From positions 248,001 through 312,000 of the forward strand of contig NZ_CP076668.1 in NCBI RefSeq assembly GCF_018968705.1: 64,000 nucleotides of DNA. Direction: 5' to 3'. Numbering within the stretch: the stretch's first letter is position 1; every line of letters begins with the position of its first letter. This DNA is from Pseudomonas lijiangensis (GTDB lineage: Bacteria; Pseudomonadota; Gammaproteobacteria; Pseudomonadales; Pseudomonadaceae). Below the pieces are notes generated by a model that worked only from the letters and a program-made list of their open reading frames with translations, was not told the DNA's origin and searched no databases. Made by a program: the position numbers and the translations under genes. Positions 1 through 64,000 of this stretch are shown in pieces.

Positions 1-1118
1 AGTGCCTGCAGACCGATCAGCATTACCGGGCCATAGATCAGGAAGCCGATGGAAACCAGAGCGATCATGTCGACGGTCGGGTTGCCTTCCGGGTTCAGCC
101 AGTACACCAGCGTGGCGATGGTCACCAGGAACATGAACACCATGCCGGTCAGGCCGCGGTTGCCCTTGAAGATCTTGTCCGACATCCAGCCGCACAGCAG
201 CGTGCCCGGAATACCTGCCCACTCGTACAGGAAATAGGCCCACGAGGTCTTGTCGACCGTAAAGTGCTTGGCTTCTTTCAGGTAGGTCGGTGCCCAGTCC
301 AGCACGCCATAGCGCAGCAGATAGACGAACACGTTAGCCAGGGCGATGTACCACAGCAGTTTATTGCGCAGCACATATTTGACGAAGATTTCCTTGGCGC
401 TGAATTCTTCTTCATGGCTGGCATCGTAGCCTTCCGGATAATCGTTCTTGTAGTGCTCGATGGGCGGCAGGCCAACCGATTGCGGGGTATCGCGCATGGT
501 TGCGAAGGCGAAGACTGCCACCATCAGAGCCACGGCTGCCGGCACATAGAATGCGGCGTGCCAGTCGTTGGTCCAGCCCATGCCCAGCAGGAACAGCGGG
601 CCGATCAGACCACCGCCCACGTTATGCGCCACGTTCCAGACCGAAACCACACCGCCGCGCTCTTTCTGCGACCACCAGTGCACCATCGTTCGCCCGCTCG
701 GCGGCCAGCCCATGCCCTGTGCCCAGCCGTTTATGAACAGCAGCACAAACATGATCGTGACACTGGACGTCGCCCAGGGCGCGAAACCGAAAATGAACAT
801 CACCCCGGCCGACACCAGCAACCCGAACGGCAGGAAATAGCGCGGGTTGGAGCGGTCCGAAACCAGCCCCATCAGGAATTTCGACAAGCCGTAGGCAATC
901 GCGATGGCCGACATGGCAACACCCAACTGCCCGCGTGTGTAGCCTTCCTCGATCAGGTAAGGCATCGCCAGGGAGAAGTTCTTGCGCAGCAGGTAGTAAC
1001 CGGCATAACCGATGAAAATACCGGCGAAAATCTGCCAGCGCAGACGGCGGTAAGTGCTGTCGACCTTTTCTTCAGGCAGGGGTGCCAAGTGCTTGGCAGG
1101 ACGGAAAAACGCAAACAT
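1..1118 (-). CDS. glpT: Glycerol-3-phosphate transporter GlpT (3' end outside window)
   Basis: Major-facilitator antiporter of the inner membrane that takes up sn-glycerol-3-phosphate in exchange for phosphate. Translation from the ATG at 1118 starts [20 protein letters not shown] and continues with the family's early motif [20 protein letters not shown] (residues about 23-42) and [12 protein letters not shown], then several hydrophobic helices. About 372 residues are visible; family members are about 450, so the C-terminus lies beyond base 1. GGAGCG stands about 6 nt before the start. It is the first gene of the window and reads away from the accessory island. A GlpR-like palindrome lies about 110 bp upstream. 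Identification rests on remembered family sequence; confidence is high. Confidence 0.93.
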
Positions 1119-1224
1119 GCAGACGCTCCGGGTTTTTATTTTTTGCGAAAGCGAATATTACATTTTCGTTACAGAAAAAAGCAGCGCTTTTTCTGAAAGG
1201 TGAGTGGGAAATGTGAGGCTGTTC

Positions 1225-1242
1225 GTGTTCTTTTTTGAACAT
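1225..1242. promoter_or_regulatory. GlpR-like operator upstream of glpT
   Basis: An 18-bp interrupted palindrome, GTGTTC-TTTTTT-GAACAT, is centred about 115 bp before the glpT start. The GlpR repressor of enterobacteria recognises ATGTTCG/CGAACAT half-sites, so the match is to the half-site pattern only. Repression relieved by glycerol-3-phosphate would be expected if the site is real. Confidence 0.4.
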
Positions 1243-1360
1243 CCGGGTTTGGTAGTGATAACTAACGCTGGCGGCCTGTCAGCGGGTTCTTGATCCTTAT
1301 CGCATTGAGCCGCGTCCCTCTATCCTCTCCTCGTGTTCCCGACACGACGTTCCCGGTTAT

Positions 1361-1397
1361 GAAAAGGCCGTGCGAGAGAGGTCTGCACGGCTTTTTT
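1361..1397 (-). terminator. Rho-independent terminator after the candidate effector gene
   Basis: Perfect 7-bp stem GCCGTGC/GCACGGC (1367-1373 with 1385-1391), flanked by AAAA on the left and TTTTTT on the right, so it can stop transcription from either side. It lies 18 bp past the stop codon of the minus-strand gene at 1415-2293. Confidence 0.75.
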
Positions 1398-1414
1398 GAC
1401 AAGCTGCTTTGTCA

Positions 1415-2293
1415 CTATTTATAGAGCACATCCTGAGGTTCGATTTTCAAGTAACCCTTGAAGTCGAAGCCTTGTTCATCCTTTTTCAGAAAATGCTCCA
1501 GTGTTCTTACCGAGGTTGCCTCCGCATCGGTTTTCAATGCACCCGTTAACGGTGTGCCTGTCCTTTTTGCTGCCGCTTGGTAAGCGGCAAGTACGAAGTG
1601 TGAGCAAAATGCACCCTGGATTCGGGGCGTATTTTCAAACGCCTGGTCTCCATATTTATCGCTCGCATCCTTGGCGCCACTCTTGAAGTTAGAGTTTCTT
1701 ACGACGCTCAATACACATTTGAGTTTTGAGTAAGGAATCGTCTTGTCTTCGCTCCAGACTTGCCCAATCTGGGCGGCCCAGTCGCCCAGATTTTTATCCT
1801 TGGGCGAGTACACCTTGTACAACCCCTGTTGCACTGGACCCGAAGATGACGAAAGTTGAGCGCCGCCTCGCATTTCGACGATCTCTGATTCGCCTTTTCC
1901 TTTTGCCTCGGCCTTGCCCGGATTATTTGGTGTTTTCGACCACATGACGGCATGTACCAGAGCCGAGTCGCCTTTGTTATGGCGCAGTAGAGAAAGAGAA
2001 GGTAAAAGCTGTCCGGTTTTTATTATTTTATGAGTGAGTGTTGTGTTGTCAGGTTGATCCATCAATATGAGAATATCTCCTGCTGAAAGATCGCTTTTTT
2101 TAAGTTTTTCATTGAAGACGGCTGTGGTGCCCTGCACACCGCTTGCTCCTCGTTTGGTGCGGTCCTTCAGCTCAGGATTTGTGTCTTGGGCAGAAGCCCT
2201 GCTTGTGGAAGCTCCAGCAGTCCCTGTGGTTGCCGGTGGGCTTGATTCGGCCTGGTAGCCTGATAAAGGTGTATTAGTGTTTCCAACGCGCAT
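1415..2293 (-). CDS. Candidate type III effector with permuted papain-like (NlpC/P60, YiiX-type) catalytic pattern
   Basis: 292 residues, not matched to any named family. The gene follows a perfect hrp box and has GGAG before the ATG at 2293. The N-terminus fits the P. syringae secretion-signal rules: aliphatic residue at position 3, no acidic residue in the first 15, about 12% Ser in the first 50. The C-terminal two thirds show, in order, AGDILIL (about 71-77), a His in ALVHAVMW (H114), an acidic residue in EIVEMRGG (E140) and a Cys in GAFCSHFV (C230). This His-Glu-Cys order is that of circularly permuted papain-fold enzymes of the YiiX/YebB/LRAT group, which act as amidases, peptidases or acyltransferases. 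No signal peptide and no adjacent chaperone gene are seen. Inference: HrpL-regulated effector delivered into plant cells, with a Cys-dependent activity of unknown substrate. Confidence 0.72.
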   Translation of the reverse strand: MRVGNTNTPLSGYQAESSPPATTGTAGASTSRASAQDTNPELKDRTKRGASGVQGTTAVFNEKLKKSDLSAGDILILMDQPDNTTLTHKIIKTGQLLPSLSLLRHNKGDSALVHAVMWSKTPNNPGKAEAKGKGESEIVEMRGGAQLSSSSGPVQQGLYKVYSPKDKNLGDWAAQIGQVWSEDKTIPYSKLKCVLSVVRNSNFKSGAKDASDKYGDQAFENTPRIQGAFCSHFVLAAYQAAAKRTGTPLTGALKTDAEATSVRTLEHFLKKDEQGFDFKGYLKIEPQDVLYK

Positions 2294-2324
2294 GAGAGTT
2301 CTCCATAGTTATTTCTACGCGTTG

Positions 2325-2353
2325 TAGGTGGTTCTCCTACGTCCAGCGGTTCC
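2325..2353 (-). promoter_or_regulatory. hrp box (HrpL-dependent promoter)
   Basis: On the minus strand the sequence reads GGAACC, 16 nt, CCACCTA, a full match to the HrpL consensus GGAACC-N15/16-CCACNNA. GGAACC is the complement of 2348-2353 and CCAC of 2328-2331. The downstream edge is 32 nt from the ATG at 2293, normal spacing for a HrpL promoter. Confidence 0.9.
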
Positions 2354-2474
2354 TTTTATGAAAACGGAATTTATTTCTTTTTGTTTTTGAAATGCTCGGA
2401 AATGATTTTCTATTGAGTTCGGGCTGTTGGCAGGTAATAGCAGAGTCGTTTTCATTGCGACGGCATGTTGGGCT

Positions 2475-2527
2475 TTCGCGAATAAATTCGCTCCTACAAT
2501 TTGTGTGGGAGCGAATTTATTCGCGAA
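2475..2527. repeat. REP-type palindrome, left of the bacteriocin operon
   Basis: Two 24-nt arms (2475-2498 and 2504-2527) pair at 23 of 24 positions around a 5-nt loop; the core is TTCGCGAATAAATTCGCTCC. It starts 3 bp after the stop codon of the gene at 2531-3352 and may protect or end that transcript. A near copy lies at 5645-5697. Confidence 0.9.
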
Positions 2528-2530
2528 GAC

Positions 2531-3352
2531 TCAGGCCGCCTGGCTCATCTTCAGAACCTCATCAAAATGGACGCTGTCGGACAGGTTCGCATGCGGTTGG
2601 AGCGCCTCATGAAACGCCATGATTGCCGCCTCGATGCTTGCCCCAAGATTGCTCAGTGCCAATGTGATCTGCTGACTGGTTTCTGGTCCCGGAACCCACG
2701 CTACTGATTGATTGGTAACCTGCGGTTGGTTATCAACGGCCTTATCCTGCGCCTGACGTGTGGCCAGTGCTTGTGCAGCCTCCTCGACCTGACGGCGTGC
2801 AAGCGCCAGAGCGGCCTGTTTTGCTTCTTCGATCTGACGCCTGGCCAGTTCGCGAGCCTCTTCTTCGGCCTTGATCCGCGCAGCCTCTTCTGCGGCGCGC
2901 TGTGCCTGGAGGCGAGCGGCTTCGGCTGCCTGGCGCTGGGCTTGCTCGGCTACAAGTCGGGCTTCAATCTCCTTCATCCTGGGCTTGAGTTCATTCAGGA
3001 AACGGTTGGACTCCAAAAAGAAATGGGCATTAATACTCATGGAGTAGGGATCCATTGATCGTATACCCGGCATATTGCGAAGTTGCTCGCTGAGCTCCAG
3101 ATCTTCCTTACTCCAAGGGGTTCCGCCAAAATTTGCAACTGCCGCATTAACGTGTTCTTGCGCCAACCCAGCACGTTTGCTGTTAATGAGCTGGTCGGCA
3201 GCAGTGCAATATTGCCTGATGACTTGCAGTTCACTGAGCCCGTTCGTGTTGCCAGCTTGTGCTGTCAGCTCTGTTTTTAGAAAGCTCGGTAGCTTATTAA
3301 GGTAGTTTTGAAATTCTTCCATGATTGCTTTCTCTTGTTGGAGTGTTGTCAT
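2531..3352 (-). CDS. Unrecognised coiled-coil protein, third gene of the bacteriocin operon
   Basis: 273 residues; I do not recognise the family. Residues about 1-120 are mixed and soluble looking (EEFQNYLNKLPSFLK, FGGTPWSKEDLELSEQLR). Residues about 122-218 form a long Ala/Glu/Gln/Arg-rich heptad region typical of a coiled coil, resembling the Ala/Gln-rich stretch near the N-terminus of the bacteriocin two genes upstream. The C-terminal 50 residues are again globular in composition. No signal peptide or membrane segment. The ATG at 3352 overlaps the immunity gene stop as ATGA, so translation is probably coupled; a second in-frame ATG lies at 3322. Context implies a role in making, releasing or carrying the bacteriocin, or a second protective protein; nothing in the sequence decides between these. 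Confidence 0.7.
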   Translation of the reverse strand: MTTLQQEKAIMEEFQNYLNKLPSFLKTELTAQAGNTNGLSELQVIRQYCTAADQLINSKRAGLAQEHVNAAVANFGGTPWSKEDLELSEQLRNMPGIRSMDPYSMSINAHFFLESNRFLNELKPRMKEIEARLVAEQAQRQAAEAARLQAQRAAEEAARIKAEEEARELARRQIEEAKQAALALARRQVEEAAQALATRQAQDKAVDNQPQVTNQSVAWVPGPETSQQITLALSNLGASIEAAIMAFHEALQPHANLSDSVHFDEVLKMSQAA

Positions 3353-3624
3353 TGATGGTCATCGGGTGCTTTGAATCCCGGTTTTCCATTCTGGGCACGC
3401 CACTTTTTTACTGTTTCCAGAATCCCTTGAGCCGTGTCGATCTCCGGGTAATAAATCAAATCTGAGCCGTCAGGATGCCCCGTTATTTCTGTAAAGTGCT
3501 CCAGTAAAAGGCGAGTGTGTCTTTCAAATTCTTTCCCGGGAAGTTTTCTAGGGTTGGTGAATTCGTTGATAAGATCTAGAAAATCTTGTTCTGTGTAATC
3601 TTCCAGTTTTCTTTTGAGGTTCAT
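3349..3624 (-). CDS. Colicin E9/pyocin-type DNase immunity protein
   Basis: 91 residues, the usual size of the Im2/Im7/Im8/Im9 four-helix family. It binds the nuclease domain of the cognate bacteriocin and blocks it in the producing cell. Diagnostic segments are KLEDYTEQDFLDLI (about 6-19), HFTEITGHPDGSDLIYYP (about 43-60, with the Tyr pair Y58-Y59 that anchors Im9 to its DNase) and the tail TVKKWRAQNGKPGF. The gene overlaps the killer gene by 4 nt and the next gene by 4 nt, so the three are probably translated together. Residues between about 20 and 40, which set specificity in the family, differ from Im9. Confidence 0.95.
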   Translation of the reverse strand: MNLKRKLEDYTEQDFLDLINEFTNPRKLPGKEFERHTRLLLEHFTEITGHPDGSDLIYYPEIDTAQGILETVKKWRAQNGKPGFKAPDDHQ

Positions 3625-5492
3625 TGCAATCTCCTGTGATGTTCAATGTGCTGCTTGGGTGGAAGTACTCTCAAGTTGTCAATGTCGTAGACACCTCCGC
3701 CGTTTGCTATTTCATATTCATGATGAATTTCAAACGTTTTCCGTCTTCCCACTTGATCCGCCTGCCTTGGTTGGGGAGCACGTCCTGACTTCATAAGCGC
3801 AAGGTTGCGATGGGAAAATTGCCCTTGAAGCTCTGGGTCGCGGGCTATCGCCTTCCAGATTTCTTCTCGTAATCTGCCAAAACTACTGAACTGCCTACCC
3901 CGCAACTGATCCGCAATCTGCGAAGGAATGGGAGCCCCTTGCGCACGGGTGCTTTCGCCTAGCCAGGTGCCTGTTACCGGTTTTCCGTATCCTGTAGCGA
4001 CTCCCGGAATAGTCCGTGGGTCCTTGAAAAGCAGATACGTGTCAGGCAGTCCGGAGCCTGGCGGGAATACCAGGATGTAATCGTCGGGGTCGTCATTGAC
4101 GAAGCTCGGCAGTTCGTCAGCGCGTGCGCCCTGTGGCGATACATCCACGCCAGGGTCGACCGGCAAGACCGGTTTCTGGCCCGGGAAACGGGTGGAGCTG
4201 TCTGCCGGTTGTTGAATTGGAGTCCAGACCAGCGCTGGCCGGGTATCGCCGTCACGAATAAATTCGTAGGTATTGTTCTGAGCGTTGTACGTGAAATTTC
4301 GGACACGAACTTTGGTGCCGACTTTTACGCCGTCCGCCGCCACCCACTTGGCGACTGATTGTTGCCCGTCATCCGCCATGACCAGCCGGTGCGGAACATC
4401 AATGCTGCCCTTGACGCTGGCAACGTATTCCATGTCCACATCAGGTGGCAGGTTGAGCTGCGCAGCAGGGCTTGCAACGATTGTGGGTGTACGTTCGGCA
4501 TCGCCTAACGTAGGCGAGTACAGTGCCAGGGCAACTCCGGGGTTAAGCTTCAAACGGCTGATTGCCGTTTTGATGAATATCTCTTTAGCGATCTGTCCGG
4601 CCTTCTCCAGTGCTTCGGAGGGGCTGGAGGTGCTCGATGGCGTGATTGCCGACCACAAGCGCTCTGCGCCTGCTCGTGTTGATGGAGCGGTGTTATGGCT
4701 GGCTTGAGACACCCGTGCATGACGCTCGGATAACTCCGTGGAACGCTGTTCCAGAAATGCTGCCGACTCAGCGAGCAGCCTGGCTTCATGCTCATTGTTG
4801 ACGGCATCCGTCCAGGCCTGATGGGCCTGTTGAGCGCGCTGCGGATTGCCCTGGCTGCGGGATTCCAGATAATAGCGATACTGCTCCGGTGTGCTGGCCG
4901 ACAGTACTTCGCCATACGTCAGTGTCTTGAGGTTGCGTTGTTCCAGCTCGGCCTGTTTGCCGGCCAGCAAATAGTTGATCCGGGACTTTTCCTGAAGGAT
5001 CAGATCCGCAAGCTGTTGGCTGGTCGGGTTGCTCGACAGAGGTTCGAGGTCAGTTTGAATCTCGCCTAGCAGCGCGGCGGGTAGCCCAGGAGCAGTCTGT
5101 TCGTAACGCAGGGCAAGATCAGATTTGATTGTCTGCTGAGTCTGGGCGAGGTCGCTGATTGTTTGCCGATAGGCCTGCTCGCGCTGGGCTTGAGCTGCGG
5201 CTTGAGCGCGTGCGTGCTCTGCGGCTTGTGCCTGCGCATGGGCCTGAGCGTGCGCTTGCTGTTCAGCTTTGGCCTGAGCTTCTGCAGCAGCACGAGCCTG
5301 GGCGGCCTGTTGCCGGGCTTGGGCGTGCAATCGTCGACGCCGTTTTCTACGTTTTGAAGAGCCCGTATTCGTGAAGCTCCGGTCAAAGAAACCGGTGTTT
5401 TGAGGCGCAGGATTGCTACTGGGCGATATGTTTACCGTTCCAGTTGTTGTGTCATGTAATACGTTGGTTTGTCGCTTCCTTCGCGTAGCCAT
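3621..5492 (-). CDS. S-type pyocin/colicin-like bacteriocin with C-terminal HNH DNase domain
   Basis: 623 residues. Secreted killer protein that enters related bacteria through an outer-membrane receptor and degrades chromosomal DNA. From the N-terminus: a basic patch (KRRKRRRR, about 47-54), an Ala/Gln-rich coiled region (about 57-115), a helical middle, an S-type pyocin translocation region ending near DDYILVFPPGSGLP, and a DNase domain over the last 130 residues starting near AQGAPIPSQIADQLRGRQF. Catalytic residues of the colicin E9 HNH motif are all present: R584, E588, H590-H591, H615 and H619. AAGGAGAA precedes the ATG at 5492. Immunity gene overlaps by 4 nt. I saw no clear LexA site or PrtN P-box upstream, so regulation is open. 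The N-terminal receptor-binding part is unlike the pyocins I remember. Confidence 0.95.
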   Translation of the reverse strand: MATRRKRQTNVLHDTTTGTVNISPSSNPAPQNTGFFDRSFTNTGSSKRRKRRRRLHAQARQQAAQARAAAEAQAKAEQQAHAQAHAQAQAAEHARAQAAAQAQREQAYRQTISDLAQTQQTIKSDLALRYEQTAPGLPAALLGEIQTDLEPLSSNPTSQQLADLILQEKSRINYLLAGKQAELEQRNLKTLTYGEVLSASTPEQYRYYLESRSQGNPQRAQQAHQAWTDAVNNEHEARLLAESAAFLEQRSTELSERHARVSQASHNTAPSTRAGAERLWSAITPSSTSSPSEALEKAGQIAKEIFIKTAISRLKLNPGVALALYSPTLGDAERTPTIVASPAAQLNLPPDVDMEYVASVKGSIDVPHRLVMADDGQQSVAKWVAADGVKVGTKVRVRNFTYNAQNNTYEFIRDGDTRPALVWTPIQQPADSSTRFPGQKPVLPVDPGVDVSPQGARADELPSFVNDDPDDYILVFPPGSGLPDTYLLFKDPRTIPGVATGYGKPVTGTWLGESTRAQGAPIPSQIADQLRGRQFSSFGRLREEIWKAIARDPELQGQFSHRNLALMKSGRAPQPRQADQVGRRKTFEIHHEYEIANGGGVYDIDNLRVLPPKQHIEHHRRLQ

Positions 5493-5644
5493 ACAATTCT
5501 CCTTGTTTGTATGGCTGAACGTTACGAATTAGATGATGGGTGATGCGGTATATGTATGTTGTTTTAGAGGGGGGTAAGTTTTTTCGATTTAAGCGTCTGT
5601 CAGATTTTTTGGAGGAGCGATAAATATTTATTATTGGTTGTAAT

Positions 5645-5697
5645 TTCGCGAATAAATTCGCTCCTACAACGTGTGTGGGAGCGAATTCATTCGCGAA
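5645..5697. repeat. REP-type palindrome, upstream of the bacteriocin operon
   Basis: Inverted arms 5645-5668 and 5674-5697 with the same left arm as the copy at 2475-2527 and the same total length of 53 bp. The pair brackets the three-gene bacteriocin operon. It lies between that operon and the qor gene. Confidence 0.9.
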
Positions 5698-5764
5698 ACT
5701 GGATAGTGAAATAACCGCCCGATCTGCAAGTTTAATTTCACAACTTCCCAGGTTTAACCTGCTT

Positions 5765-6742
5765 TCACCCAATCGCTACAACAACCTTCCCCACCGCACT
5801 CCTTTTCCCCAACACTTCAATCGCCTCTGCCCCTCTTTCCAGCGGATAAACCTGCGATACCAGTGGTTTCAACTTTCCTTCTGCATACCAGCCAAACAGT
5901 TGCTTGAAGTTCGCGGCATTGTCTTGAGGTTGTCTTTGTGCGAAAGAGCCCCAGAACACACCGACCACTGATGCGCCTTTCAACAAGGCGAGGTTTACAG
6001 GCAGTTCGGGGATGCGGCCGCTGGCGAAACCGACGACCAGCAGGCGGCCATTCCAGGCGAGGGTACGTACGGCCTGGTCGAAGAGGTCGCCGCCGACCGG
6101 GTCGTAGATGACGTCGACGCCGTTGCCTGCCGTCATGCGTTTCACTTCGTCCTTGAGGCTGGTTTCGCTGTAGTTGATGAGTTCGTCTGCGCCGGCATTG
6201 CGGGCGACTTCGAGTTTTTCGGCGCTGCTGGCGGCGGCGATGACCCGGGCACCCAGGGCTTTGCCGATTTCCACGGCGGCGAGGCCCACGCCGCCTGATG
6301 CGCCGAGCACCAGCAGGGTTTCGCCGGGTTGCAGGTTGGCGCGTTGTTTGAGGGCATGCATGGAGGTGCCGTAGGTCATGCTGAAAGCGGCGGCGGTGGT
6401 GAAGTCCATGGATTCGGGAATCGGCAGTACGTTGTAGCCCGGTACCGCAACCTGTTCGGCGAAGCTGCCCCAGCCGGTGAGGGCCATGACCCGGTCGCCG
6501 GGTTTGAGGTGGGTTATCTTTTCACCGACCTGCGAGATGATGCCTGCTGCTTCGCCGCCGGGTGAAAAGGGGAAAGGCGGCTTGAACTGGTATTTGCCTT
6601 CGATGATCAGCGTGTCCGGGAAGTTGACGCCTGCAGCCTGTACATCGAGCAGGATTTCGTTCTTCTTGATGACGGGGCTGTCGACGTTTTCCAGGACCAG
6701 GGTGTCGGCAGGGCCGAAGGCTTTGCACAGCAGGGCTTTCAT
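5765..6742 (-). CDS. NADPH:quinone oxidoreductase family protein (zinc-free MDR type)
   Basis: 325 residues from the ATG at 6742, preceded by AAGGAA; an upstream in-frame ATG at 6808 lacks a good ribosome site and would add an atypical extension. Medium-chain reductase: the N-terminal GroES-like part holds AAGVNFPDTLIIEGKYQ and PFSPGGEAAGII, and the nucleotide-binding fold holds LVLGASGGVGLAAVEIGKAL (about 143-162) with AXXGXXG. No catalytic zinc cysteines are seen, as in quinone oxidoreductases (Qor/YhdH-like). It would reduce quinones or enals with NADPH in the cytoplasm. It diverges from the FliL-like gene at 6874. In my memory of P. aeruginosa the homologue sits next to glpT, so the island at 1.4-5.5 kb looks inserted between them. 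Confidence 0.88.
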   Translation of the reverse strand: MKALLCKAFGPADTLVLENVDSPVIKKNEILLDVQAAGVNFPDTLIIEGKYQFKPPFPFSPGGEAAGIISQVGEKITHLKPGDRVMALTGWGSFAEQVAVPGYNVLPIPESMDFTTAAAFSMTYGTSMHALKQRANLQPGETLLVLGASGGVGLAAVEIGKALGARVIAAASSAEKLEVARNAGADELINYSETSLKDEVKRMTAGNGVDVIYDPVGGDLFDQAVRTLAWNGRLLVVGFASGRIPELPVNLALLKGASVVGVFWGSFAQRQPQDNAANFKQLFGWYAEGKLKPLVSQVYPLERGAEAIEVLGKRSAVGKVVVAIG

Positions 6743-6873
6743 CGGGCTATTCCTTTTCCGGTAATGGCCGATAAGGTCGGATATGCAGGTTTTCGGGTCA
6801 ATGAGCATGGCCCGGCCTTATAAGCGTGTATAAGCTGTAACCTACGCGGGCAACCCGTATTAAGGAGTGGACT

Positions 6874-7281
6874 GTGAAAGCGTGGATCTTGATGTTGTTG
6901 GCCTTGTCGTTGCCTGCCCTGGCGCAGGAAGAAGCCAAAGAAGGTGAAGGCGAGCCCAAGGCGGCTTATGTGTCTCTGACGCCTCCGTTTGTGGGCAACT
7001 ATGCCCTTGATGGCGGCCCGAAGTTGCGCGTCTACAAGGCTGATATCGCCCTGCGCGTTACCGGCGCCGATGCCCAGGCGGCGGTCAAGCGTAATGACCC
7101 GCTGATCCGTAATCTGCTGGTTGCCCTGTTTACCCAGCAGACCGTCGATTCCATGAGCAGCGCCGATGCGAAGGAAAAGATTCGTCAGGAAGCACTCAAG
7201 CAGGTCCAGCAGGTAATGACCAGCGAAGAGGGCAAGCCGATCGTTGAAGACTTGCTGTTCAACAACTTTATCGTTCAGTAA
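6874..7281 (+). CDS. FliL-like, flagellar basal body-associated family protein
   Basis: 135 residues with a cleavable signal peptide (MKAWILMLLALSLPALAQ). The mature part has the FliL pattern: YVSLTPPFVGNY early, then LRVYKADIALRV, NDPLIRNLLVALF and a C-terminal EGKPIVEDLLFNNFIVQ. Canonical FliL is anchored by an N-terminal helix and binds the stator; this stand-alone paralogue, far from flagellar genes, looks periplasmic and its role is unclear. The start is clear (AAGGAG in front). The convergent EVE gene begins 5 bp after its stop. Confidence 0.82.
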   Translation: MKAWILMLLALSLPALAQEEAKEGEGEPKAAYVSLTPPFVGNYALDGGPKLRVYKADIALRVTGADAQAAVKRNDPLIRNLLVALFTQQTVDSMSSADAKEKIRQEALKQVQQVMTSEEGKPIVEDLLFNNFIVQ

Positions 7282-7286
7282 CGCCC

Positions 7287-7736
7287 TCAGCGCAGTGCTA
7301 GGATCGCCGACCATTGTTCGGCGGTCACGGGCATCACAGACAGTCGGCTGCCTTTCTGCACGAGAGGCAGTTGTTCAAGCGTCGCCTGTTGTTTCAGGTA
7401 ACCCAGCCCCAGCACTTTCGGGAAGATTTCCACGAAGGCGACATCGATTGCGCTCCATGGATTCTTGTCGGCGCTGGCCTTGGCGTCGAAGTAGTGACTT
7501 TCCGGCTCAAGGGCCGTGGGGTCCGGGTAGGCCGCCTCGATAATCCTGCCGATACCGGCAATCCCCGGCTCCGGGCAACTGGAGTGATAGAAAAAGAACT
7601 CGTCCCCCACCGCCATGCTGCGCAGGAAGTTGCGGGCCTGATAGTTGCGCACGCCATCCCAGCGGGTTTGGCCGAGGCGTTGCAGGTCACTGATCGAGAG
7701 TTCGTCGGGTTCTGACTTCATCAGCCAATAGGCCAT
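7287..7736 (-). CDS. EVE domain-containing protein
   Basis: 149 residues from the ATG at 7736 (GGAG 8 nt before; an upstream ATG at 7760 adds only eight residues). The EVE/PUA-like fold binds modified bases in nucleic acids. Typical segments are AYWLMKSEPDELSI at the start, WDGVRNYQARNFLR (about 26-39), GDEFFFYHSSC (about 44-54, the aromatic pocket) and PGIAGIGRI. Single-domain bacterial members are common and their targets are not known. It is convergent with the FliL-like gene. Confidence 0.92.
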   Translation of the reverse strand: MAYWLMKSEPDELSISDLQRLGQTRWDGVRNYQARNFLRSMAVGDEFFFYHSSCPEPGIAGIGRIIEAAYPDPTALEPESHYFDAKASADKNPWSAIDVAFVEIFPKVLGLGYLKQQATLEQLPLVQKGSRLSVMPVTAEQWSAILALR

Positions 7737-7924
7737 CGGGTGTTCTCCATGGAAATACACAACTTGGGGATGTTTTTATGACAAACCGACAGTCGGTTGG
7801 GGCCACTATTTGCGTACTGGTTCACGTTATCGCAAAATGCCGCCCTTTTAAGCACCTTGCTGTTACATGGCCTTTACGAAGAGTGGCTGTTGGCAGCGAT
7901 TGATTTGTCGAAGGAGGGCAGTCA

Positions 7925-8077
7925 ATGAAACGCAAGCCGGATTTACTGTGGGTTTTAGTGGCATTGTTCGGCTTGGGTATCGTGACTACCGGTTATGCGC
8001 AGAGCTTGTGGACCAACAAGGTCGATGCGCCTGTCGAGATCACTCAGCAGCAACAAAAGGTCCCCGGTCGGTATTGA
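7925..8077 (+). CDS. Small hypothetical single-pass membrane protein (50 aa)
   Basis: Short reading frame with AAGGAGGG seven nt before the ATG, a strong ribosome site that is the main support. It encodes MKRKPDLLWVLVALFGLGIV and ends KVPGRY: two Lys/Arg at the N-terminus, one hydrophobic helix (about 8-26) and a polar, Gln-rich tail, so it is either an inner-membrane protein or has a signal peptide ending near TTGYAQ. I do not recognise the family. It lies alone between the EVE gene and fau. Confidence 0.7.
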   Translation: MKRKPDLLWVLVALFGLGIVTTGYAQSLWTNKVDAPVEITQQQQKVPGRY

Positions 8078-8128
8078 TGTTTTAAGCTTCTTTCTTTTCC
8101 GGGGGCTATGCCTGTAGCTCCCGTCGCG

Positions 8129-8746
8129 TCACTTCCCTTCCTGTTGTGCCAGATACCAGCGTTTGTCCGATACCGTGCCTTGCAACGGTACATCCCAGCT
8201 TGCCTGTGCGAGCCGTTCGACTTTCTGGCATTCATGGGCCAGACCCAGCAGCAGCGGTTTTTTCCAGGTTTTTCTGCGCGCCAGATACGCCAGGCTGCGG
8301 TCATAGAAACCGCCGCCCATGCCGAGGCGTCCGCCTTCTTCATCGAATCCGACCAGAGGCATGAGAATCAGATCCAGCGCCCATATCCTGCGTTGCCGTG
8401 CGCGGTTGATGCGCGGCTCCGGGATGCGAAAACGGTTGGGGATGAATTTCTCGCCAGGGCGCACGCGCTGGAAAACCATCCTGGTGCGTGGCCAGGCATT
8501 CAACACCGGCAGGTAAGTCGCCTTGCCCCGGCGTTGTGCGGCCCGCAGCAAAAGTCGTGGATCGATCTCGCCGTCCATGGGCAGATAAAGCGAGACATGC
8601 CGGGCGCGGCGAAACAGGGGATGTTGTGCCAGTTGGCGATACAGACCGCGAGCGGCTGCGCGTTGCTGGGCAGGACTCAAGGCACGACGCGCCTTGCGTA
8701 GCTGGCGGCGCAGTTGCGGGCGTGTGAGTGTCGGGTTGCTGGTCAT
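8129..8746 (-). CDS. fau: 5-formyltetrahydrofolate cyclo-ligase
   Basis: 205 residues from the ATG at 8746 (MTSNPTLTRPQLRRQLRK); an ATG at 8803 would lengthen it by 19 unlikely residues. It converts 5-formyl-THF to 5,10-methenyl-THF with ATP. Diagnostic parts are SLYLPMDGEIDP (about 52-63), and the glycine-rich nucleotide loop GRLGMGGGFYDRSLA (about 158-172). It lies directly downstream of the 6S RNA gene on the same strand, the arrangement conserved across gammaproteobacteria (zapA-ssrS-fau), so part of its transcription probably comes from the 6S promoter. Confidence 0.93.
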   Translation of the reverse strand: MTSNPTLTRPQLRRQLRKARRALSPAQQRAAARGLYRQLAQHPLFRRARHVSLYLPMDGEIDPRLLLRAAQRRGKATYLPVLNAWPRTRMVFQRVRPGEKFIPNRFRIPEPRINRARQRRIWALDLILMPLVGFDEEGGRLGMGGGFYDRSLAYLARRKTWKKPLLLGLAHECQKVERLAQASWDVPLQGTVSDKRWYLAQQEGK

Positions 8747-8840
8747 GAGCGCAAGGTCATGCAGGCTGATCCGTGAGGTTGAAACCAGGTACGGAATCGA
8801 CATTGCCAGACAGCTGGACTGGCAATGGATTGAATGAGGA

Positions 8841-9018
8841 CTCCCCGACGAACCGCTGTCGGTGTAGCCCTTGAACCCGAAAGTTCAAGGTGGTGATTGC
8901 AGGAGGTCTTAAGGCTTTCCGTCAAGCGGACATGCACACCGACCCCAACGTGCAACCCCCGTGGTTGTGCGTATCGGCTCAGGGACATGACCGACTGGCA
9001 AGCACTCCAGGGAGCGGC
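8841..9018 (-). ncRNA. ssrS: 6S RNA
   Basis: The minus strand between zapA and fau reads like Pseudomonas 6S RNA: GCCAGTCGGTCATGTCCCTG near the 5' side, ACGGGGGTTGCA in the middle, GTCCGCTTGACGGAAAGCCT, then the hairpin CTTGAACTTTCGGGTTCAAG near the 3' side. The ends pair over a long interrupted stem (start CGCTCCCTGG region, end GTCGGGGAG region). 6S RNA mimics an open promoter and holds sigma-70 RNA polymerase in stationary phase. Ends are approximate. Confidence 0.9.
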
Positions 9019-9046
9019 GCAAGTATACAGAAACGTCTGCAAATAA

Positions 9047-9376
9047 TCAGCTACGAGGTGAATCGGGTGTTGTCGGAGTGTCTGTGGACAGCGCCAGATC
9101 GACTCTTTCCAGCAGGTCGCGCACCTGTTCGCGGGTCGAACCGCTGGTTTGCACGTCAGGCAGATTCTGTTTGTGCAGCAGGTCGTGAGTGATGTTCAGG
9201 GCAGCCATGACCGCAATGCGGTCTGCGCCGATCACTTTGCCGCTGCTGCGGATTTCACGCATCTTGCCATCCAGGTAGCGGGCGGCGCTGACCAGGTTGG
9301 TGCGCTCTTCCTGAGGGCAAATGATCGAATATTCCTTGTCGAGGATTTGAACGGTAACGCTGTTGCCATTACTCAT
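9047..9376 (-). CDS. zapA: Cell division protein ZapA
   Basis: 109 residues. Binds FtsZ and bundles its filaments at the division site. The globular head shows VTVQILDKEYSIICPQEE (about 7-24) and LVSAARYLDGKMREIR (about 28-43), followed by GADRIAVMAALNITHDLL and a C-terminal helix. Its ATG overlaps the stop of the upstream zapB-like gene by 4 nt, so the two are coupled. Position upstream of the 6S RNA is conserved. Confidence 0.95.
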   Translation of the reverse strand: MSNGNSVTVQILDKEYSIICPQEERTNLVSAARYLDGKMREIRSSGKVIGADRIAVMAALNITHDLLHKQNLPDVQTSGSTREQVRDLLERVDLALSTDTPTTPDSPRS

Positions 9377-9582
9377 GAGTCTTGCTCCAGGGCCTTGAGG
9401 CGCGAAATCATGGACTCGACCTTCTGCCGGGCGATTTCGTTCTTTTCGATGAGGTGGGCGCGTTCCTCGCGCCAGGATTTTTCCTGAGCTAATAGGAGTG
9501 CATTTTGGCTTTTAAGTTGCTCGGTGTGCTTGAGCAGCAATTCGAGCCGGTTCATCAGGGCTTGCAGATCGGTGTCTTCCAT
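9373..9582 (-). CDS. ZapB-like coiled-coil protein (TIGR02449 family)
   Basis: 69 residues, almost all one helix: LQALMNRLELLLKHTEQLK, then LLLAQEKSWREERAHLIEKN and IARQKVESMISRLKALEQ. Size, coiled-coil nature and overlap with zapA fit the small family that pairs with ZapA in pseudomonads and is thought to act at the Z-ring. First gene of the zapB-like/zapA/ssrS/fau unit; divergent from ygfB. Confidence 0.88.
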   Translation of the reverse strand: MEDTDLQALMNRLELLLKHTEQLKSQNALLLAQEKSWREERAHLIEKNEIARQKVESMISRLKALEQDS

Positions 9583-9730
9583 TGTTTTCCACTGAATACT
9601 TTCTGATGAATGGCACGGAGTCAGGTAACGCCACTGCCTCTAACCGCCGTGTTGATGATCTTGTTGCGCGGATAGTCTAGGATACAAGGCCTTCATTCTA
9701 GACATTGCGCCGTTTGGCGACTAGCTGCCC

Positions 9731-10285
9731 ATGCCCATTCAGAATTCTCCGTACAAAGCATTTGCCACTCTGCTCAATACCAGTGGCCATCCGGTTTCCC
9801 CTGCCGAACTGCACGGCCTGTTGCTGGGGCGCAGTTGTGCCGGTGCCGGCTTCGATAGCGAAGGCTGGTTTGCCGATGCTTCCGTACTGCTTGAAACCGA
9901 GCCTGAAGACAACGTTCGCCAGGCGCTGATCGGCCTGCAGGAGATGGTCAAGGGCGAACTCACCAGTGATGACATGACGGTCGTGCTGTTGCTGCCCGGC
10001 GATGACGAGCCGCTGGCCGAGCGCGCTGCTGCACTGGGCCAATGGTGCCAGGGTTTCCTGTCGGGCTTTGGCCTGGCGGTTGGAGATGCGGTGCTGAGCA
10101 TCGAAGCCACTGAAGTGTTGCAGGATCTGGCGGCCATCGCTCAGGTTCAGGATGCACTTGAAGAATCCGAAGACGGCGAAAGCGATTACATGGAAGTCAT
10201 GGAATACCTGCGCGTCGCACCACTGCTGCTGTTCACCGAATGCAGCAAGGCCGTTGCGCCACAGCCCAAGCCTTCCCTGCACTGA
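9731..10285 (+). CDS. ygfB: YecA/UPF0149 family protein YgfB
   Basis: 184 residues. The family signature is the N-terminal [20 protein letters not shown] (about 15-34) and a helical remainder with [14 protein letters not shown] (about 102-115). In P. aeruginosa YgfB is reported to modulate an amidase gene and beta-lactam resistance; here that is only a family-level expectation. First gene of a plus-strand run ygfB-pepP-ubiH-ubiI, a conserved order. Confidence 0.92.
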
Positions 10286-10359
10286 TTGCCCATCACGGCG
10301 CGCCGGCAGGGTTTCTACAGACCTGACCGGCTCGCTCCACCAAGGGACCCCGTCTGCCC

Positions 10360-11694
10360 ATGATCTCTATCCCGAAGTCCGAATACGCCCGTCGACGCAA
10401 GGCCCTGATGGCCCAGATGGTGCCCAACAGCATCGCCATTCTTCCGGCCGCGGCTGTTGCGATTCGCAATCGTGATGTCGAGCATGTCTACCGGCAGGAC
10501 AGCGACTTCCAGTACCTGAGCGGCTTTCCCGAGCCTGAAGCTGTGGTGGTGCTGATTCCGGGGCGTGAATATGGCGAGTACGTGCTGTTCTGTCGTGAGC
10601 GCAATCCGGAGCGCGAGTTGTGGGACGGGCTGCGCGCCGGTCAGGAAGGCGCCATTCGGGATTTCGGTGCCGACGATGCCTTCCCGATCAACGACATCGA
10701 CGACATCCTGCCGGGCCTGATCGAAGGGCGCGAGCGGGTGTATTCGGCCATGGGCAGCAACCCTGAATTCGACCGGCATCTGATGGAGTGGATCAATACG
10801 ATTCGCTCCAAGGCCCATCTGGGGGCGCAGCCGCCGAACGAGTTCGTTGCGCTGGATCATCTGCTGCATGATATGCGCCTGTATAAATCGGCAGCGGAAG
10901 TGAAGGTCATGCGCGAGGCTGCGCAGATTTCCGCTCGTGCCCACATCCGGGCGATGCAGGCCAGCCGTGCCGGGTTGTATGAGTTCAGCCTGGAAGCCGA
11001 GCTGGACTACGAGTTTCGCAAGGGTGGGGCAAAGATGCCGGCCTACGGGTCCATCGTCGCTTCGGGCCGCAACGCCTGCATCCTGCACTATCAGCAGAAC
11101 GACGCGCCGCTCAAGGATGGCGATCTGGTGTTGATCGACGCCGGTTGCGAGATTGATTGCTATGCCAGTGACATCACCCGCACTTTTCCGGTGAGCGGGA
11201 AGTTCTCGGCAGAGCAGAAGGCGATCTACGAACTGGTGCTCAAGTCTCAGGAAGCGGCGTTCGCGGCCATTGGCCCCGGCAAGCACTGGAACCAGGCACA
11301 TGAAGCGACGGTCAGGGTCATTACGGCCGGGCTGGTTGAGCTGGGCCTGTTGCAGGGCGATGTAGACGAGTTGATCGAAACTGAAGCGTACAAAGCGTTC
11401 TATATGCACCGTGCCGGGCACTGGCTGGGCATGGATGTGCATGACGTGGGCGAATACAAGGTCGGCGGTGAATGGCGAGTGCTGGAGGTGGGCATGGCGC
11501 TGACCGTGGAGCCGGGGATTTATGTCTCTCCCGACAATCAGAACGTCGCGAAAAAATGGCGAGGTATCGGTGTGCGAATCGAGGATGACGTAGTGGTGAC
11601 CAAGAAGGGGTGTGAAATTCTTTCCGGTGGCGTGCCCAAGACTGTCGCTGAAATCGAGGCCCTGATGGCCGCTGCACAGGCTCAGGTCGCATGA
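10360..11694 (+). CDS. pepP: Xaa-Pro aminopeptidase P
   Basis: 444 residues. Cytoplasmic dimetal peptidase removing N-terminal residues that precede proline. The N-terminal part (MISIPKSEYARRRKALMAQM, VYRQDSDFQYLSGFPEPEA) is the creatinase-like domain. The pita-bread catalytic domain has the metal ligands in LVLIDAGCEIDCYASDITRT (two Asp), MHRAGHWLGMDVHD (His), LTVEPGIYV (Glu) and GIGVRIEDDV (Glu). AAGGGA precedes the ATG. The last 4 nt overlap ubiH. Confidence 0.96.
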   Translation: MISIPKSEYARRRKALMAQMVPNSIAILPAAAVAIRNRDVEHVYRQDSDFQYLSGFPEPEAVVVLIPGREYGEYVLFCRERNPERELWDGLRAGQEGAIRDFGADDAFPINDIDDILPGLIEGRERVYSAMGSNPEFDRHLMEWINTIRSKAHLGAQPPNEFVALDHLLHDMRLYKSAAEVKVMREAAQISARAHIRAMQASRAGLYEFSLEAELDYEFRKGGAKMPAYGSIVASGRNACILHYQQNDAPLKDGDLVLIDAGCEIDCYASDITRTFPVSGKFSAEQKAIYELVLKSQEAAFAAIGPGKHWNQAHEATVRVITAGLVELGLLQGDVDELIETEAYKAFYMHRAGHWLGMDVHDVGEYKVGGEWRVLEVGMALTVEPGIYVSPDNQNVAKKWRGIGVRIEDDVVVTKKGCEILSGGVPKTVAEIEALMAAAQAQVA

Positions 11695-12878
11695 GCCGCT
11701 TCAATCTTGCCATCATCGGTGGCGGTCTGGTGGGTGCCAGCCTCGCTCTGGCCTTGCAGGCGGGCGCAAAGGCGCGCGGCTGGAAAATCGTCCTGATTGA
11801 ACCTTTTGCTCCCGGCGATAGCTATCAACCCAGCTACGATGCACGCTCTTCGGCGCTGTCGTTTGGTGCGAGGCGTATTTATGAGCGCCTTGGCCTGTGG
11901 CAGCAGATCACCCGTCGTGCCGAACCCATCTTGCAGATTCAGGTGTCCGATCGCGGGCGTTTCGGCGCGACCCGTCTTGCCGCCATGGAAGAAGGCGTGC
12001 CGGCGCTGGGTTATGTGGTGGAAAATGCCTGGCTTGGCCAATGCCTGTGGGCGGGGCTGGATCGTGAAGTCGTGACATGGCGCGTGCCTGCCGAGGTCAA
12101 GCACATGCAGGCCCTGGCCGACGGCTATCGATTGACCCTCAATGACGAAACCGAACTGGAATGTGATCTGGCGGTGTTGGCCGATGGTGGCCGCTCCAGC
12201 CTGCGCGAACAGTTGGGGATTGGCGTGCGCGAACGCTCCTATGATCAGAGCGCCCTGATCGCCAACATCACCCCGAGCGAAGCCCATTGCGGACAGGCGT
12301 TCGAGCGCTTCACCGATGACGGTCCCATGGCTCTGTTGCCATTGCCGGAAAACCGCTGCGCGCTGGTCTGGACCCGCAAGGGCAACGACACTCAGCGGCT
12401 TGCGGCGCTGGATGACCGCAGCTTCCTCAGTGAACTGCAGAATGTATTCGGTTACCGCCTGGGCACCTTGCGTCAGGTCGGTTCGCGGCATGTGTATCCG
12501 CTTTCCCTGGTGGAAGCCGAAGAGCAGGTTCGTTCGCATCTGGTCGTGCTGGGCAATGCCGCCCACAGCCTGCACCCGATTGCCGGTCAGGGTTTCAACC
12601 TGTCGCTTCGTGATGCCGACGCTCTGGCTGAATCATTGCTGGAAAGCGATAAGCTGCCGGGCGACCTGTCGACCCTGCTGGCCTATCGTGAACGGCAGCG
12701 CCTCGATCAACAGATGACCGTGGGTTTTTCCGACAAGGTAACCCGGCTGTTCGGCAGCACGCAGCCTGTGGTCACCGCAGGCCGCAACCTGGGGTTGCTG
12801 GGGCTGGATCTGCTGCCACCGGCCAAGCGCTGGTTTGCCCGTCAGGCCATGGGTCTGGGGACTCGATCCGATGTGTGA
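11691..12878 (+). CDS. ubiH: 2-octaprenyl-6-methoxyphenol hydroxylase
   Basis: 395 residues. FAD monooxygenase of ubiquinone synthesis. Motifs in order: the dinucleotide fold IIGGGLVGASLALALQ (about 6-21), the DG motif LADGGRSSLREQLG (about 163-176), and the FAD-phosphate motif GNAAHSLHPIAGQGFNLSLR (about 285-304). It starts inside the last codons of pepP (4-nt overlap) and is followed 51 bp later by the paralogue ubiI. Assignment of H rather than I or F rests on gene order. Confidence 0.93.
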   Translation: MSRFNLAIIGGGLVGASLALALQAGAKARGWKIVLIEPFAPGDSYQPSYDARSSALSFGARRIYERLGLWQQITRRAEPILQIQVSDRGRFGATRLAAMEEGVPALGYVVENAWLGQCLWAGLDREVVTWRVPAEVKHMQALADGYRLTLNDETELECDLAVLADGGRSSLREQLGIGVRERSYDQSALIANITPSEAHCGQAFERFTDDGPMALLPLPENRCALVWTRKGNDTQRLAALDDRSFLSELQNVFGYRLGTLRQVGSRHVYPLSLVEAEEQVRSHLVVLGNAAHSLHPIAGQGFNLSLRDADALAESLLESDKLPGDLSTLLAYRERQRLDQQMTVGFSDKVTRLFGSTQPVVTAGRNLGLLGLDLLPPAKRWFARQAMGLGTRSDV

Positions 12879-12929
12879 TCCACGAACTTTCAGAACACGG
12901 CCACGGCCGCAAGCGAGAACGATCTAAGC

Positions 12930-14150
12930 ATGGAAACCCGCGCAGATGTGCTGATTGTCGGAGCCGGAATGGTCGGCAGCGCCCTTGCATTGGCCCTGCA
13001 AGGCAGCGGCCTGGATGTGGTCGTGGTCGATGGCGGCCCGCTGAGCGTCAAACCCTTCGATTCGCAATCGTCCTTCGAGCCCCGCGTCAGTGCTCTGTCG
13101 GCAGCCAGCCAGCGGATTCTGCAGCGCCTTGATGTCTGGGAAGGCATCGCCGCCCGTCGCGTCAGCCCTTATGGGCAGATGCATGTGTGGGACGGAAGTG
13201 GCACTGGCGAAATTCATTTCTCGGCATCCAGCGTGCATGCCGAAGTGCTGGGGCATATCGTCGAGAACCGTGTGGTGCAGGACGCTCTGCTGGAGCGGCT
13301 GCACGACAGTGATATCGGTTTATTGGCCAATGCCCGTCTGGAGCACATGCGTCATTCCGGCGACGACTGGCTGCTGACCCTGGCCGACGGTCGCCAGTTG
13401 CGTGCGCCGCTGGTCATTGCTGCCGATGGTGCCAATTCGGCCGTGCGCCGTCTGACAGGCACACCGACCCGGGAATGGGATTATCTGCATCACGCCATCG
13501 TCACCAGCGTGCGAACGGCGGACTCTCATCGCAAGACCGCCTGGCAGCGTTTTACCGACGATGGCCCGCTGGCGTTCCTGCCGCTGGAGCGCGAAGGCGA
13601 GCACTGGTGTTCCATCGTCTGGTCGGTGACGCCGCTTGAGGCCGAGCGCCTGATGGCGCTGGATGACGAAACCTTCTGCCGCGAACTGGAGCGGGCTTTC
13701 GAGGGCCGTCTGGGGCAGGTGCTGGCTTCTGACCCGCGAGTGTGTGTGCCGTTGCGTCAGCGTCATGCCAAGCGTTATGTCGCGCCGGGGCTGGCGCTGA
13801 TTGGCGATGCCGCCCACACCATTCACCCGCTGGCCGGTCAGGGCGTGAACCTGGGCTTTCTGGATGCGGCGGTACTGGCTGAAGTGTTGCTGCATGCTGC
13901 CGAGCGTGGCGAGCGTCTGGCCGATGTCCGTGTGCTCGGTCGTTACGAGCGCCGCCGCATGCCACACAACCTGGCCCTGATGGCGGCCATGGAAGGTTTC
14001 GAGCGCCTGTTCCAGGCCAACCCGCTGCCGCTGCGCTGGCTGCGCAACACCGGCCTGAAGATGGTCAACCAAATGCCGGAAGCCAAGGCCATGTTTGTGC
14101 GTGAAGCGTTGGGATTGTCCGGCGAACTCCCGGAGCTTGCCCGCCTGTAG
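12930..14150 (+). CDS. ubiI: UbiH/UbiF/VisC-family FAD monooxygenase, probably UbiI
   Basis: 406 residues. Second FAD-dependent aromatic hydroxylase of the ubiquinone pathway; in the conserved order pepP-ubiH-visC this is the C5 hydroxylase UbiI. Motifs: VLIVGAGMVGSALALALQGS (about 6-25), IAADGANSAVRRLTG (about 161-175) and GDAAHTIHPLAGQGVNLGFL (about 291-310). FAD-binding segments line up with those of the neighbouring ubiH, so the pair looks like an old duplication. A REP-type palindrome follows the stop by 27 bp. Confidence 0.9.
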   Translation: METRADVLIVGAGMVGSALALALQGSGLDVVVVDGGPLSVKPFDSQSSFEPRVSALSAASQRILQRLDVWEGIAARRVSPYGQMHVWDGSGTGEIHFSASSVHAEVLGHIVENRVVQDALLERLHDSDIGLLANARLEHMRHSGDDWLLTLADGRQLRAPLVIAADGANSAVRRLTGTPTREWDYLHHAIVTSVRTADSHRKTAWQRFTDDGPLAFLPLEREGEHWCSIVWSVTPLEAERLMALDDETFCRELERAFEGRLGQVLASDPRVCVPLRQRHAKRYVAPGLALIGDAAHTIHPLAGQGVNLGFLDAAVLAEVLLHAAERGERLADVRVLGRYERRRMPHNLALMAAMEGFERLFQANPLPLRWLRNTGLKMVNQMPEAKAMFVREALGLSGELPELARL

Positions 14151-14177
14151 GAGCACGTGTTGTCAGGTCAGCTCGGT

Positions 14178-14269
14178 TGTGGGAGGCAGCTTGCTGGCGA
14201 CAGGGCCGTTGAAGCCGATAAACAATCGTTGACTTCACTGTCCCCGTCGCCGGCAAGCCGCCTCCCACA
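14178..14269. repeat. REP-type palindrome after ubiI
   Basis: Long inverted repeat. The left arm TGTGGGAGGCAGCTTGCTGG and the right arm, read in reverse complement as TGTGGGAGGCGGCTTGCCGG, continue into GCGAC on both sides; they differ mainly by single transitions. The loop is about 30 nt. It is a different REP subtype from the TTCGCGAATNAATTCGC copies and closes the ubi operon. Confidence 0.85.
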
Positions 14270-14341
14270 TGACTATGAGTCATGCGCCATATCGGGCTTG
14301 AAACATTCGGTAACGCCTCGGGCGGCTGTTCGATTGTGATC

Positions 14342-14360
14342 GAAAATGGGATTAACTACC
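14342..14360. promoter_or_regulatory. Possible Fur box before the Fe(III) binding protein gene
   Basis: GAAAATGGGATTAACTACC agrees with the 19-bp Fur consensus GATAATGATAATCATTATC at about 12 positions and contains the inverted repeat AAATGG-N9-CCATTT. It lies 35 bp before the ATG at 14395, where a repressor could block transcription. The gene it precedes is an iron-uptake gene, but the match is moderate. Confidence 0.4.
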
Positions 14361-14394
14361 ATTTCGCCTCATTTTTCGAACGCGAGAGACTCCC

Positions 14395-15396
14395 ATGCAG
14401 GCTAGCAAGCGTCTTCTGGCTGCTTTGACACTCACAGTGCTCGGCAGCACTGCCCAGGCCGCTGACGAGGTCGTGGTGTATTCATCGCGTATCGATGAGC
14501 TGATCAAGCCGGTCTTCGATGCCTACACGGCCAAGACCGGGGTGAAGATCAAGTTCATCACCGACAAGGAAGCCCCGCTGATGCAGCGCATCAAGGCCGA
14601 AGGCGAAAACGCCACGGCTGACCTGCTGCTGACCGTCGATGCCGGTAACCTCTGGCAGGCCGAGCAGATGGGGATTCTCCAGCCGTTCACCTCGCCGGTG
14701 ATCGACGCCAATATCCCGCCCCAATACCGTTCGTCCAGCCATGCCTGGACCGGCCTGAGCCTGCGGGCGCGGACCATCGCCTACTCGACGGATCGCGTCA
14801 AACCTGCCGAACTGAGCACTTACGAAGCCCTGGCAGACAAGAACTGGGAAGGGCGCCTGTGCCTGCGCACGGCCAAGAAAGTTTATAACCAGTCCCTGAC
14901 GGCGACCCTGATCGAAACCCATGGCGCCGAAGCGTCCGAGAAGATTCTCAAGGGTTGGGTCAATAACCTGTCCACCGATGTGTTCTCCGATGACATTGCG
15001 GTGCTTGAGGCCATCAATGCCGGGCAATGCGACGTCGGTATCGTCAACTCCTATTACTACGGTCGCCTGCACAAGGATAATCCCGACCTGGCAGTGAAGC
15101 TGTTCTGGCCGAACCAGTCGGATCGCGGCGTACACGTCAACCTGTCGGGTATCGGTCTGACAAGACATGCACCACACCCCGAGGCCGCCAAGGCGCTGGT
15201 TGAATGGATGACGGGCCCTGAGGCACAAGCCATCTTCTCCGGCATCAACCAGGAATTCCCGGCCAATCCGAAAGTCGCGCCATCGGCAGAAGTCGCCAGT
15301 TGGGGCACGTTCAAGGCTGACACCATTCCTGTCGAAGTGGCAGGCAAGCGTCAGGCCGAAGCAATTCGCATGATGGATCGCGCTGGCTGGAATTGA
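14395..15396 (+). CDS. Periplasmic Fe(III)-binding protein of an ABC importer
   Basis: 333 residues. Signal peptide [20 protein letters not shown] with cleavage near AQAAD. The mature protein begins [20 protein letters not shown], the start typical of AfuA/FbpA/SfuA ferric-binding proteins, and has a Tyr pair in the segment [17 protein letters not shown] (about 217-233) that chelates iron in the family. It delivers free Fe(III) to the permease encoded downstream. A possible Fur box lies upstream. Between the two genes is a 72-bp palindrome, which would lower expression of the permease relative to this protein. Confidence 0.9.
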
Positions 15397-15413
15397 TTTA
15401 ATACCGCTACACC

Positions 15414-15485
15414 CTGTGGGAGAGAATCGGGCGGCGCTCCGCTTATTCGCGAATGAGCGGAGCGCCGCCCGATTCTCTCCCACAG
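15414..15485. repeat. 72-bp near-perfect palindrome between iron transport genes
   Basis: Two perfect 30-nt arms (15414-15443 and 15456-15485; left arm begins CTGTGGGAGAGAATCGGGCG) surround a 12-nt centre holding the palindrome ATTCGCGAAT. Only one base pair of the whole 72 bp fails to match. It sits 18 bp after the stop of the binding protein gene and 28 bp before the chosen start of the permease gene. As RNA it would fold into an extremely stable hairpin. Confidence 0.95.
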
Positions 15486-15512
15486 CTTTTTCATGATTTT
15501 CGAGAATCCTCC

Positions 15513-17129
15513 TTGGCCCATCCCGTCCAACGTCGCTGGTATCCCCTGGTTTTTGCCATCGCCGCTCTGGTGCTGTTGCCGCTGAGTGTGTTGTTGCTGT
15601 CGTGGGAGACCATCGACCGGGAGATCTGGTCCCATCTGCTGGAAACCCAGATGGTTCGCCTGCTGAGCAATACGCTGATCCTGGTACTGGGGGTTGGCGT
15701 CGGTGTCACGGTGCTGGGCGTCAGTCTGGCGTGGCTGACCAGCCTCTGTGAGTTTCCCGGCAGGCGCTGGCTGGACTGGGCCTTGATGCTGCCGTTCGCG
15801 ATTCCGGCGTATGTGCTCGCCTTTGTCTTTGTCGGCCTGCTGGATTTCTCCGGTCCGGTGCAAACCCTGATGCGGGAATGGTTCGGCAGCGGCCTGCGAC
15901 TGCCTCGTGTGCGCTCCACGGGCGGGGTGATCATCGTTCTGGTGCTGGTGTTCTATCCCTATGTCTATCTGCTGGCGCGCACGGCATTCCTGGCTCAGGG
16001 CAAAGGTCTGATGGAAGCTGCGCGGGTGCTGGGGCAATCGCCGTTGCAGGCTTTCTGGCGGGTGGCGCTGCCCATGGCGCGTCCGGCAATCGGCGCCGGT
16101 GTGGCGCTGGCGTTGATGGAAACCCTGGCGGATTTCGGCGCGGTGTCGGTATTCAACTTCGATACGTTCACCACCGCGATCTACAAGACCTGGTACGGGT
16201 TCTTCAGCCTGTCCAGCGCAGCGCAACTGGCGAGCCTGTTGTTGCTGGCGGTCATGGTGGTGCTCTATGGCGAACGCCGCGCTCGTGGAGCCAGCCGCAC
16301 GACCAATGAGCGACCGCGAGGCAAGGCGCTCTATCACCTGCGGGGTGTTAAAGCGCTGGCTGCCAGTGGTTGGTGCGGGCTGGTTTTCATCTGCGCCTTT
16401 GCCGTGCCCATGCTGCAGTTGGTCGTCTGGGTCTGGCAGAGGGGACGTTTCGATCTGGATGAGCGTTATACCGGCCTGATCCTGCATACCCTCTATCTGG
16501 GCGGTATTGCTGCGCTGATAACCGTCGGTGTGGCGCTGATTCTGGTTTTTGCACGACGCATGGCGCCTACTCCGGTGATTCGCTCCAGCGTGAGCCTGGC
16601 CAATCTCGGCTATGCACTGCCCGGTTCGGTACTGGCCGTTTCGATCATGCTGGCCTTCAGTTATCTGGACCGGCAACTGGTGATCCCGCTTTCCGGATGG
16701 CTGGGCGGAGCTGGCAAACCTTTGCTGCTGGGCAGCCTGTCGGCTCTGGTGCTGGCCTATCTGGTGCGCTTCATTGCAGTGGCTTATGGGCCGCTGGAAA
16801 ACAGCCTGTCGCGGATTCGTCCTTCGCTGCCGGAGGCTGCTCGCAGTCTGGGTGTCAGTGGGCCAAAGTTGTTTTTCAAAGTGTATCTGCCGCTGCTGGT
16901 GCCGGGTGCATTGAGCGCGGCGCTCCTGGTCTTCGTCGACGTGCTCAAGGAGATGCCTGCCACCTTGCTCATGCGTCCTTTTGGCTGGGATACCCTTGCT
17001 GTGCGTATCTTCGAGATGACCAGCGAGGGTGAGTGGGCGCGTGCGGCACTGCCTGCCTTGACGCTGGTGCTGGTCGGGCTGTTGCCCGTGATCGGGTTGA
17101 TCCGGCGCTCGGCGCGTCAGATTGGTTAG
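15513..17129 (+). CDS. Fe(III) ABC transporter permease (fused FbpB type)
   Basis: 538 residues from a TTG at 15513 (reads as MAHPVQRRWYPLVFA), which I prefer because the upstream in-frame ATG at 15453 lies inside the 72-bp palindrome. The protein is a duplicated permease with about 12 membrane helices; both halves carry the EAA loop that docks the ATPase: EAARVLGQSPLQAFWRVALP (about 169-188) and EAARSLGVSGPKLFFKVYLP (about 445-464). It moves ferric iron across the inner membrane. No ATPase gene follows; the next gene is gcvT, so the ATPase must be encoded elsewhere. The start is the least certain part. Confidence 0.88.
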   Translation: MAHPVQRRWYPLVFAIAALVLLPLSVLLLSWETIDREIWSHLLETQMVRLLSNTLILVLGVGVGVTVLGVSLAWLTSLCEFPGRRWLDWALMLPFAIPAYVLAFVFVGLLDFSGPVQTLMREWFGSGLRLPRVRSTGGVIIVLVLVFYPYVYLLARTAFLAQGKGLMEAARVLGQSPLQAFWRVALPMARPAIGAGVALALMETLADFGAVSVFNFDTFTTAIYKTWYGFFSLSSAAQLASLLLLAVMVVLYGERRARGASRTTNERPRGKALYHLRGVKALAASGWCGLVFICAFAVPMLQLVVWVWQRGRFDLDERYTGLILHTLYLGGIAALITVGVALILVFARRMAPTPVIRSSVSLANLGYALPGSVLAVSIMLAFSYLDRQLVIPLSGWLGGAGKPLLLGSLSALVLAYLVRFIAVAYGPLENSLSRIRPSLPEAARSLGVSGPKLFFKVYLPLLVPGALSAALLVFVDVLKEMPATLLMRPFGWDTLAVRIFEMTSEGEWARAALPALTLVLVGLLPVIGLIRRSARQIG

Positions 17130-17277
17130 TCACTCCCCATACGGCTACAATGCGCCGCAATCGGTGCGGTCTGTCAGACCGTTCGGCGCGCTGTCATTTG
17201 CTGCATACCTCTATTCACGAGGGGCTTGCCTTTGATCTGCCTGTCCGCACCTTCGCCACGCCCGGAAGGAGAAACCC

Positions 17278-18360
17278 ATGGGACAGCGTACCCCACTCTT
17301 TGACCTGCACCTCGCGCTTGGCGCGAAGATGGTCGATTTTGGTGGCTGGGACATGCCGTTGCATTACGGATCGCAAGTCGAGGAGCATCATCAGGTACGC
17401 CGCGATTGCGGAGTGTTCGATGTCTCTCACATGCATGTGATCGATGTCATGGGCAGTCAGGCAAAGGTCTGGTTGCGTTACCTGCTGGCCAACGACGTAG
17501 AACGGCTGAAAAGTCCGGGACGTGCGTTGTACAGCGCCATGCTCGATACCCGTGGCGGTATCGTCGACGACATGATCGTCTACCTCACCGCCAGCGGCTA
17601 TCGCCTGGTGGTCAATGCGGCAACCGGCGCCAAGGACATGGCCTGGATGCAATCGCACCTCACCGGTTTCGATGTGCAACTGATCGAGCGTACAGGGCTG
17701 TCCATGCTGGCAATTCAGGGGCCGCGGGCCAGAAGCCGGATTGCCGAACTGGTGTCCAGCGCTCGCGCCGAAACCATTCATCAGCTCAAGTATTTTGAAG
17801 CCCGTGACGATGGCGACTGGTTCATTGCCCGCACCGGCTACACCGGTGAAGACGGTCTGGAAATCATGCTGCCAGCTGAACAGGCTCCCGGTTTTTTCAA
17901 CGATCTGGTCGGCGCGGGCATTTCCCCTGTCGGTCTGGGCGCACGAGACACATTGCGTCTTGAGGCCGGCATGAACCTGTATGGCCAGGACATCGACGAA
18001 AACGCTTCGCCGCTCGTCTCGAACATGGCCTGGACCATTGCCTGGGAGCCGGCAGAGCGTGATTTCATCGGTCGCGATGCACTGGAAAGCGAACGTGCCG
18101 CAGGCGTAGCCTCGAAACTGGTGGGGCTGGTGCTCGAAGAGCGCGGCGTGTTGCGGGCGCGTCAGGTCGTGCGTATCGCAGAAATTGGCGAAGGAGAGAT
18201 CACCAGTGGTAGTTTCTCTCCTACGCTAAGCAAATCGATTGCCCTGGCACGTGTTCCGATGGCGACTGGCGACCGGGCCGAAGTCGAAATCCGCGGCAAA
18301 TGGTATCCGGTGCGTGTAGTGCAGCCAGCGTTTGTACGTCATGGCAAAACCCTGATCTAA
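17278..18360 (+). CDS. gcvT: Glycine cleavage system aminomethyltransferase (T protein)
   Basis: 360 residues. Transfers the methylene group from the lipoyl arm of H protein to tetrahydrofolate and frees ammonia. Family segments: [20 protein letters not shown] (about 4-23), [32 protein letters not shown] (about 45-56) and the folate-site stretch [14 protein letters not shown] (about 187-200). GGAGAAA precedes the ATG. gcvH follows 45 bp later. I saw no glycine riboswitch in the 148-bp leader. Confidence 0.96.
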
Positions 18361-18405
18361 CCTATCTGGCGGGTTTTCCGCTGACTCGATGTAGAGGATG
18401 ACTAA

Positions 18406-18792
18406 ATGAGCAATATTCCCGCCGAACTGCGTTTTGCCGAAAGCCACGAATGGGCGCGTCTGGAATCCGACGGCACGGTAACCGTGGGTATTTCCGATCA
18501 TGCCCAGGAAGCGCTGGGCGATGTGGTGTTCGTCGAACTACCGGAAGTGGGCAAGGTGTTCGCCGCCACTGACGCCGCAGGCGTGGTCGAGTCGGTCAAG
18601 GCGGCTTCCGATATCTACTCGCCTGTTGCGGGCGAAGTCATTGCGGTCAACGAAGAACTGGCCGACGCTCCGGAACTGCTGAACAGCACGCCTTACGAAG
18701 CCTGGATCTTCAAGCTCAAGCCAAGCGATGCTACCGCCGATCTGGCAAAACTGCTGGATGCTGCAGGCTACAAAAACGCCATCGGCGAGTAA
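18406..18792 (+). CDS. gcvH: Glycine cleavage system H protein
   Basis: 128 residues, normal length. Carries the lipoyl arm on K65 within [15 protein letters not shown], the family's lipoylation motif. Other conserved parts are [11 protein letters not shown] (about 10-20) and [14 protein letters not shown] (about 37-50). It forms an operon with gcvT; gcvP is not in this window downstream, since a strong terminator follows 9 bp after the stop. Confidence 0.97.
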
Positions 18793-18801
18793 CCCCGAGG
18801 C

Positions 18802-18833
18802 AAAAAAATGCCGCTCGAAAGAGCGGCATTTTT
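18802..18833. terminator. Bidirectional terminator between gcvH and the DUF2388 gene
   Basis: Perfect stem ATGCCGCTC/GAGCGGCAT with GAAA tetraloop, A-run before and T-run after. Serves gcvH on the plus strand and the convergent gene at 18845-19165 on the minus strand. Confidence 0.92.
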
Positions 18834-18844
18834 CATGGGGCCAA

Positions 18845-19165
18845 TTACTGGTTTTCGGCAACCAGGTTCTTGGCCAGGATCGCGTTGGCCAGCTCCATGT
18901 CAGTGGCTTGCAGGCCAGGATTGTCAGTGCGTACCTGCTGGATAGCCGCTTCCAGGAATGGACCGCGAATGCCGCCATTGCTGGCGACGAAGCTGCCTGC
19001 GTCATCCTGAGCGGCGACGATCAGCTTGTGATCCTTGAAGGTCAGGTAAGTCGAACCGGTGGTGGCACCGGAAGAAATCACATTACGCCAGAAACCGTCG
19101 GCCATCGCTGAACCGACCGGAAGTGACAGTAAGGCACATGTGATGACAGCATGTTTGAGGCGCAT
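18845..19165 (-). CDS. DUF2388 domain-containing secreted protein
   Basis: 106 residues with signal peptide MRLKHAVITCALLSLPVGSA and cleavage near AMADG. The mature protein is small and polar: SSGATTGSTYLTFKDHKLIV, then DDAGSFVASNGGIRGPFLEA, the pattern of the DUF2388 family found mostly in pseudomonads, often in tandem copies. Function unknown; periplasmic location inferred from the signal. Its terminator is shared with gcvH. Confidence 0.85.
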   Translation of the reverse strand: MRLKHAVITCALLSLPVGSAMADGFWRNVISSGATTGSTYLTFKDHKLIVAAQDDAGSFVASNGGIRGPFLEAAIQQVRTDNPGLQATDMELANAILAKNLVAENQ

Positions 19166-19330
19166 GGTGTTACTCCGACTGTGGTTGTTCTGAAGGGTTG
19201 GATAGCCGGAGTAGGTGTTGAGTTCAATCCGGATGATGGGCCTCGACCTTCAGGATGGCCCCATCCTGACCAATGACCTTTACCAGACGGCCTTCGCGCG
19301 TCTGGTCCGATAACGGGCGTAAGCCCGTTT

Positions 19331-21115
19331 CTAGCGCTGTTCGCTCTGTGGCGTGACCCGCAGCACTTCCTCCAGTGTCGTCAGCCCCGCCGAGACTTTT
19401 TGTGCGCCGGACAGGCGCAGGCTGCGCATGCCTTCCTTGAAGGCCTGGCGGCGCATGGCGGTCAGGTCCAGGTCGGCGCTGATCAAGGCTTTGACGCTGT
19501 CGGACATTAGCATGATCTCGTAGACGCCTGCTCGTCCACGGTAACCTGTTTCACGACATTCCACGCAGCCTACTGCCTGATGCGCGCCGCTCGGCACCGG
19601 AGCCTGCCAAGGGCGTGTCAGGGTCTGCCAGTCGGTTTCGTTCAGGTTGATCGGAGCCTTGCAATGCGGGCACAAGGTACGCACCAGACGTTGCGCCATG
19701 ACGCCAAGAATGGTGGCCTTGAGCAGGTAATGCGGGACGCCGAGTTCCAGCATGCGGCTGATGGCGCTGGGGGCGTCGTTGGTGTGCAGGGTCGAGAGCA
19801 CCAGGTGGCCGGTCAGCGCGGCCTGAATCGCCATCTCAGCGGTTTCCAGGTCACGAATCTCGCCGATCATGATGATGTCCGGGTCCTGTCGCATCAGGGC
19901 TCGCACACCGCTGGCGAAAGACAGGTCGATATTGTGCTGGACCTGCATCTGATTGAAGGCGGGTTCCACCATCTCGATGGGGTCTTCGATGGTGCACAGG
20001 TTGACCTCGGAGGTCGCCAGCTTCTTGAGTGTGGTGTAGAGCGTGGTGGTCTTGCCCGAACCGGTCGGACCGGTGACCAGAATGATGCCGTTGGGCTGAT
20101 TGGTCATGCCCTGCCAGCGTCGCAAGTCATCGCTGGAGAAGCCCAGTTGATCGAAATCCTTGAGCAGCACTTCGGGGTCGAAGATCCGCATCACCATTTT
20201 TTCGCCGAACGCGGTGGGCAGGGTCGAGAGCCGCAATTCCACTTCGCCGCCGTCGGGCGTGGTGGTCTTGACCCGACCGTCCTGAGGCTTGCGCTTTTCC
20301 GCGACGTTCATCCGGCCCAGGCTTTTCAGGCGGCTGACCACCGCCATGGTGACCTGTGACGGGAACTGGTAGACGTTATGCAACACGCCATCGATACGAA
20401 AGCGCACGGTGCCTTGCTCCCGGCGTGGCTCGATATGGATATCGCTGGCGCGTTGCTGGAAAGCGTACTGGAACAGCCAGTCCACGATATTGACGATATG
20501 CGCGTCGTTGGCGTCGGGCTCCTGATCGCTGGCACCCAGCTTGAGCAGTTGCTCGAAGTTTCCCATGTTGCTGGTTTTCAGATCTGTCGCATTGGCACCG
20601 CTGACCGATTTCGCCAGTCTGAAGAACTCTACCGTCACACGCTGGATATCGACGGGATTGGCCACCACGCGCTTGATGGTCAGCTTCAGCACATGGGCAA
20701 GGTCTTCTTCCCAGGCGCGCACGTAAGGCTGCGCGCTGGCAATGGTCACGGATTCGCGATCCACGGCCACGGCGAGGATCTTGTGTCGCTGGGCAAAGGC
20801 GTACGACATCAAGGGCATGACGGCCGCGACATTGATTTTCAGTGGATCGATACGCATATACGGCTGGTCACATTGCTGTGCGAGCCAGTTGGTCAGGGTT
20901 TCCAGGTCGAGCTTCTTGCCTGCGCGCTTGAGGTCATCGAACTGCAGGGTCGCAATGAACTCCAGTGGATGAAGCTGGATATTGGCCGCGCTACGGCGCT
21001 GGGTGAGGGCTGTTTCTGCATCGTTCTGACTCAGGACGCCTTGGGCGACCAGATCACGTAGCAGGTCGTTCAGATCGAGCCAGCGATCCTGTGACGATGG
21101 GGCGAGGACTGCCAT
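19331..21115 (-). CDS. GspE/PulE-type secretion ATPase, orphan
   Basis: 594 residues from the ATG at 21115, with AAGGAG 7 nt before; the frame is open further upstream but without support. Hexameric ATPase of the type II secretion/type IV pilus class. N-terminal N1-like domain (about 1-150), then the ATPase core with Walker A GPTGSGKTTTLY, Asp-box IEDPIEM, Walker B DPDIIMIGEIRDLETAEMA, His-box LVLSTLHTNDA and the zinc-binding CPHC...CVEC near the C-terminus. No other secretion gene is nearby, so the partner machinery is elsewhere or unknown. I recall a homologue at the same place in P. aeruginosa. Confidence 0.9.
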   Translation of the reverse strand: MAVLAPSSQDRWLDLNDLLRDLVAQGVLSQNDAETALTQRRSAANIQLHPLEFIATLQFDDLKRAGKKLDLETLTNWLAQQCDQPYMRIDPLKINVAAVMPLMSYAFAQRHKILAVAVDRESVTIASAQPYVRAWEEDLAHVLKLTIKRVVANPVDIQRVTVEFFRLAKSVSGANATDLKTSNMGNFEQLLKLGASDQEPDANDAHIVNIVDWLFQYAFQQRASDIHIEPRREQGTVRFRIDGVLHNVYQFPSQVTMAVVSRLKSLGRMNVAEKRKPQDGRVKTTTPDGGEVELRLSTLPTAFGEKMVMRIFDPEVLLKDFDQLGFSSDDLRRWQGMTNQPNGIILVTGPTGSGKTTTLYTTLKKLATSEVNLCTIEDPIEMVEPAFNQMQVQHNIDLSFASGVRALMRQDPDIIMIGEIRDLETAEMAIQAALTGHLVLSTLHTNDAPSAISRMLELGVPHYLLKATILGVMAQRLVRTLCPHCKAPINLNETDWQTLTRPWQAPVPSGAHQAVGCVECRETGYRGRAGVYEIMLMSDSVKALISADLDLTAMRRQAFKEGMRSLRLSGAQKVSAGLTTLEEVLRVTPQSEQR

Positions 21116-21225
21116 GCGCGCTCCTTGAGGCAATTCATCATCGGACGATGAGCAAGAATAGCCCTCAAGCGTGACAGTGTTGAGCCCTCTGTGCGACCGG
21201 GAATTACGAATGTTTGCGAGACACT

Positions 21226-21573
21226 TCAGCCAGCGACCAGTGCAACATGCTGATGAGCGGCTTGCGGGGCGTGGATTTGTTCCAGTTCCACCGAGCATAC
21301 ATCGATCAGATTGCGCATTTTTTCGCCAATCACCTGAGCTCGATGCCAGCTCAGCCCGTCGACTGTGACATCAATGGCCATCAACCCGTCCTGCCGTGAA
21401 ACAATGGCGTTCTGCGGTGTCAGGTATTGCATGGCAAACAGATTGAGTACCTGACACAGCAGAGCCGGTTCTGCCTCGGCCAGAACCTGATAGCGCGCGC
21501 AGCAGGACGTTGTGGCGGGTGACCAGGTGTCTGGGCGAAGTTCCGGTGCTGCAACGGCTTCGAGGTTGGGCAT
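21226..21573 (-). CDS. ACT-like domain protein, function unknown
   Basis: 115 residues from the ATG at 21573 (MPNLEAVAAPELRPDTWSPA); GGAG lies before it. Residues about 30-100 read like an ACT regulatory domain (YQVLAEAEPALLCQVLNLFA, then DGLMAIDVTVDGLS, AQVIGEKMRNLIDV). ACT domains bind amino acids and control enzymes or regulators. No catalytic domain is attached. It lies between the GspE gene and a divergent Lrp regulator, hinting at amino-acid sensing, but no partner is evident. Confidence 0.75.
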   Translation of the reverse strand: MPNLEAVAAPELRPDTWSPATTSCCARYQVLAEAEPALLCQVLNLFAMQYLTPQNAIVSRQDGLMAIDVTVDGLSWHRAQVIGEKMRNLIDVCSVELEQIHAPQAAHQHVALVAG

Positions 21574-21700
21574 ACTGGCCTCTCCTGTATTGAATGGAGG
21601 AATTCTTGCACGCCGAAACGGAAATTTCTGGTCTATGATCAATAGGTTTAGGCTTTTTTGGAATTGTTAATGCGCAATATGGATTTTAAAGGGATTGTTT

Positions 21701-22171
21701 ATGCAAGTTGAGCTGGATGCTTACGACCGCAAGATATTGGCATTGCTGCAAGAGGATGCCTCGCTCTCCAGTGCCCAGGTTGCAGAGAAAGTGGGTTTGT
21801 CGCAGTCGCCCTGCTGGCGGCGTATACAGCGGCTGAAGGATGAGGGCGTGATACGGCGCAATGTGACACTGCTGGACCGCAAGAAAATCGGCCTCAACAC
21901 GCAGATCTTTGCCGAGGTCAAACTCAACGCCCACGGGCGCTCGAACTTCACCGAATTCACTGATTCGATCCGCGGCTTCCCTGAGGTGCTGGAGTGTTAC
22001 GTGCTGATGGGCTCGGTGGATTTCCTGCTGCGCATCGTGACGTCGGATATCGAGGCGTATGAGCGGTTTTTCTTTGAAAAACTGTCGCTGGTGCCGGGGA
22101 TTCAGGAAGTGAACTCGACCGTGGCGTTATCCGAGATCAAGTCCACAACCAGTTTGCCGATTGTGAAGTAG
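21701..22171 (+). CDS. Lrp/AsnC family transcriptional regulator
   Basis: 156 residues. Helix-turn-helix at about 8-55 (LDAYDRKILALLQEDASLSS, AEKVGLSQSPCWRRIQRLK) followed by the ligand-binding RAM domain (FPEVLECYVLMGSVDFLLRI, about 88-107). Such proteins sense amino acids and act on nearby genes. Divergent from the ACT-like gene, with 127 bp between them. An IS110 element lies just downstream, starting 35 bp after the stop, and does not interrupt the gene. Confidence 0.92.
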   Translation: MQVELDAYDRKILALLQEDASLSSAQVAEKVGLSQSPCWRRIQRLKDEGVIRRNVTLLDRKKIGLNTQIFAEVKLNAHGRSNFTEFTDSIRGFPEVLECYVLMGSVDFLLRIVTSDIEAYERFFFEKLSLVPGIQEVNSTVALSEIKSTTSLPIVK

Positions 22172-22176
22172 TTTTT

Positions 22177-22206
22177 TTCGCGACTGAAGTCGCTCCCACG
22201 TGGGAG
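22177..22206. repeat. Left half of a REP palindrome split by IS110
   Basis: TTCGCGACTGAAGTCGCTCC followed by CAC and GTGGGAG: a full REP arm plus the first 7 nt of the opposite arm. The rest of the opposite arm is missing here and is found at 23437-23454 on the far side of the IS element. Confidence 0.85.
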
Positions 22207-22298
22207 CCAACTGTCTTTCATCGCTCCCCGATGAACGGGCATTTTCATGATGTCATCGCGGATAGATTCCGCGATGGCGGGCAACGCCCGCCCCCCAT

Positions 22299-23228
22299 TC
22301 AAACCACCTGATCACGCCATGGTGTTCCGTCGCGCGCCATGGCGTTCAGGCGAATCAGCAACACCCGCATGCAGGCCACCAGGGCCACTTTCGCGCACTT
22401 GCCTTTGGCACGCAGCCTCGCATAACGCTCCTTGAAATCGGAGTTGTAGCGCACCATCCCCAGCGCACACATGTAGGCCGCACGGCGTAGTTTCGACCGC
22501 CCACCGTAGATCTGCCGCTTACCGGTCTTGGTACCGCTGTCGTTGTTGTACGGCGCCACGCCGGCCAAGGCAGCGATTTGTCCACGGCTCAGGTCGCCCA
22601 GCTCGGGCAGGTAGCAGAAGAGGCTGGCGATTGTCACGGCCCCCACGCCCTTTACAGCCTCTAGCCGTTGCAGCAGTTCTGAGTCGACCCGGCGGGTTTG
22701 TGCAGCGACAAGCTGATCCACCGACTTGATCTGCACTTTAAGGCTGGCCTCCAACGCGAGGTAGATTTCCACCACGCAGGGCAGTACGGCCTGTTTGATA
22801 CGGCGCCGGTTGTCATCGCGTTGTTGAAGCAGGTTGCTACGCAAGTTGACCAGTTCAAGCAGGACTTCGCGTTCCTCGTCAGGCTTGGCGAAACCCTTTT
22901 CCTCCAGGCTGGAGGCGAACATGGCCAGCATTTGCGCGTCGATCGGGTCCGTCTTGGCGCGCTTGCCCATGGCCAGCGCGAACTGGCGTGAGCGGACAGG
23001 GTTGATACGCTGGACCTTGAACCCGGCATTAGCCAGCAGCTTTACCGACAGTCTCTCGTAACCCCCGGTGGCCTCAACAAGAACACGTTCAACCTGATGG
23101 GCGCTGAGGTACTCAGCGATGCTGGCGAGACCTTCTTCGGTGTTAGGCACGCAGAGATCATCTGCTTTGGGAAACAGTGCAACCTGCAGCGTGGCCTTGG
23201 AAACATCAATTCCGGCATAGGCGGACAT
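22299..23228 (-). CDS. IS110 family transposase (DEDD recombinase)
   Basis: 309 residues. The N-terminal RuvC-like DEDD domain begins SAYAGIDVSKATLQVALFP (first catalytic Asp in IDVSK), with VLVEATGGYERL (Glu, about 49-60) and AKTDPIDAQMLAMFA (Asp pair, about 91-105). The C-terminal Tnp_20 domain has VKGVGAVTIASLF, IAALAGVAPYNNDSGTKTGK with the conserved Ser, and RRAAYMCALGMVRYN. All expected catalytic residues are present and the frame is unbroken, so the element may be active. It cuts and rejoins DNA guided by a bridge RNA. Confidence 0.96.
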   Translation of the reverse strand: MSAYAGIDVSKATLQVALFPKADDLCVPNTEEGLASIAEYLSAHQVERVLVEATGGYERLSVKLLANAGFKVQRINPVRSRQFALAMGKRAKTDPIDAQMLAMFASSLEEKGFAKPDEEREVLLELVNLRSNLLQQRDDNRRRIKQAVLPCVVEIYLALEASLKVQIKSVDQLVAAQTRRVDSELLQRLEAVKGVGAVTIASLFCYLPELGDLSRGQIAALAGVAPYNNDSGTKTGKRQIYGGRSKLRRAAYMCALGMVRYNSDFKERYARLRAKGKCAKVALVACMRVLLIRLNAMARDGTPWRDQVV

Positions 23229-23248
23229 GAGTAAAACCTCTAGGATAA

Positions 23249-23415
23249 AGAGTGAGAGGCGCTTTGGCCTGGCTCACGCTTGTTGTTCGAGGTCGGACTC
23301 AGTCAACTGTTCGAGCTTTGAGCCAAAGCGGGAAGAGTGGATGGCAGCTTGGCTCCCACACGTGCTCTGGGCACCGCGAATGGTCAGCTTGCCATCCACC
23401 CCTCTCACCCCAGAC
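23249..23415 (-). ncRNA. Predicted IS110 bridge RNA
   Basis: The minus strand of the left end folds into two stem-loops. Stem 1 pairs 23390-23399 with 23337-23346 (GTGGATGGCA/TGCCATCCAC); its loop holds ATTCGC (23376-23381) and GTGGGAG (23353-23359), matching the two sides of the REP target. Stem 2 pairs 23322-23329 with 23261-23268 (GCCAAAGC on the plus strand); its loop holds ACAGTTGACT (23301-23310), 9 of 10 identical to the right end of the element (ACAGTTGGCT), and ACAAG, complementary to the left end CTTGT. This is the target-loop/donor-loop layout of IS110 bridge RNAs. Ends are estimates. Confidence 0.75.
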
Positions 23416-23436
23416 ATTACCCTGATCAAAGACACA

Positions 23437-23454
23437 AGCGAATTCATTCGCGAA
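23437..23454. repeat. Right half of a REP palindrome split by IS110
   Basis: AGCGAATTCATTCGCGAA, the distal part of a REP arm without its partner. Joined to 22177-22206 (sharing AG) it restores arms that pair at 21 of 23 positions. It ends 6 bp before the stop codon of the CYTH/CHAD gene. Confidence 0.85.
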
Positions 23455-23460
23455 CAACCG

Positions 23461-24828
23461 TCACATGCGCAGCAGGACTTTCCAGGCGCGGCTCTGGAAC
23501 ACAGTCAATGCCTGATGGACACGAGCGTCGAGCACTTCGTCGCTGATGTCCTGATGGGCCAATTGTTCAAGTTTGTTCAACTCGCCATACAGACGATCCA
23601 GTTCCGGCAGGTCCAGCGCGCCACGTGCCCAGTGCAGCCACGCCTGGATGCGCTCGATGCGTGGCAATTGCTCGGCCAGGTCTTCGGGTTGTTGCTGGTA
23701 GCGGCCCAGTTGCAGAGCGGTCGCTTCGTCGGCGAGCAGGCGCGGCAGCCAGCTCGCCAGCAGTGCTGCGCCCTGGCGGTTGCCGCGGTTGCTGCGCTCG
23801 GCGGTCCAGCTGCGGTTGAGCAGCCAGCGCGAAGTGTTCAGCGAGAACTCGCCCCAACGGGTGTCCAGCAACTCATCGAGAAATTGCTCGTGAGCCGCGC
23901 CGCGTACATCTTCATCTTCCTGACCGGCCTGCACCAGCGGGCGCCAGTCTTCCAGCAGGGCATCCAGCGCGGTCCGCAGTTGTGCGGTAGAAGCGCGAGG
24001 CGCGGCCTGGCCCAGGCTGCTGGTCAGTGAACGCAGTTCGCCCAGCAACTCGACCCATTCCTGCAGCAGACGCCAGTGGCCGTTGAAGCGATATTGCTCG
24101 GCCAGACGCTGGCTGCTGCCCAACAGATGCCAGGCCAGCGCGGCATAGGCGTCGTCCAGCGGTGTTTCGGCGTCCAGTTTCGGTGCCGGCAGGCTCAGGG
24201 AGTAGCTGTTGGCATCGAACAGGCGATAGCCGCGTTCGGCCTTGCTGATATCGCAGGGCATCAACGGCAGGGTGGCGGCCAGTTCAGCGGCCAGTTCCAG
24301 GAGCGCGGCAGATTCGCCTTCGCGCAGCTCAAGTTCCAGCTCGCAGATTTCTTCTTTCTGCTTGCCGGCCACGACCTGACCCAGGTCCAGAGCAGCCTCG
24401 ATCACGACCTTGGTCTTGCCACGGCCCCAGGAGATTTCTGCCTTTTCACGAATGAAGTCGGTGGTGAACAGTGGCTTGATGGTTTTCTTGTCCAGATCCG
24501 CCAGTTGCTCGGGCCAGCAGTCGCCTTCGAGTTTTTTCAGGTCCAGCTTGGCCTTGGGCAGATCCCAGTTGAATTCGTTGCGCTCGGACAGGCCGGCTAC
24601 GCTCTGGCCACGGGTCTTCATGGTCTGAATGAGACGATCGCCGTCGCGACGGATGCGCAGAGCGACCTTGGCCCTGGCCAGATCACGCTCAGGGGTGTCG
24701 AAATACTGGTTCGACAGCTCGATACGCTCCCAGCCACTTTTGTTGCGTTTCTTCAACAAGGGGTGCTCGCGCAGTGCAATGAGGGTCTCGCGGCTGACGC
24801 GGAGTTTGATTTCTGTTTCTTTTTGCAT
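23461..24828 (-). CDS. CYTH and CHAD domain protein (inorganic triphosphatase YgiF-like)
   Basis: 455 residues from the ATG at 24828. The N-terminal CYTH tunnel enzyme starts MQKETEIKLRV with the metal-binding ExExK motif and has ARAKVALRIRRDGDRLIQTM (about 47-66), the basic lining that binds triphosphate. The C-terminal CHAD domain (about 215-455) is helical with conserved His/Arg and may bind polyphosphate. Together they resemble E. coli YgiF, which hydrolyses inorganic triphosphate. An upstream ATG at 24921 lacks support. The REP half beside the IS element abuts the stop codon. Confidence 0.9.
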   Translation of the reverse strand: MQKETEIKLRVSRETLIALREHPLLKKRNKSGWERIELSNQYFDTPERDLARAKVALRIRRDGDRLIQTMKTRGQSVAGLSERNEFNWDLPKAKLDLKKLEGDCWPEQLADLDKKTIKPLFTTDFIREKAEISWGRGKTKVVIEAALDLGQVVAGKQKEEICELELELREGESAALLELAAELAATLPLMPCDISKAERGYRLFDANSYSLSLPAPKLDAETPLDDAYAALAWHLLGSSQRLAEQYRFNGHWRLLQEWVELLGELRSLTSSLGQAAPRASTAQLRTALDALLEDWRPLVQAGQEDEDVRGAAHEQFLDELLDTRWGEFSLNTSRWLLNRSWTAERSNRGNRQGAALLASWLPRLLADEATALQLGRYQQQPEDLAEQLPRIERIQAWLHWARGALDLPELDRLYGELNKLEQLAHQDISDEVLDARVHQALTVFQSRAWKVLLRM

Positions 24829-24988
24829 GGCCGGGAAGTCCAAACGCTGATGCTGATGACGGGAGCGCAGCCAATGATTGACGGCTGCTGAGGGCGGCAG
24901 TGTACAGGACATGGCTCGCAACGGTTTATTCCGCAGGTGCTATGGCCCTATGATGGTCTGTGTTCCGTCCCGATTACAGGAAGCATAC

Positions 24989-26137
24989 ATGCCCTTGCCG
25001 TCCATGAAAGATCAGTTCGCCGCGTTGATTGCCGTGCCTTCGGTGAGCTGCACCCAGCCTTCGCTGGATCAATCCAACCGTGCGGTGATCGATCTGTTGG
25101 CGGGGTGGCTGGGCGATCTGGGGTTTGCCTGCGATATCCAGCAGGTTTCGCCGGGCAAGTTCAACCTGCTGGCGACTTATGGCTCGGGCCCCGGCGGGCT
25201 GGTGCTGGCCGGACACAGCGATACCGTGCCTTTCGATGAAGCGCTGTGGAAAACCGATCCGCTGAAACTGACCGAAGTCGATGGCCGCTGGGTCGGGCTG
25301 GGCAGTTGCGACATGAAAGGCTTTTTCGCGCTGGTGATCGAGGCCGTGCGCGGCCTGCTCGATCAGCCGTTCAAGCAGCCGTTGCTGATTCTTGCCACCT
25401 GCGACGAAGAAAGCTCCATGGCCGGCGCCCGAGCTTTGGCCGAGGCCGGTCGGCCGCTAGGGCGTGCAGCGGTGATTGGCGAGCCCACCGGGCTCAAGCC
25501 GATTCGCCTGCACAAGGGCGTGATGATGGAGCGTATCGAGATTCTCGGGCGCAGCGGCCATTCCTCTGACCCAAGCCTTGGCCACAGCGCGCTGGAAGCC
25601 ATGCATGACGCCATCAGCGAACTCAAGGGGCTGCGCCAGCAATGGCAGCGCGAATACCGCAACCCGCAGTTCAGCGTGCCGCAACCGACCATGAACTTCG
25701 GCTGCATCCATGGTGGCGATAACCCGAACCGGATTTGCGGCCAGTGCTCCCTGGAGTTCGACTTGCGCCCATTGCCGGGCATGGACCCCGATGCGCTGCG
25801 CGCTGCCATCCGGCAAAAGCTGCAACCGCTGGCCGAGCTGCATCAGGTGCAGATCGATTACGCGCCCCTGTTCCCGGAGTGCGCGCCGTTCGAGCAGGCA
25901 GCGGATGCGGAACTGGTTCGCATTGCGGAGCGTCTGACAGGTCATACGGCTGCAGCAGTAGCATTTGGCACCGAAGCGCCTTATCTTCAGCGCCTTGGCT
26001 GCGAGACACTGGTTCTGGGCCCTGGCGACATCGCCTGCGCGCATCAGCCGGGTGAATACCTTGAAATGTCACGCCTGGAGCCTACAGTGCTTCTGTTGCG
26101 TCAGCTGATTCAGCATTATTGCCTGAGCCCTCAGTAA
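24989..26137 (+). CDS. argE: Acetylornithine deacetylase
   Basis: 382 residues from the ATG at 24989 (MPLPSMKDQFAALIAVPSVS), with AGGAAG before it. Dizinc M20 peptidase-family enzyme of arginine synthesis that removes the acetyl group from N-acetylornithine. Metal-site motifs: LAGHSDTVPFD (about 71-81), GSCDMKGFFAL (about 103-113) and TCDEESSMAGAR (about 135-146, catalytic Glu pair). The dimerisation insert contains LHKGVMMERIEILGRSGHSS. argA follows 126 bp downstream. Since many pseudomonads recycle acetyl groups through ArgJ, ArgE here may be an alternative route. Confidence 0.93.
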   Translation: MPLPSMKDQFAALIAVPSVSCTQPSLDQSNRAVIDLLAGWLGDLGFACDIQQVSPGKFNLLATYGSGPGGLVLAGHSDTVPFDEALWKTDPLKLTEVDGRWVGLGSCDMKGFFALVIEAVRGLLDQPFKQPLLILATCDEESSMAGARALAEAGRPLGRAAVIGEPTGLKPIRLHKGVMMERIEILGRSGHSSDPSLGHSALEAMHDAISELKGLRQQWQREYRNPQFSVPQPTMNFGCIHGGDNPNRICGQCSLEFDLRPLPGMDPDALRAAIRQKLQPLAELHQVQIDYAPLFPECAPFEQAADAELVRIAERLTGHTAAAVAFGTEAPYLQRLGCETLVLGPGDIACAHQPGEYLEMSRLEPTVLLLRQLIQHYCLSPQ

Positions 26138-26263
26138 ACCGGGCCAGACACAACCCCATAGAGAAGGAGATTGCGCGTGTTGCCAAGCCTGTTCCGACGA
26201 TAACCACCACAGCGTTGTGCGTGTTTCTGTCTTTCGTCCATTCTTTTACAGGCTCTTTCGGTT

Positions 26264-27562
26264 ATGCCCGATTACGTTAACTGGCTTCGTCACGCGTCTC
26301 CTTATATCAATGCCCACCGCGATTGCACCTTTGTCGTCATGCTGCCCGGCGATGGTGTCGCGCACCCCAATTTCGGTAACATCGTCCACGACCTGGTGCT
26401 GCTGCACAGCCTGGGCGTGCGGCTGGTGCTGGTCCATGGTTCGCGTCCGCAGATCGAAAGCCGTCTGGCCCAGCGCGGCCTGACACCGCGTTTCCACCGC
26501 GACATGCGCGTGACGGATGCCGAAACGCTGGAGTGCGTGATCGATGCGGTAGGGCAACTGCGTATTTCCATCGAGGCGCGCCTGTCCATGGACATGGCGG
26601 CTTCACCGATGCAGGGCTCGCGCCTGCGGGTGACCAGCGGCAACGTGGTCACGGCCCGTCCTATCGGTGTGCTTGAGGGTGTCGATTATCAGCACACCGG
26701 CGAAGTGCGCCGTGTCGACCGCAAAGGCATCAACCGCCTGCTGGACGAGCGTCACATCGTGCTGCTGTCGCCATTGGGCTATTCGCCGACGGGCGAGATT
26801 TTCAACCTCGCCTGCGAAGACGTCGCGACCCGTGCGGCCATCGACCTTGCGGCGGACAAACTGCTGCTGTTCGGTGCCGAAACCGGCCTGCTGGATGAAC
26901 AGGGCCGTCTGGTGCGTGAACTGCGCCCTCAGCAAGTGCCTGCGCATCTGTTGCGTCTGGGCAACAACTATCAGGCCGAGCTGCTGGATGCTGCTGCCGA
27001 AGCCTGTCGCGGCGGTGTGGGCCGCAGCCATATCGTCAGCTATGCCGAAGACGGCGCACTGCTGAACGAGCTGTTCACCCGTGATGGTGGCGGTACGCTG
27101 GTTGCGCAAGAGCAGTTCGAGCTGGTGCGTGAGGCGGCCATCGAAGACGTGGGCGGCCTGATGGACCTGATCACGCCGCTGGAAGAGCAGGGGATTCTGG
27201 TGCGTCGCTCCCGTGAAGTGCTGGAGCGCGAGATCCAGCAGTTCAGTGTGGTGGAACGCGAAGGGCTGATCATTGCCTGCGCGGCGCTCTATCCGATTGC
27301 CGATTCCGAGGCGGGTGAGCTGGCGTGTCTGGCGGTCAACCCGGAGTATCGCCACGGCGGACGCGGGGATGAGTTGCTGGAGCGTATCGAAAATCGTGCC
27401 AGGGCCCTGGGCTTGAAGACGCTGTTCGTCCTCACCACTCGCACCGCACACTGGTTCCGCGAGCGCGGCTTTGAACCCAGCACCGTCGACCGCCTGCCCA
27501 GCGCACGGGCGTCGCTTTACAACTATCAGCGTAATTCGAAGATCTTCGAAAAGGCGATTTGA
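26264..27562 (+). CDS. argA: N-acetylglutamate synthase
   Basis: 432 residues, the classical two-domain ArgA. The N-terminal amino-acid-kinase-like domain (about 1-290) binds arginine for feedback control (LVLVHGSRPQIESRLAQRGL, about 54-73). The C-terminal GNAT domain (about 295-432) makes acetylglutamate from acetyl-CoA and glutamate, with the acetyl-CoA loop LAVNPEYRHGGRGDELLERI. First step of arginine synthesis. A terminator-like palindrome follows. Confidence 0.96.
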   Translation: MPDYVNWLRHASPYINAHRDCTFVVMLPGDGVAHPNFGNIVHDLVLLHSLGVRLVLVHGSRPQIESRLAQRGLTPRFHRDMRVTDAETLECVIDAVGQLRISIEARLSMDMAASPMQGSRLRVTSGNVVTARPIGVLEGVDYQHTGEVRRVDRKGINRLLDERHIVLLSPLGYSPTGEIFNLACEDVATRAAIDLAADKLLLFGAETGLLDEQGRLVRELRPQQVPAHLLRLGNNYQAELLDAAAEACRGGVGRSHIVSYAEDGALLNELFTRDGGGTLVAQEQFELVREAAIEDVGGLMDLITPLEEQGILVRRSREVLEREIQQFSVVEREGLIIACAALYPIADSEAGELACLAVNPEYRHGGRGDELLERIENRARALGLKTLFVLTTRTAHWFRERGFEPSTVDRLPSARASLYNYQRNSKIFEKAI

Positions 27563-27568
27563 AGCCTT

Positions 27569-27612
27569 GCGAATGAACCGGCTCCGGCGCAAGGCCGGAG
27601 CGGGTTCATTCG
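27569..27612. terminator. Palindrome between convergent argA and hydroxyacid dehydrogenase genes
   Basis: Arms GCGAATGAACCGGCTCCGGC and GCCGGAGCGGGTTCATTCG pair with one mismatch around GCAAG. It fills the 57-bp gap between two convergent genes. Its outer part shares the GCGAATGAA core of the REP elements, so it is probably a REP relative acting as a transcription barrier. Confidence 0.75.
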
Positions 27613-27619
27613 TGAATGC

Positions 27620-28549
27620 CTAATAGCCTTGCCCGCGATCCACTTGCCCTTCCATCGACTCGCCCCGCTCGAACCGACGAATGTTTTCCAGCAAGCCTGC
27701 AAATGCGCTTTCCGGTTGGGTCATGGCGGCGACATGGGGTGTCAGCAGGATGTTCGGGTGTTTCCAGAACGGGTGATCGCTGGCAGCCGGCTCCTTATGC
27801 AGCACATCCAGCACGGCGGCGCTGAGCTGGCCGCTGTCCAGCGCGGCCAACAGGTCGTCTTCCACCAGATGCTTGCCGCGACCCATATTGATCAGCGCCG
27901 CGCCTTTGGGCAGGTGCTTGAAGAGTTCGCGGTCGAGGATGCCTTCGGTCTGTTCGGTCAGGGGCAGCACGCACAGCAGGATGTCGCATTGCGCCAGGAA
28001 CGCGGGGAGTTGTTCAGGTCCCGCATGGCAGTCGACGCCTTCAATGCGATGCTCACTGCGCGCCCAGCCTGACAAGGCAAAGCCGAACCCTTTCAGGCTC
28101 GCGAGAATATGCTGCGCCTGCAACCCGAGCCCCATGACGCCGATGCGCCGTTTATGCGCCGGAATCAGCGGATGAGCCTGCCAGCGGCCTTCGATCTGCT
28201 GCTGACGATAGCGCAGCATTTCACGATGCAGGGTCAGCACGGCGAAGCAGGCGTATTCGCACATGCCGTGGCTGATACCGGGGTCCAGCAAGCGCACCAC
28301 CGGCAATGACTTCGGGATACGGCTCAGGTCCAGTTGATCGACACCTGCTGACAGCGCAAACAGCACCTTGAGGTTGGGGAGTACCTGTTCCAGGTCGTCG
28401 GGAGCCAGCCAGGCCGCCAGGTAATGGATGTCCTGCGGGTCGCCGATGTCAGGCCAGGTGCGCCACTCGATATCGGGCGCGTGCTCGGCGAACAGGGCTT
28501 TCCAGCGCTCGCTGCGGGCAGGATCGGCTTTATAGAGCAGGGCAGGCAT
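27620..28549 (-). CDS. D-2-hydroxyacid dehydrogenase, glyoxylate/hydroxypyruvate reductase A-like
   Basis: 309 residues from the ATG at 28549 (MPALLYKADPARSERWKALF), AGGAA 8 nt before it. The NAD(P)-binding fold has RRIGVMGLGLQAQHILASL (about 134-152); the third glycine of GxGxxG is replaced, as in part of this family. Catalytic residues are an Arg in NMGRGKHLVEDDLLAAL, a Glu in VLHKEPAASDHPFW and a His in NILLTPHVAAMT. Reduces glyoxylate or hydroxypyruvate in the cytoplasm. Divergent from the transaminase gene at 28823, with 273 bp between them. Confidence 0.88.
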   Translation of the reverse strand: MPALLYKADPARSERWKALFAEHAPDIEWRTWPDIGDPQDIHYLAAWLAPDDLEQVLPNLKVLFALSAGVDQLDLSRIPKSLPVVRLLDPGISHGMCEYACFAVLTLHREMLRYRQQQIEGRWQAHPLIPAHKRRIGVMGLGLQAQHILASLKGFGFALSGWARSEHRIEGVDCHAGPEQLPAFLAQCDILLCVLPLTEQTEGILDRELFKHLPKGAALINMGRGKHLVEDDLLAALDSGQLSAAVLDVLHKEPAASDHPFWKHPNILLTPHVAAMTQPESAFAGLLENIRRFERGESMEGQVDRGQGY

Positions 28550-28822
28550 GGGCATTTCCTGAGCGTGAAAGTGGGCCTTCATCATGCCTCAAGACTGGAG
28601 CAGGATCTGTTGAAAGCGCCACCGCAAAAGGGCCGCGCAGCCTGTAAACAGAGCGTTGTGCAGCAGATTGCATGGCCAGAAGGAATCTGCCGTTTGCAAG
28701 GGTGAAAACAGTGGATATGGGCATCTGGAGGGGCAAGTTCGGCGTAGATCGTTTCGCTGAACGCTTAACCTGAACAGCATCGCAATCACGTGCCGATTGC
28801 CCGGCCCACTACAGGTAAAGCC

Positions 28823-30127
28823 ATGAACAGCAAAGTCGACGAAACACCTCATCTGCTCCGTCAACGCGATCAGTTCGTACCCCGTGGCGTGGTCACTGCT
28901 CACCCGCTGGTCATCGATCGTGCGCAGGGTTCCGAATTGTGGGATGTCGATGGCAAGCGCTATCTGGACTTCGTCGGCGGCATCGGTGTGCTGAACATCG
29001 GCCACAATCATCCGAATGTCGTCAAGGCCGTGCAGGGCCAGTTGGAAAAGGTCACCCATGCCTGCTTTCAGGTGGTTGCCTACCAGCCTTACGTGGAACT
29101 GGCCAAGCGCCTGAGCAACCTGGTGGCCGGTGATAGCGGCATCGACCACAAGGCGGTGTTTTTCACGTCCGGTGCCGAAGCGGTCGAGAACGCGGTGAAA
29201 ATTGCCCGCGCCCATACCAATCGCCCGGCGATCATTTCGTTTCGGGGCGGCTTCCACGGTCGCACCTTGCTGGGCACGACCCTGACCGGCATGAGCCAGC
29301 CCTACAAGCAGAACTTCGGGCCGCTGGCGCCGGAAGTGTTCCACACCCCGTACCCCAACGAATACCGTGGCGTCACGGGTGAAATGGCCCTGGCTGCGCT
29401 GCATGAATTGCTGGCGACACAAGTTGCGCCGGATCGCGTGGCGGCCATCATCATCGAGCCTGTGCAGGGCGATGGCGGTTTTCTGGCTGCGCCAGTCGAG
29501 TTCCTGAAAGCGCTGCGGGCCTTGACCGAGCAGCATGGCATTGTCCTGATTCTCGATGAAATCCAGACCGGTTTTGGTCGTACGGGCACATGGTTCGGTT
29601 TCCAGCACGCCGGCATTCAGCCGGATCTGGTGACCGTTGCCAAAAGCCTGGCGGGCGGTCTGCCGCTGTCGGGTGTTGTCGGGCGTGCCGAAATCATGGA
29701 TGCACCGCTTCCGGGCGGCCTGGGCGGCACCTATGGCGGCAATGCTCTGGCCTGCGCCGCAGCCCTGGCGGTAATCGATACCTACGAACAGGAAAAACTG
29801 CCGGAGCGCGGCGAGCAACTGGGCCACTACCTGCGTGCCGGCTTGCTCAAGCTTCAGTCCCGCTATTCCTGCATTGGTGACGTACGTGGTCCCGGTTTCA
29901 TGCTGGCGATGGAAATCGTCAAGGACGATGCTGCGCGCAGCCCGGATGCCGATCTCAATCAGCGACTGATCGATCAGGCCCGTATCGGCGGCCTGCTGGT
30001 GATCAAGTGTGGCGTCTATCGCAACGTGCTGCGCTTCCTTGCGCCCCTGGTGACGACTGAAGAGCAGATCGACGAAGCCCTGACCATCCTCGACGGGGCC
30101 TTGGCACGAGTATTGAAGTCGAAGTAG
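28823..30127 (+). CDS. Class III PLP-dependent aminotransferase, GABA transaminase-like
   Basis: 434 residues from the ATG at 28823. Family motifs: [20 protein letters not shown] (about 49-68), [18 protein letters not shown] (about 112-129), [16 protein letters not shown] (about 207-222), [17 protein letters not shown] and the PLP lysine in [15 protein letters not shown] (about 269-283). It would move amino groups from omega-amino acids (GABA, 5-aminovalerate or similar) to 2-oxoglutarate; the substrate cannot be read from sequence. It is a paralogue of gabT at 57193. A HAD protein and an Lrp regulator follow on the same strand, which suggests local amino-acid control. Confidence 0.88.
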
Positions 30128-30204
30128 TCGCTCAAGCCCGGCCGCGCAGGTGTTCACACTGCGTGGCCGTGGGTACTGAATGTTTAATGGAGGCTTGACC
30201 TGTC

Positions 30205-30861
30205 ATGGCGCTGACTGATTACCGGGCACTGTTGATCGACTGCGATGAAGTTCTGGTGGACCGCGATTCCGGTGTCTGGTCGGCGTTGCAGCCATTGCTG
30301 GAACACAGCACCGGCAAACCCGACAGGGAGCAGGTGCTGGCGGCATTCGCTGAGGCCGTGAGTGCGCTTTATCCGCGTTTCGGCGAGCTGGGGTTCAGTG
30401 GTCTGCTGTGTTTTGCCCATCGACAACTGGCCGAGCGTTTCGGCGCAAGGGTCACCTGGGAAGAAGGCATGGCTTTCGCGCGTTCGGTGGACACCTGGAC
30501 GCTGTTCGAGGATGCGCCGGGTGCCATGCTGTACCTGCGCAAGTTTTACCGACTGCTGGTTTATGCCGACCGCGATGCTCAGGATCGCAATGCCTTGTGC
30601 GAGCGTCTTGGGCTGGAACCCGACAGCCTGTTGTCGCTGACCACGCACCCGCTGGATGACACGACCTGGCTGGCCGAGATGGATCTGCACCCGAGTGAAA
30701 CCCTGCTGGTGTCACGGCCTCCCGCGTCGGCGCTGGGCAACGGCGGCCTGTGCCTGATTCGTCGCGACCGTGCCGAACATCGTCAGCCTTGCCCCGCCGA
30801 TCTGTGTATCAACAGCATGGCCGACCTTGTGGCGCAGCATCAGTTGTCTTTAAGGCGCTGA
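30205..30861 (+). CDS. HAD superfamily hydrolase
   Basis: 218 residues. HAD motif I appears as LLIDCDEVLVDRD (about 9-21; nucleophile Asp and the second Asp present), followed by a helical cap, motif II near LLVYADRDAQDRN (about 117-129), and a weak motif III/IV region ETLLVSRPP where the usual acidic pair is not clear. It may therefore be a weak or divergent phosphatase. GGAGG precedes the ATG by 11 nt. It lies 77 bp after the transaminase gene and 46 bp before the Lrp gene. Confidence 0.75.
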   Translation: MALTDYRALLIDCDEVLVDRDSGVWSALQPLLEHSTGKPDREQVLAAFAEAVSALYPRFGELGFSGLLCFAHRQLAERFGARVTWEEGMAFARSVDTWTLFEDAPGAMLYLRKFYRLLVYADRDAQDRNALCERLGLEPDSLLSLTTHPLDDTTWLAEMDLHPSETLLVSRPPASALGNGGLCLIRRDRAEHRQPCPADLCINSMADLVAQHQLSLRR

Positions 30862-30907
30862 TTTTGCTAGAAGAGAGCTTTGGTGAACGGCAATGAAGAG
30901 GTAGCTG

Positions 30908-31396
30908 ATGGAAGGCCTGGTCAAACTGGATCGTATTGATATCAATATCCTGGTCGAGCTTCAGAAAGACGGTCGCATGACCAACGTCAGCCTCGCAGAT
31001 GCTGTAGGCCTGTCAGCCAGCCCTTGCCTGCAACGGGTCAAGCGCCTGGAATCGGCCGGTTATATCTCCAGCTACAAGGCTCACCTGAACCTCGCGAAGA
31101 TCACCGAATCGGTCACGGTGTTCACCGAAATCTCCCTCAGCGACCACAAGCGCGAAGACTTTGCCAAGTTCGAGGCCAATATCCGGCACGTGGACGAAGT
31201 GCTCGAATGCCATCTCATCAGTGGCGGCTACGACTATCTGGTGCGCTTCATGACCCGCAGCATCCAGCACTATCAGGAAGTGATCGAGGAGTTGCTGGAC
31301 AAGAATATCGGCATCTCCAAGTACTTCAGCTACATCGTCATCAAATCACCTGTCATGAAAGACGGTGTGCCTTTACGCAAGCTTTTGCGTCATTGA
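30908..31396 (+). CDS. Lrp/AsnC family transcriptional regulator
   Basis: 162 residues. Helix-turn-helix at about 6-55 (LDRIDINILVELQKDGRMTN, ADAVGLSASPCLQRVKRLE), then the RAM domain (VDEVLECHLISGGYDYLVRF, about 97-116). The C-terminus SYIVIKSPVMKDGVPLRKLL is like the BkdR/PutR subgroup that controls amino-acid catabolism. GAGG precedes the ATG. It is on the strand of the upstream transaminase and HAD genes, probable targets. Confidence 0.9.
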   Translation: MEGLVKLDRIDINILVELQKDGRMTNVSLADAVGLSASPCLQRVKRLESAGYISSYKAHLNLAKITESVTVFTEISLSDHKREDFAKFEANIRHVDEVLECHLISGGYDYLVRFMTRSIQHYQEVIEELLDKNIGISKYFSYIVIKSPVMKDGVPLRKLLRH

Positions 31397-31545
31397 TGGC
31401 TAAAGGCCAACAATCGAGTTGCGCAACGTCACCGATTTGACACATTCTGTTGCGTCTCATCTAGTTGTCCGATGACTTGGCCGGTCTTTTGCTGCGCCAT
31501 GGAGCTTGCCGTCTGTTGTCTGGTCCTCTCATAAGGAAGTGTTTG

Positions 31546-33039
31546 ATGCCTTCAGCTCCTCGTTTTCTTGAGCATTACCGCAAGGCCGATCGCATCATGC
31601 TTGGCCTGATCTGGCTGCTGTTTGTGTATTCGATCGGATTGGCGTTCTGGCACGACACCTTCACTCAGGCAATGCTGGTGGGCGGTGGCACTGCATTGGT
31701 GCTGACTGCACTGTATCGAGCCATCGGCGGCAGCCGTTTGATGCGCTGCTGCTTTGGCGTCGGCCTGATGATTATGGCGGCCCTGCACATCAATCAGGCC
31801 CAGGGAGTGGTGGAAATCCACTTCGGCATCTTTGTATTCCTGGCCGTACTGACCTTCTACCGCGACTGGCTGCCGATTCTGGTTGCAGCAGCCGTGATCG
31901 CCGTTCATCACGTTGTATTCCACGTCCTGCAGCATTCGGGCTTCCCGGTGTATGTCATGCACCATGCCAGTGGCTGGGGCATGGTGATGGTGCATGCCGT
32001 CTATGTAGTGGTAGAGACGGCGATCCTCATGTACCTCGCCGTTCAGAACCAGGCCGAGGCCGTCGAGAATCAGGACATGCTCGACAAAATGCTCGCCACC
32101 GCTTTGCAGCTCACTACCGATGCGCGGGTTGGTGAAAAAGCCGGCAGGGTTTCCCTTACCCAGCGCTTCGAGAGTTTTCTGGCGCAGATCACCGGGCTGG
32201 TGGATGGCGTGGTCCGTGATACTCGCGGCCTTGGCGAACTGGGCCATGACTTGGCCAGGGCCAGCGGCACACTGGAAGCCGGAGCGCAGCATCAGTTGAC
32301 TGAAATCGCCCGCATGAGTGATGCGATGCAGCGCATGGGCGGCGCCATGAACGATATTTCCGGGCATGTCGCCCAAGCTGTTCAGCGTGCTGGCGATGCC
32401 CACGAACAGGTGACGCACGGGCGTGAAAGCGTCGGTCGGGCGCAAACTGAAATCACCCGGCTGGCCGAGCGTATCAACACCACCGATGAAACGGTGCAGG
32501 CCCTTGCCGAGCAGTCGGAGCAGGTTGGCAAGGTGCTGGATGTGATTGGCAGCATCGCCGAACAGACCAACCTGCTGGCACTCAATGCCGCCATCGAAGC
32601 CGCCCGGGCTGGCGAGCAGGGCCGTGGTTTTGCCGTCGTGGCCGATGAGGTCCGTAACCTGGCCCAGCGCACGGCTTCGTCCACCAAGGAAATCCAGGTC
32701 ATCATCCATGACCTGCAACAAGGCAGCCGCCAGGCTGCCACGGCCATGCAGGACAGCCTCGAAGATGTCGGGCGCTGCGTCGAAAACAGCCAGCGCGCAT
32801 CCGAATCGCTGCGCGCCGTGGGTGACGGGATCGGCCATATCACGCAACTCAACGGCCTGATTGCCACCACCACTGACGAGCAGTCCACGGCAAGCCGGGA
32901 AATCGCCGATCAACTGCGCTCGGTACAGAACATCGCCGAAGACACCGCCGCCAATATCGACGTGCTGACCCAAAGCAGCCAACGCTTGCCCCCGTTGGCC
33001 ATGCGACTTGAGGCGTTGGGCAAGACCTTCAACCGATAG
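31546..33039 (+). CDS. Methyl-accepting chemotaxis protein with six-helix, His-rich membrane domain
   Basis: 497 residues from the ATG at 31546, AAGGAAG before it. Residues about 15-170 form six membrane helices with almost no periplasmic loop; helices 4 and 5 and their loops carry many His ([29 protein letters not shown]). There is no HAMP domain of standard kind. The cytoplasmic part is a signalling hairpin with the invariant tip [20 protein letters not shown] and [16 protein letters not shown]. Such receptors usually sense membrane, redox or energy state rather than a periplasmic ligand. Its stop codon is only 3 bp from the convergent yejF-like gene. Confidence 0.93.
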
Positions 33040-33042
33040 GTT

Positions 33043-34626
33043 TCATGCGAAGACCAGTCCCGATGACCGCAGCAGTTCCTGTGTATAGGGCTGCTGTGGC
33101 CTGGCAAAGATCTCTCGTGAAGGGCCTTGCTCGACCACCTTTCCGTCCTTGATGACGATCAGGTCATGCGCCAGTGCATGAACCACTGCCAGGTCATGGC
33201 TGATGAACAGATACGTCAGGCCGTGGCGAATCTGCAGGTCGCGCAGCAAGGCGACGATCTGTTTCTGCACCGTGCGATCCAGTGCCGAGGTGGGTTCGTC
33301 CAGCAGAATCAGATCCGGTTCAAGCACCAGCGCCCGGGCAATCGAGATGCGCTGGCGCTGACCGCCGGAGAATTCATGAGGGTAACGATGACGGGTGGCC
33401 GGGTCGAGCCCGACTTCCTGCAGGACCCGGATGACCGTCTGCTCGCGCTCCTCGGCAGTGCCGATCCTGTGGGTGACCAGTCCTTCGGCAATGATCTGTT
33501 TCACGGTCATGCGTGGGCTGAGGCTGCCGAACGGATCTTGAAAGACCACTTGCAACTGGCGCCGCAAGGAGCGCATCAGGTGCTGACTATGCAGGCTCAG
33601 TTCCTTGGTGCCGAAGCGGATGCTGCCTTCGGAATCGACCAGGCGCAGGATCGCCTGGCCCAGGGTCGATTTGCCCGAGCCGGACTCGCCGACGATGCCC
33701 AGCGTCTTGCCTTTGAGCAGTTCAAAACTCACCCCATCCACAGCCTTGATGTAGCGAGGGTCGCGTTTGAACCAGCCTTTGCTCAACGGGAACCAGACTT
33801 TCAGGTCCTGTACCGACAGCAGGGTGTTGCGATGGGTAGAAGGCACCGGCTCGCCGTCAGGCTCGGCGTTGATCAACAGGCGACTGTAAGGGTGCTGCGG
33901 GTGGTCGAACAGGGCCTGGCAGTCAGCCTGCTCGACGATCTGCCCTTCACGCATCACACAGACCCTCTGGGCTATGCGGCGTACCAGATTGAGGTCGTGG
34001 CTGATGAGCAGCAATGACATGCCCAGGCGCTGTTGCAGGGACTTGAGCAGTTCGAGGATCTTCACCTGCACCGTCACATCCAGCGCCGTGGTGGGTTCAT
34101 CGGCAATCAGCAGGTCAGGCTCGTTGGCCAACGCCATGGCGATCATGATGCGCTGGCGCTGACCGCCGGAAAGCTGATGAGGGTAAGCCTTGAGGCGCGC
34201 GAGCGGGTCACGGATGCCCACCAGGTCCAGCAGCTCAAGCGTCCGGTCCCGGGCGGCCTTGCCCTTGAGCCCCTTGTGGGTGATCAGGATTTCGCCAATC
34301 TGTTTCTCGACCGTATGCAGCGGGTTCAACGAGCTCATGGGCTCTTGAAAGATCATCGCCACCCGGTTGCCGCGCAGGCTGCGCAGTTGCTTGTCACTGG
34401 CACTCACCAGGTCCACGCCGTCGTAGCGGATCGTACCCTGGGTGCTGACGGTCTTTGCCGGCAGCAGGCGCAGGATCGAGTGGGCCGTGACGGATTTGCC
34501 CGAGCCGGACTCACCCACCAGCGCCAGGCATTCGCCGCGCCGGATATCGAGGCTGACACCATGCACCACTTCGTGGCCGTTGAAGGCGACGCGCAGGTCG
34601 CGTATTTCAATCAGGGTCTCTTGCAT
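33043..34626 (-). CDS. yejF: Peptide ABC transporter, fused double ATPase (YejF-like)
   Basis: 527 residues with two complete nucleotide-binding domains. Domain 1: Walker [14 protein letters not shown], signature [20 protein letters not shown] with Walker [11 protein letters not shown]. Domain 2: [44 protein letters not shown]. In the Yej/NppD class one polypeptide powers import of peptides and peptide-nucleotide antibiotics such as microcin C. Last gene of the import operon; starts 1 bp after the yejE-like gene. Confidence 0.93.
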
Positions 34627-34627
34627 G

Positions 34628-35650
34628 TCAGCTCCGGGGATCGAAAGCGTCGCGGCAGGCTTCGCCGATGAACACCAACAGGGAAAGAATCAGCGCCAGT
34701 ACCACAAAGGCGGTCAGCCCCAGCCAGGGGGCTTGCAGATTGCGCTTGGCTTCACCGATCAGTTCACCCAGCGAGGCGCTGCCTGCGGGCATGCCGAAGC
34801 CGAGAAAGTCCAGCGCGGTCAGGGTGGCGATGGCGCCCGTGACGATGAAGGGCAGATAGGTCAGGGTGCTGGTCATGGCGTTGGGCAGGATGTGCCGCCA
34901 CATCAGCGCCGTATCGGTCAGGCCCAGGGCGCGGGCCGCCTTGACGTATTCCAGGCTGCGGCCGCGCAGGAATTCGGCCCGTACCACATCCACCAGCGCC
35001 AGCCAGGAGAACAGCGCCATGATGCCCAGCAACCACCAGAAATTCGGTGAAACGAAGCCGGACAGAATGATCAGCAGATACAGCACCGGCAAACCGGACC
35101 AGATTTCCTGAATCCGCTGGCCGATCAGGTCGGTCATGCCGCCGTAGTAGCCCTGGATCGCGCCGGCACAGACCCCGATCACGGTACTGATCGCGGTCAG
35201 CAGCAGGGCGAAGAGGATGGATATCCGGGCACCAAACAGCACCCGCGCCAGCACATCCCGGGCCTGCTCGTCGGTGCCCAGCCAGTTGTGGCTGTCCGGC
35301 GGGCTGGGCGATGGAGCTTGCAGGTCATAGTTGATGGTGTCGTAACTGAAAGGGATCGGTGCAAACAGCATCCAGCCGTTTTTGGCGGCGATCAGTTGGC
35401 GTACGTAGTCACTGGAGTAGTCCGGCTCGAAGGGCAGTTCGCCACCGAAGTCGGTTTCCATGTAGGTGTGCAGAACAGGGTAGTACAGCCTGCCTTCGTA
35501 GCTCAGCACCAGCGGCTTGTCGTTGGCGATCAGCTCGCCACACAGACAGACCAGCATCAGTGCGAGGAAGATCCACAGCGACCACCAGCCCCGCCGGTTG
35601 GCCTTGAACAGCGCCATGCGGCGTTTGCTCTGGGGAGAAAACTCGAACAT
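34628..35650 (-). CDS. yejE: Peptide ABC transporter permease (YejE-like)
   Basis: 340 residues from the ATG at 35650, which overlaps the stop of the upstream permease by one base (TGATG). A long frame extends upstream but is a shadow. N-terminal helix (RGWWSLWIFLALMLVCLCGE, about 20-39), a periplasmic loop, then the DppC/OppC-type permease core with NWLGTDEQARDVLARVLFGA (about 121-140) and EAA loop EYVKAARALGLTDTALMWRH (about 233-252). Forms the inner-membrane channel with the YejB-like protein. Confidence 0.93.
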   Translation of the reverse strand: MFEFSPQSKRRMALFKANRRGWWSLWIFLALMLVCLCGELIANDKPLVLSYEGRLYYPVLHTYMETDFGGELPFEPDYSSDYVRQLIAAKNGWMLFAPIPFSYDTINYDLQAPSPSPPDSHNWLGTDEQARDVLARVLFGARISILFALLLTAISTVIGVCAGAIQGYYGGMTDLIGQRIQEIWSGLPVLYLLIILSGFVSPNFWWLLGIMALFSWLALVDVVRAEFLRGRSLEYVKAARALGLTDTALMWRHILPNAMTSTLTYLPFIVTGAIATLTALDFLGFGMPAGSASLGELIGEAKRNLQAPWLGLTAFVVLALILSLLVFIGEACRDAFDPRS

Positions 35651-36717
35651 CAGGCGCTCCTCGCGGAAAAGTCGATGCGCGGGTCGACCAGCGTGTAGCA
35701 CAGGTCGCCCACCAGCTTGATCAGCAGGCCGAACAGCGTGAACAGAAACAGCGTGCCGAACACCACCGGATAGTCCCGCGACACCGCCGCCTCGTAGCTC
35801 ATGCGCCCCAGCCCATCGAGGCCGAAGATGGTTTCGATCAGCAGGGAGCCGGCGAAAAACACCTCGATCAAGGCCTGCGGAATCCCGGCGACCACCAGCA
35901 GCATGGCGTTGCGGAACACATGGCCATACAGAACCCGGTGTTCCGTGAGGCCTTTGGCTCGTGCCGTGACCACATACTGACGGCTGATCTCGTTGAGAAA
36001 GCTGTTCTTGGTGAGGATGGTCAGCGTGGCAAAACCGCCGATCACCAGGGCACTGACCGGCAGCACCAGATGCCAGAGGTAGTCTTTGACCTTGCCCCAG
36101 GCACTGAGGCTGTCGAAGTTGTCCGAGAGCAGGCCTTGCGCCGGAAACCAGCTGAGGTAACTGCCCCCGGCAAAGACCACGATCAACAGAATGGCGAACA
36201 GAAACGCAGGCGTGGCATAGCCGATGATGACCAGCGTGCTGCTCCAGACATCGAACGCACTGCCATGCCGCACGGCCTTGCGGATGCCCAGCGGTATGGA
36301 GATCAGGTAGGTAATCAGCGTGGCCCATAGTCCCAGGGACAGTGATACCGGCAGTTTCTGGGCAATCAGTTCCGTCACTTCGGCACCACGAAAGAAGCTG
36401 GTGCCGAAATCCAGCTGTGCATAGTTCTTGAGCATCAGCCACAGACGTTCGTGCATGGGTTTTTCGAAGCCGTAGTGCTCCTTGATCGCCTCGATCAGTG
36501 CCGGGTCCAGCCCGCGAGTGCTGCGGCTTGCCGTGCCGGAGGCCGCCACTTCGCCACCGCCACCGCCGACCCCGTTGGGACTGAAGCCCTGAATGCGGGC
36601 GATGGCCTGCTCGACCGGGCCGCCGGGCGCCGCCTGTACGATCAGGAAGTTCACAATCAGAATGGCCAGCAGCGTGGGGATGATCAGCAACAGGCGTCGA
36701 ATCATATAAGCCAGCAT
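35650..36717 (-). CDS. yejB: Peptide ABC transporter permease (YejB-like)
   Basis: 355 residues. DppB/OppB-type permease: N-terminal helix [20 protein letters not shown], the [15 protein letters not shown] loop typical of YejB, a family-length insert (about 50-75), four to five further helices and the EAA loop [20 protein letters not shown] (about 240-259). Starts 1 bp after the binding-protein gene stop and shares one base with yejE, so it is translated in a chain with them. Confidence 0.93.
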
Positions 36718-36718
36718 G

Positions 36719-38602
36719 TTATGGCTCCTTCGCGGCGGTGGTCTTGCCTGTCAGGGCAGAAGCCTGGGCATTGGTCAGTGCTGTCGGGCTGATCTGCCAC
36801 CAGGTTTCCAGGCCAATGTCGTAGACGGGCTCGATCTCGGGCCTGCCAAAACGATTGGCGAACACCAACGGCGTTCCTTTGGAGTAGTAGTTGGGAATCA
36901 TGTAGTAGCCCCATTGCAGGACCCGATCCAGGGCGCGGGCATAAAGCACCATGTCCTGACGACTGTTGGCGGCGACCAGGCCATCGATCAACCTGTCCAC
37001 AGCGGGATTGCGCAAGACCATGGCGTTGGAGCTGCCCACTTGTGTGGCGCTTTGCGAGCCAAACAGGTTGTACAGTTCACGGCCCGGGGAAATCAGCGGG
37101 TTGCCGTTTTTCGGCAGACTGACCACGATCATGTCGTAGTCCCGTGCGTTGAGCCGGTTGATGTACTGCGCCGAATCGATGCGCATGAAATTCAGGGTGA
37201 TGCCGATCTGCGCCAGGGTGCGTTTGAACGGCAATATCAACCGGTCGAAGCCGCCCTGGCCGTCGAGAAAGCTGAAAGTCAGTGGCTCGCCTGCCGCGTT
37301 GACCAGCTTGTTGTTGCGCGGATGCCAGCCCGCCTCGGCCAGCAGCTTCAGGGCCTGTAGCTGCTTGTCGCGGATATAGCCGCTGCCGTCGGTGCTGGGT
37401 GGCTGGTAGACCTGTGTGAATACCTCATCCGGGACCTGGCCGCGCAGGGGCTCGAGAATCTTCAGTTCGGCAGCGTCCGGCAATTGCGTGGCGGCCATCT
37501 CGCTCTTGGGGAAGTAGCTCTGTTCACGCACGTAGAAACTGCGCATGACCCGACGATTCAGCCACTCGAAGTCCCACAGCAACGATAACGCTTCGCGAAC
37601 CCGTCGATCCTGAAAGACGGGGTTGTCCAGATTGAAGACAAAGCCCTGTGCCGCAACGGGGCGTTGCCGGGCCAGGATGTGTTTTTGCAGACGTCCGTCG
37701 TCGATGGCCGGGCCGCTGTAGCCGACGGTGTAGCCTGCCGATGAGAACTCCCGGTTGTAGTCGAAGGCTCCGGCCTGCAGCAGTTGCCGGGCGATTTCCG
37801 TGTCGCCGTAGAAATTCACGGTCAGGGTGTCGAAGTTATACAGCCCGCGGCTGACCGGCAGGTCTTTGGCCCACCAGTCCTTGACCCGCTCGAAGACCAC
37901 ACTGCGTCCGGCGTCGACTTTCGCGACCCGGTAAGGCCCGTTGCCCAGCGGTGGCTCGAAACCTCCACCGTTGGCAAAGTCTCTGTTCTTCCACCAGTGC
38001 TCGGGAAGGATGCGCATGCTGGCGATATCCAGAGCCAGCATGCGGTTGAGGTTGTTCTTGAAGTCGAAGCGAATCTGTAGCGGTCCTTCCATGACCACAT
38101 CCTTGACGTCCTCATACATGGGCCGGTAGCTGAAGCTGGCCTTGGTGGTCATCAGTTCAAAGGTGTAGCGCACATCATTGGCGGTGACGGGTGTGCCGTC
38201 CTCGAAGCGCGCCTTGGGGTTGATGAAGAAACGAATCCAGAGGCCATCGGGGGCCATTTCCATTTTTTCCGCGATCAGGCCGTACACCGTGTAGGGCTCA
38301 TCCAGTGAGCGATAGGCCAGCGGGGAATAGACCCAGGTGTCGAGTTGAACCACGTTTATGCCTTGATCGACATACGGGTTCAGGTAATTGAACTGGCCGA
38401 TTTCTTCGGCCGAGCGTGTGAGCGAGCCGCCCTTGGGGGCGTCCGGGTTGACGTAAGCGAAGTGCTGAAAGCCCACAGGGTATTTCGGTGCTTCGCCATA
38501 GACCGTCAAGGCGTGGGTCGGCGCGGCCAGCAGTGCCTGCCCATAACCGTACAGAACAACGCCCAGCAGCAGGCGCCTTAGAAAACGGGAGGTATGCAAC
38601 AT
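36719..38602 (-). CDS. yejA: Periplasmic oligopeptide-binding protein (family 5, YejA-like)
   Basis: 627 residues, long for the family as usual for YejA. Signal peptide [20 protein letters not shown] with cleavage near LLAAPTHA. The mature protein begins [20 protein letters not shown] and carries the family 5 signature segments ([40 protein letters not shown]). It collects the substrate released in the periplasm and hands it to the YejBE channel. It is followed by the permease with a 1-bp gap. A 147-bp gap separates it from the TonB-dependent receptor upstream. Confidence 0.92.
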
Positions 38603-38749
38603 GATGGGGCTGTCCTTGTACGCGCTGAATACTCATGCACTGCGAAAAAAACCTCCGGCCGGGGAAGGTGGATGAAACCTGTAGGGCCGGAGGGGCGAAG
38701 CGCAACTCAAGGCGTGGCTCACGGAGCCTGTATGAGCCACGCCATTACC

Positions 38750-41473
38750 TCAGAAGTGATAGGTCATGCGGGCGAACAGCGTGCGGCCCAGCGGATCGGC
38801 ATAGCGCGGGTCGTAGCCGGACTGGAAGTTGTAGGCCTGATTGGAGAACGGCGGCTCGCGGTCGAACAGGTTGCGGACCCCGGCATCCACATCCAGCACC
38901 TTGTCGAAGGTATGCCCGACCGATAGGTCCCAGAGCGTATACGACGCCACCCGAGCGTTGGTGGTGCGGTCATAATCGTTGTAACCGCTGGTGAAGCGGT
39001 TGGTGAGGGAAGCGCGGCTGTTGCCCAGTGACCAGGTGCCGGTCAGGACATGTTTCCAGCGCGAGATTACGCCATCGCCCTGGAAGTCCCCGACCTTGTC
39101 GGTGTAAGGGCCGTCGATGATGTTCTGGTAGTCGTAGCGGGTTACATAGGTGCCGGTCATGCCCAGACCGAACTGGCCGTACGGCGTGTTCGGAAAGCGA
39201 TAGTCCAGGGAGACGTCCACACCGCTGGTCTTGACGATGCCAAGGTTCGCGTTGCCGGTCACGATATTGGCGATCGAACCATCCGGATTGCGGATGAAGC
39301 GGTCGGCGTAGGTGGTGGGGTCGTCGAAGACGGTCGATTCAGGGAACGACTGAATCTGGTTGGAGATGTGAATCCACCAGAAATCCAGGCCCATGGAAAG
39401 GGTGCTGACCGGCTGATAGACGAAGCCCAGTGTCACGTTGCGGGCTTTTTCGGGAGCCAGTTCGGTATTGCCGCCACTGTTGTTGAGAAACTGCTGATTG
39501 CAGTCGCGTCCGGCATTACCGCCAGGCTGCACGGTGCCGCCTGCGCACAGGGTCGGGTCGTTGTAGTAACCCTGGGTGAAGCTCAGGCTGCGCGGCGCAT
39601 AAAGCTCATACAGAGAAGGTGCGCGGAAGCCCTCGCTGTAGGCACCTCTGACCACCAGTTGCTTGAACGGCTGGAAGCGGAACGAGTATTTGGGGTTGGT
39701 CGTACTGCCGAAGTCGCTGTATTTGTCGTGACGAATGGCAGCGCTCAGTTCCAGGCTGTCGAGGACCGGAACGTTCAATTCGGCGTATTGGGCCTTTACG
39801 CTGCGTTCGCCCGAAACACTGCCCGCCGCGTCTGCCCCCAGGCTGCTGACGTCATTGACGAAGGCTTCGTACTCCTGATGCATTTTCTCCTTGCGGTATT
39901 CACCGCCCAGCGCCAGGCCGGCCGGTCCGGCACCAAACCAGTCACCGATTTCCCGGCTGATGCGGGCGTCGATACCGGCCACCCGGCCCACGGCGCTTGA
40001 GTACTGGCCATGGTATTCGTTGGCATCGATCAATGCCTGGCCTGCCGCGGTCTGCGGACCGAACGGGTTGATAATGCCGTTGGCCAGACCGGCGATCATG
40101 GCCGCATCGCTGATATAGCCGTTGGTGAGTGAGGAAATGACCTTGTTCTGGTTGTATGACGCGCCGACGTTGTAGTCCCAGCCGCTGACCATGCCATCGA
40201 AGCTCAGAAGAAAGCGCTGACTGGTGTTCTGGTCGCTGGAACCCCTTGGCCCGGCTGCGGTTTCCCGCCATGCGGTATCGATGGGCTGTGTCGGATCGAG
40301 CACGAAACTGGTCGGCAAGGGTGTGATGCCGTTGCCGGGGTAGTAGGGCGACGAAGCGTCCAGCGACAGGCCGGTCAGCGGAGCCGGGCCGATGTCGGTG
40401 TGGTTATTGTTGCGGGCCCAGAAGTATTCGAGGTTGACGTTGTGGTCGTCCGCCAGCTTGCCGGTGGCCTTGCCGAAAAAGGAAGTCTTCTCGGTCTGCG
40501 GAATCAGGTCGATGTATTCGCGGGTGCTGAAACGGCAGATGCCGTTGCTGGCGATCAGGTTGGGCCCGTTGCAGTTACCGCCGGCCAGCGGATTCGTGCC
40601 ATTGTTGCCCTGGTAATAGTTGCCGGGGAAGGCGGTCCCGGAGGTCTGGTTAAGACCGCGTCCCGGCACATAATCCCTGGCGAATGAGCGGTCGTTGGCA
40701 TCCAGATTCTGCTGCTTGTTGTAGTTGAAGACACCCATGACATTGAAGCGGTCTTCTTCAAGGTCACCGAAGCCCCAACTGGCGCTCATGTCCTTGGTGG
40801 CTCCGCCGCCACTGTTGGTGGGCGTTTCGCCGCCCAGGCTCAAAGTGCCGTCGGTCATGGATTTTTTGGTGATGAAGTTGATGACCCCGCCGATGGCGTC
40901 GGTGCCGTACAGCGCAGAGGCGCCGTCACGCAGCACTTCCACCCGGTCGATGGCGGCAAACGGGATCATGTTCAGGTCGATGGCACTGCCGTTGGGCGTG
41001 CCGACACCCGACAGGGCGTTGTTCGCCAGGCGGCGACCATTGAGCAGAACCAGCGTCTTGTTTGCGCCAATCCCGCGCATGTCGGCGTAGGACGCGCCCC
41101 CGGTTCCGGCGCCGACCGAACCGGCACTGTTGTTGATCGACTGGCTGCCGGTGATGCGCTGGACCATTTCCTGGGTGGTGGTCACGCCCTGTTTCTTCAG
41201 GTCATCGGCACGCAGGATGGTGATGGGCACGGCCGTCTCGGCATCGACCCTGCGGATTGCAGAACCTGTGACTTCGACACGTTGCAACTGGGTCGTGGCG
41301 GGTACGACGGCGGCGCTGGAGGATACGCTTGTACTGCTTGTGTCCGCATCGACGGCATCGGCCGCCTGGGCACCACTCATGCCCATGGCCAGTGCGCAGA
41401 GCAGCACACGGGGATGGCGCCGTACCGCAATGGCGAGGGGTTTGAGGGTGCAACCGGGAAGATTCATCAGCAT
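38750..41473 (-). CDS. TonB-dependent outer-membrane receptor
   Basis: 907 residues from the ATG at 41473 (CGGAAA 9 nt before; another ATG lies two codons inside). Signal peptide up to about AMGMSGAQAAD. The plug domain has QRVEVTGSAIRRVDAETAVP (about 64-83), ADMRGIGANKTLVLLNGRRL and VEVLRDGASALYGTDAIGGV; the beta-barrel ends with the C-terminal Phe signature LFARMTYHF. The long polar loops (Gly/Asn rich) and RVEVTGS start resemble the large receptors of xanthomonads for peptides or sugars rather than classical siderophore receptors. Sitting between exbD and the peptide-binding protein gene, it probably brings in the same substrate. Substrate unknown. Confidence 0.92.
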   Translation of the reverse strand: MLMNLPGCTLKPLAIAVRRHPRVLLCALAMGMSGAQAADAVDADTSSTSVSSSAAVVPATTQLQRVEVTGSAIRRVDAETAVPITILRADDLKKQGVTTTQEMVQRITGSQSINNSAGSVGAGTGGASYADMRGIGANKTLVLLNGRRLANNALSGVGTPNGSAIDLNMIPFAAIDRVEVLRDGASALYGTDAIGGVINFITKKSMTDGTLSLGGETPTNSGGGATKDMSASWGFGDLEEDRFNVMGVFNYNKQQNLDANDRSFARDYVPGRGLNQTSGTAFPGNYYQGNNGTNPLAGGNCNGPNLIASNGICRFSTREYIDLIPQTEKTSFFGKATGKLADDHNVNLEYFWARNNNHTDIGPAPLTGLSLDASSPYYPGNGITPLPTSFVLDPTQPIDTAWRETAAGPRGSSDQNTSQRFLLSFDGMVSGWDYNVGASYNQNKVISSLTNGYISDAAMIAGLANGIINPFGPQTAAGQALIDANEYHGQYSSAVGRVAGIDARISREIGDWFGAGPAGLALGGEYRKEKMHQEYEAFVNDVSSLGADAAGSVSGERSVKAQYAELNVPVLDSLELSAAIRHDKYSDFGSTTNPKYSFRFQPFKQLVVRGAYSEGFRAPSLYELYAPRSLSFTQGYYNDPTLCAGGTVQPGGNAGRDCNQQFLNNSGGNTELAPEKARNVTLGFVYQPVSTLSMGLDFWWIHISNQIQSFPESTVFDDPTTYADRFIRNPDGSIANIVTGNANLGIVKTSGVDVSLDYRFPNTPYGQFGLGMTGTYVTRYDYQNIIDGPYTDKVGDFQGDGVISRWKHVLTGTWSLGNSRASLTNRFTSGYNDYDRTTNARVASYTLWDLSVGHTFDKVLDVDAGVRNLFDREPPFSNQAYNFQSGYDPRYADPLGRTLFARMTYHF

Positions 41474-41639
41474 GGTAATTTCCGACTTGTTCCAGACGTT
41501 ATTGAAATGGCCTTGTGAGCCCTCTTTTCCCGATGCGGTTGTGCCCATCAGGAGTGTCACTTCTTCCTTTCCGGCAAGCCGCTCCCCTCCAGGGGCTTTG
41601 CGGCCCACGGACGAGCGTGCTTACGGAATTCAGTCAGCA

Positions 41640-41658
41640 GGCTTCGCGCGGCGAAGCC
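41640..41658. other. Intercistronic hairpin after exbD
   Basis: Perfect 8-bp stem GGCTTCGC/GCGAAGCC with a GCG loop, 7 bp after the exbD stop and without a T-run on the minus strand. It lies in the 191-bp gap before the receptor gene and may adjust mRNA stability between the exbD and receptor parts of the operon. Confidence 0.6.
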
Positions 41659-41664
41659 CTCATG

Positions 41665-42066
41665 TCATTTCGAGGTCATGACGGATATCTTCGTAATGCC
41701 CGACCTTTCGATCGAGGCCATGGCCTTGGCCACCTGGCCATAGTTCACGGCCGTGTCGGCCTGCAACTGGACGCGGATTTCCGGGTCTTTGGCTTTCTCG
41801 TCCTGCAGGCTTTTTTCCAGCAGTTCGGGGGCAATTTCAGATTTGGCCAGATAGAACTTGCCGTCCTGATCGACGCTGACCACCACCGGGTCTTTCTTTT
41901 CGGCCGGCGCCACCGAGTCGGTCTTGGGCAGGTTGACCTTGATAGCATTGGTCATCAGCGGTGTGGTGACGATGAAAACCACCAGCAGCACGAGCATCAC
42001 ATCCACCAATGGCGTGACGTTCATTTCGCTGAGCACTTCATCGCTGTCCTGGTTGGAAAAGGCCAT
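41665..42066 (-). CDS. exbD: Biopolymer transport protein ExbD
   Basis: 133 residues. One N-terminal membrane helix with the conserved Asp that carries protons (NVTPLVDVMLVLLVVFIVTT, D22), then a periplasmic domain. Works with ExbB to energise TonB. Overlaps exbB by one base. The family member most like it is the ExbD/TolR type dedicated to a nearby receptor. Confidence 0.95.
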   Translation of the reverse strand: MAFSNQDSDEVLSEMNVTPLVDVMLVLLVVFIVTTPLMTNAIKVNLPKTDSVAPAEKKDPVVVSVDQDGKFYLAKSEIAPELLEKSLQDEKAKDPEIRVQLQADTAVNYGQVAKAMASIERSGITKISVMTSK

Positions 42067-42773
42067 TAGCTTGCCTCCCGAACGGATTGGTTGTGGCGGG
42101 TGGCGATGGGTTGGCGCGTGACGGCGAAGGCGCTGCGCTGGGCGAGCGAATCGAAGTCGTGGGCGAAGTCGTCCATGTCGGCAACGGCCAGCTTCAGGCG
42201 GCGCAGGAAGAAGTTGTAGATCAGCACCGCTGGCACCGCGACGGCGATGCCGACGCCGGTGGCAACCAGAGCGTGGCCGATGGGGCCTGCCACCGCTTCA
42301 AGGCTGGCCGAACCAGTGAGTCCGATACTTTGCAGTGCCTCCATGATTCCCCAGACCGTACCGAACAGGCCTATGAACGGTGCGGTGCTGCCGATACTGG
42401 CCAGAATGGCCTGGCCGTTTTCCAGTGCCCGGCGTTCTTTCTGGATCTGTTGGCGCAGATTGCGTTCCAGTCGGTCTGAACGGTTGATGGTGTGGGCCAG
42501 TTGCTGGGTGGTACGAGGTGCATCTTCGACCGCCATCGCTTCAAAGCCGCTGTTGGCGATACGGGCCAGTGCGCCCGGGTACTGGGAAGCGTGTTCGGCT
42601 GCCGTCAACAGGTCCGGGGCACTCCAGAAGGCCTGGGTGAACTGTTTGTTCTGGGATTTCTGCCTCATGTACTGCGCCGACTTGATCAGCAACAGGGCCC
42701 AGCTCAATACGGAAAACAGAATCAGTGCCCAGAGCACGGCCGGAACAATCATGGAGGAAAGCGATGCGTTCAT
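42066..42773 (-). CDS. exbB: MotA/TolQ/ExbB proton channel protein ExbB
   Basis: 235 residues with three membrane helices: one near the N-terminus (MIVPAVLWALILFSVLSWAL, about 8-27) and two in the conserved channel block (ASIGSTAPFIGLFGTVWGIM, about 126-145, and GHALVATGVGIAVAVPAVLI, about 167-186). Uses the proton gradient to drive TonB. It lies 50 bp after tonB. Confidence 0.95.
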   Translation of the reverse strand: MNASLSSMIVPAVLWALILFSVLSWALLLIKSAQYMRQKSQNKQFTQAFWSAPDLLTAAEHASQYPGALARIANSGFEAMAVEDAPRTTQQLAHTINRSDRLERNLRQQIQKERRALENGQAILASIGSTAPFIGLFGTVWGIMEALQSIGLTGSASLEAVAGPIGHALVATGVGIAVAVPAVLIYNFFLRRLKLAVADMDDFAHDFDSLAQRSAFAVTRQPIATRHNQSVREAS

Positions 42774-42823
42774 GGTTTACACCTCACCAGCTTGAATAAA
42801 GTTGTCGGTTGTTATGCGCCGGA

Positions 42824-43651
42824 TCATTCCGGAAGCTTGAAGTCGATGGTCTGTGTCGCGAAGCCTTCGATAGGCGTGTCACCCCGTTTGGCCGGGATGA
42901 ACTTCCAGTTGCGCACGGCTTCCACGGCGGCTTCGTCCAGTACCGGTTTGCCGCTTGATCGGGTCACCTCAACACTGCCGGCCCGGCCATTGGCCAGAAC
43001 CTTGATGCGCAGAATCACGCGTCCTTCCCAACTGCGTCGTAACGCCAGCCCCGGGTACTCGGGCGGCGGATTGCCAAGGCTGGCCAGCCCTGAAACGGCC
43101 GCACTTTCCTTGACCGGCGCCGCAGGTGCTGGAGGTGCGGGCGAAGGTGTCGGCGGTGCCGGGGTACTCGGGGCACTGGGCGCAGGCGGTGTCGGCGGCG
43201 CGGGTGGCCTTGGCTTTTGTACGGGCTCCGGTTTTTTGACCGGCTTGGGTTTTTCGACTTTCGGCTTTTCCACCGGTTTGGGCGGTGGCTTGACCGCGTC
43301 CGGGTCCTCAACCGGCTTTTCGGGCTCGGGTTCAGGGGGCGGAGGTGGCGGCGCAGGCGGAGGTGGCTCCGGAGGCGGCGCTTGCGGTGTCGGTGGTGTC
43401 GGGCTGGTCAGCTCAATCGTCATTTCCGGAACTTGGGGTGCAACTTCCGGAAGTTCGGCTTTTGCGGTCTGCATGTACCACCAGACCGCACCGTGAATAA
43501 GCACCGAAGCGGCAATCAACAAGAAAGCCTGCGGTTTATTCAGACTGCCAGGTCGTGAGGTATTGGCTGTAAACGGAATACTCTGCCATGCCGTGGGAAC
43601 TTCATCGGGCAATGGATCAGGGACCGACTTCAGGGTTGCCGCATCATTCAT
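42824..43651 (-). CDS. tonB: TonB energy-transducing protein
   Basis: 275 residues from the ATG at 43651, with GAGGGAG before it. Short cytoplasmic N-terminus, one membrane helix (AFLLIAASVLIHGAVWWYM, about 41-59, with the His that contacts ExbD), a very long Pro/Glu/Lys-rich periplasmic spacer (about 70-185; runs such as PPPEPPPPAPPPPPPEPEPE) and the C-terminal TonB domain (NPPPEYPGLALRRSWEGRVI to DFKLPE). It spans the periplasm to open the receptor. First gene of the eight-gene operon. Confidence 0.94.
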   Translation of the reverse strand: MNDAATLKSVPDPLPDEVPTAWQSIPFTANTSRPGSLNKPQAFLLIAASVLIHGAVWWYMQTAKAELPEVAPQVPEMTIELTSPTPPTPQAPPPEPPPPAPPPPPPEPEPEKPVEDPDAVKPPPKPVEKPKVEKPKPVKKPEPVQKPRPPAPPTPPAPSAPSTPAPPTPSPAPPAPAAPVKESAAVSGLASLGNPPPEYPGLALRRSWEGRVILRIKVLANGRAGSVEVTRSSGKPVLDEAAVEAVRNWKFIPAKRGDTPIEGFATQTIDFKLPE

Positions 43652-43691
43652 TAAAGCTCCCTCGGAATAGTTGAAGGGCAATAAAAGTCCG

Positions 43692-43715
43692 TTCAAACAT
43701 TTCGTGAATGTTCAA
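43692..43715. promoter_or_regulatory. Inverted repeat upstream of tonB, possible operator
   Basis: TTCAAACATT and AATGTTCAA arms are separated by TCGTG, about 40 bp before the tonB start. It is not a good Fur box and I do not recognise the regulator. Position and symmetry fit an operator for the import operon. Confidence 0.45.
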
Positions 43716-44758
43716 ATACTGGAGGGCTGCACATTTAACAGGCGCACGATTCCGTGGAGCCGCACGTCAGCTCAATCGGATAACAACGGTTTACGGATTA
43801 TGAAGATGGCATTGATCGTCCTTTTTCTTATCACGTACCTGAAGGTAGTGAGGGTTCCTGAGGGCTAGATAGCAACCGCTATGCCAGAAACTATCAGGAA
43901 GTGGTCTGTAATGGCTGAAATAGAGCGAATGTCGCATTCATGTAATTTTTTATCGAATCCCCGAAAAGTTTGAGCTGTGCCCACTGTTTATTAAGGGGTG
44001 AAGCCATAAAGTTGAAGGCGAAAGAATACCCTCTGTTTTTTCAGACGATATCAAAAAGACACCAGTTAAAATCCGGCTGACGGCATGCACCAATCTTGTA
44101 TGAGTCGAGTCAAGTTGGTGCAGTTAATAATCAAGGGCTCACAGAATATTCTCCTTAGTGAAAGATGATGTATTTTGAGAAACTTTATAAACAGGCAGAC
44201 AAAGTCCGAGCGCCCACTCTGAAAGAGAGGTGGCTATTTGGAACTAGCTGATGGATTGTCGGACGACATTCACTTTATCTAGTTAAATAATTGTTCTCGT
44301 CTGAACCTGCCGATAGATCGCTGATAAAAAAGTACAAAGCCTGATGATCCAGGAAAAAGGCAGTCGCTCAGGGCGACAGAAGGTCATTGCAAGGACGGGC
44401 CCGTTGGCAGGGCGAGCGGCGGGGTAGAAAAGACAGCGAGCGCTTGTGGGGCACGAGTGGATCTCCTTATCTGAAGAGACACGACTTTTGATCGGGTCTT
44501 TGCACTGTTTATGGACGCTGTGGCATCCGGTGACTGCACTGTGGTGCGCGATGGGCGTTTTCCATGCCGCAAAACCAGTGATTTTCTGGTACGAGTGTTC
44601 CACTAGGAAGAAATGTGCCAACTTGTGTCTGTTTGTAACCGTGGACATACAGATTGTCGCAAACGGGATACCAAAGGATCACTCACAAGGCAGGCGACGG
44701 AACCCGAACGACCCTGAGGACACTCACCAGCACTTAAACGTGCACGGAGCGCTCTGAG
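43716..44758. other. About 1 kb without a convincing gene, between tonB and a chemoreceptor gene
   Basis: The stretch is lower in GC than its neighbours up to about 44350. Frames of 103 to 121 codons exist at 44283-44648 (minus) and 44446-44757 (plus), but they overlap each other, have weak ribosome sites and show no family pattern. A hairpin with arms TGCACCAA (44086-44093) and TTGGTGCA (44115-44122) is present. It must hold the promoters of tonB and of the chemoreceptor. It could also be the remains of lost genes. Confidence 0.6.
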
Positions 44759-46342
44759 ATGGTCAACTGGTTCGCAGGTATGCTGGGCAATATCAGTGTC
44801 AGATCGAAATTGATCCTGGGGTTTGTCAGCGTTCTGCTGCTGACGACCCTGATCGCTGCTTTCAGTTGGGTGGAAATCAATATCCTGCGCGAGCGGGGCG
44901 AGAAGCTGGCGTCCATTTCTCAGCTAAATGAAATGGTGCGCGACATGCGCATTGCCAAGCTGGGCTATGCCCTGCATCCAGAAACGGATCGAGCCGCTGC
45001 GGTGCTCAAGGCGAACGACAACCTGGAATCGCATTATGAAAAAATCAGAAGCCTGCTGAATGCACCAGCGGACCTGGCTCTGGTCTTTCGTGCCATGGAG
45101 ACGACCCAGCGTTATCGCGATCATTTCCAGGATTTTGTCCGGGCCACCGATGACCACGACGCCGCGAAGCTCAAGCAGATCCAGTATGGCCTGGACACGG
45201 AAGTGGCCAGCCTGTTTGAAACCAGTCGGCAATTACTGGTCAACCAGACGGCCAAGCGCGATGAAGATGTCGCAGAAGCCAAGTTTCTGCTCATCGTGTT
45301 TGCGAGTATTGCCCTGACACTAGGCGCGCTGGCGGCCTGGCTGATTACCCGCATGATTGTCGGACCGTTGATGGAAACCCTGCATGTTGCCGAACGGGTG
45401 GCAGGCGGAGACTTGAGCGTCGACATCCCCGTCAATCGCAAGGATGAGCTGGGCCTTCTGCAGGCCAGCATGCAGCGCATGACTGCCAATCTGCGAGACT
45501 TGATCGGCGGCATTCGTGACGGTGTTGTCCAGTTGGCCAGCGCTTCCGAGCAGTTGTCAGCGGTTACCGAGCAAACCACCGCAGGCGTTACCAGCCAGAA
45601 GAGCGAGACGGATCAGGTTGCGGTCGCCATGAACCAGATGGCCGCGACGGTGCAGGAGGTGGCGCGCAATGCCGAAGATGCGTCCATCGCCGCCATTGCC
45701 GCCAATGATGAAGCCCGTAAAAGTGATGAAGTCGTGGTCCATGCCCTCGATCACATTGGCCGGCTGGCTGAAGAGGTGAACCACTCGACTCAGGCCATGA
45801 GCGAACTGAGCCGCGAAAGCGACAAGATCGGCACGGTGCTGGATGTGATCAAGTCGGTTGCCCAGCAGACCAACCTGCTTGCCCTCAACGCCGCCATCGA
45901 AGCCGCCCGTGCAGGCGCTGCCGGTCGCGGTTTTGCCGTGGTTGCTGACGAAGTTCGCAGCCTGGCTCAACGAACCCAGGCTTCCACTGAGGAAATCGAA
46001 GGGCTGGTCAGCAGTCTGCAGAGTGGTACCCAGAAAGTGGCTTCGATTCTGGACAGCAGCCGTGCGCTGACCGAAAGCAGTGTCGAGCTGACCCGTCGTG
46101 CAGGCACCTCACTGATGAGCATCAGCCGCTCGGTGTCCACCGTCGAACAGATGAACACCCAGATCGCTGCAGCCGCCGAGCAACAGAGTATCGTCGCCGA
46201 TGAAATCAACCGCCGCGTCGTGAACGTGCGAGTGATCTCGGATCAGACCTTCGTCGCCAGCGGCGAAACCGCCATGTCCAGCAGTGAGCTGGCAAGGCTG
46301 GGCGGCAGCTTGCAGGCGAGTGTCGGGCGATTCAGGTTTTGA
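44759..46342 (+). CDS. Methyl-accepting chemotaxis protein, classical topology
   Basis: 527 residues. Helix 1 ([20 protein letters not shown], about 18-37), a helical periplasmic ligand-binding region of about 145 residues rich in charged residues (four-helix-bundle type), helix 2 ([20 protein letters not shown], about 178-197), HAMP, then the signalling domain with the tip [20 protein letters not shown] and [19 protein letters not shown]. Senses a small periplasmic ligand, unknown. The gene reads away from the tonB operon. Confidence 0.94.
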
Positions 46343-46355
46343 GATGAAAGGCGTC

Positions 46356-46637
46356 TTATTCGGGCTGCGCCGGATCGTCGGCAACCAGCCCGATCCGTTT
46401 GCGCCAGAACCAGGTCAGCATCAGCACACCGGTGACCGCAATGGGGGTCACCAGATAGATCGGCATCATGCTTCTCGTGTACAGCGATACCCCGGCCATC
46501 AGCACCATCATCGAAACGATCCCCATGACCTTGGCCCGGTAACGGGCGCGATAGAAGTCCAGCCAGTAGCGTTGCAGGTTCAGCCGCCGCTGCTCGCGTA
46601 TGCGCTGGGATCGGGCTGATCGTTTTTTCACTTTCAT
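46356..46637 (-). CDS. Small basic two-helix membrane protein, unrecognised
   Basis: 93 residues from the ATG at 46637; the frame continues upstream without a good ribosome site. The N-terminal 36 residues are strongly basic (MKVKKRSARSQRIREQRRLN, RYWLDFYRARYRAKV). Two membrane helices follow (MGIVSMMVLMAGVSLYT and IYLVTPIAVTGVLMLTWFW) and a short tail WRKRIGLVADDPAQ. No family is recognised. Convergent with the chemoreceptor gene, 13 bp apart, and divergent from the polysaccharide cluster. Confidence 0.6.
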   Translation of the reverse strand: MKVKKRSARSQRIREQRRLNLQRYWLDFYRARYRAKVMGIVSMMVLMAGVSLYTRSMMPIYLVTPIAVTGVLMLTWFWRKRIGLVADDPAQPE

Positions 46638-47031
46638 TGCATGTCCATCCGTGGTTTGGGTGGGGCATTGTCTTGCGCTGTGCTCCCTCGTGCCTACACT
46701 GACATCGTTTTTTTCATAGCCATGATACAAAGCGCGTCTGCGGCATGGCGTGGGATACGCAGATGTTTTCATCGATCAGGGCTTATAAAGGTATGACTGG
46801 TGGCCTGCCCTGCGTATTATCAGGGGTTTGAGTCGATGAGCGGACCTGCATAGCCTCGGTGTACAATTTTCGAGGATGTACCGCATACAGAGATGGCAAA
46901 AAGGTATTGCAGCACCCCGGTGTAGAATGCTGGGTGATTGCTGAGCCATTCGTTTTTTGTAGCGATTGCCGATCTCGATGAATTCTTATACAGCGCCAAT
47001 CAGAAAATACAGCGGAGCATGTGAAGTGAGC
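46638..47031. other. 394-bp divergent region before the polysaccharide cluster
   Basis: No gene or structural RNA is seen. It must carry the promoter of the cluster at 47032 and that of the small membrane protein gene. I looked for the JUMPstart/ops element GGCGGTAGCGT common before O-antigen operons and did not find it. Confidence 0.55.
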
Positions 47032-47436
47032 ATGATGAAATGGATTGACTTTCCCAGTCTGGGCGATGAACGAGGAGGGTTGGTCGCTCTGGAAATTGGT
47101 ATGGAAAAAGCAATACCTTTTGATATTAAGCGCGTTTATTACATCTATCGGACCGGCGAAGGTGTCAGTCGCGGGTATCATGCTCACCGTAACCTGAAAC
47201 AAGTTGCTATCTGCGTTGCTGGACAGTGCCGGATGGTGCTGGATAACGGCAAAGTTCGTGAAGAAACCGTGATGGACAGTCCTACCCGAGGACTGCTGAT
47301 CGAAAGTATGGTCTGGCGCGAAATGCATGACTTCAGTGACGACTGCATACTTTTAGTGTTGGCCAGCGAACATTATGACGAGTCGGATTACATCAGAAGT
47401 TATGATCGTTTTCTCACGGAGATAAATAATGTCTGA
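47032..47436 (+). CDS. Sugar 3,4-ketoisomerase, FdtA/QdtA-like
   Basis: 134 residues from the ATG at 47032; GTG at 47026 and ATG at 47035 are alternatives. Cupin enzyme that shifts the keto group of dTDP-4-keto-6-deoxyglucose from C4 to C3. The active-site segment [20 protein letters not shown] (about 43-62) has the catalytic His, and [12 protein letters not shown] and [19 protein letters not shown] follow. Whether the product leads to Fuc3NAc (FdtA) or Qui3NAc (QdtA) is not decided by what I can see. Overlaps the next gene by 8 nt. Confidence 0.9.
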
Positions 47437-47893
47437 GATTCACGCTCTGGCCGATGTCAAAAGTTCAAGCATTGGTAGTTCGACACGTATCTGGCAATAC
47501 TCCGTTGTTCTGGAGGGAGCGGTTATCGGTCGTAACTGTAATATCTGTGCCCATACGCTGATCGAAGGCGATGTTATCGTGGGCGACAATGTTACTGTCA
47601 AGTCGGGTGTTTTCCTGTGGAGCGGCACTCGCGTGGAGGACAACGTTTTTATTGGTCCCAACGCAACGTTTACCAACGATCCAATGCCCAGGTCGAAAGT
47701 ATATCCCGATGCGTTTCAAGGCATAACGGTCAAGGCCGGTGCAAGTATTGGGGCCAATGCAACATTGCTGCCGGGTATCACCATCGGTAGTAATGCAATG
47801 GTAGGGGCAGGTTCTGTGGTCACTAAAGATGTGCCCGACAGCGCTGTTGTAGTAGGCAACCCGGCAAGAATTATCAGGTATCTGGACAAATGA
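47429..47893 (+). CDS. Left-handed beta-helix N-acetyltransferase, FdtC/QdtC-like
   Basis: 154 residues made of hexapeptide repeats ([60 protein letters not shown]) ending with [20 protein letters not shown] and GNPARII, the usual C-terminal cap. It acetylates the 3-amino group of a dTDP-3-amino-3,6-dideoxyhexose. Overlaps both neighbours (8 nt and 4 nt), so the three sugar genes are translated together. Confidence 0.9.
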
Positions 47894-49014
47894 TCAGCTT
47901 TCTGGATTTGAAGAAAATCAATTCGACGATGCGTGACGAATTGATCGAGTCGTGTACCCGTGTCATTGATTCGGGCTGGTACATCGGCGGTAATGAACTG
48001 TCGGCTTTTGAAGAAAGCTTTGCAGCCTACAGCGGTAGCCGGCATTGCATTGGCGTTGCCAACGGCCTCGATGCGTTGAACCTGACGTTGCGTGCCTGGA
48101 AAGAGCTGGGGAAACTCAAGGATGGCGACGAAGTCATCGTGCCAGCCAACACCTACATCGCCAGTGTTCTGGCTATCACCGAAAATCGCCTGGTGCCGGT
48201 TCTGGTCGAGCCCGATGCGAGCACTTACAACCTGTGCCCTGTCAATGCCCGGGCTGCGGTGACTTCCAGAACCCGCGTGCTCATGCCAGTTCACCTGTAC
48301 GGGCAATTGTCCGACATGCCGGCATTGATGGCCCTGGCTGAGGAAAAGGGACTTCTGGTTCTGGAAGACTCGGCCCAGGCCCATGGCGCGAGCTTCAATG
48401 GCCGCAGGGCAGGGAGCTGGGGCGATGCCTCGGGCTTCAGCTTCTATCCAGGAAAAAACCTGGGGGCTCTGGGCGATGCGGGCGCTGTTACCACTGACGA
48501 CGACGAGTTGGCGAAAGTCCTGCGCGCACTGCGCAACTATGGCTCCCATGAGAAGTACAAGAATCTCTACCAGGGCGTGAACAGCCGTCTGGATGAGATT
48601 CAGGCAGCGATGCTCAGCGTCAAGCTCAAGTATCTGGATGACCAGACTGCACGCCGCAGGGAAATTGCCAGGATGTACATGGAGGGTATCAACAACTCTT
48701 CAGTAGAACTGCCACTTGCCACCGGCACTTGCCCGCTGTCGCTGCATAGCCATGTGTGGCATTTGTTCGTCGTTCAATGCCGGCAGCGTGATGTGTTGCA
48801 GCAGCATCTGGCCGCACAAGGTATTCAAACCATCATTCACTACCCGATTCCTGTCCATCAGCAGCAGGCTTACAAAGAGCTCAATGGCCACAGCTATCCA
48901 GTGACCGAGAAGATCCATCAGCAAGTCCTGAGTTTGCCAATGAGTCCTGAAATGACATCGGCTGAAGTCGAACTGGTCATCGCAGCCGTTAATAATTTTT
49001 CTTGCGAAGAGTGA
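47890..49014 (+). CDS. DegT/DnrJ/EryC1 sugar aminotransferase, FdtB/QdtB-like
   Basis: 374 residues. PLP enzyme that aminates the 3-keto sugar made by the upstream ketoisomerase. Motifs: [18 protein letters not shown] (about 52-69), [17 protein letters not shown] (about 80-96), [11 protein letters not shown] (about 157-167) and the PLP lysine in [19 protein letters not shown] (about 181-199). [15 protein letters not shown] at the start is typical of FdtB/QdtB. A flippase gene follows 4 bp later. Confidence 0.93.
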
Positions 49015-49018
49015 CTCA

Positions 49019-50779
49019 ATGATTCAGTTGCTAGGCCGTCTTTGGAAGTGTTTTACACTCAAAAGAAAGCTGCAGTTCTTTGTGATCCTCGGGCTCATGG
49101 TGGTTGCATCGCTTGCGGAAATAGTCAGCATCGGAGCCATCGTTCCCTTTCTGGCTGTCCTGATCAATCCCGAGAAGCTACTGAGCCAGCCTCTGGTGGG
49201 TGATCTCTTTGCGGCCATGGGAATCGACTCTGCCAACGGGCTTTTATTGCCGTTGACCGTCATTTTTGCTGCCGCGGCCATATTCTCCGGTGTCAGTCGT
49301 TTTGTGCTGATGTGGGCACAGAACAGACTGAGTTCGGCCGTCGGTGGCGATCTGGCAGGCGATATCTACAAGACGGTTATTCATCAGCCTTACAGCAAGC
49401 ACATTTCCAGGAACAGCAGTGAAGTGATCACTGCCATTTTCAACAAGGTCGATACCGTGGTGCGGGAGTTTCTTTTCCCCTCTCTGACCATTGTCAGCTC
49501 GGCTTTCATGATGTTGGCAATCCTCGTGATCGTCCTGGCCATTCAGCCGGTTGTCGCCTTTCTCGCCTTTGCAAGTTTTGGCGGGGTCTACCTGGCGGTT
49601 GTACTGGTGACCAGGAAGCAGTTGAGAAAAGACAGTCTGGTGGTGAGCGTCACTTCCGATCGGCTGCTGAAGTTGATGAGTGAAAGTCTTGAAGGTATTC
49701 GGGACGTGATCATCGACTCGTCTCAGCGCACCTATCGCAAGGACTTCGATAGCGCCGATTACAAGTTGCGTCGGGCCAAGGCCAATATCCAGATCATCGC
49801 GAACTCGCCACGATTCGCTATCGAATCGTTCGGCATGCTGATGATTGCGATTTTTGCCTATTGGCTTGCGCAGTTGCCCGGTGGACTGCTTGCATCCATC
49901 CCCATGCTGGGCGCGCTGGCGCTGGCGGCGCAACGCCTGCTTCCGGTCCTGCAGCAATCCTATGCCGCGTGGGCATGTATCAGCGGTGCGCAGGATTCCT
50001 TGCGAGATGTATTGGACCTTCTGCCAGAAGAGCGTAATGACGTCGAAATCGAAACGACGCGCATTCCTCTGGACTTCAACGATCGTCTGTCGCTGGACAA
50101 TGTCTCGTACCGCTACGGCAACGATGCGCCGTGGGTGTTGAAGAACATCAGCCTGAATATTCCCAAAGGTTCGCGTGTAGGCCTGATGGGGGCTACGGGC
50201 AGCGGGAAAAGTACCCTGATCGATATTCTGATGGGGTTGCTGACTCCAACGGACGGTGTCTTTGCGGTCGACGGTGTCGAGGTGAATACGGACAACAGTC
50301 GAAACTGGCAGGGGAACATTGCCCACGTACCACAGCAGATATTTCTGTCCGATGCTTCAGTGGCTGAAAACATCGCCTTCGGGGTGCCTTACGAAAATAT
50401 CGATTTCGATCGTGTGAAGCGAGCCGCCGCCAAGGCGCAAATTTCCGATGTCATCGAATCGTGGTCTGCTGGTTATGAGACTCCTGTGGGAGAGCGAGGT
50501 GTCTTTCTCTCCGGCGGACAGCGCCAGCGCATTGCGATAGCGCGTGCTTTCTATAAAGAAGCCAGCGTTATCATTCTGGATGAAGCGACCAGTGCGCTGG
50601 ACAGTAAAACCGAGCAGGAGGTCATGCGCGCCGTCGATGATCTGGGGGATGGCACGACGTTGATCGTCATTGCGCACCGCCTTAATACGCTGGAGACCTG
50701 TGATACTGTTATCGAGGTCGAAGGTGGAACAGTGGTAAGGTATGGCTCTTATGAGTCCGTGTGCGGCGCTGTTCGTTAG
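49019..50779 (+). CDS. ABC transporter flippase (PglK/MsbA type), fused membrane and ATPase domains
   Basis: 586 residues: six membrane helices (about 20-320) and a nucleotide-binding domain with Walker A GLMGATGSGKSTLIDILMG (about 388-406), Q-loop VPQQIFL, signature [15 protein letters not shown] and Walker B VIILDEATSALDS. Half-transporters of this length beside O-antigen genes flip undecaprenyl-linked sugar units, as PglK does in Campylobacter. It is directly downstream of the 3-acetamido sugar genes and no Wzx-type flippase gene is present, so it probably takes that place. Confidence 0.88.
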   Translation: MIQLLGRLWKCFTLKRKLQFFVILGLMVVASLAEIVSIGAIVPFLAVLINPEKLLSQPLVGDLFAAMGIDSANGLLLPLTVIFAAAAIFSGVSRFVLMWAQNRLSSAVGGDLAGDIYKTVIHQPYSKHISRNSSEVITAIFNKVDTVVREFLFPSLTIVSSAFMMLAILVIVLAIQPVVAFLAFASFGGVYLAVVLVTRKQLRKDSLVVSVTSDRLLKLMSESLEGIRDVIIDSSQRTYRKDFDSADYKLRRAKANIQIIANSPRFAIESFGMLMIAIFAYWLAQLPGGLLASIPMLGALALAAQRLLPVLQQSYAAWACISGAQDSLRDVLDLLPEERNDVEIETTRIPLDFNDRLSLDNVSYRYGNDAPWVLKNISLNIPKGSRVGLMGATGSGKSTLIDILMGLLTPTDGVFAVDGVEVNTDNSRNWQGNIAHVPQQIFLSDASVAENIAFGVPYENIDFDRVKRAAAKAQISDVIESWSAGYETPVGERGVFLSGGQRQRIAIARAFYKEASVIILDEATSALDSKTEQEVMRAVDDLGDGTTLIVIAHRLNTLETCDTVIEVEGGTVVRYGSYESVCGAVR

Positions 50780-50865
50780 TTTTTAAATGAGCGAGTCTTG
50801 GGGGATCGTAGGCTTTCTGCCCGGCAAGACCTCGCTACGCATATCGTTGATGCTAGAAACATTCA

Positions 50866-50891
50866 TGCGCCCTGCTTTGAAGCAGGGCGCA
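50866..50891. terminator. Hairpin after the flippase gene
   Basis: Perfect 11-bp stem TGCGCCCTGCT/AGCAGGGCGCA with a TTGA loop, 87 bp after the stop. There is no T-run right after it, so it may attenuate or stabilise rather than stop transcription. A separate promoter for the genes from 51067 is possible. Confidence 0.65.
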
Positions 50892-51066
50892 GGTGCATCT
50901 GCAAGGTGGGAAGTGGCCGCTGCAAGATGTGCCTGATAGCTGAAAAACAGAATTGAGTGGAAGTCTATCCAGATGGATGGGTTTACTGCTTTGAGAATCA
51001 GGGGGCAGTAGTCAGAAATGCATGGCTATTTCAGGCTATCCCCAGCGGTTTACGTTGGAGTGGGTC

Positions 51067-51945
51067 ATGAGTGATAACGTTGGCAGGGTGAGTGGGAAGG
51101 ATTGCACAATCATTGTTAACTCCTGCGACAGTTATGAAGATGTGTGGCTCCCTTTTTTCTACTCACTCAAGGAGATGTGGCCTGACTGTGACTGTCGGGT
51201 CATATTGAACACGGAGCGTAAAAGTTTCGAGTTTGACGGGTTTCAGGTTCGTACATTGAAACTGTCGGCTGATGAAGCCAGGCGACCTTGGGGCTGGCGG
51301 TTACGCAAAGCTCTGTCCCTGGTGGAAACTGAATTTGTTATCACTCTGTTTGATGATTTCATCCTGGAGTCTCCCGTCAATCAGTTGAAAATAGCTGACT
51401 GCATCCGGGCGATGAAAGAACGCTCCGAAATCGCTGTTTTTTATTTCAGCAATATCCCTGGCATCAACAGGGTTGAAGGCGAATTTGACGGTTTTGAAGT
51501 GGTAGGAGCGCGAGATGACTACCGCTTGAATTCTGCGCCTGCTCTCTGGAGAACCCGCAAGCTTGTCGAGTTTACCGGTGAGGTTGACTCGCCTTGGGCG
51601 TGGGAGTTTTTCGGTAGTGCCCGGACTTACGGTGGCGGCGACACCTTTTACTGCGCCCAGATCGGCAAGGAAGATACGTTTGTCTATAACTACACGCTTG
51701 GCGGTGCGATCCGTCGAGGGAAGTGGGTGCCTAGCGTTATTACACCTGTACTGAAAAAGTACGACTTGCCAATAGACATCAATAAAAGGGGTGTGGCAAG
51801 TGAGTCTTTGTCTGATGGAAAGTACAGTCTGAAATGGAAAGTCGATTTTTTTGTACTCGGCTTCAAGATGGTTGGTTTCAAGGCTTTCATCTTCTTGTAC
51901 AGAGTGTTGGCAAAAAAATTGAGTGAAGGTGTTTCTCGTGGTTAA
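51067..51945 (+). CDS. Glycosyltransferase-like protein, family not recognised
   Basis: 292 residues from the ATG at 51067, GGAG 7 nt before it. N-terminal fold (CTIIVNSCDSYEDVWLPFFY, about 13-32) and an acidic motif FVITLFDDFILESP (about 95-108), which could be the metal-binding site of a GT-A transferase. WAWEFFGSARTYGGGDTFYC (about 178-197) is a distinctive middle motif. No transmembrane segment is clear, although the last 40 residues are hydrophobic. Its neighbours make it a likely sugar transferase for the O-unit. Overlaps the next gene by 8 nt. Confidence 0.7.
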   Translation: MSDNVGRVSGKDCTIIVNSCDSYEDVWLPFFYSLKEMWPDCDCRVILNTERKSFEFDGFQVRTLKLSADEARRPWGWRLRKALSLVETEFVITLFDDFILESPVNQLKIADCIRAMKERSEIAVFYFSNIPGINRVEGEFDGFEVVGARDDYRLNSAPALWRTRKLVEFTGEVDSPWAWEFFGSARTYGGGDTFYCAQIGKEDTFVYNYTLGGAIRRGKWVPSVITPVLKKYDLPIDINKRGVASESLSDGKYSLKWKVDFFVLGFKMVGFKAFIFLYRVLAKKLSEGVSRG

Positions 51946-52939
51946 GAAGAAGTTTACGTTTGGTGTTTTGACCTATAATCACGAGCTTTATATTGTCGAG
52001 CACCTCGAAAGCATAAGATTTCAGATAGAAAGCTTCGGTGCCGACTACGATTTTTGTCTGGTTATCGCGGATGACTGTTCCCGGGACAAGACCATTGAGC
52101 TGGTCAATCGCTGGCTGTCTGTTCATGGTCATCTGTTTCATGATGTTAAAGTTCTGGATCATTCAAAAAACAATGGTACCTGCTTTAACTACACTCGCAT
52201 CTGGCCCCATGTTGAAGGTGAGCTGTTCAAGATCACCGCCGGCGATGACGTTTACTCGTGTGTGAATCTTTTCGAAGAGGCCGAGCAGTTAAGCACCCAT
52301 GACTATTATTCAGGTCTGCCGCTGCTGTTGATCGATGGTGAGATTATCAATTCACCTTCGACCCTGTTCCATATTCTGGCTTCTGATACGATCTATAAAG
52401 ACAAACCGTTCATGGCGCGTCTGAAAAACATCAGCAGCATCAATACGCCCAATCTCTTCTGCAATAAAAAACTTCTGCTGAATGATGAGCTTTGCCAGTT
52501 CATCAACAGCTACAGTGTTACCGAAGACTTCCCCATGTTGGTAAAGACTGCCGAGCTTTATGGGAATGTCAGTTTTCACCAATCCAGTAAAGTGTATGTG
52601 TACTACCGTCGCACATCAGGATCGACGTATCTTGTCAGGGGTTCAGACTTTGACAAGGACAAGCTGAATATTTTCAATCACATGCTTTCTCTGGAGAAAG
52701 GCTGGCTCGGACGTATTCTCTTGAAGAATCGCCTGTATTGCTACAACCTCGATAATGGGCTTTTGAAAAAGCTGCTCAATCTGAACTACTATGTTTATCT
52801 GCTTCGATTGGTTACACGACTTGTGCCAACCATAAAGCGTTATTCCGAGTCGACCCCCGATGTGGCACGCCACAAGTCCCATTATGAGCTGGTCAGTAAA
52901 AGAGCGGCTGATTTTCATGCAGGGCACAGCCAGGTATGA
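51938..52939 (+). CDS. Family 2 glycosyltransferase
   Basis: 333 residues from a GTG at 51938 (MVKKKFTFGVLTYNHELYIV), GAAGG 9 nt before; another GTG at 51923 is possible. GT-A fold: FGVLTYNHE is the N-terminal nucleotide-sugar start, DYDFCLVIADDCSRDKTIEL (about 36-55) carries the nucleotide-binding Asp, and ELFKITAGDDVYSC (about 93-106) holds the metal-binding DD in place of DxD. It probably adds one sugar of the repeat unit on the inner side of the membrane. Base composition is lower in GC than housekeeping neighbours. Confidence 0.85.
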   Translation: MVKKKFTFGVLTYNHELYIVEHLESIRFQIESFGADYDFCLVIADDCSRDKTIELVNRWLSVHGHLFHDVKVLDHSKNNGTCFNYTRIWPHVEGELFKITAGDDVYSCVNLFEEAEQLSTHDYYSGLPLLLIDGEIINSPSTLFHILASDTIYKDKPFMARLKNISSINTPNLFCNKKLLLNDELCQFINSYSVTEDFPMLVKTAELYGNVSFHQSSKVYVYYRRTSGSTYLVRGSDFDKDKLNIFNHMLSLEKGWLGRILLKNRLYCYNLDNGLLKKLLNLNYYVYLLRLVTRLVPTIKRYSESTPDVARHKSHYELVSKRAADFHAGHSQV

Positions 52940-53005
52940 GTAAGCAGCGGGTGAGCTTGACGTTTCTGGATATTGGAAAAGGTTTAATCTTCTTCGGTGG
53001 GCTGG

Positions 53006-54658
53006 ATGAAAACTGCTAAATTCTACATACCGCTTTTACTTGTTGAAAGCTACCTGCTCTTCACGCTGTGGCTGTTCTTTTTCGGCCCGGTAATCTGGCC
53101 CGTCGAAAATAAAAAAGAGTTCCTCTTTGTCGTATCTCTGTATCACGCGTTCTTTATCGCCGGGTATCTTCTGTCCTGCCGTTTCTCGCTGAAACAGCCG
53201 TCCAGGGCTGTTGAACCGAACGGTGATAATCTGTTCTTGAGATATTACTGGATTATTATCGTCTTCGCTTTCATTGCGATGGTCATCCTTCATCGCAATA
53301 CGACGCTGTCCAGATCATATTTCCCCACCGGTTTTTTCTCGGAGTTACTGAAGGGGTTATTGGCACCTGCTGAGGTGAGGAGTTTTTATGCTTCGGCTGC
53401 CTCAAGAGAAGGGTTTTCCGGGAATGCCTATGTAACAGGGATGCTCCTGTTTTTCGGAGTGTTCAAGTACGTCCTGTTACCGGGCCTGGTGTTCTTCTGG
53501 GACCGGCTGAGTACCACGCGCAAACTTGTGGGTTTTCTGGTGGTCATGCTTCCGTTGTGTACAGGCATTATCTCCAGTCTGAGCGCAATCAATTTCTATT
53601 ACCTTTTCGTGGTGTCGGTTTGCCTGTTTGGTGTTGTGATTTCGAACAAGTCTGCCGGATTTTTTGTCGAGCTCGGACGGCGCAAGACCTTTCTGTTCTT
53701 TCTGGTCTTTATATTCCTGTTCTCGTTCTGGCAGTTTTATAGTGTCAAATCCGGAGTATCGCCTTACAAGGTTTTCTTTGAAGACGAAAAGCCAATTTCG
53801 TTCAGCTACTTGAATGAAACAGGAAGTGTGTTCAAAAGCGATCTTGCTCCGGCTGAGAAAGCCAAGGATGCAGATTCGTCTGTGAAGGACCCGGCTCCAG
53901 CCGTACCGGAAAGCGTCGATATTACTGTGCGGCCTGCCAAGACCAATGTTGTGGCCTTGCCTGCGACGGTTGATAACAAGGTTGCTGCTGCGAAGAGCAA
54001 TACAGCACCTTCGCCTGCAAAGACGGTGACTCCGGAGTTGCCTGCGAAGATCGAAACTGCAGCCTTGCCAGAGATTGCCAAAGTGGCAGATGTGCCTGCC
54101 CAGGTTGCAGTCGCAGTCGTACCTGAGAAGTCCAACCTTACCGACTTTTATGAGAAGCTGACCGTCTATCTGGTTCAGGGCTACCAGGGCGTATCCATTG
54201 CGCTTGGAGAGAAATTCGATAGCTCATATGGCATCGGGCATTCGGTATTCCTGCAGCGGGTTTTTGCCGAGCACCTTGGCATTGATGTAAGAGACAGAAC
54301 GTTCCAGCGCAAAATTACCGCACGGTGGGACGAGAATGTTTACTGGCATTCGTTCTACAGCTACATGGCAAATGATGTCGGCTTCTTTGGTGTGTCGATT
54401 GTCATGTTGATCCTGGGCTGGTATTTCGCAAACGTTTACCTTGCCGTGGTCAATGATGATGACTTCTTTGCGAAGATGCTGCTGCCGTTATTTGCCATCA
54501 TGTTCCTGTATATCCCGGCGAATAATCAGATTTTCAGCTTTCTGGAAACCATGATTTCGTTCTGGATACTCACGGCGCTCTATATTTTTCACAGGCGCCG
54601 TACCGCTGTCCGGCATGCTCAAGGCTTCACTGAAGTGAGCGCGGCCCAGCAAGTCTAG
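53006..54658 (+). CDS. Wzy-like O-antigen polymerase with an Ala/Pro-rich insert
   Basis: 550 residues with about 10 predicted membrane helices and little sequence conservation, as expected for Wzy. N-terminal helices run from about 5 to 260 (for example LLLVESYLLFTLWLFFFGPV); the C-terminal helices include FGVSIVMLILGWYFANVYLA. Between them, residues about 280-377 are a low-complexity segment rich in Ala, Pro, Val and Lys with imperfect PAK/LPA repeats (PAKTNVVALPATVDNKVAAA, SPAKTVTPELPAKIETAALP). The rest of the loop (WDENVYWHSFYSYMANDVGF) is ordinary for a polymerase. Last gene of the cluster; identity as polymerase is inferred from topology and context. Confidence 0.72.
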   Translation: MKTAKFYIPLLLVESYLLFTLWLFFFGPVIWPVENKKEFLFVVSLYHAFFIAGYLLSCRFSLKQPSRAVEPNGDNLFLRYYWIIIVFAFIAMVILHRNTTLSRSYFPTGFFSELLKGLLAPAEVRSFYASAASREGFSGNAYVTGMLLFFGVFKYVLLPGLVFFWDRLSTTRKLVGFLVVMLPLCTGIISSLSAINFYYLFVVSVCLFGVVISNKSAGFFVELGRRKTFLFFLVFIFLFSFWQFYSVKSGVSPYKVFFEDEKPISFSYLNETGSVFKSDLAPAEKAKDADSSVKDPAPAVPESVDITVRPAKTNVVALPATVDNKVAAAKSNTAPSPAKTVTPELPAKIETAALPEIAKVADVPAQVAVAVVPEKSNLTDFYEKLTVYLVQGYQGVSIALGEKFDSSYGIGHSVFLQRVFAEHLGIDVRDRTFQRKITARWDENVYWHSFYSYMANDVGFFGVSIVMLILGWYFANVYLAVVNDDDFFAKMLLPLFAIMFLYIPANNQIFSFLETMISFWILTALYIFHRRRTAVRHAQGFTEVSAAQQV

Positions 54659-54677
54659 AGTTCACATCAAGTGACTT

Positions 54678-54707
54678 CATACCCCACCGGTTTCAAGGTG
54701 GGGTATG
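54678..54707 (+). terminator. Hairpin after the polysaccharide cluster
   Basis: Stem CATACCCCACC/GGTGGGGTATG, perfect over 11 bp with an 8-nt loop, 19 bp after the polymerase stop. Only a weak T-rich tail follows. Confidence 0.75.
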
Positions 54708-54815
54708 CGCTTGCAAATCACGAGCAGGAAAACAGTCCGTCAGCCTGGGCGGTGATTGAGGTGCAAGAGAGTTTTCGGCTGAAGCGACAACCCTTGGGAC
54801 CAAGGGAAAGGAAGA

Positions 54816-54892
54816 TGGCGCACTCGGCGGGATTCGAACCCACGACCCCTGCCTTCGGAGGGCAGTACTCTATCCAGCTGAGCTACGAGTGC
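54816..54892 (-). tRNA. tRNA-Arg (anticodon CCG)
   Basis: 77 nt on the minus strand. Acceptor arms GCACTCG/CGAGTGC, D-loop with AGCTCAGCTGGATAGAG, anticodon arm CTGCC-CTCCGAA-GGCAG with CCG at 34-36 (reads CGG), T-arm GGGTTCGAATCCC, and encoded CCA. It separates the polysaccharide cluster from the RebB-like gene; tRNA genes are common insertion points. Confidence 0.97.
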
Positions 54893-55069
54893 AACGCGGG
54901 CGCCATGATACTCATCTGACGGGCGGGCGTCCATGCTGGCTTTAGCTTCTGGCGGGAAATCGCGACTTTTGCTTCTGTGGTTTCACATCTATGCTCTTTT
55001 GGCGACCCGGGGTGTAATGCGCCACGTGGTGAAGGCCCTGATGTGGCAGCGGTTTCCCAGGAGATGTCC

Positions 55070-55387
55070 ATGCCCGACTCAATCGTCAATTCGCAGATTA
55101 CCGATGCTGTCACCCAAGCCAACGTCAAGGTGCTGGGCGAGTCTCCGCCCATGGCCATGAGCACTCTGTATCAATCCATGTCCCAGGCAACGGCGATTCT
55201 GTTTCAGAACGCCGTGTCCGCGCAGCAGCAACAGAACACCCTGTCTCAGGCTGCTGCCAATCAGGGGATCATGCAGATCTATAACGTCGACACCACTGGC
55301 GCTGCCAAGGCGACCGAGGCTGTTGGCCAGTCCGGGGCGCCTGACAACCTTGCAAGCCTGCTGACGGTGCTCAAGAGCTTCCAATAG
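55070..55387 (+). CDS. RebB family (R-body/killing trait) protein, orphan
   Basis: 105 residues from the ATG at 55070, AGGAG 7 nt before it. Segments PDSIVNSQITDAVTQANVKV (about 2-21) and ESPPMAMSTLYQSMSQATAI (about 25-44), then LFQNAVSAQQQQNTLSQAA, match the Killing trait/RebB family, whose members build the coiled ribbons of R-bodies in Caedibacter and are widespread in free-living Proteobacteria. No other reb gene or regulator is next to it. Flanked by tRNA-Arg and gabD. Function here unknown. Confidence 0.85.
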   Translation: MPDSIVNSQITDAVTQANVKVLGESPPMAMSTLYQSMSQATAILFQNAVSAQQQQNTLSQAAANQGIMQIYNVDTTGAAKATEAVGQSGAPDNLASLLTVLKSFQ

Positions 55388-55413
55388 CCAGGGACGTTCC
55401 TCTTTCCGTTGTC

Positions 55414-55439
55414 AGCCTGTTCTTTTTTTTGAACAGGCT
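55414..55439. terminator. Hairpin after the RebB-like gene
   Basis: Perfect 9-bp stem AGCCTGTTC/GAACAGGCT with an eight-T loop, 26 bp after the stop codon. It separates the gene from gabD. Confidence 0.7.
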
Positions 55440-55629
55440 ATTGTCCTTTATCCCGGCAGTCCCTAGGATTCGTTTGAGATTTCAAACGCTCTTGTTCGGT
55501 CTTCCCGTTTTTTCGCGATGTGCGTCGCTGGGACCGATGGAATGTTTTCCTGGCGATGGCTTCCAAATGAGGCACATCGATATTCATTTGTTCGCTCCGC
55601 CCTTGTGCGGTGCTGTTTAGGAGGCCGAC

Positions 55630-57072
55630 ATGCAGCTCAAAGATTCCAAACTGTTCCGCCAGCAAGCCTATATCAACGGCCAGTGGCTGGATGCGGACGG
55701 TGGTCAGACGATCAAGGTCAACAACCCTGCAACCAATGAGATCCTCGGTACAGTGCCAAAGATGGGTGCTGCTGAAACCCGTCGTGCTATCGAAGCTGCC
55801 GACAAGGCGCTGCCGGCCTGGCGTGCTCTGACCGCCAAGGAGCGTGGCAACAAGCTGCGCCGCTGGTTCGAGCTGATGATCGAGAACCAGGATGACCTGG
55901 GCCGTCTGATGACGCTGGAGCAAGGTAAGCCACTGGCCGAGGCCAAGGGCGAGATTGCTTATGCAGCTTCCTTTATCGAGTGGTTTGCCGAAGAAGCCAA
56001 GCGTGTCTATGGCGACGTGATTCCGGGCCATCAGCCGGACAAGCGCCTGATCGTGCTCAAGCAGCCGATTGGCGTAACTGCGGCCATCACTCCGTGGAAC
56101 TTCCCGGCAGCGATGATCACCCGCAAGGCCGGTCCTGCACTGGCTGCCGGTTGCACCATGGTGCTCAAGCCCGCTTCGCAAACCCCTTATTCTGCTTTGG
56201 CCCTTGCTGAGCTGGCCGAACGTGCTGGCATCCCGGCTGGCGTGTTCAGCGTGGTGACGGGCAGCGCTGGCGACATCGGCAGCGAACTGACCGGCAACCC
56301 GATCGTGCGCAAGCTGTCCTTTACCGGCTCGACCGAAATCGGTCGCCAGTTGATGGCTGAATGCGCGCAGGACATCAAGAAGGTGTCGCTGGAGCTGGGC
56401 GGTAACGCGCCTTTCATCGTGTTCGACGATGCCGACCTGGACAAGGCAGTCGATGGCGCGATCATCTCCAAGTACCGCAACAACGGCCAGACCTGCGTCT
56501 GCGCCAACCGTATCTATGTGCAGGACGCCGTTTACGATGCGTTCGCCGAGAAACTTCAGGCTGCGGTTGCCAAGCTCAAGATCGGTAATGGTCTGGAAGA
56601 GGGCATTACCACCGGCCCGCTGATCGACGAGAAGGCCGTTGCCAAGGTTAAAGAACATATTGCCGATGCTGTCGGCAAAGGCGCGAAAGTTCTGTTCGGC
56701 GGCAATAGCCTGGAAGGGACCTTCTTTGAGCCGACCATTCTGGTCAATGTGCCCAAGGATGCCGCGGTGGCGAAGGAAGAAACCTTCGGTCCTCTGGCGC
56801 CGCTGTTCCGCTTCAAGGACGAGGCCGAAGTGATTGCAATGGCCAACGATACCGAGTTCGGCCTGGCTTCTTACTTCTATGCCCAGAACATGAGCCGCGT
56901 GTTCCGTGTAGCCGAAGCGCTGGAGTACGGCATGGTGGGTATCAACACCGGCCTGATCTCCAACGAGCTGGCTCCGTTCGGTGGCATCAAGTCTTCGGGC
57001 CTGGGCCGCGAAGGCTCCAAGTACGGCATCGAAGACTACCTGGAAATCAAATACCTGTGCCTGAGCGTTTGA
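55630..57072 (+). CDS. gabD: Succinate-semialdehyde dehydrogenase (NADP+)
   Basis: 480 residues. Oxidises succinic semialdehyde made by GabT to succinate. Aldehyde-dehydrogenase motifs: ITPWNFPAAMITRKAGPALA (about 151-170), FTGSTEIGRQLM, the catalytic Glu in VSLELGGNAPFIVFDDAD (about 253-270) and catalytic Cys in NNGQTCVCANRIYV (about 284-297). AGGAGG lies 7 nt before the ATG. Operon with gabT, 120 bp downstream. Confidence 0.97.
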   Translation: MQLKDSKLFRQQAYINGQWLDADGGQTIKVNNPATNEILGTVPKMGAAETRRAIEAADKALPAWRALTAKERGNKLRRWFELMIENQDDLGRLMTLEQGKPLAEAKGEIAYAASFIEWFAEEAKRVYGDVIPGHQPDKRLIVLKQPIGVTAAITPWNFPAAMITRKAGPALAAGCTMVLKPASQTPYSALALAELAERAGIPAGVFSVVTGSAGDIGSELTGNPIVRKLSFTGSTEIGRQLMAECAQDIKKVSLELGGNAPFIVFDDADLDKAVDGAIISKYRNNGQTCVCANRIYVQDAVYDAFAEKLQAAVAKLKIGNGLEEGITTGPLIDEKAVAKVKEHIADAVGKGAKVLFGGNSLEGTFFEPTILVNVPKDAAVAKEETFGPLAPLFRFKDEAEVIAMANDTEFGLASYFYAQNMSRVFRVAEALEYGMVGINTGLISNELAPFGGIKSSGLGREGSKYGIEDYLEIKYLCLSV

Positions 57073-57192
57073 CGCAGCGGGCTTGACCGGTAGCCGGGCG
57101 TTGCAGCAGTCGATCATCGTATGCTGCTGCAACCCACCCCGGCTGCTTAATCCTTGAACTACGCCGACCGATGAGCGGCGAATGAGGAATAC

Positions 57193-58473
57193 ATGAGCAA
57201 TACAAACGAATCCTTGATGCAACGCCGCCAGAACGCTGTCCCACGTGGCGTTGGTCAGATCCACCCGATCTTTGCCGCCTCGGCAAAGAACGCCACCGTT
57301 ACCGACGTCGAAGGTCGTGAGTTCATCGACTTCGCGGGCGGTATCGCGGTACTGAACACCGGTCACCTGCACCCGAAAATCATCGCCGCCGTGCAAGAGC
57401 AGTTGACCAAGCTGTCTCACACCTGCTTCCAGGTACTGGCTTACGAGCCGTATGTAGAACTGTGCGAAAAAATCAACGCACGGGTTCCTGGTGATTTCGC
57501 CAAGAAAACCCTGCTGGTGACCACAGGCTCCGAAGCCGTGGAAAACGCCGTCAAGATCGCTCGTGCAGCGACTGGCCGGGCAGGCGTGATTGCCTTCACC
57601 GGTGCCTATCACGGCCGTACCATGATGACCCTGGGTCTGACCGGTAAAGTCGTGCCTTACTCGGCCGGCATGGGCCTGATGCCGGGCGGTGTGTTCCGCG
57701 CCCTTTACCCGTGCGAGCTGCATGGCGTGAGCGTTGATGACTCCATTGCCAGCATCGAGCGCATTTTCAAGAACGATGCAGAGCCCAAGGATATTGCCGC
57801 CATCATCATCGAGCCTGTGCAGGGCGAAGGTGGTTTCTATGTGGCGCCAAAGGCGTTCATGCTGCGTCTGCGTGAGCTGTGTGACAAGCACGGCATTCTG
57901 CTGATCGCTGACGAAGTGCAGACCGGCGCTGGCCGTACCGGCACCTTCTTCGCCATGGAGCAGATGGGCGTTGCTGCCGATCTGACCACCTTTGCCAAGT
58001 CCATCGCAGGCGGTTTCCCGCTGGCGGGCGTCTGCGGCAAGGCCGAGTACATGGATGCCATCGCTCCAGGCGGTCTGGGCGGTACTTATGCCGGCAGCCC
58101 GGTTGCCTGTGCCGCGGCCCTGGCTGTTCTGGAAGTGTTTGAAGAAGAAAACCTGCTGGCGCGCTGCAACACCGTGGGCGAGCACCTGGTTTCCGGCCTG
58201 AAAGCCATCCAGGCGAAATACCCGGTCATCGGCGAAGTTCGTGCCCTGGGCGCAATGATCGCTGTCGAGCTTTTTGAAGACGGTGACAGCCACAAGCCAA
58301 ACGCTGCCGCTGTCGCTCAGGTTGTGGCCAAGGCACGTGACAAGGGGCTGATCCTGTTGTCGTGCGGTACTTATGGCAACGTCCTGCGCGTCCTGGTGCC
58401 TCTGACGGCCGAGGATGAGCTGCTGAACAAAGGTCTGGCTATTCTGGAAGAGTGCTTCGCAGAGCTGGCCTGA
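57193..58473 (+). CDS. gabT: 4-aminobutyrate aminotransferase
   Basis: 426 residues. Class III PLP enzyme moving the amino group of GABA to 2-oxoglutarate. Motifs: FAGGIAVLNTGHLHPKIIAA (about 42-61), [20 protein letters not shown] (about 104-123), [16 protein letters not shown] and the PLP lysine in TTFAKSIAGGFPLAGV (about 262-277). Start MSNTNESLMQRRQNAVPRGV is the usual Pseudomonas GabT start. Operon with gabD; GABA is abundant in plant apoplast. A strong terminator follows. Confidence 0.97.
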   Translation: MSNTNESLMQRRQNAVPRGVGQIHPIFAASAKNATVTDVEGREFIDFAGGIAVLNTGHLHPKIIAAVQEQLTKLSHTCFQVLAYEPYVELCEKINARVPGDFAKKTLLVTTGSEAVENAVKIARAATGRAGVIAFTGAYHGRTMMTLGLTGKVVPYSAGMGLMPGGVFRALYPCELHGVSVDDSIASIERIFKNDAEPKDIAAIIIEPVQGEGGFYVAPKAFMLRLRELCDKHGILLIADEVQTGAGRTGTFFAMEQMGVAADLTTFAKSIAGGFPLAGVCGKAEYMDAIAPGGLGGTYAGSPVACAAALAVLEVFEEENLLARCNTVGEHLVSGLKAIQAKYPVIGEVRALGAMIAVELFEDGDSHKPNAAAVAQVVAKARDKGLILLSCGTYGNVLRVLVPLTAEDELLNKGLAILEECFAELA

Positions 58474-58517
58474 AAAAGTGCGGTTACAGATTGAGTGATT
58501 TGTGACCAGACAGACAG

Positions 58518-58545
58518 AAAAAACCCTGCCTCGGCAGGGTTTTTT
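58518..58545. terminator. Rho-independent terminator after gabT
   Basis: AAAAAACCCTGCC, TC(G), GGCAGGGTTTTTT: a perfect GC stem with A-run and T-run, 45 bp after the gabT stop. Confidence 0.92.
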
Positions 58546-58633
58546 CGTCTTGAGAACAGGATTTATCGCTTACAGCTATATATCCGGACGAAGGCTTTGG
58601 CTAAGGTGGGCGAATCGATGTCGGAGAGTTCTG

Positions 58634-60019
58634 ATGACTGCTGTAGATTTGACTGCGATGCCTCGCGTATTGATTGCTGAATCGGATCCGTGGGTTCGTG
58701 AAACCCTCAGCGATCTGGTGTTGAGCGTGCGGGCTGACGTCGAATTGGAGATGTGCAGCGACGGCAAGCAGGCCGTCGAATGGATCAAGAAACATTTGCC
58801 GGACCTGGTGGTAGCGGCCAGAGAGTTGCCGGTTATTGATGGTTTGAGTCTGCTGCGTGGCATCCGCGCCTTGCGTCGCCAGCCTCCCATTCCCTTTATT
58901 CTGCTCAGCAACCGTAGCGACAGCGCCAGCGTGCGCGAAGTCCTGCCGCTTGCGCCTACGGCTTATCTGACCAAACCCCTGAATACCGAAGGGCTGCGTC
59001 AGCGCCTTGAAGGTCTGTTGCTGGAACGCCGTGCGCCAGTACCGGGTGAAATGCCTGCACTGACGCCAGGGTTGACCCTGACCAAGTTTCTCGAAAAACG
59101 ACGTGATGTGGCCGATGGCGCGCCACTGTTTGTGGATGTCGCCACCGCGCTCAAGCTCAGCCAGAGTGGCGGTAGCATCGACGCGGCCTTGCTTGAGCAG
59201 GAGTTGCGCAACGACCCGCACATTACGGCAGTACTGATTGCGGCCGCCAATAGTGCGGCGCAGCATCTGGGCAAGCCTGTTCAGACCCTTGGGTTGGCCA
59301 TTGGTGTGCTGGGCGCGGTACAGAGCGCAAGTATCGTGGCCGCCCTTGCCAAGAAGCGCATGGCGGTGCTGACAAACGATGCACTGCTGGTCGAAGCCAG
59401 CAAGTTCTGGACAATGTCGCAACGCACAGCTGATTACGCACGGATTCTGGGTGGCATGCTGGAACTCGATGTCGAACGCTGTTTCTGCGCGGGTTTGCTG
59501 CAGTCGTTGGGGGATCTGGCGGTGCTGGGCTGTCTGCAGGAGTGGTTGCTGGCGGGCGGTCATCTGGACGAGGAAGTGATCAGGCAATCTCTGGAGCAAT
59601 ATTCAGCTGCCTACGGCTCAGCCTTGCGCACCCGCTGGCGTCTGCCGCTCGAGCTGCGTGAGCTGATTGCTGCGGTGTATCAGTATAACACCGGCATTTA
59701 TACCCGCGAAGTGCTGGCCATGAACCTCGCCGGGCAGATGGCTCGTCTGGGTGAGCATGAAAGCGTGACGACGCTGGTCAAGACCAAGTCTGCCAAGCTG
59801 CTGAAACTGAGCGTTGGGGACTTGCAGCGTCTGCGCAAGAAGCTCACGGGCGTGACCGACCCAAGCCTGCTGGCGCCGGTGGTGGCTGAAGTGACAGAGG
59901 CTGAACCTGAGCAAGAGGCTGATACGGATCTGCTGGATATTACGTCAGAGCCTGTGGATCCGGGAGTTGCCAGTACGGAAGACCCGGGCGTCGGGATTCA
60001 GGAGTTGCCGAAGGGATGA
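58634..60019 (+). CDS. HDOD-domain protein with degenerate receiver domain
   Basis: 461 residues from the ATG at 58634 (GGAGAG before it). N-terminal receiver-like domain (about 10-130): PRVLIAESDPWVRETLSDLV gives the acidic pocket and PTAYLTKPLN the conserved Lys, but the phosphorylated Asp is replaced by Ala in DLVVAARELPVIDG. The C-terminal HDOD domain (about 165-400) has SQSGGSIDAALLEQELRNDP and LGLAIGVLGAVQSASIVAAL, without the HD pair of active phosphodiesterases. An acidic tail follows (about 418-455). Probably a signalling scaffold. The REP-like palindrome after it separates it from the convergent GGDEF gene. Confidence 0.88.
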   Translation: MTAVDLTAMPRVLIAESDPWVRETLSDLVLSVRADVELEMCSDGKQAVEWIKKHLPDLVVAARELPVIDGLSLLRGIRALRRQPPIPFILLSNRSDSASVREVLPLAPTAYLTKPLNTEGLRQRLEGLLLERRAPVPGEMPALTPGLTLTKFLEKRRDVADGAPLFVDVATALKLSQSGGSIDAALLEQELRNDPHITAVLIAAANSAAQHLGKPVQTLGLAIGVLGAVQSASIVAALAKKRMAVLTNDALLVEASKFWTMSQRTADYARILGGMLELDVERCFCAGLLQSLGDLAVLGCLQEWLLAGGHLDEEVIRQSLEQYSAAYGSALRTRWRLPLELRELIAAVYQYNTGIYTREVLAMNLAGQMARLGEHESVTTLVKTKSAKLLKLSVGDLQRLRKKLTGVTDPSLLAPVVAEVTEAEPEQEADTDLLDITSEPVDPGVASTEDPGVGIQELPKG

Positions 60020-60024
60020 GGTTT

Positions 60025-60048
60025 TTCGCGAATGAATTCATTCGCGAA
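60025..60048. repeat. Perfect 24-bp palindrome between convergent genes
   Basis: TTCGCGAATGAA followed by TTCATTCGCGAA, no loop. It is the outer part of the REP core joined directly to its complement. It lies in the 33-bp gap between convergent genes. Confidence 0.9.
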
Positions 60049-60052
60049 GGCC

Positions 60053-61054
60053 TCACACCAGAACAATCTGATTCTTGCCCTGACGCTTTGCCTGATACAT
60101 CGCCGCATCCGCTCGTGCATACAGCGCTTCCAGGCTGGTGTCTTCCGGGCCCAGATTGGTCAGGCCCTGGCTGGCGGTGATACCGAACGTCGTGCTGTTG
60201 CACTGGAAGCTCTGGCGCTGGATTTCACGTTGCAGGCGCTCGGCGATCTGCATGGCCATCTCAGGGGCGCAGCCCGGAAATACCGCTGCAAACTCTTCCC
60301 CGCCAATACGCCCGAACAGATCACCACGACGTAGCGCCGAGCGGCCGCTTTCGGCGATGCGCTGCAGCACCACATCACCTTCCTGGTGGCCGTAAGTATC
60401 GTTGACCAGTTTGAAGTCATCGACGTCCAGCAGCAGAAAGGCCAATGGTGTGTCGTTGAGCCGTGCCAGCTCGAACTCGCGCTGGGCGCACTCGAAGAAG
60501 TGGCGACGGTTGCTGCTCTGGGTCAGCACGTCGGTGGTGGCCAGGCGCTGCAGTTCGTCTTCGAGGTGTTTTTTCTCGGTGATGTCTTCGGCGATGCCGA
60601 CCACTATCAGGCGCTGGCTCGGATCGGTGCGGTGGCTGACGAAGCATTTGTCGCTCAGCCAGCGGATTTCCCCATCGGCCCGGATGATCCGGTATTCGCG
60701 ATCTTCGATGGAGCCTTTTTCGATGACGTCGCTCAGGCTGCGTTCGGCGTAGTTCAGGTCATCGGGATAGATGCTGTCGCGCCATTCGGCGAAGTCAGCC
60801 AGCAGCAGGCCTGCGGAGCGCCCGAATATCTTCTCGTAGGCAGGGCTGACATAGATCATGCGCTGGGTTTCCCAGTCGAATGCCCACAGTACGGCATTGA
60901 CGCTTACCAGCAATGAACTGAAGAGTTGTTCGCGCTCGCTCAGGCGAGCGACTTCTGCCTGGGCATGCATCAGGGCCAGCAGGGTTTCTGCTGCCGCAGG
61001 CATCTCGGCGATTTGCGTGGCTGTAGGTAGGGCGATTGCTGTCTGCTTTTCCAT
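60053..61054 (-). CDS. Diguanylate cyclase with PAS sensor domain
   Basis: 333 residues from the ATG at 61054. PAS fold at about 45-160 (LLVSVNAVLWAFDWETQRMI, then the PAC part DREYRIIRADGEIRWLSDKC), then a GGDEF domain (about 170-333) with LLLDVDDFKLVNDTYGHQEG (metal Asp) and active site GRIGGEEFAAVFPG. The GGEEF form is catalytically active in the family, so it should make cyclic di-GMP. The usual RxxD inhibitory site is not evident before GGEEF. No membrane segment. Cytoplasmic sensor of an unknown signal. Confidence 0.93.
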   Translation of the reverse strand: MEKQTAIALPTATQIAEMPAAAETLLALMHAQAEVARLSEREQLFSSLLVSVNAVLWAFDWETQRMIYVSPAYEKIFGRSAGLLLADFAEWRDSIYPDDLNYAERSLSDVIEKGSIEDREYRIIRADGEIRWLSDKCFVSHRTDPSQRLIVVGIAEDITEKKHLEDELQRLATTDVLTQSSNRRHFFECAQREFELARLNDTPLAFLLLDVDDFKLVNDTYGHQEGDVVLQRIAESGRSALRRGDLFGRIGGEEFAAVFPGCAPEMAMQIAERLQREIQRQSFQCNSTTFGITASQGLTNLGPEDTSLEALYARADAAMYQAKRQGKNQIVLV

Positions 61055-61190
61055 CGTGCGGCATCTCAAATGACGTGCGGCCAAGGCCGCAGCATCCACC
61101 CAAACGGATTATGGGGAAGCCTTTGAGATTGATTTTCAGGAGGGAAGTTCCGGTATCGGCGCGCCCAGGTGGGCGCGCCGATCAACGGTG

Positions 61191-62375
61191 TCAGGCTTGA
61201 GAGGGGCGCAGGGAGTAGGTTTTCAGCTGATCTGCAAAGTCGCGCAGGGACTGAATACCGCTGGCCTCGGCTTCCTGTACCCAGTCCTTGATGGCGCTGA
61301 GCATGTCATGGCCATTGCTGCTGGTCTTGAGCCAGATCTGTTGCAGGGCAAGGCGTTTCTCGTAGATCACTTTCAGGGCCTGGCTGTGTTCGAGCATGGC
61401 CTGGATGCGTACGTGATGCTTGTCTTCCAGCAGGCTGGTTTCCCGGGAAAGCAGACGTTTGGCGCGGTGGAACTGATGACGCACCGAGGCATCGGCCTTG
61501 GCCAGCTCCTGTGCAACCAGCGGGCCGATGACCAGCTTGCGGTACTGGGCCATGATCTGGAAGCGGTTGTTGAGGATGGCCATGGCGGTGTCCATGTCCA
61601 TGTGGCCCTTGCCTTCGACCCGGTGGGCAATCGGCGCGACCCGCTGGACCTTGGCCAGACGCAGTGCGCTGAACAGCTTGATCCAGGCCCAGCCCATGTC
61701 GAACTCCCACGGCTTGACCGACAGCTTGGCCGAGTTGGGGTAGGTGTGGTGGTTGTTGTGCAGTTCTTCGCCGCCGATCACGATGCCCCACGGCACCAGA
61801 TTGGTCGCGGCATCGCGACACTCGAAATTGCGATAGCCCACGGCATGACCCAGCCCGTTGACCACACCGGCAGCCCAGAACGGAATCCACATCATCTGCA
61901 CGGCCCATACGGTGATGCCGAGCACACCGAACAGCGCCAGGTCGATGACGGCCATCAGGGCGATGCCCAGCATCTTGTAGCGTGAATACAGATTGCGCTC
62001 GATCCAGTCCTCGGGGCAGTTCTTGCCGTAGATGCGCAGGGTATCCTGATTCTGTGCTTCGGCACGGTAAAGCTCCGCCCCCTTGCGCAGGACGGTGGAA
62101 AGACCTTTGACGACGGGGCTGTGCGGGTCATCGACGGTTTCGCATTTTGCGTGGTGCTTGCGGTGGATGGCTGTCCACTCGCGGGTGTTCTGCGCCGTGG
62201 TCAGCCACAGCCAGAAACGGAAGAAGTGTTTGAGCCCGGCGTTGAGTTCCAGGGAGCGGTGAGCGGAGTAGCGATGCAGGTAAACCGTAACGCCGACGAT
62301 GGTCACGTGGGTCATTACCAGCGTGACTGCTATTAACTGCCAGACGGAAAGGTCGAGCAAACCGTTGTACCACAT
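61191..62375 (-). CDS. Membrane acyl-lipid delta-9 desaturase, DesA-like
   Basis: 394 residues from the ATG at 62375 (MWYNGLLDLSVWQLIAVTLV); an upstream ATG at 62435 is not supported. Four membrane helices and the three diiron His boxes: YLHRYSAHRSLE (HxxxxH), IHRKHHAKCE (HxxHH) and ELHNNHHTYPN (HxxHH). Introduces a double bond at C9 of membrane acyl chains, helping cold and fluidity adjustment. The C-terminal 130 residues are a charged helical extension. A DesA homologue next to a PAS-GGDEF-EAL gene is the order I remember from P. aeruginosa. Confidence 0.92.
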   Translation of the reverse strand: MWYNGLLDLSVWQLIAVTLVMTHVTIVGVTVYLHRYSAHRSLELNAGLKHFFRFWLWLTTAQNTREWTAIHRKHHAKCETVDDPHSPVVKGLSTVLRKGAELYRAEAQNQDTLRIYGKNCPEDWIERNLYSRYKMLGIALMAVIDLALFGVLGITVWAVQMMWIPFWAAGVVNGLGHAVGYRNFECRDAATNLVPWGIVIGGEELHNNHHTYPNSAKLSVKPWEFDMGWAWIKLFSALRLAKVQRVAPIAHRVEGKGHMDMDTAMAILNNRFQIMAQYRKLVIGPLVAQELAKADASVRHQFHRAKRLLSRETSLLEDKHHVRIQAMLEHSQALKVIYEKRLALQQIWLKTSSNGHDMLSAIKDWVQEAEASGIQSLRDFADQLKTYSLRPSQA

Positions 62376-62532
62376 AGGCTGTTTGGCCCTCGGTAGAGAC
62401 GCGTGTGAAAAACAAAGTAACAAGCGCATTATCACTTAGCTTTCACAGAAAACCAGTCGCTCTTTTAGATAAGAGTCGCAGGATGTTTCTTGCTTTATAA
62501 TCCGGTCATTTTGTAAGGCTTTATGCATTCTT

Positions 62533-64000
62533 ATGAACAATTCTTCTTATGAGGCCCTACGGACCGCGCTTTTGTACGGGTTGTCCTCTGTTTTGTGGTT
62601 TGTGGCGTGCGACGAGCTGCTGCCACATTGGATCGAAGAACCGGCTCGATTGGCCTTCTGGCAGCAGGTTGGAGTCTATCTCTGGGTAGTGCTCAGCGCG
62701 GTCATGGTGTTTATCGCTCGTGGCCGATTGCTCAGGTTCATGGGCATCGATGCGCAGTTGCGTCGCCAGCAGGAGGAAGATCAGGAGCGCCTGCGGCTGG
62801 CTTCGGCGGTCTTCGACAGCACCCGCGAAGGGGTATTGGTAACCGATGAAAAGGGGCTGATCGTTCATGTGAACCGCGCCTTCATGGAAATCACCGGTTA
62901 TCAGGCTGAAGAAGTGCTGGGCTTCAACCCGAGCAAGTTCAAGTCCGGTCGCCACGGCCCCGAGTTCTATCGGCAGATGTACCGCTCCATCCTCAGTGCC
63001 GGGCAATGGAGTGGCGAAATCTGGAACCGTCGCAAAAGCGGCGACATTTACCCGCAGTGGCAGAGCATTCGTGGCATCAAGGACCTTGATGGCCAGATCA
63101 GGCATTTCGTGGCGGTGTTTTCGGACATCACGGCCATCAAGCGTTCCGAGCAGGAACTGGCCCAACTGGCTCATTACGACGCCCTGACAGACCTGCCCAA
63201 TCGCCTGCTGTTCACGGATCGCGCCACTCAGGCGCTGGCCCATGCCCGCTCCAGCAAACGCGGGTGTGCCTTGCTGCTCATCGACCTCGACCACTTCAAG
63301 AACATCAATGACAGCCTGGGCCACAGCGTTGGCGATCAGGTGCTCAAGGCAGTGGCCGAGCGCCTGAAGAGCCTGTTCGACAGCGAACTGACCCTGGCGC
63401 GACTGGGCGGCGACGAGTTTGCGCTGCTGGTGAAGAATTGCCAGCAGAGCGTGCAGGCCGCCGCCCTGGCCCAGCAGATCATCGACAGTTTCAAGAAGCC
63501 TTTTCTGCTCGATGATCACGAGCTGTTCATGACCGCCAGTATCGGTATCAGCCTGTTCCCCGGCGACGCGCTGACGGTTGTGCAATTGCTGCGCAATGCA
63601 GACTCTGCCTTGTTCAAGGCCAAGAACGACGGGCGCGAAGGCTATGCGCTTTACACCGAAGAGCTCACCGCGCATGCCCAGCAGCGTGTCGAACTGGCCA
63701 GTGAGTTGCACCGGGCCATCGAGCAGCAGGAATTACGAGTGTTCTACCAGCCCATTCATGATCTGCAGAACAGCCGTATCAAGGGAGTTGAGGCTCTGGT
63801 GCGCTGGGAGCATCCAAGGCGCGGCATGGTTTCGCCGGGAGAATTCATTCCGATTGCCGAGCAGAGCGGGCTGATTGCCGATATCGATGCCTGGGTATTG
63901 AGCACGGCCTGCCGGCAGATGAGCACCTGGCTGGAAGAGGGCGTCAATCTGTCATTTGTTGCGGTGAATATCTCCAGCCGACTGTTCAGCCATGGTGATC
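62533..64000 (+). CDS. PAS-GGDEF-EAL cyclic di-GMP protein (3' end outside window)
   Basis: 489 residues visible from the ATG at 62533; the frame is open to the end of the window. Two N-terminal helices (YGLSSVLWFVACDELL and VGVYLWVVLSAVMVFIARG), a PAS domain (about 90-200; ASAVFDSTREGVLVTDEKGL, AFMEITGYQAEEVLGFNPSK), a GGDEF domain (LIDLDHFKNINDSLGHSVGD, RLGGDEFALL, intact) and the start of EAL (LRVFYQPIH, GVEALVRWEHPRRGMVSP). Both catalytic motifs are intact, so it may make or break cyclic di-GMP. In P. aeruginosa the homologue beside desA is a phosphodiesterase. Divergent from desaturase. Confidence 0.94.
   Translation, partial: MNNSSYEALRTALLYGLSSVLWFVACDELLPHWIEEPARLAFWQQVGVYLWVVLSAVMVFIARGRLLRFMGIDAQLRRQQEEDQERLRLASAVFDSTREGVLVTDEKGLIVHVNRAFMEITGYQAEEVLGFNPSKFKSGRHGPEFYRQMYRSILSAGQWSGEIWNRRKSGDIYPQWQSIRGIKDLDGQIRHFVAVFSDITAIKRSEQELAQLAHYDALTDLPNRLLFTDRATQALAHARSSKRGCALLLIDLDHFKNINDSLGHSVGDQVLKAVAERLKSLFDSELTLARLGGDEFALLVKNCQQSVQAAALAQQIIDSFKKPFLLDDHELFMTASIGISLFPGDALTVVQLLRNADSALFKAKNDGREGYALYTEELTAHAQQRVELASELHRAIEQQELRVFYQPIHDLQNSRIKGVEALVRWEHPRRGMVSPGEFIPIAEQSGLIADIDAWVLSTACRQMSTWLEEGVNLSFVAVNISSRLFSHGD

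Follow-up and report, generated by a model that had tools for sequence, protein, structure and literature searches.

An IS110 element of the IS621 type in Pseudomonas lijiangensis with a REP-directed programme, and sX15 as the likely antisense strand of IS110 bridge RNAs

The window, by which we mean the whole stretch of 64,000 nucleotides of Pseudomonas lijiangensis DNA that was analysed (contig NZ_CP076668.1, positions 248,001 to 312,000), carries a complete IS110-family element lying between a gene for an Lrp/AsnC-type regulator on one side and a CYTH-domain gene on the other. The element and its immediate borders consist of the following parts.

22205-23438, minus strand: complete IS110-family element, 1234 bp including CT at both ends, with the same ends and length in all six copies in the genome
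22299-23228, minus strand: transposase (recombinase) gene of 309 codons for 309 aa; Pfam DEDD_Tnp_IS110 at 4.2e-21 and Transposase_20 at 5.4e-15
23229-23438, minus strand: non-coding left end of 210 bp, upstream of the transposase gene
23439-23454, minus strand: left half of the interrupted REP, TTCGCGAATGAATTCG
22177-22204, minus strand: right target half, CCCAC, and beyond it another REP in inverted orientation

The right tip of the element reads ...ACAGTTGG-CT and the left tip CT-TGTGTC..., and the non-coding sequence amounts to 210 bp upstream vs. 94 bp downstream of the transposase gene, a trait of the IS110 and not of the IS1111 group. The DEDD transposase domain, the C-terminal Transposase_20 domain and the catalytic serine that characterize the IS110 family are all present in the protein. 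Its nearest relatives of solved structure were ISCro4 (1.6e-25) and IS621 (chain 8wt6_A, 1.7e-25), and residues D8, E52, D94, D97 and S231 align with D11, E60, D102, D105 and S241 of IS621, the five catalytic residues named in PMC11208158. The right end of the element itself (22254-22291) contains REP-like palindromes, which read CATCGCGGATAGATTCCGCGATG and GCGGGCAACGCCCGC on the plus strand. Elsewhere in the window only ordinary RNAs, namely 6S RNA, a tRNA and gabT RNA, were matched at gathering scores (8838-9016, 54819-54892, and 57089-57147, respectively).

The genome (one contig, 5.87 Mb) contains six copies of the element, each 1234 bp long; four are identical to each other, as are the other two, and the two groups differ at 10 positions. 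Every copy is bordered by ATTCG to the left and CCCAC to the right and has CT at both ends, and we thus defined the target as ATTCG-CT-CCCAC. This 12-mer was found unbroken at 139 empty sites in the genome, with no occurrence of its reversed form. When the target sequence ATTCGCTCCCAC was compared with the one-base variant ATTCGCTCCTAC, the latter proved similarly frequent (135 sites) and was used by none of the six copies; the chance of all six choosing CCCAC is 0.507 to the sixth power, or about 0.017. In a 452-kb sample, ATTCG preceded 10 of 69 CTCCCAC sites (one of the 69 being the right junction of the window copy itself), so that six out of six would not be expected from indiscriminate use of CTCCCAC. 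The pattern GCTGCTCCCAC, written one C short of the intended one, underlies no count. Five copies reside in the plain REP TTCGCGAAT[G/A]AATTCG, and the sixth in a REP variant with an enlarged, longer hairpin loop and the identical 12-mer. A relict left end was also seen in the same genome near 2,920,303 (locus L007, 1506-1536): about 31 bp of the TAAGGTCAGG variant stand at the ATTCG/CT boundary of a REP variant with a longer hairpin, and the remainder of the element is absent. As read from the identical copies, the element may be active at present.

Within the left end, short words matching the target and the ends of the element were located at the positions listed below.

23376-23381, minus strand: left target guide ATTCGC, equal to the left flank ATTCG plus the core C
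23353-23359, minus strand: right target guide GTGGGAG, complement of CTCCCAC
23301-23310, minus strand: left donor guide ACAGTTGACT, for the donor ACAGTTGGCT, with one mismatch
23279-23283, minus strand: right donor guide ACAAG, complement of CTTGT at the left tip
23351-23352, minus strand: possible handshake guide CC of the target loop, complement of donor GG; its second base varies in relatives
23277-23278, minus strand: possible handshake guide CG of the donor loop, complement of target CG; retained where the target of relatives differs, with no covariation

The two target guides flank the GTGC/GCAC hairpin of the first internal loop and the donor guides sit in the second, each loop thus holding a left and a right guide, as in a bridge RNA. 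Among 20,000 dinucleotide-shuffled left ends none contained all four guides in order, while the single guides occurred 405, 597, 266, and 4,796 times. The sequence-only reading had recognized these four guides, and all were found on the minus strand where it had placed them; it had also described the guide in loop 2 as nearly equal to the right end, from which ACAGTTGACT indeed differs at one position, and had counted on an intact transposase, which is borne out by the full-length gene, its Pfam domains, and the retained catalytic residues. Some of its details needed slight amendment. ATTCGC, given there as one side of the target, pairs with ATTCG and the first core base, and a G stands where the core T would need pairing; the left end, closed there at 23436, reaches 23438, and the folded RNA, expected at 23.25-23.42 kb, covers approximately 23252-23409.

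Extended by the two bases that follow it, the right target guide (GTGGGAGCC) is complementary to the right product junction GGCTCCCAC, and ACAAGCG is likewise complementary to CGCTTGT, the left product junction. Such matches, which the sequence-only reading had not pointed out, are a prediction of the IS621 handshake model (PMC11208158). We nevertheless dropped the handshake guides as support, as the window fits the model and the relatives do not bear it out: among relatives whose donor end is ACAGTTG, 34 insertions have CC at these two bases, 14 have CA, and 3 have CT, and the donor-loop pair did not follow the target in the relatives compared.

The guides are embedded in a predicted RNA structure.

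23252-23409, minus strand: bridge RNA fold, with the target-binding loop followed by the donor-binding loop, from folding and covariance model R1

In the minimum-energy fold of the window's own RNA an outer stem closes both loops. The RNA at 23229-23409 gave an MFE of -77.4 kcal/mol (z -4.35), and none of 200 shuffled sequences was as stable. In an alignment of 21 distinct left ends, 13 of the 43 consensus pairs keep pairing through changes on both sides; a second alignment, made with flanks, gave 12 of 40 such pairs, with two outer arms paired instead of the 5′ stem. Model R1, trained on these 21 left ends with the window among them, scored 151.5 bits on the sense strand of the window and at most 17.9 on the other strand. 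Outside the training set it recognized left ends of IS110 elements from Bradyrhizobium (3.9e-9) and from plasmids of Escherichia (1.5e-8), Rhizobium (2.4e-8), and Klebsiella (1.6e-6). Model R1 matched at E<=1e-6 in 37 of 398 genomes of the genus, and a transposase search gave relatives at E<=1e-60 in 19 of 298, the own genome being counted in both cases and no more than seven candidates being scored per genome. The idea of a ribosome-binding-site switch, in which the outer stem GTGAGAG/CTCTCAC would compete with a hairpin hiding the site, was dropped because the predicted probability of the outer stem ranges from 0 to 1 across the 21 left ends.

We then compared guides with targets in relatives. 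Pattern extraction from the fetched loci yielded 101 left ends representing 74 distinct insertions (one of them an assembly duplicate in L100); left ends not fitting the pattern were left out, among them L027, L043/L044 (Bradyrhizobium), L101, L109, L112, L114, L115, L117, and L123. Left flanks could be scored for 71 insertions and right flanks for 62, the remaining 3 and 12 being too short or cut off. With wobble allowed, left guides pair at 378 of 426 positions vs. 347.4 (sd 3.2) when guides were swapped between insertions, and right guides at 432 of 434 vs. 422.5 (sd 0.9); neither value was reached in 20,000 swaps. These rows share ancestry. With one row per distinct guide, the 15 left guides pair at 79 of 90 positions vs. 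68.0 swapped (0 of 20,000), and the right guides, which leave 4 rows and hence a weak version of the test, had their value reached in 1,682 of 20,000 swaps. An earlier, smaller swap test agrees. Matched changes can be seen directly in GTAGGAG with CTCCTAC (L039, L041, L025, L104, L130), TAGGAAG with CTTCCTA (L013), AGCCAG with AGCCAG (L110), and GCCCC with GCCCC (L061, L089). There are counter-examples: L040 pairs at 4 of 6 left positions, three copies in genome G164 mismatch beside the core, and in L020 the left flank is shifted by one base. Across the clade of the window, one base of the donor guide fails to match the donor. On a tree of 26 transposases (23 labeled), in which the long branches, including those of L013 and L025, are unsure according to a program warning, the right guide changed at least 4 times and the left guide at least 9 times. 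Guides and targets thus covary among the relatives, as bridge RNAs do, and the family is a data set provided by nature, its guide slots having been rewritten repeatedly to suit the REP variants of different species, down to single bases (CCCAC/CCTAC).

The sequence-only reading had called the programme REP-directed, and this agrees with the six copies at one 12-bp target and with guides of relatives that fit their own targets far better than swapped ones. Neither of the two outcomes that it had named as refuting was seen: the survey of other copies, which could have turned up unrelated sites, found all six at the same REP target, and a conserved fold among related elements is apparent from the 13 of 43 covarying pairs over 21 left ends and the z of -4.35 for the window RNA. 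The covariance model built from related left ends also found the fold beyond its training set.

Several features of the relatives were recorded by the way. Apparent tandem bridge RNAs in genome G264 were rejected as an assembly artefact, since the duplicated stretches are joined by single Ns. Among 13 partial or odd matches (L116-L128), nine end at contig ends (L116, L118-L120, L122, L125-L128), and L124, whose transposase match is close to full length, is a more remote element. By eye, the right ends of L014, L016, L020, and L022-L024 hold an inverted, imperfect copy of their own tip plus the right target half about 40 bp inside, reading TGTGGGAGC...GCTGTCTT ahead of AAGACAGTTGCTCCCACA, and those of L025 and L027 contain REP-like sequence inside the element. 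In L040, 3′ of the transposase gene, right tip and right target stand in tandem (AAAGACAGTTGGCTCCCAC twice), as if a second end adjoined the first. Locus L110 has two opposed sets of CRISPR repeats (Rfam CRISPR-DR4; 565-1256) beside its IS110 bridge RNA, and its transposase match spans residues 1-59 only.

Joining the two ends of the element through the CT core would create a promoter-like sequence, of which the left end supplies one box.

23414-23419, minus strand: -10-like box TAATGT of the putative junction promoter; -35 TTGGCT from the right end plus core, 17-bp spacer, read from sequence

Across the joined ends the window has TTGGCT-17-TAATGT, its clade TTGGCT-17-TAnnnT, and the other left ends TTGCTT-17-TAnnnT. 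In the clade of the window the right tip is one base longer and the left end one base shorter, so the spacer stays at 17. In all 17 left ends that allowed the comparison, the junction scored above the integrated end; in 2 of 21 left ends the scoring chose a register one base off. In the window it beats the integrated copy by one match only, as the REP supplies TTCGCT, and its -10 box matches at 3 of 6 positions. A promoter of this kind at the joined ends was reported for IS621 and ISEc21 (PMC11208160 and PMC11187229), and its promoter-like counterpart appears to be rebuilt across the joined ends here.

Taken together, the anatomy, the six copies at one 12-bp target, the conserved fold, the covariation of guides and targets, and the promoter-like junction sequence with its kept spacing are best explained, in our view very probably correctly, by an IS621-type element directed to REP by its own bridge RNA. 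By analogy with IS621 and ISEc21, from which the steps of transcription, RNA binding, circle formation, and recombination are taken, excision would join the element ends through the CT core, and the joined ends would form a promoter from which a left-end bridge RNA of some 160-180 nt is made. In this RNA the first loop would base-pair to ATTCG-CT-CCCAC of the REP repeats on both strands and the second loop to the joined ends of the element itself, after which the DEDD/serine recombinase would insert the circle. Such an intact IS110 element of the IS621 type with a REP-directed programme is of a known kind.

The opposite strand of the left end gave a result of another sort. In a permissive Rfam search of the left end RF02234 (sX15) was the one match, and a candidate promoter box precedes it.

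23252-23413, plus strand: antisense match to Rfam RF02234 (sX15) over its full length; score 43.1 bits (E 3.6e-6), short of the gathering score of 55
23241-23246, plus strand: -10-like box TAGGAT of an inferred promoter for an antisense transcript starting near 23252

Nine of 14 relatives matched sX15 at E<=0.01, always antisense to the bridge RNA; L097 (57.9 bits) and L013 (56.0) exceed the gathering cut-off, and the match was absent in L017, L021, L025, L041, and L043. In six further loci, L124 scored 109.1 in the antisense direction, and L112, L114, and three plasmid IS110 elements had no match. Since matches are mixed among relatives, the link to sX15 holds for part of the family. sX15 was reportedly discovered as a transcript in Xanthomonas, and its host family was taken to be Xanthomonadaceae because the Rfam name says so. 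In the family of genome G409 it was found at E<=1e-5 in 30 of 198 genomes (22 above the cut-off), compared with 0 of 14 control genomes and 1 of 274 in a sample of the class. One sX15 locus per genome was examined, 30 in all. In 27 of the 30 the Pseudomonas bridge-RNA model matches the opposite strand at the same place, and in 19 an IS110 transposase match starts at most 50 bases from the sX15 5′ end, on the opposite strand. For the other 11, three have a transposase match elsewhere in the locus and eight have none, five of these lying at contig ends; the gene of L135 matches Pfam DEDD_Tnp_IS110 at 1.9e-21. From the bridge-model and transposase matches at the same loci we infer that a single locus carries sX15 on one strand and the IS110 bridge RNA on the other, and Rfam sX15 would accordingly be identified as the antisense strand of IS110 bridge RNAs, which we regard as a new lead. 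No paper linking sX15 to IS110 or bridge RNAs was found by titles or abstract openings in the open-licence literature.

The antisense box at 23241-23246 abuts GAGG (23237-23240). All 21 distinct Pseudomonas left ends and 24 of 27 sX15 loci (28 of the 30 had been given, one being too short to score) have a TAnnnT box 3-7 nt ahead of the antisense start, frequencies inflated by shared descent; at random places of the same loci the motif occurs at 1.3-1.5%. The inner letters vary (TACACT, TAGACT, TAGGAT, TACAGT, TAAACT) and TA...T is constant; these are the most constrained positions of a -10 box. No good antisense -35 was seen in 40 loci. These observations suggest that an antisense RNA may be transcribed, and may function, in this element. 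Wobble asymmetry was tried as a strand test and rejected: the ratio of 40 to 1 (G-U vs. A-C cells) was obtained on a structure derived from the sense strand and is biased by that choice. Counted on pairs common to both strands, the ratio was 4 to 1 for Pseudomonas and 1 to 2 and 3 to 6 for two sX15 sets, and in the light of these mixed values the wobble test is silent on which strand the structure serves.

Three other explanations of the locus have to be weighed against direction by the bridge RNA. It might be that the plus strand yields the functional small RNA, an sX15-like transcript, and that the sense strand is only a transposase leader. This would accord with sX15 being a catalogued sRNA, with the strand-neutral wobble count that leaves the strand undecided, and with the mapped antisense RNA of ISPpu9, Asr9, which is about 180 nt long and very stable and raised transposition 3- to 4-fold when overproduced (PMC8450116). 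Against it, the left-end RNA that acts in IS621 and ISEc21 is of the sense strand, the junction promoter, whose 17-bp spacer is preserved, is oriented in the sense direction, and the consensus folds have a somewhat greater stability when computed for the sense strand (-50.6 vs. -48.9, -50.7 vs. -44.7, and -69.7 vs. -65.9 kcal/mol). We give this explanation a small chance of being right.

A very small one is left to recognition by protein, in which the transposase itself would read REP hairpins by sequence or shape and the guide-like words would be by-products. Several IS elements, not all of one kind, do target REP hairpins (PMC1525189); yet targets switch with guides among relatives, the six copies pass over REPs that are one base off in the right half, and one of the six occupies a REP variant whose hairpin differs but whose 12-mer is the same. 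As words of six or seven bases are short and single guides turned up in about 1 to 24% of shuffles, the matches might also be due to chance, or to REP sequence captured in the left end. Neither would account for four guides in order, which no shuffle reproduced, nor for a right guide that is a complement and a left guide of the same sense, placed inside a conserved fold and both varying with the target across species; own guides, moreover, fitted better than those of others in the swap test. We see next to no chance for this explanation.

We tentatively propose, at somewhat under even chances, that IS110 elements of Pseudomonas and Xanthomonadaceae make two RNAs from each left end: the sense bridge RNA from the excised circle only, and an antisense 'anti-bridge' RNA (sX15, Asr9) from every integrated copy, through an internal promoter with its -10 at the transposase RBS. 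As the antisense RNA would pair with all bridge guides at once, integrated copies could adjust, acting in trans, the number of circles that reach new targets. If true, an sRNA already catalogued in Rfam would belong to the control circuit of a transposon; and if the antisense transcript is general, bridge-RNA systems would have a built-in control layer, which is relevant to work with bridge recombinases.

Among the known systems, IS621 of E. coli, also of the IS110 family, is alike in its DEDD and serine recombinase, CT core, junction promoter, REP target, and left-end RNA with target and donor loops (PMC11208160 and PMC11208158). It differs in its distant recombinase (phmmer E 1.7e-25), its other REP and guides, a right target guide of 4 bases vs. 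7 in the window element, and with regard to the outer stem that closes both loops in the fold of the window's own RNA. ISEc21 with its seekRNA shares IS110 membership, the upstream non-coding RNA, the junction promoter, and a guide fitting both target strands, but has its target in IS3-family transposase genes and not in REP (PMC11187229). ISPpu9 and ISPpu10 of Pseudomonas putida, likened here by their published description, each occupy a fixed REP position in every copy, with direct repeats of two bases (PMC1525189). For Asr9 of ISPpu9 (IS110/IS492 family) the layout is similar, with a -10 overlapping the transposase RBS and a -35 in the first codons, whereas ISPpu9 is set apart by an mRNA leader of 244 nt and by another sRNA further downstream (PMC8450116). 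Rfam sX15 has in common the full-length match on the strand opposite the bridge RNA; it differs in that the Rfam description, as shown, does not mention IS110, and the window falls under the gathering cut-off. Fixed-position occupation of REP by ISPpu9 and ISPpu10 has been known since 2006 (PMC1525189) and guide-target covariation for IS110 at large since 2024 (PMC11208160). The REP-directed element itself belongs to a known kind, and the putative antisense RNA is the fresh lead.
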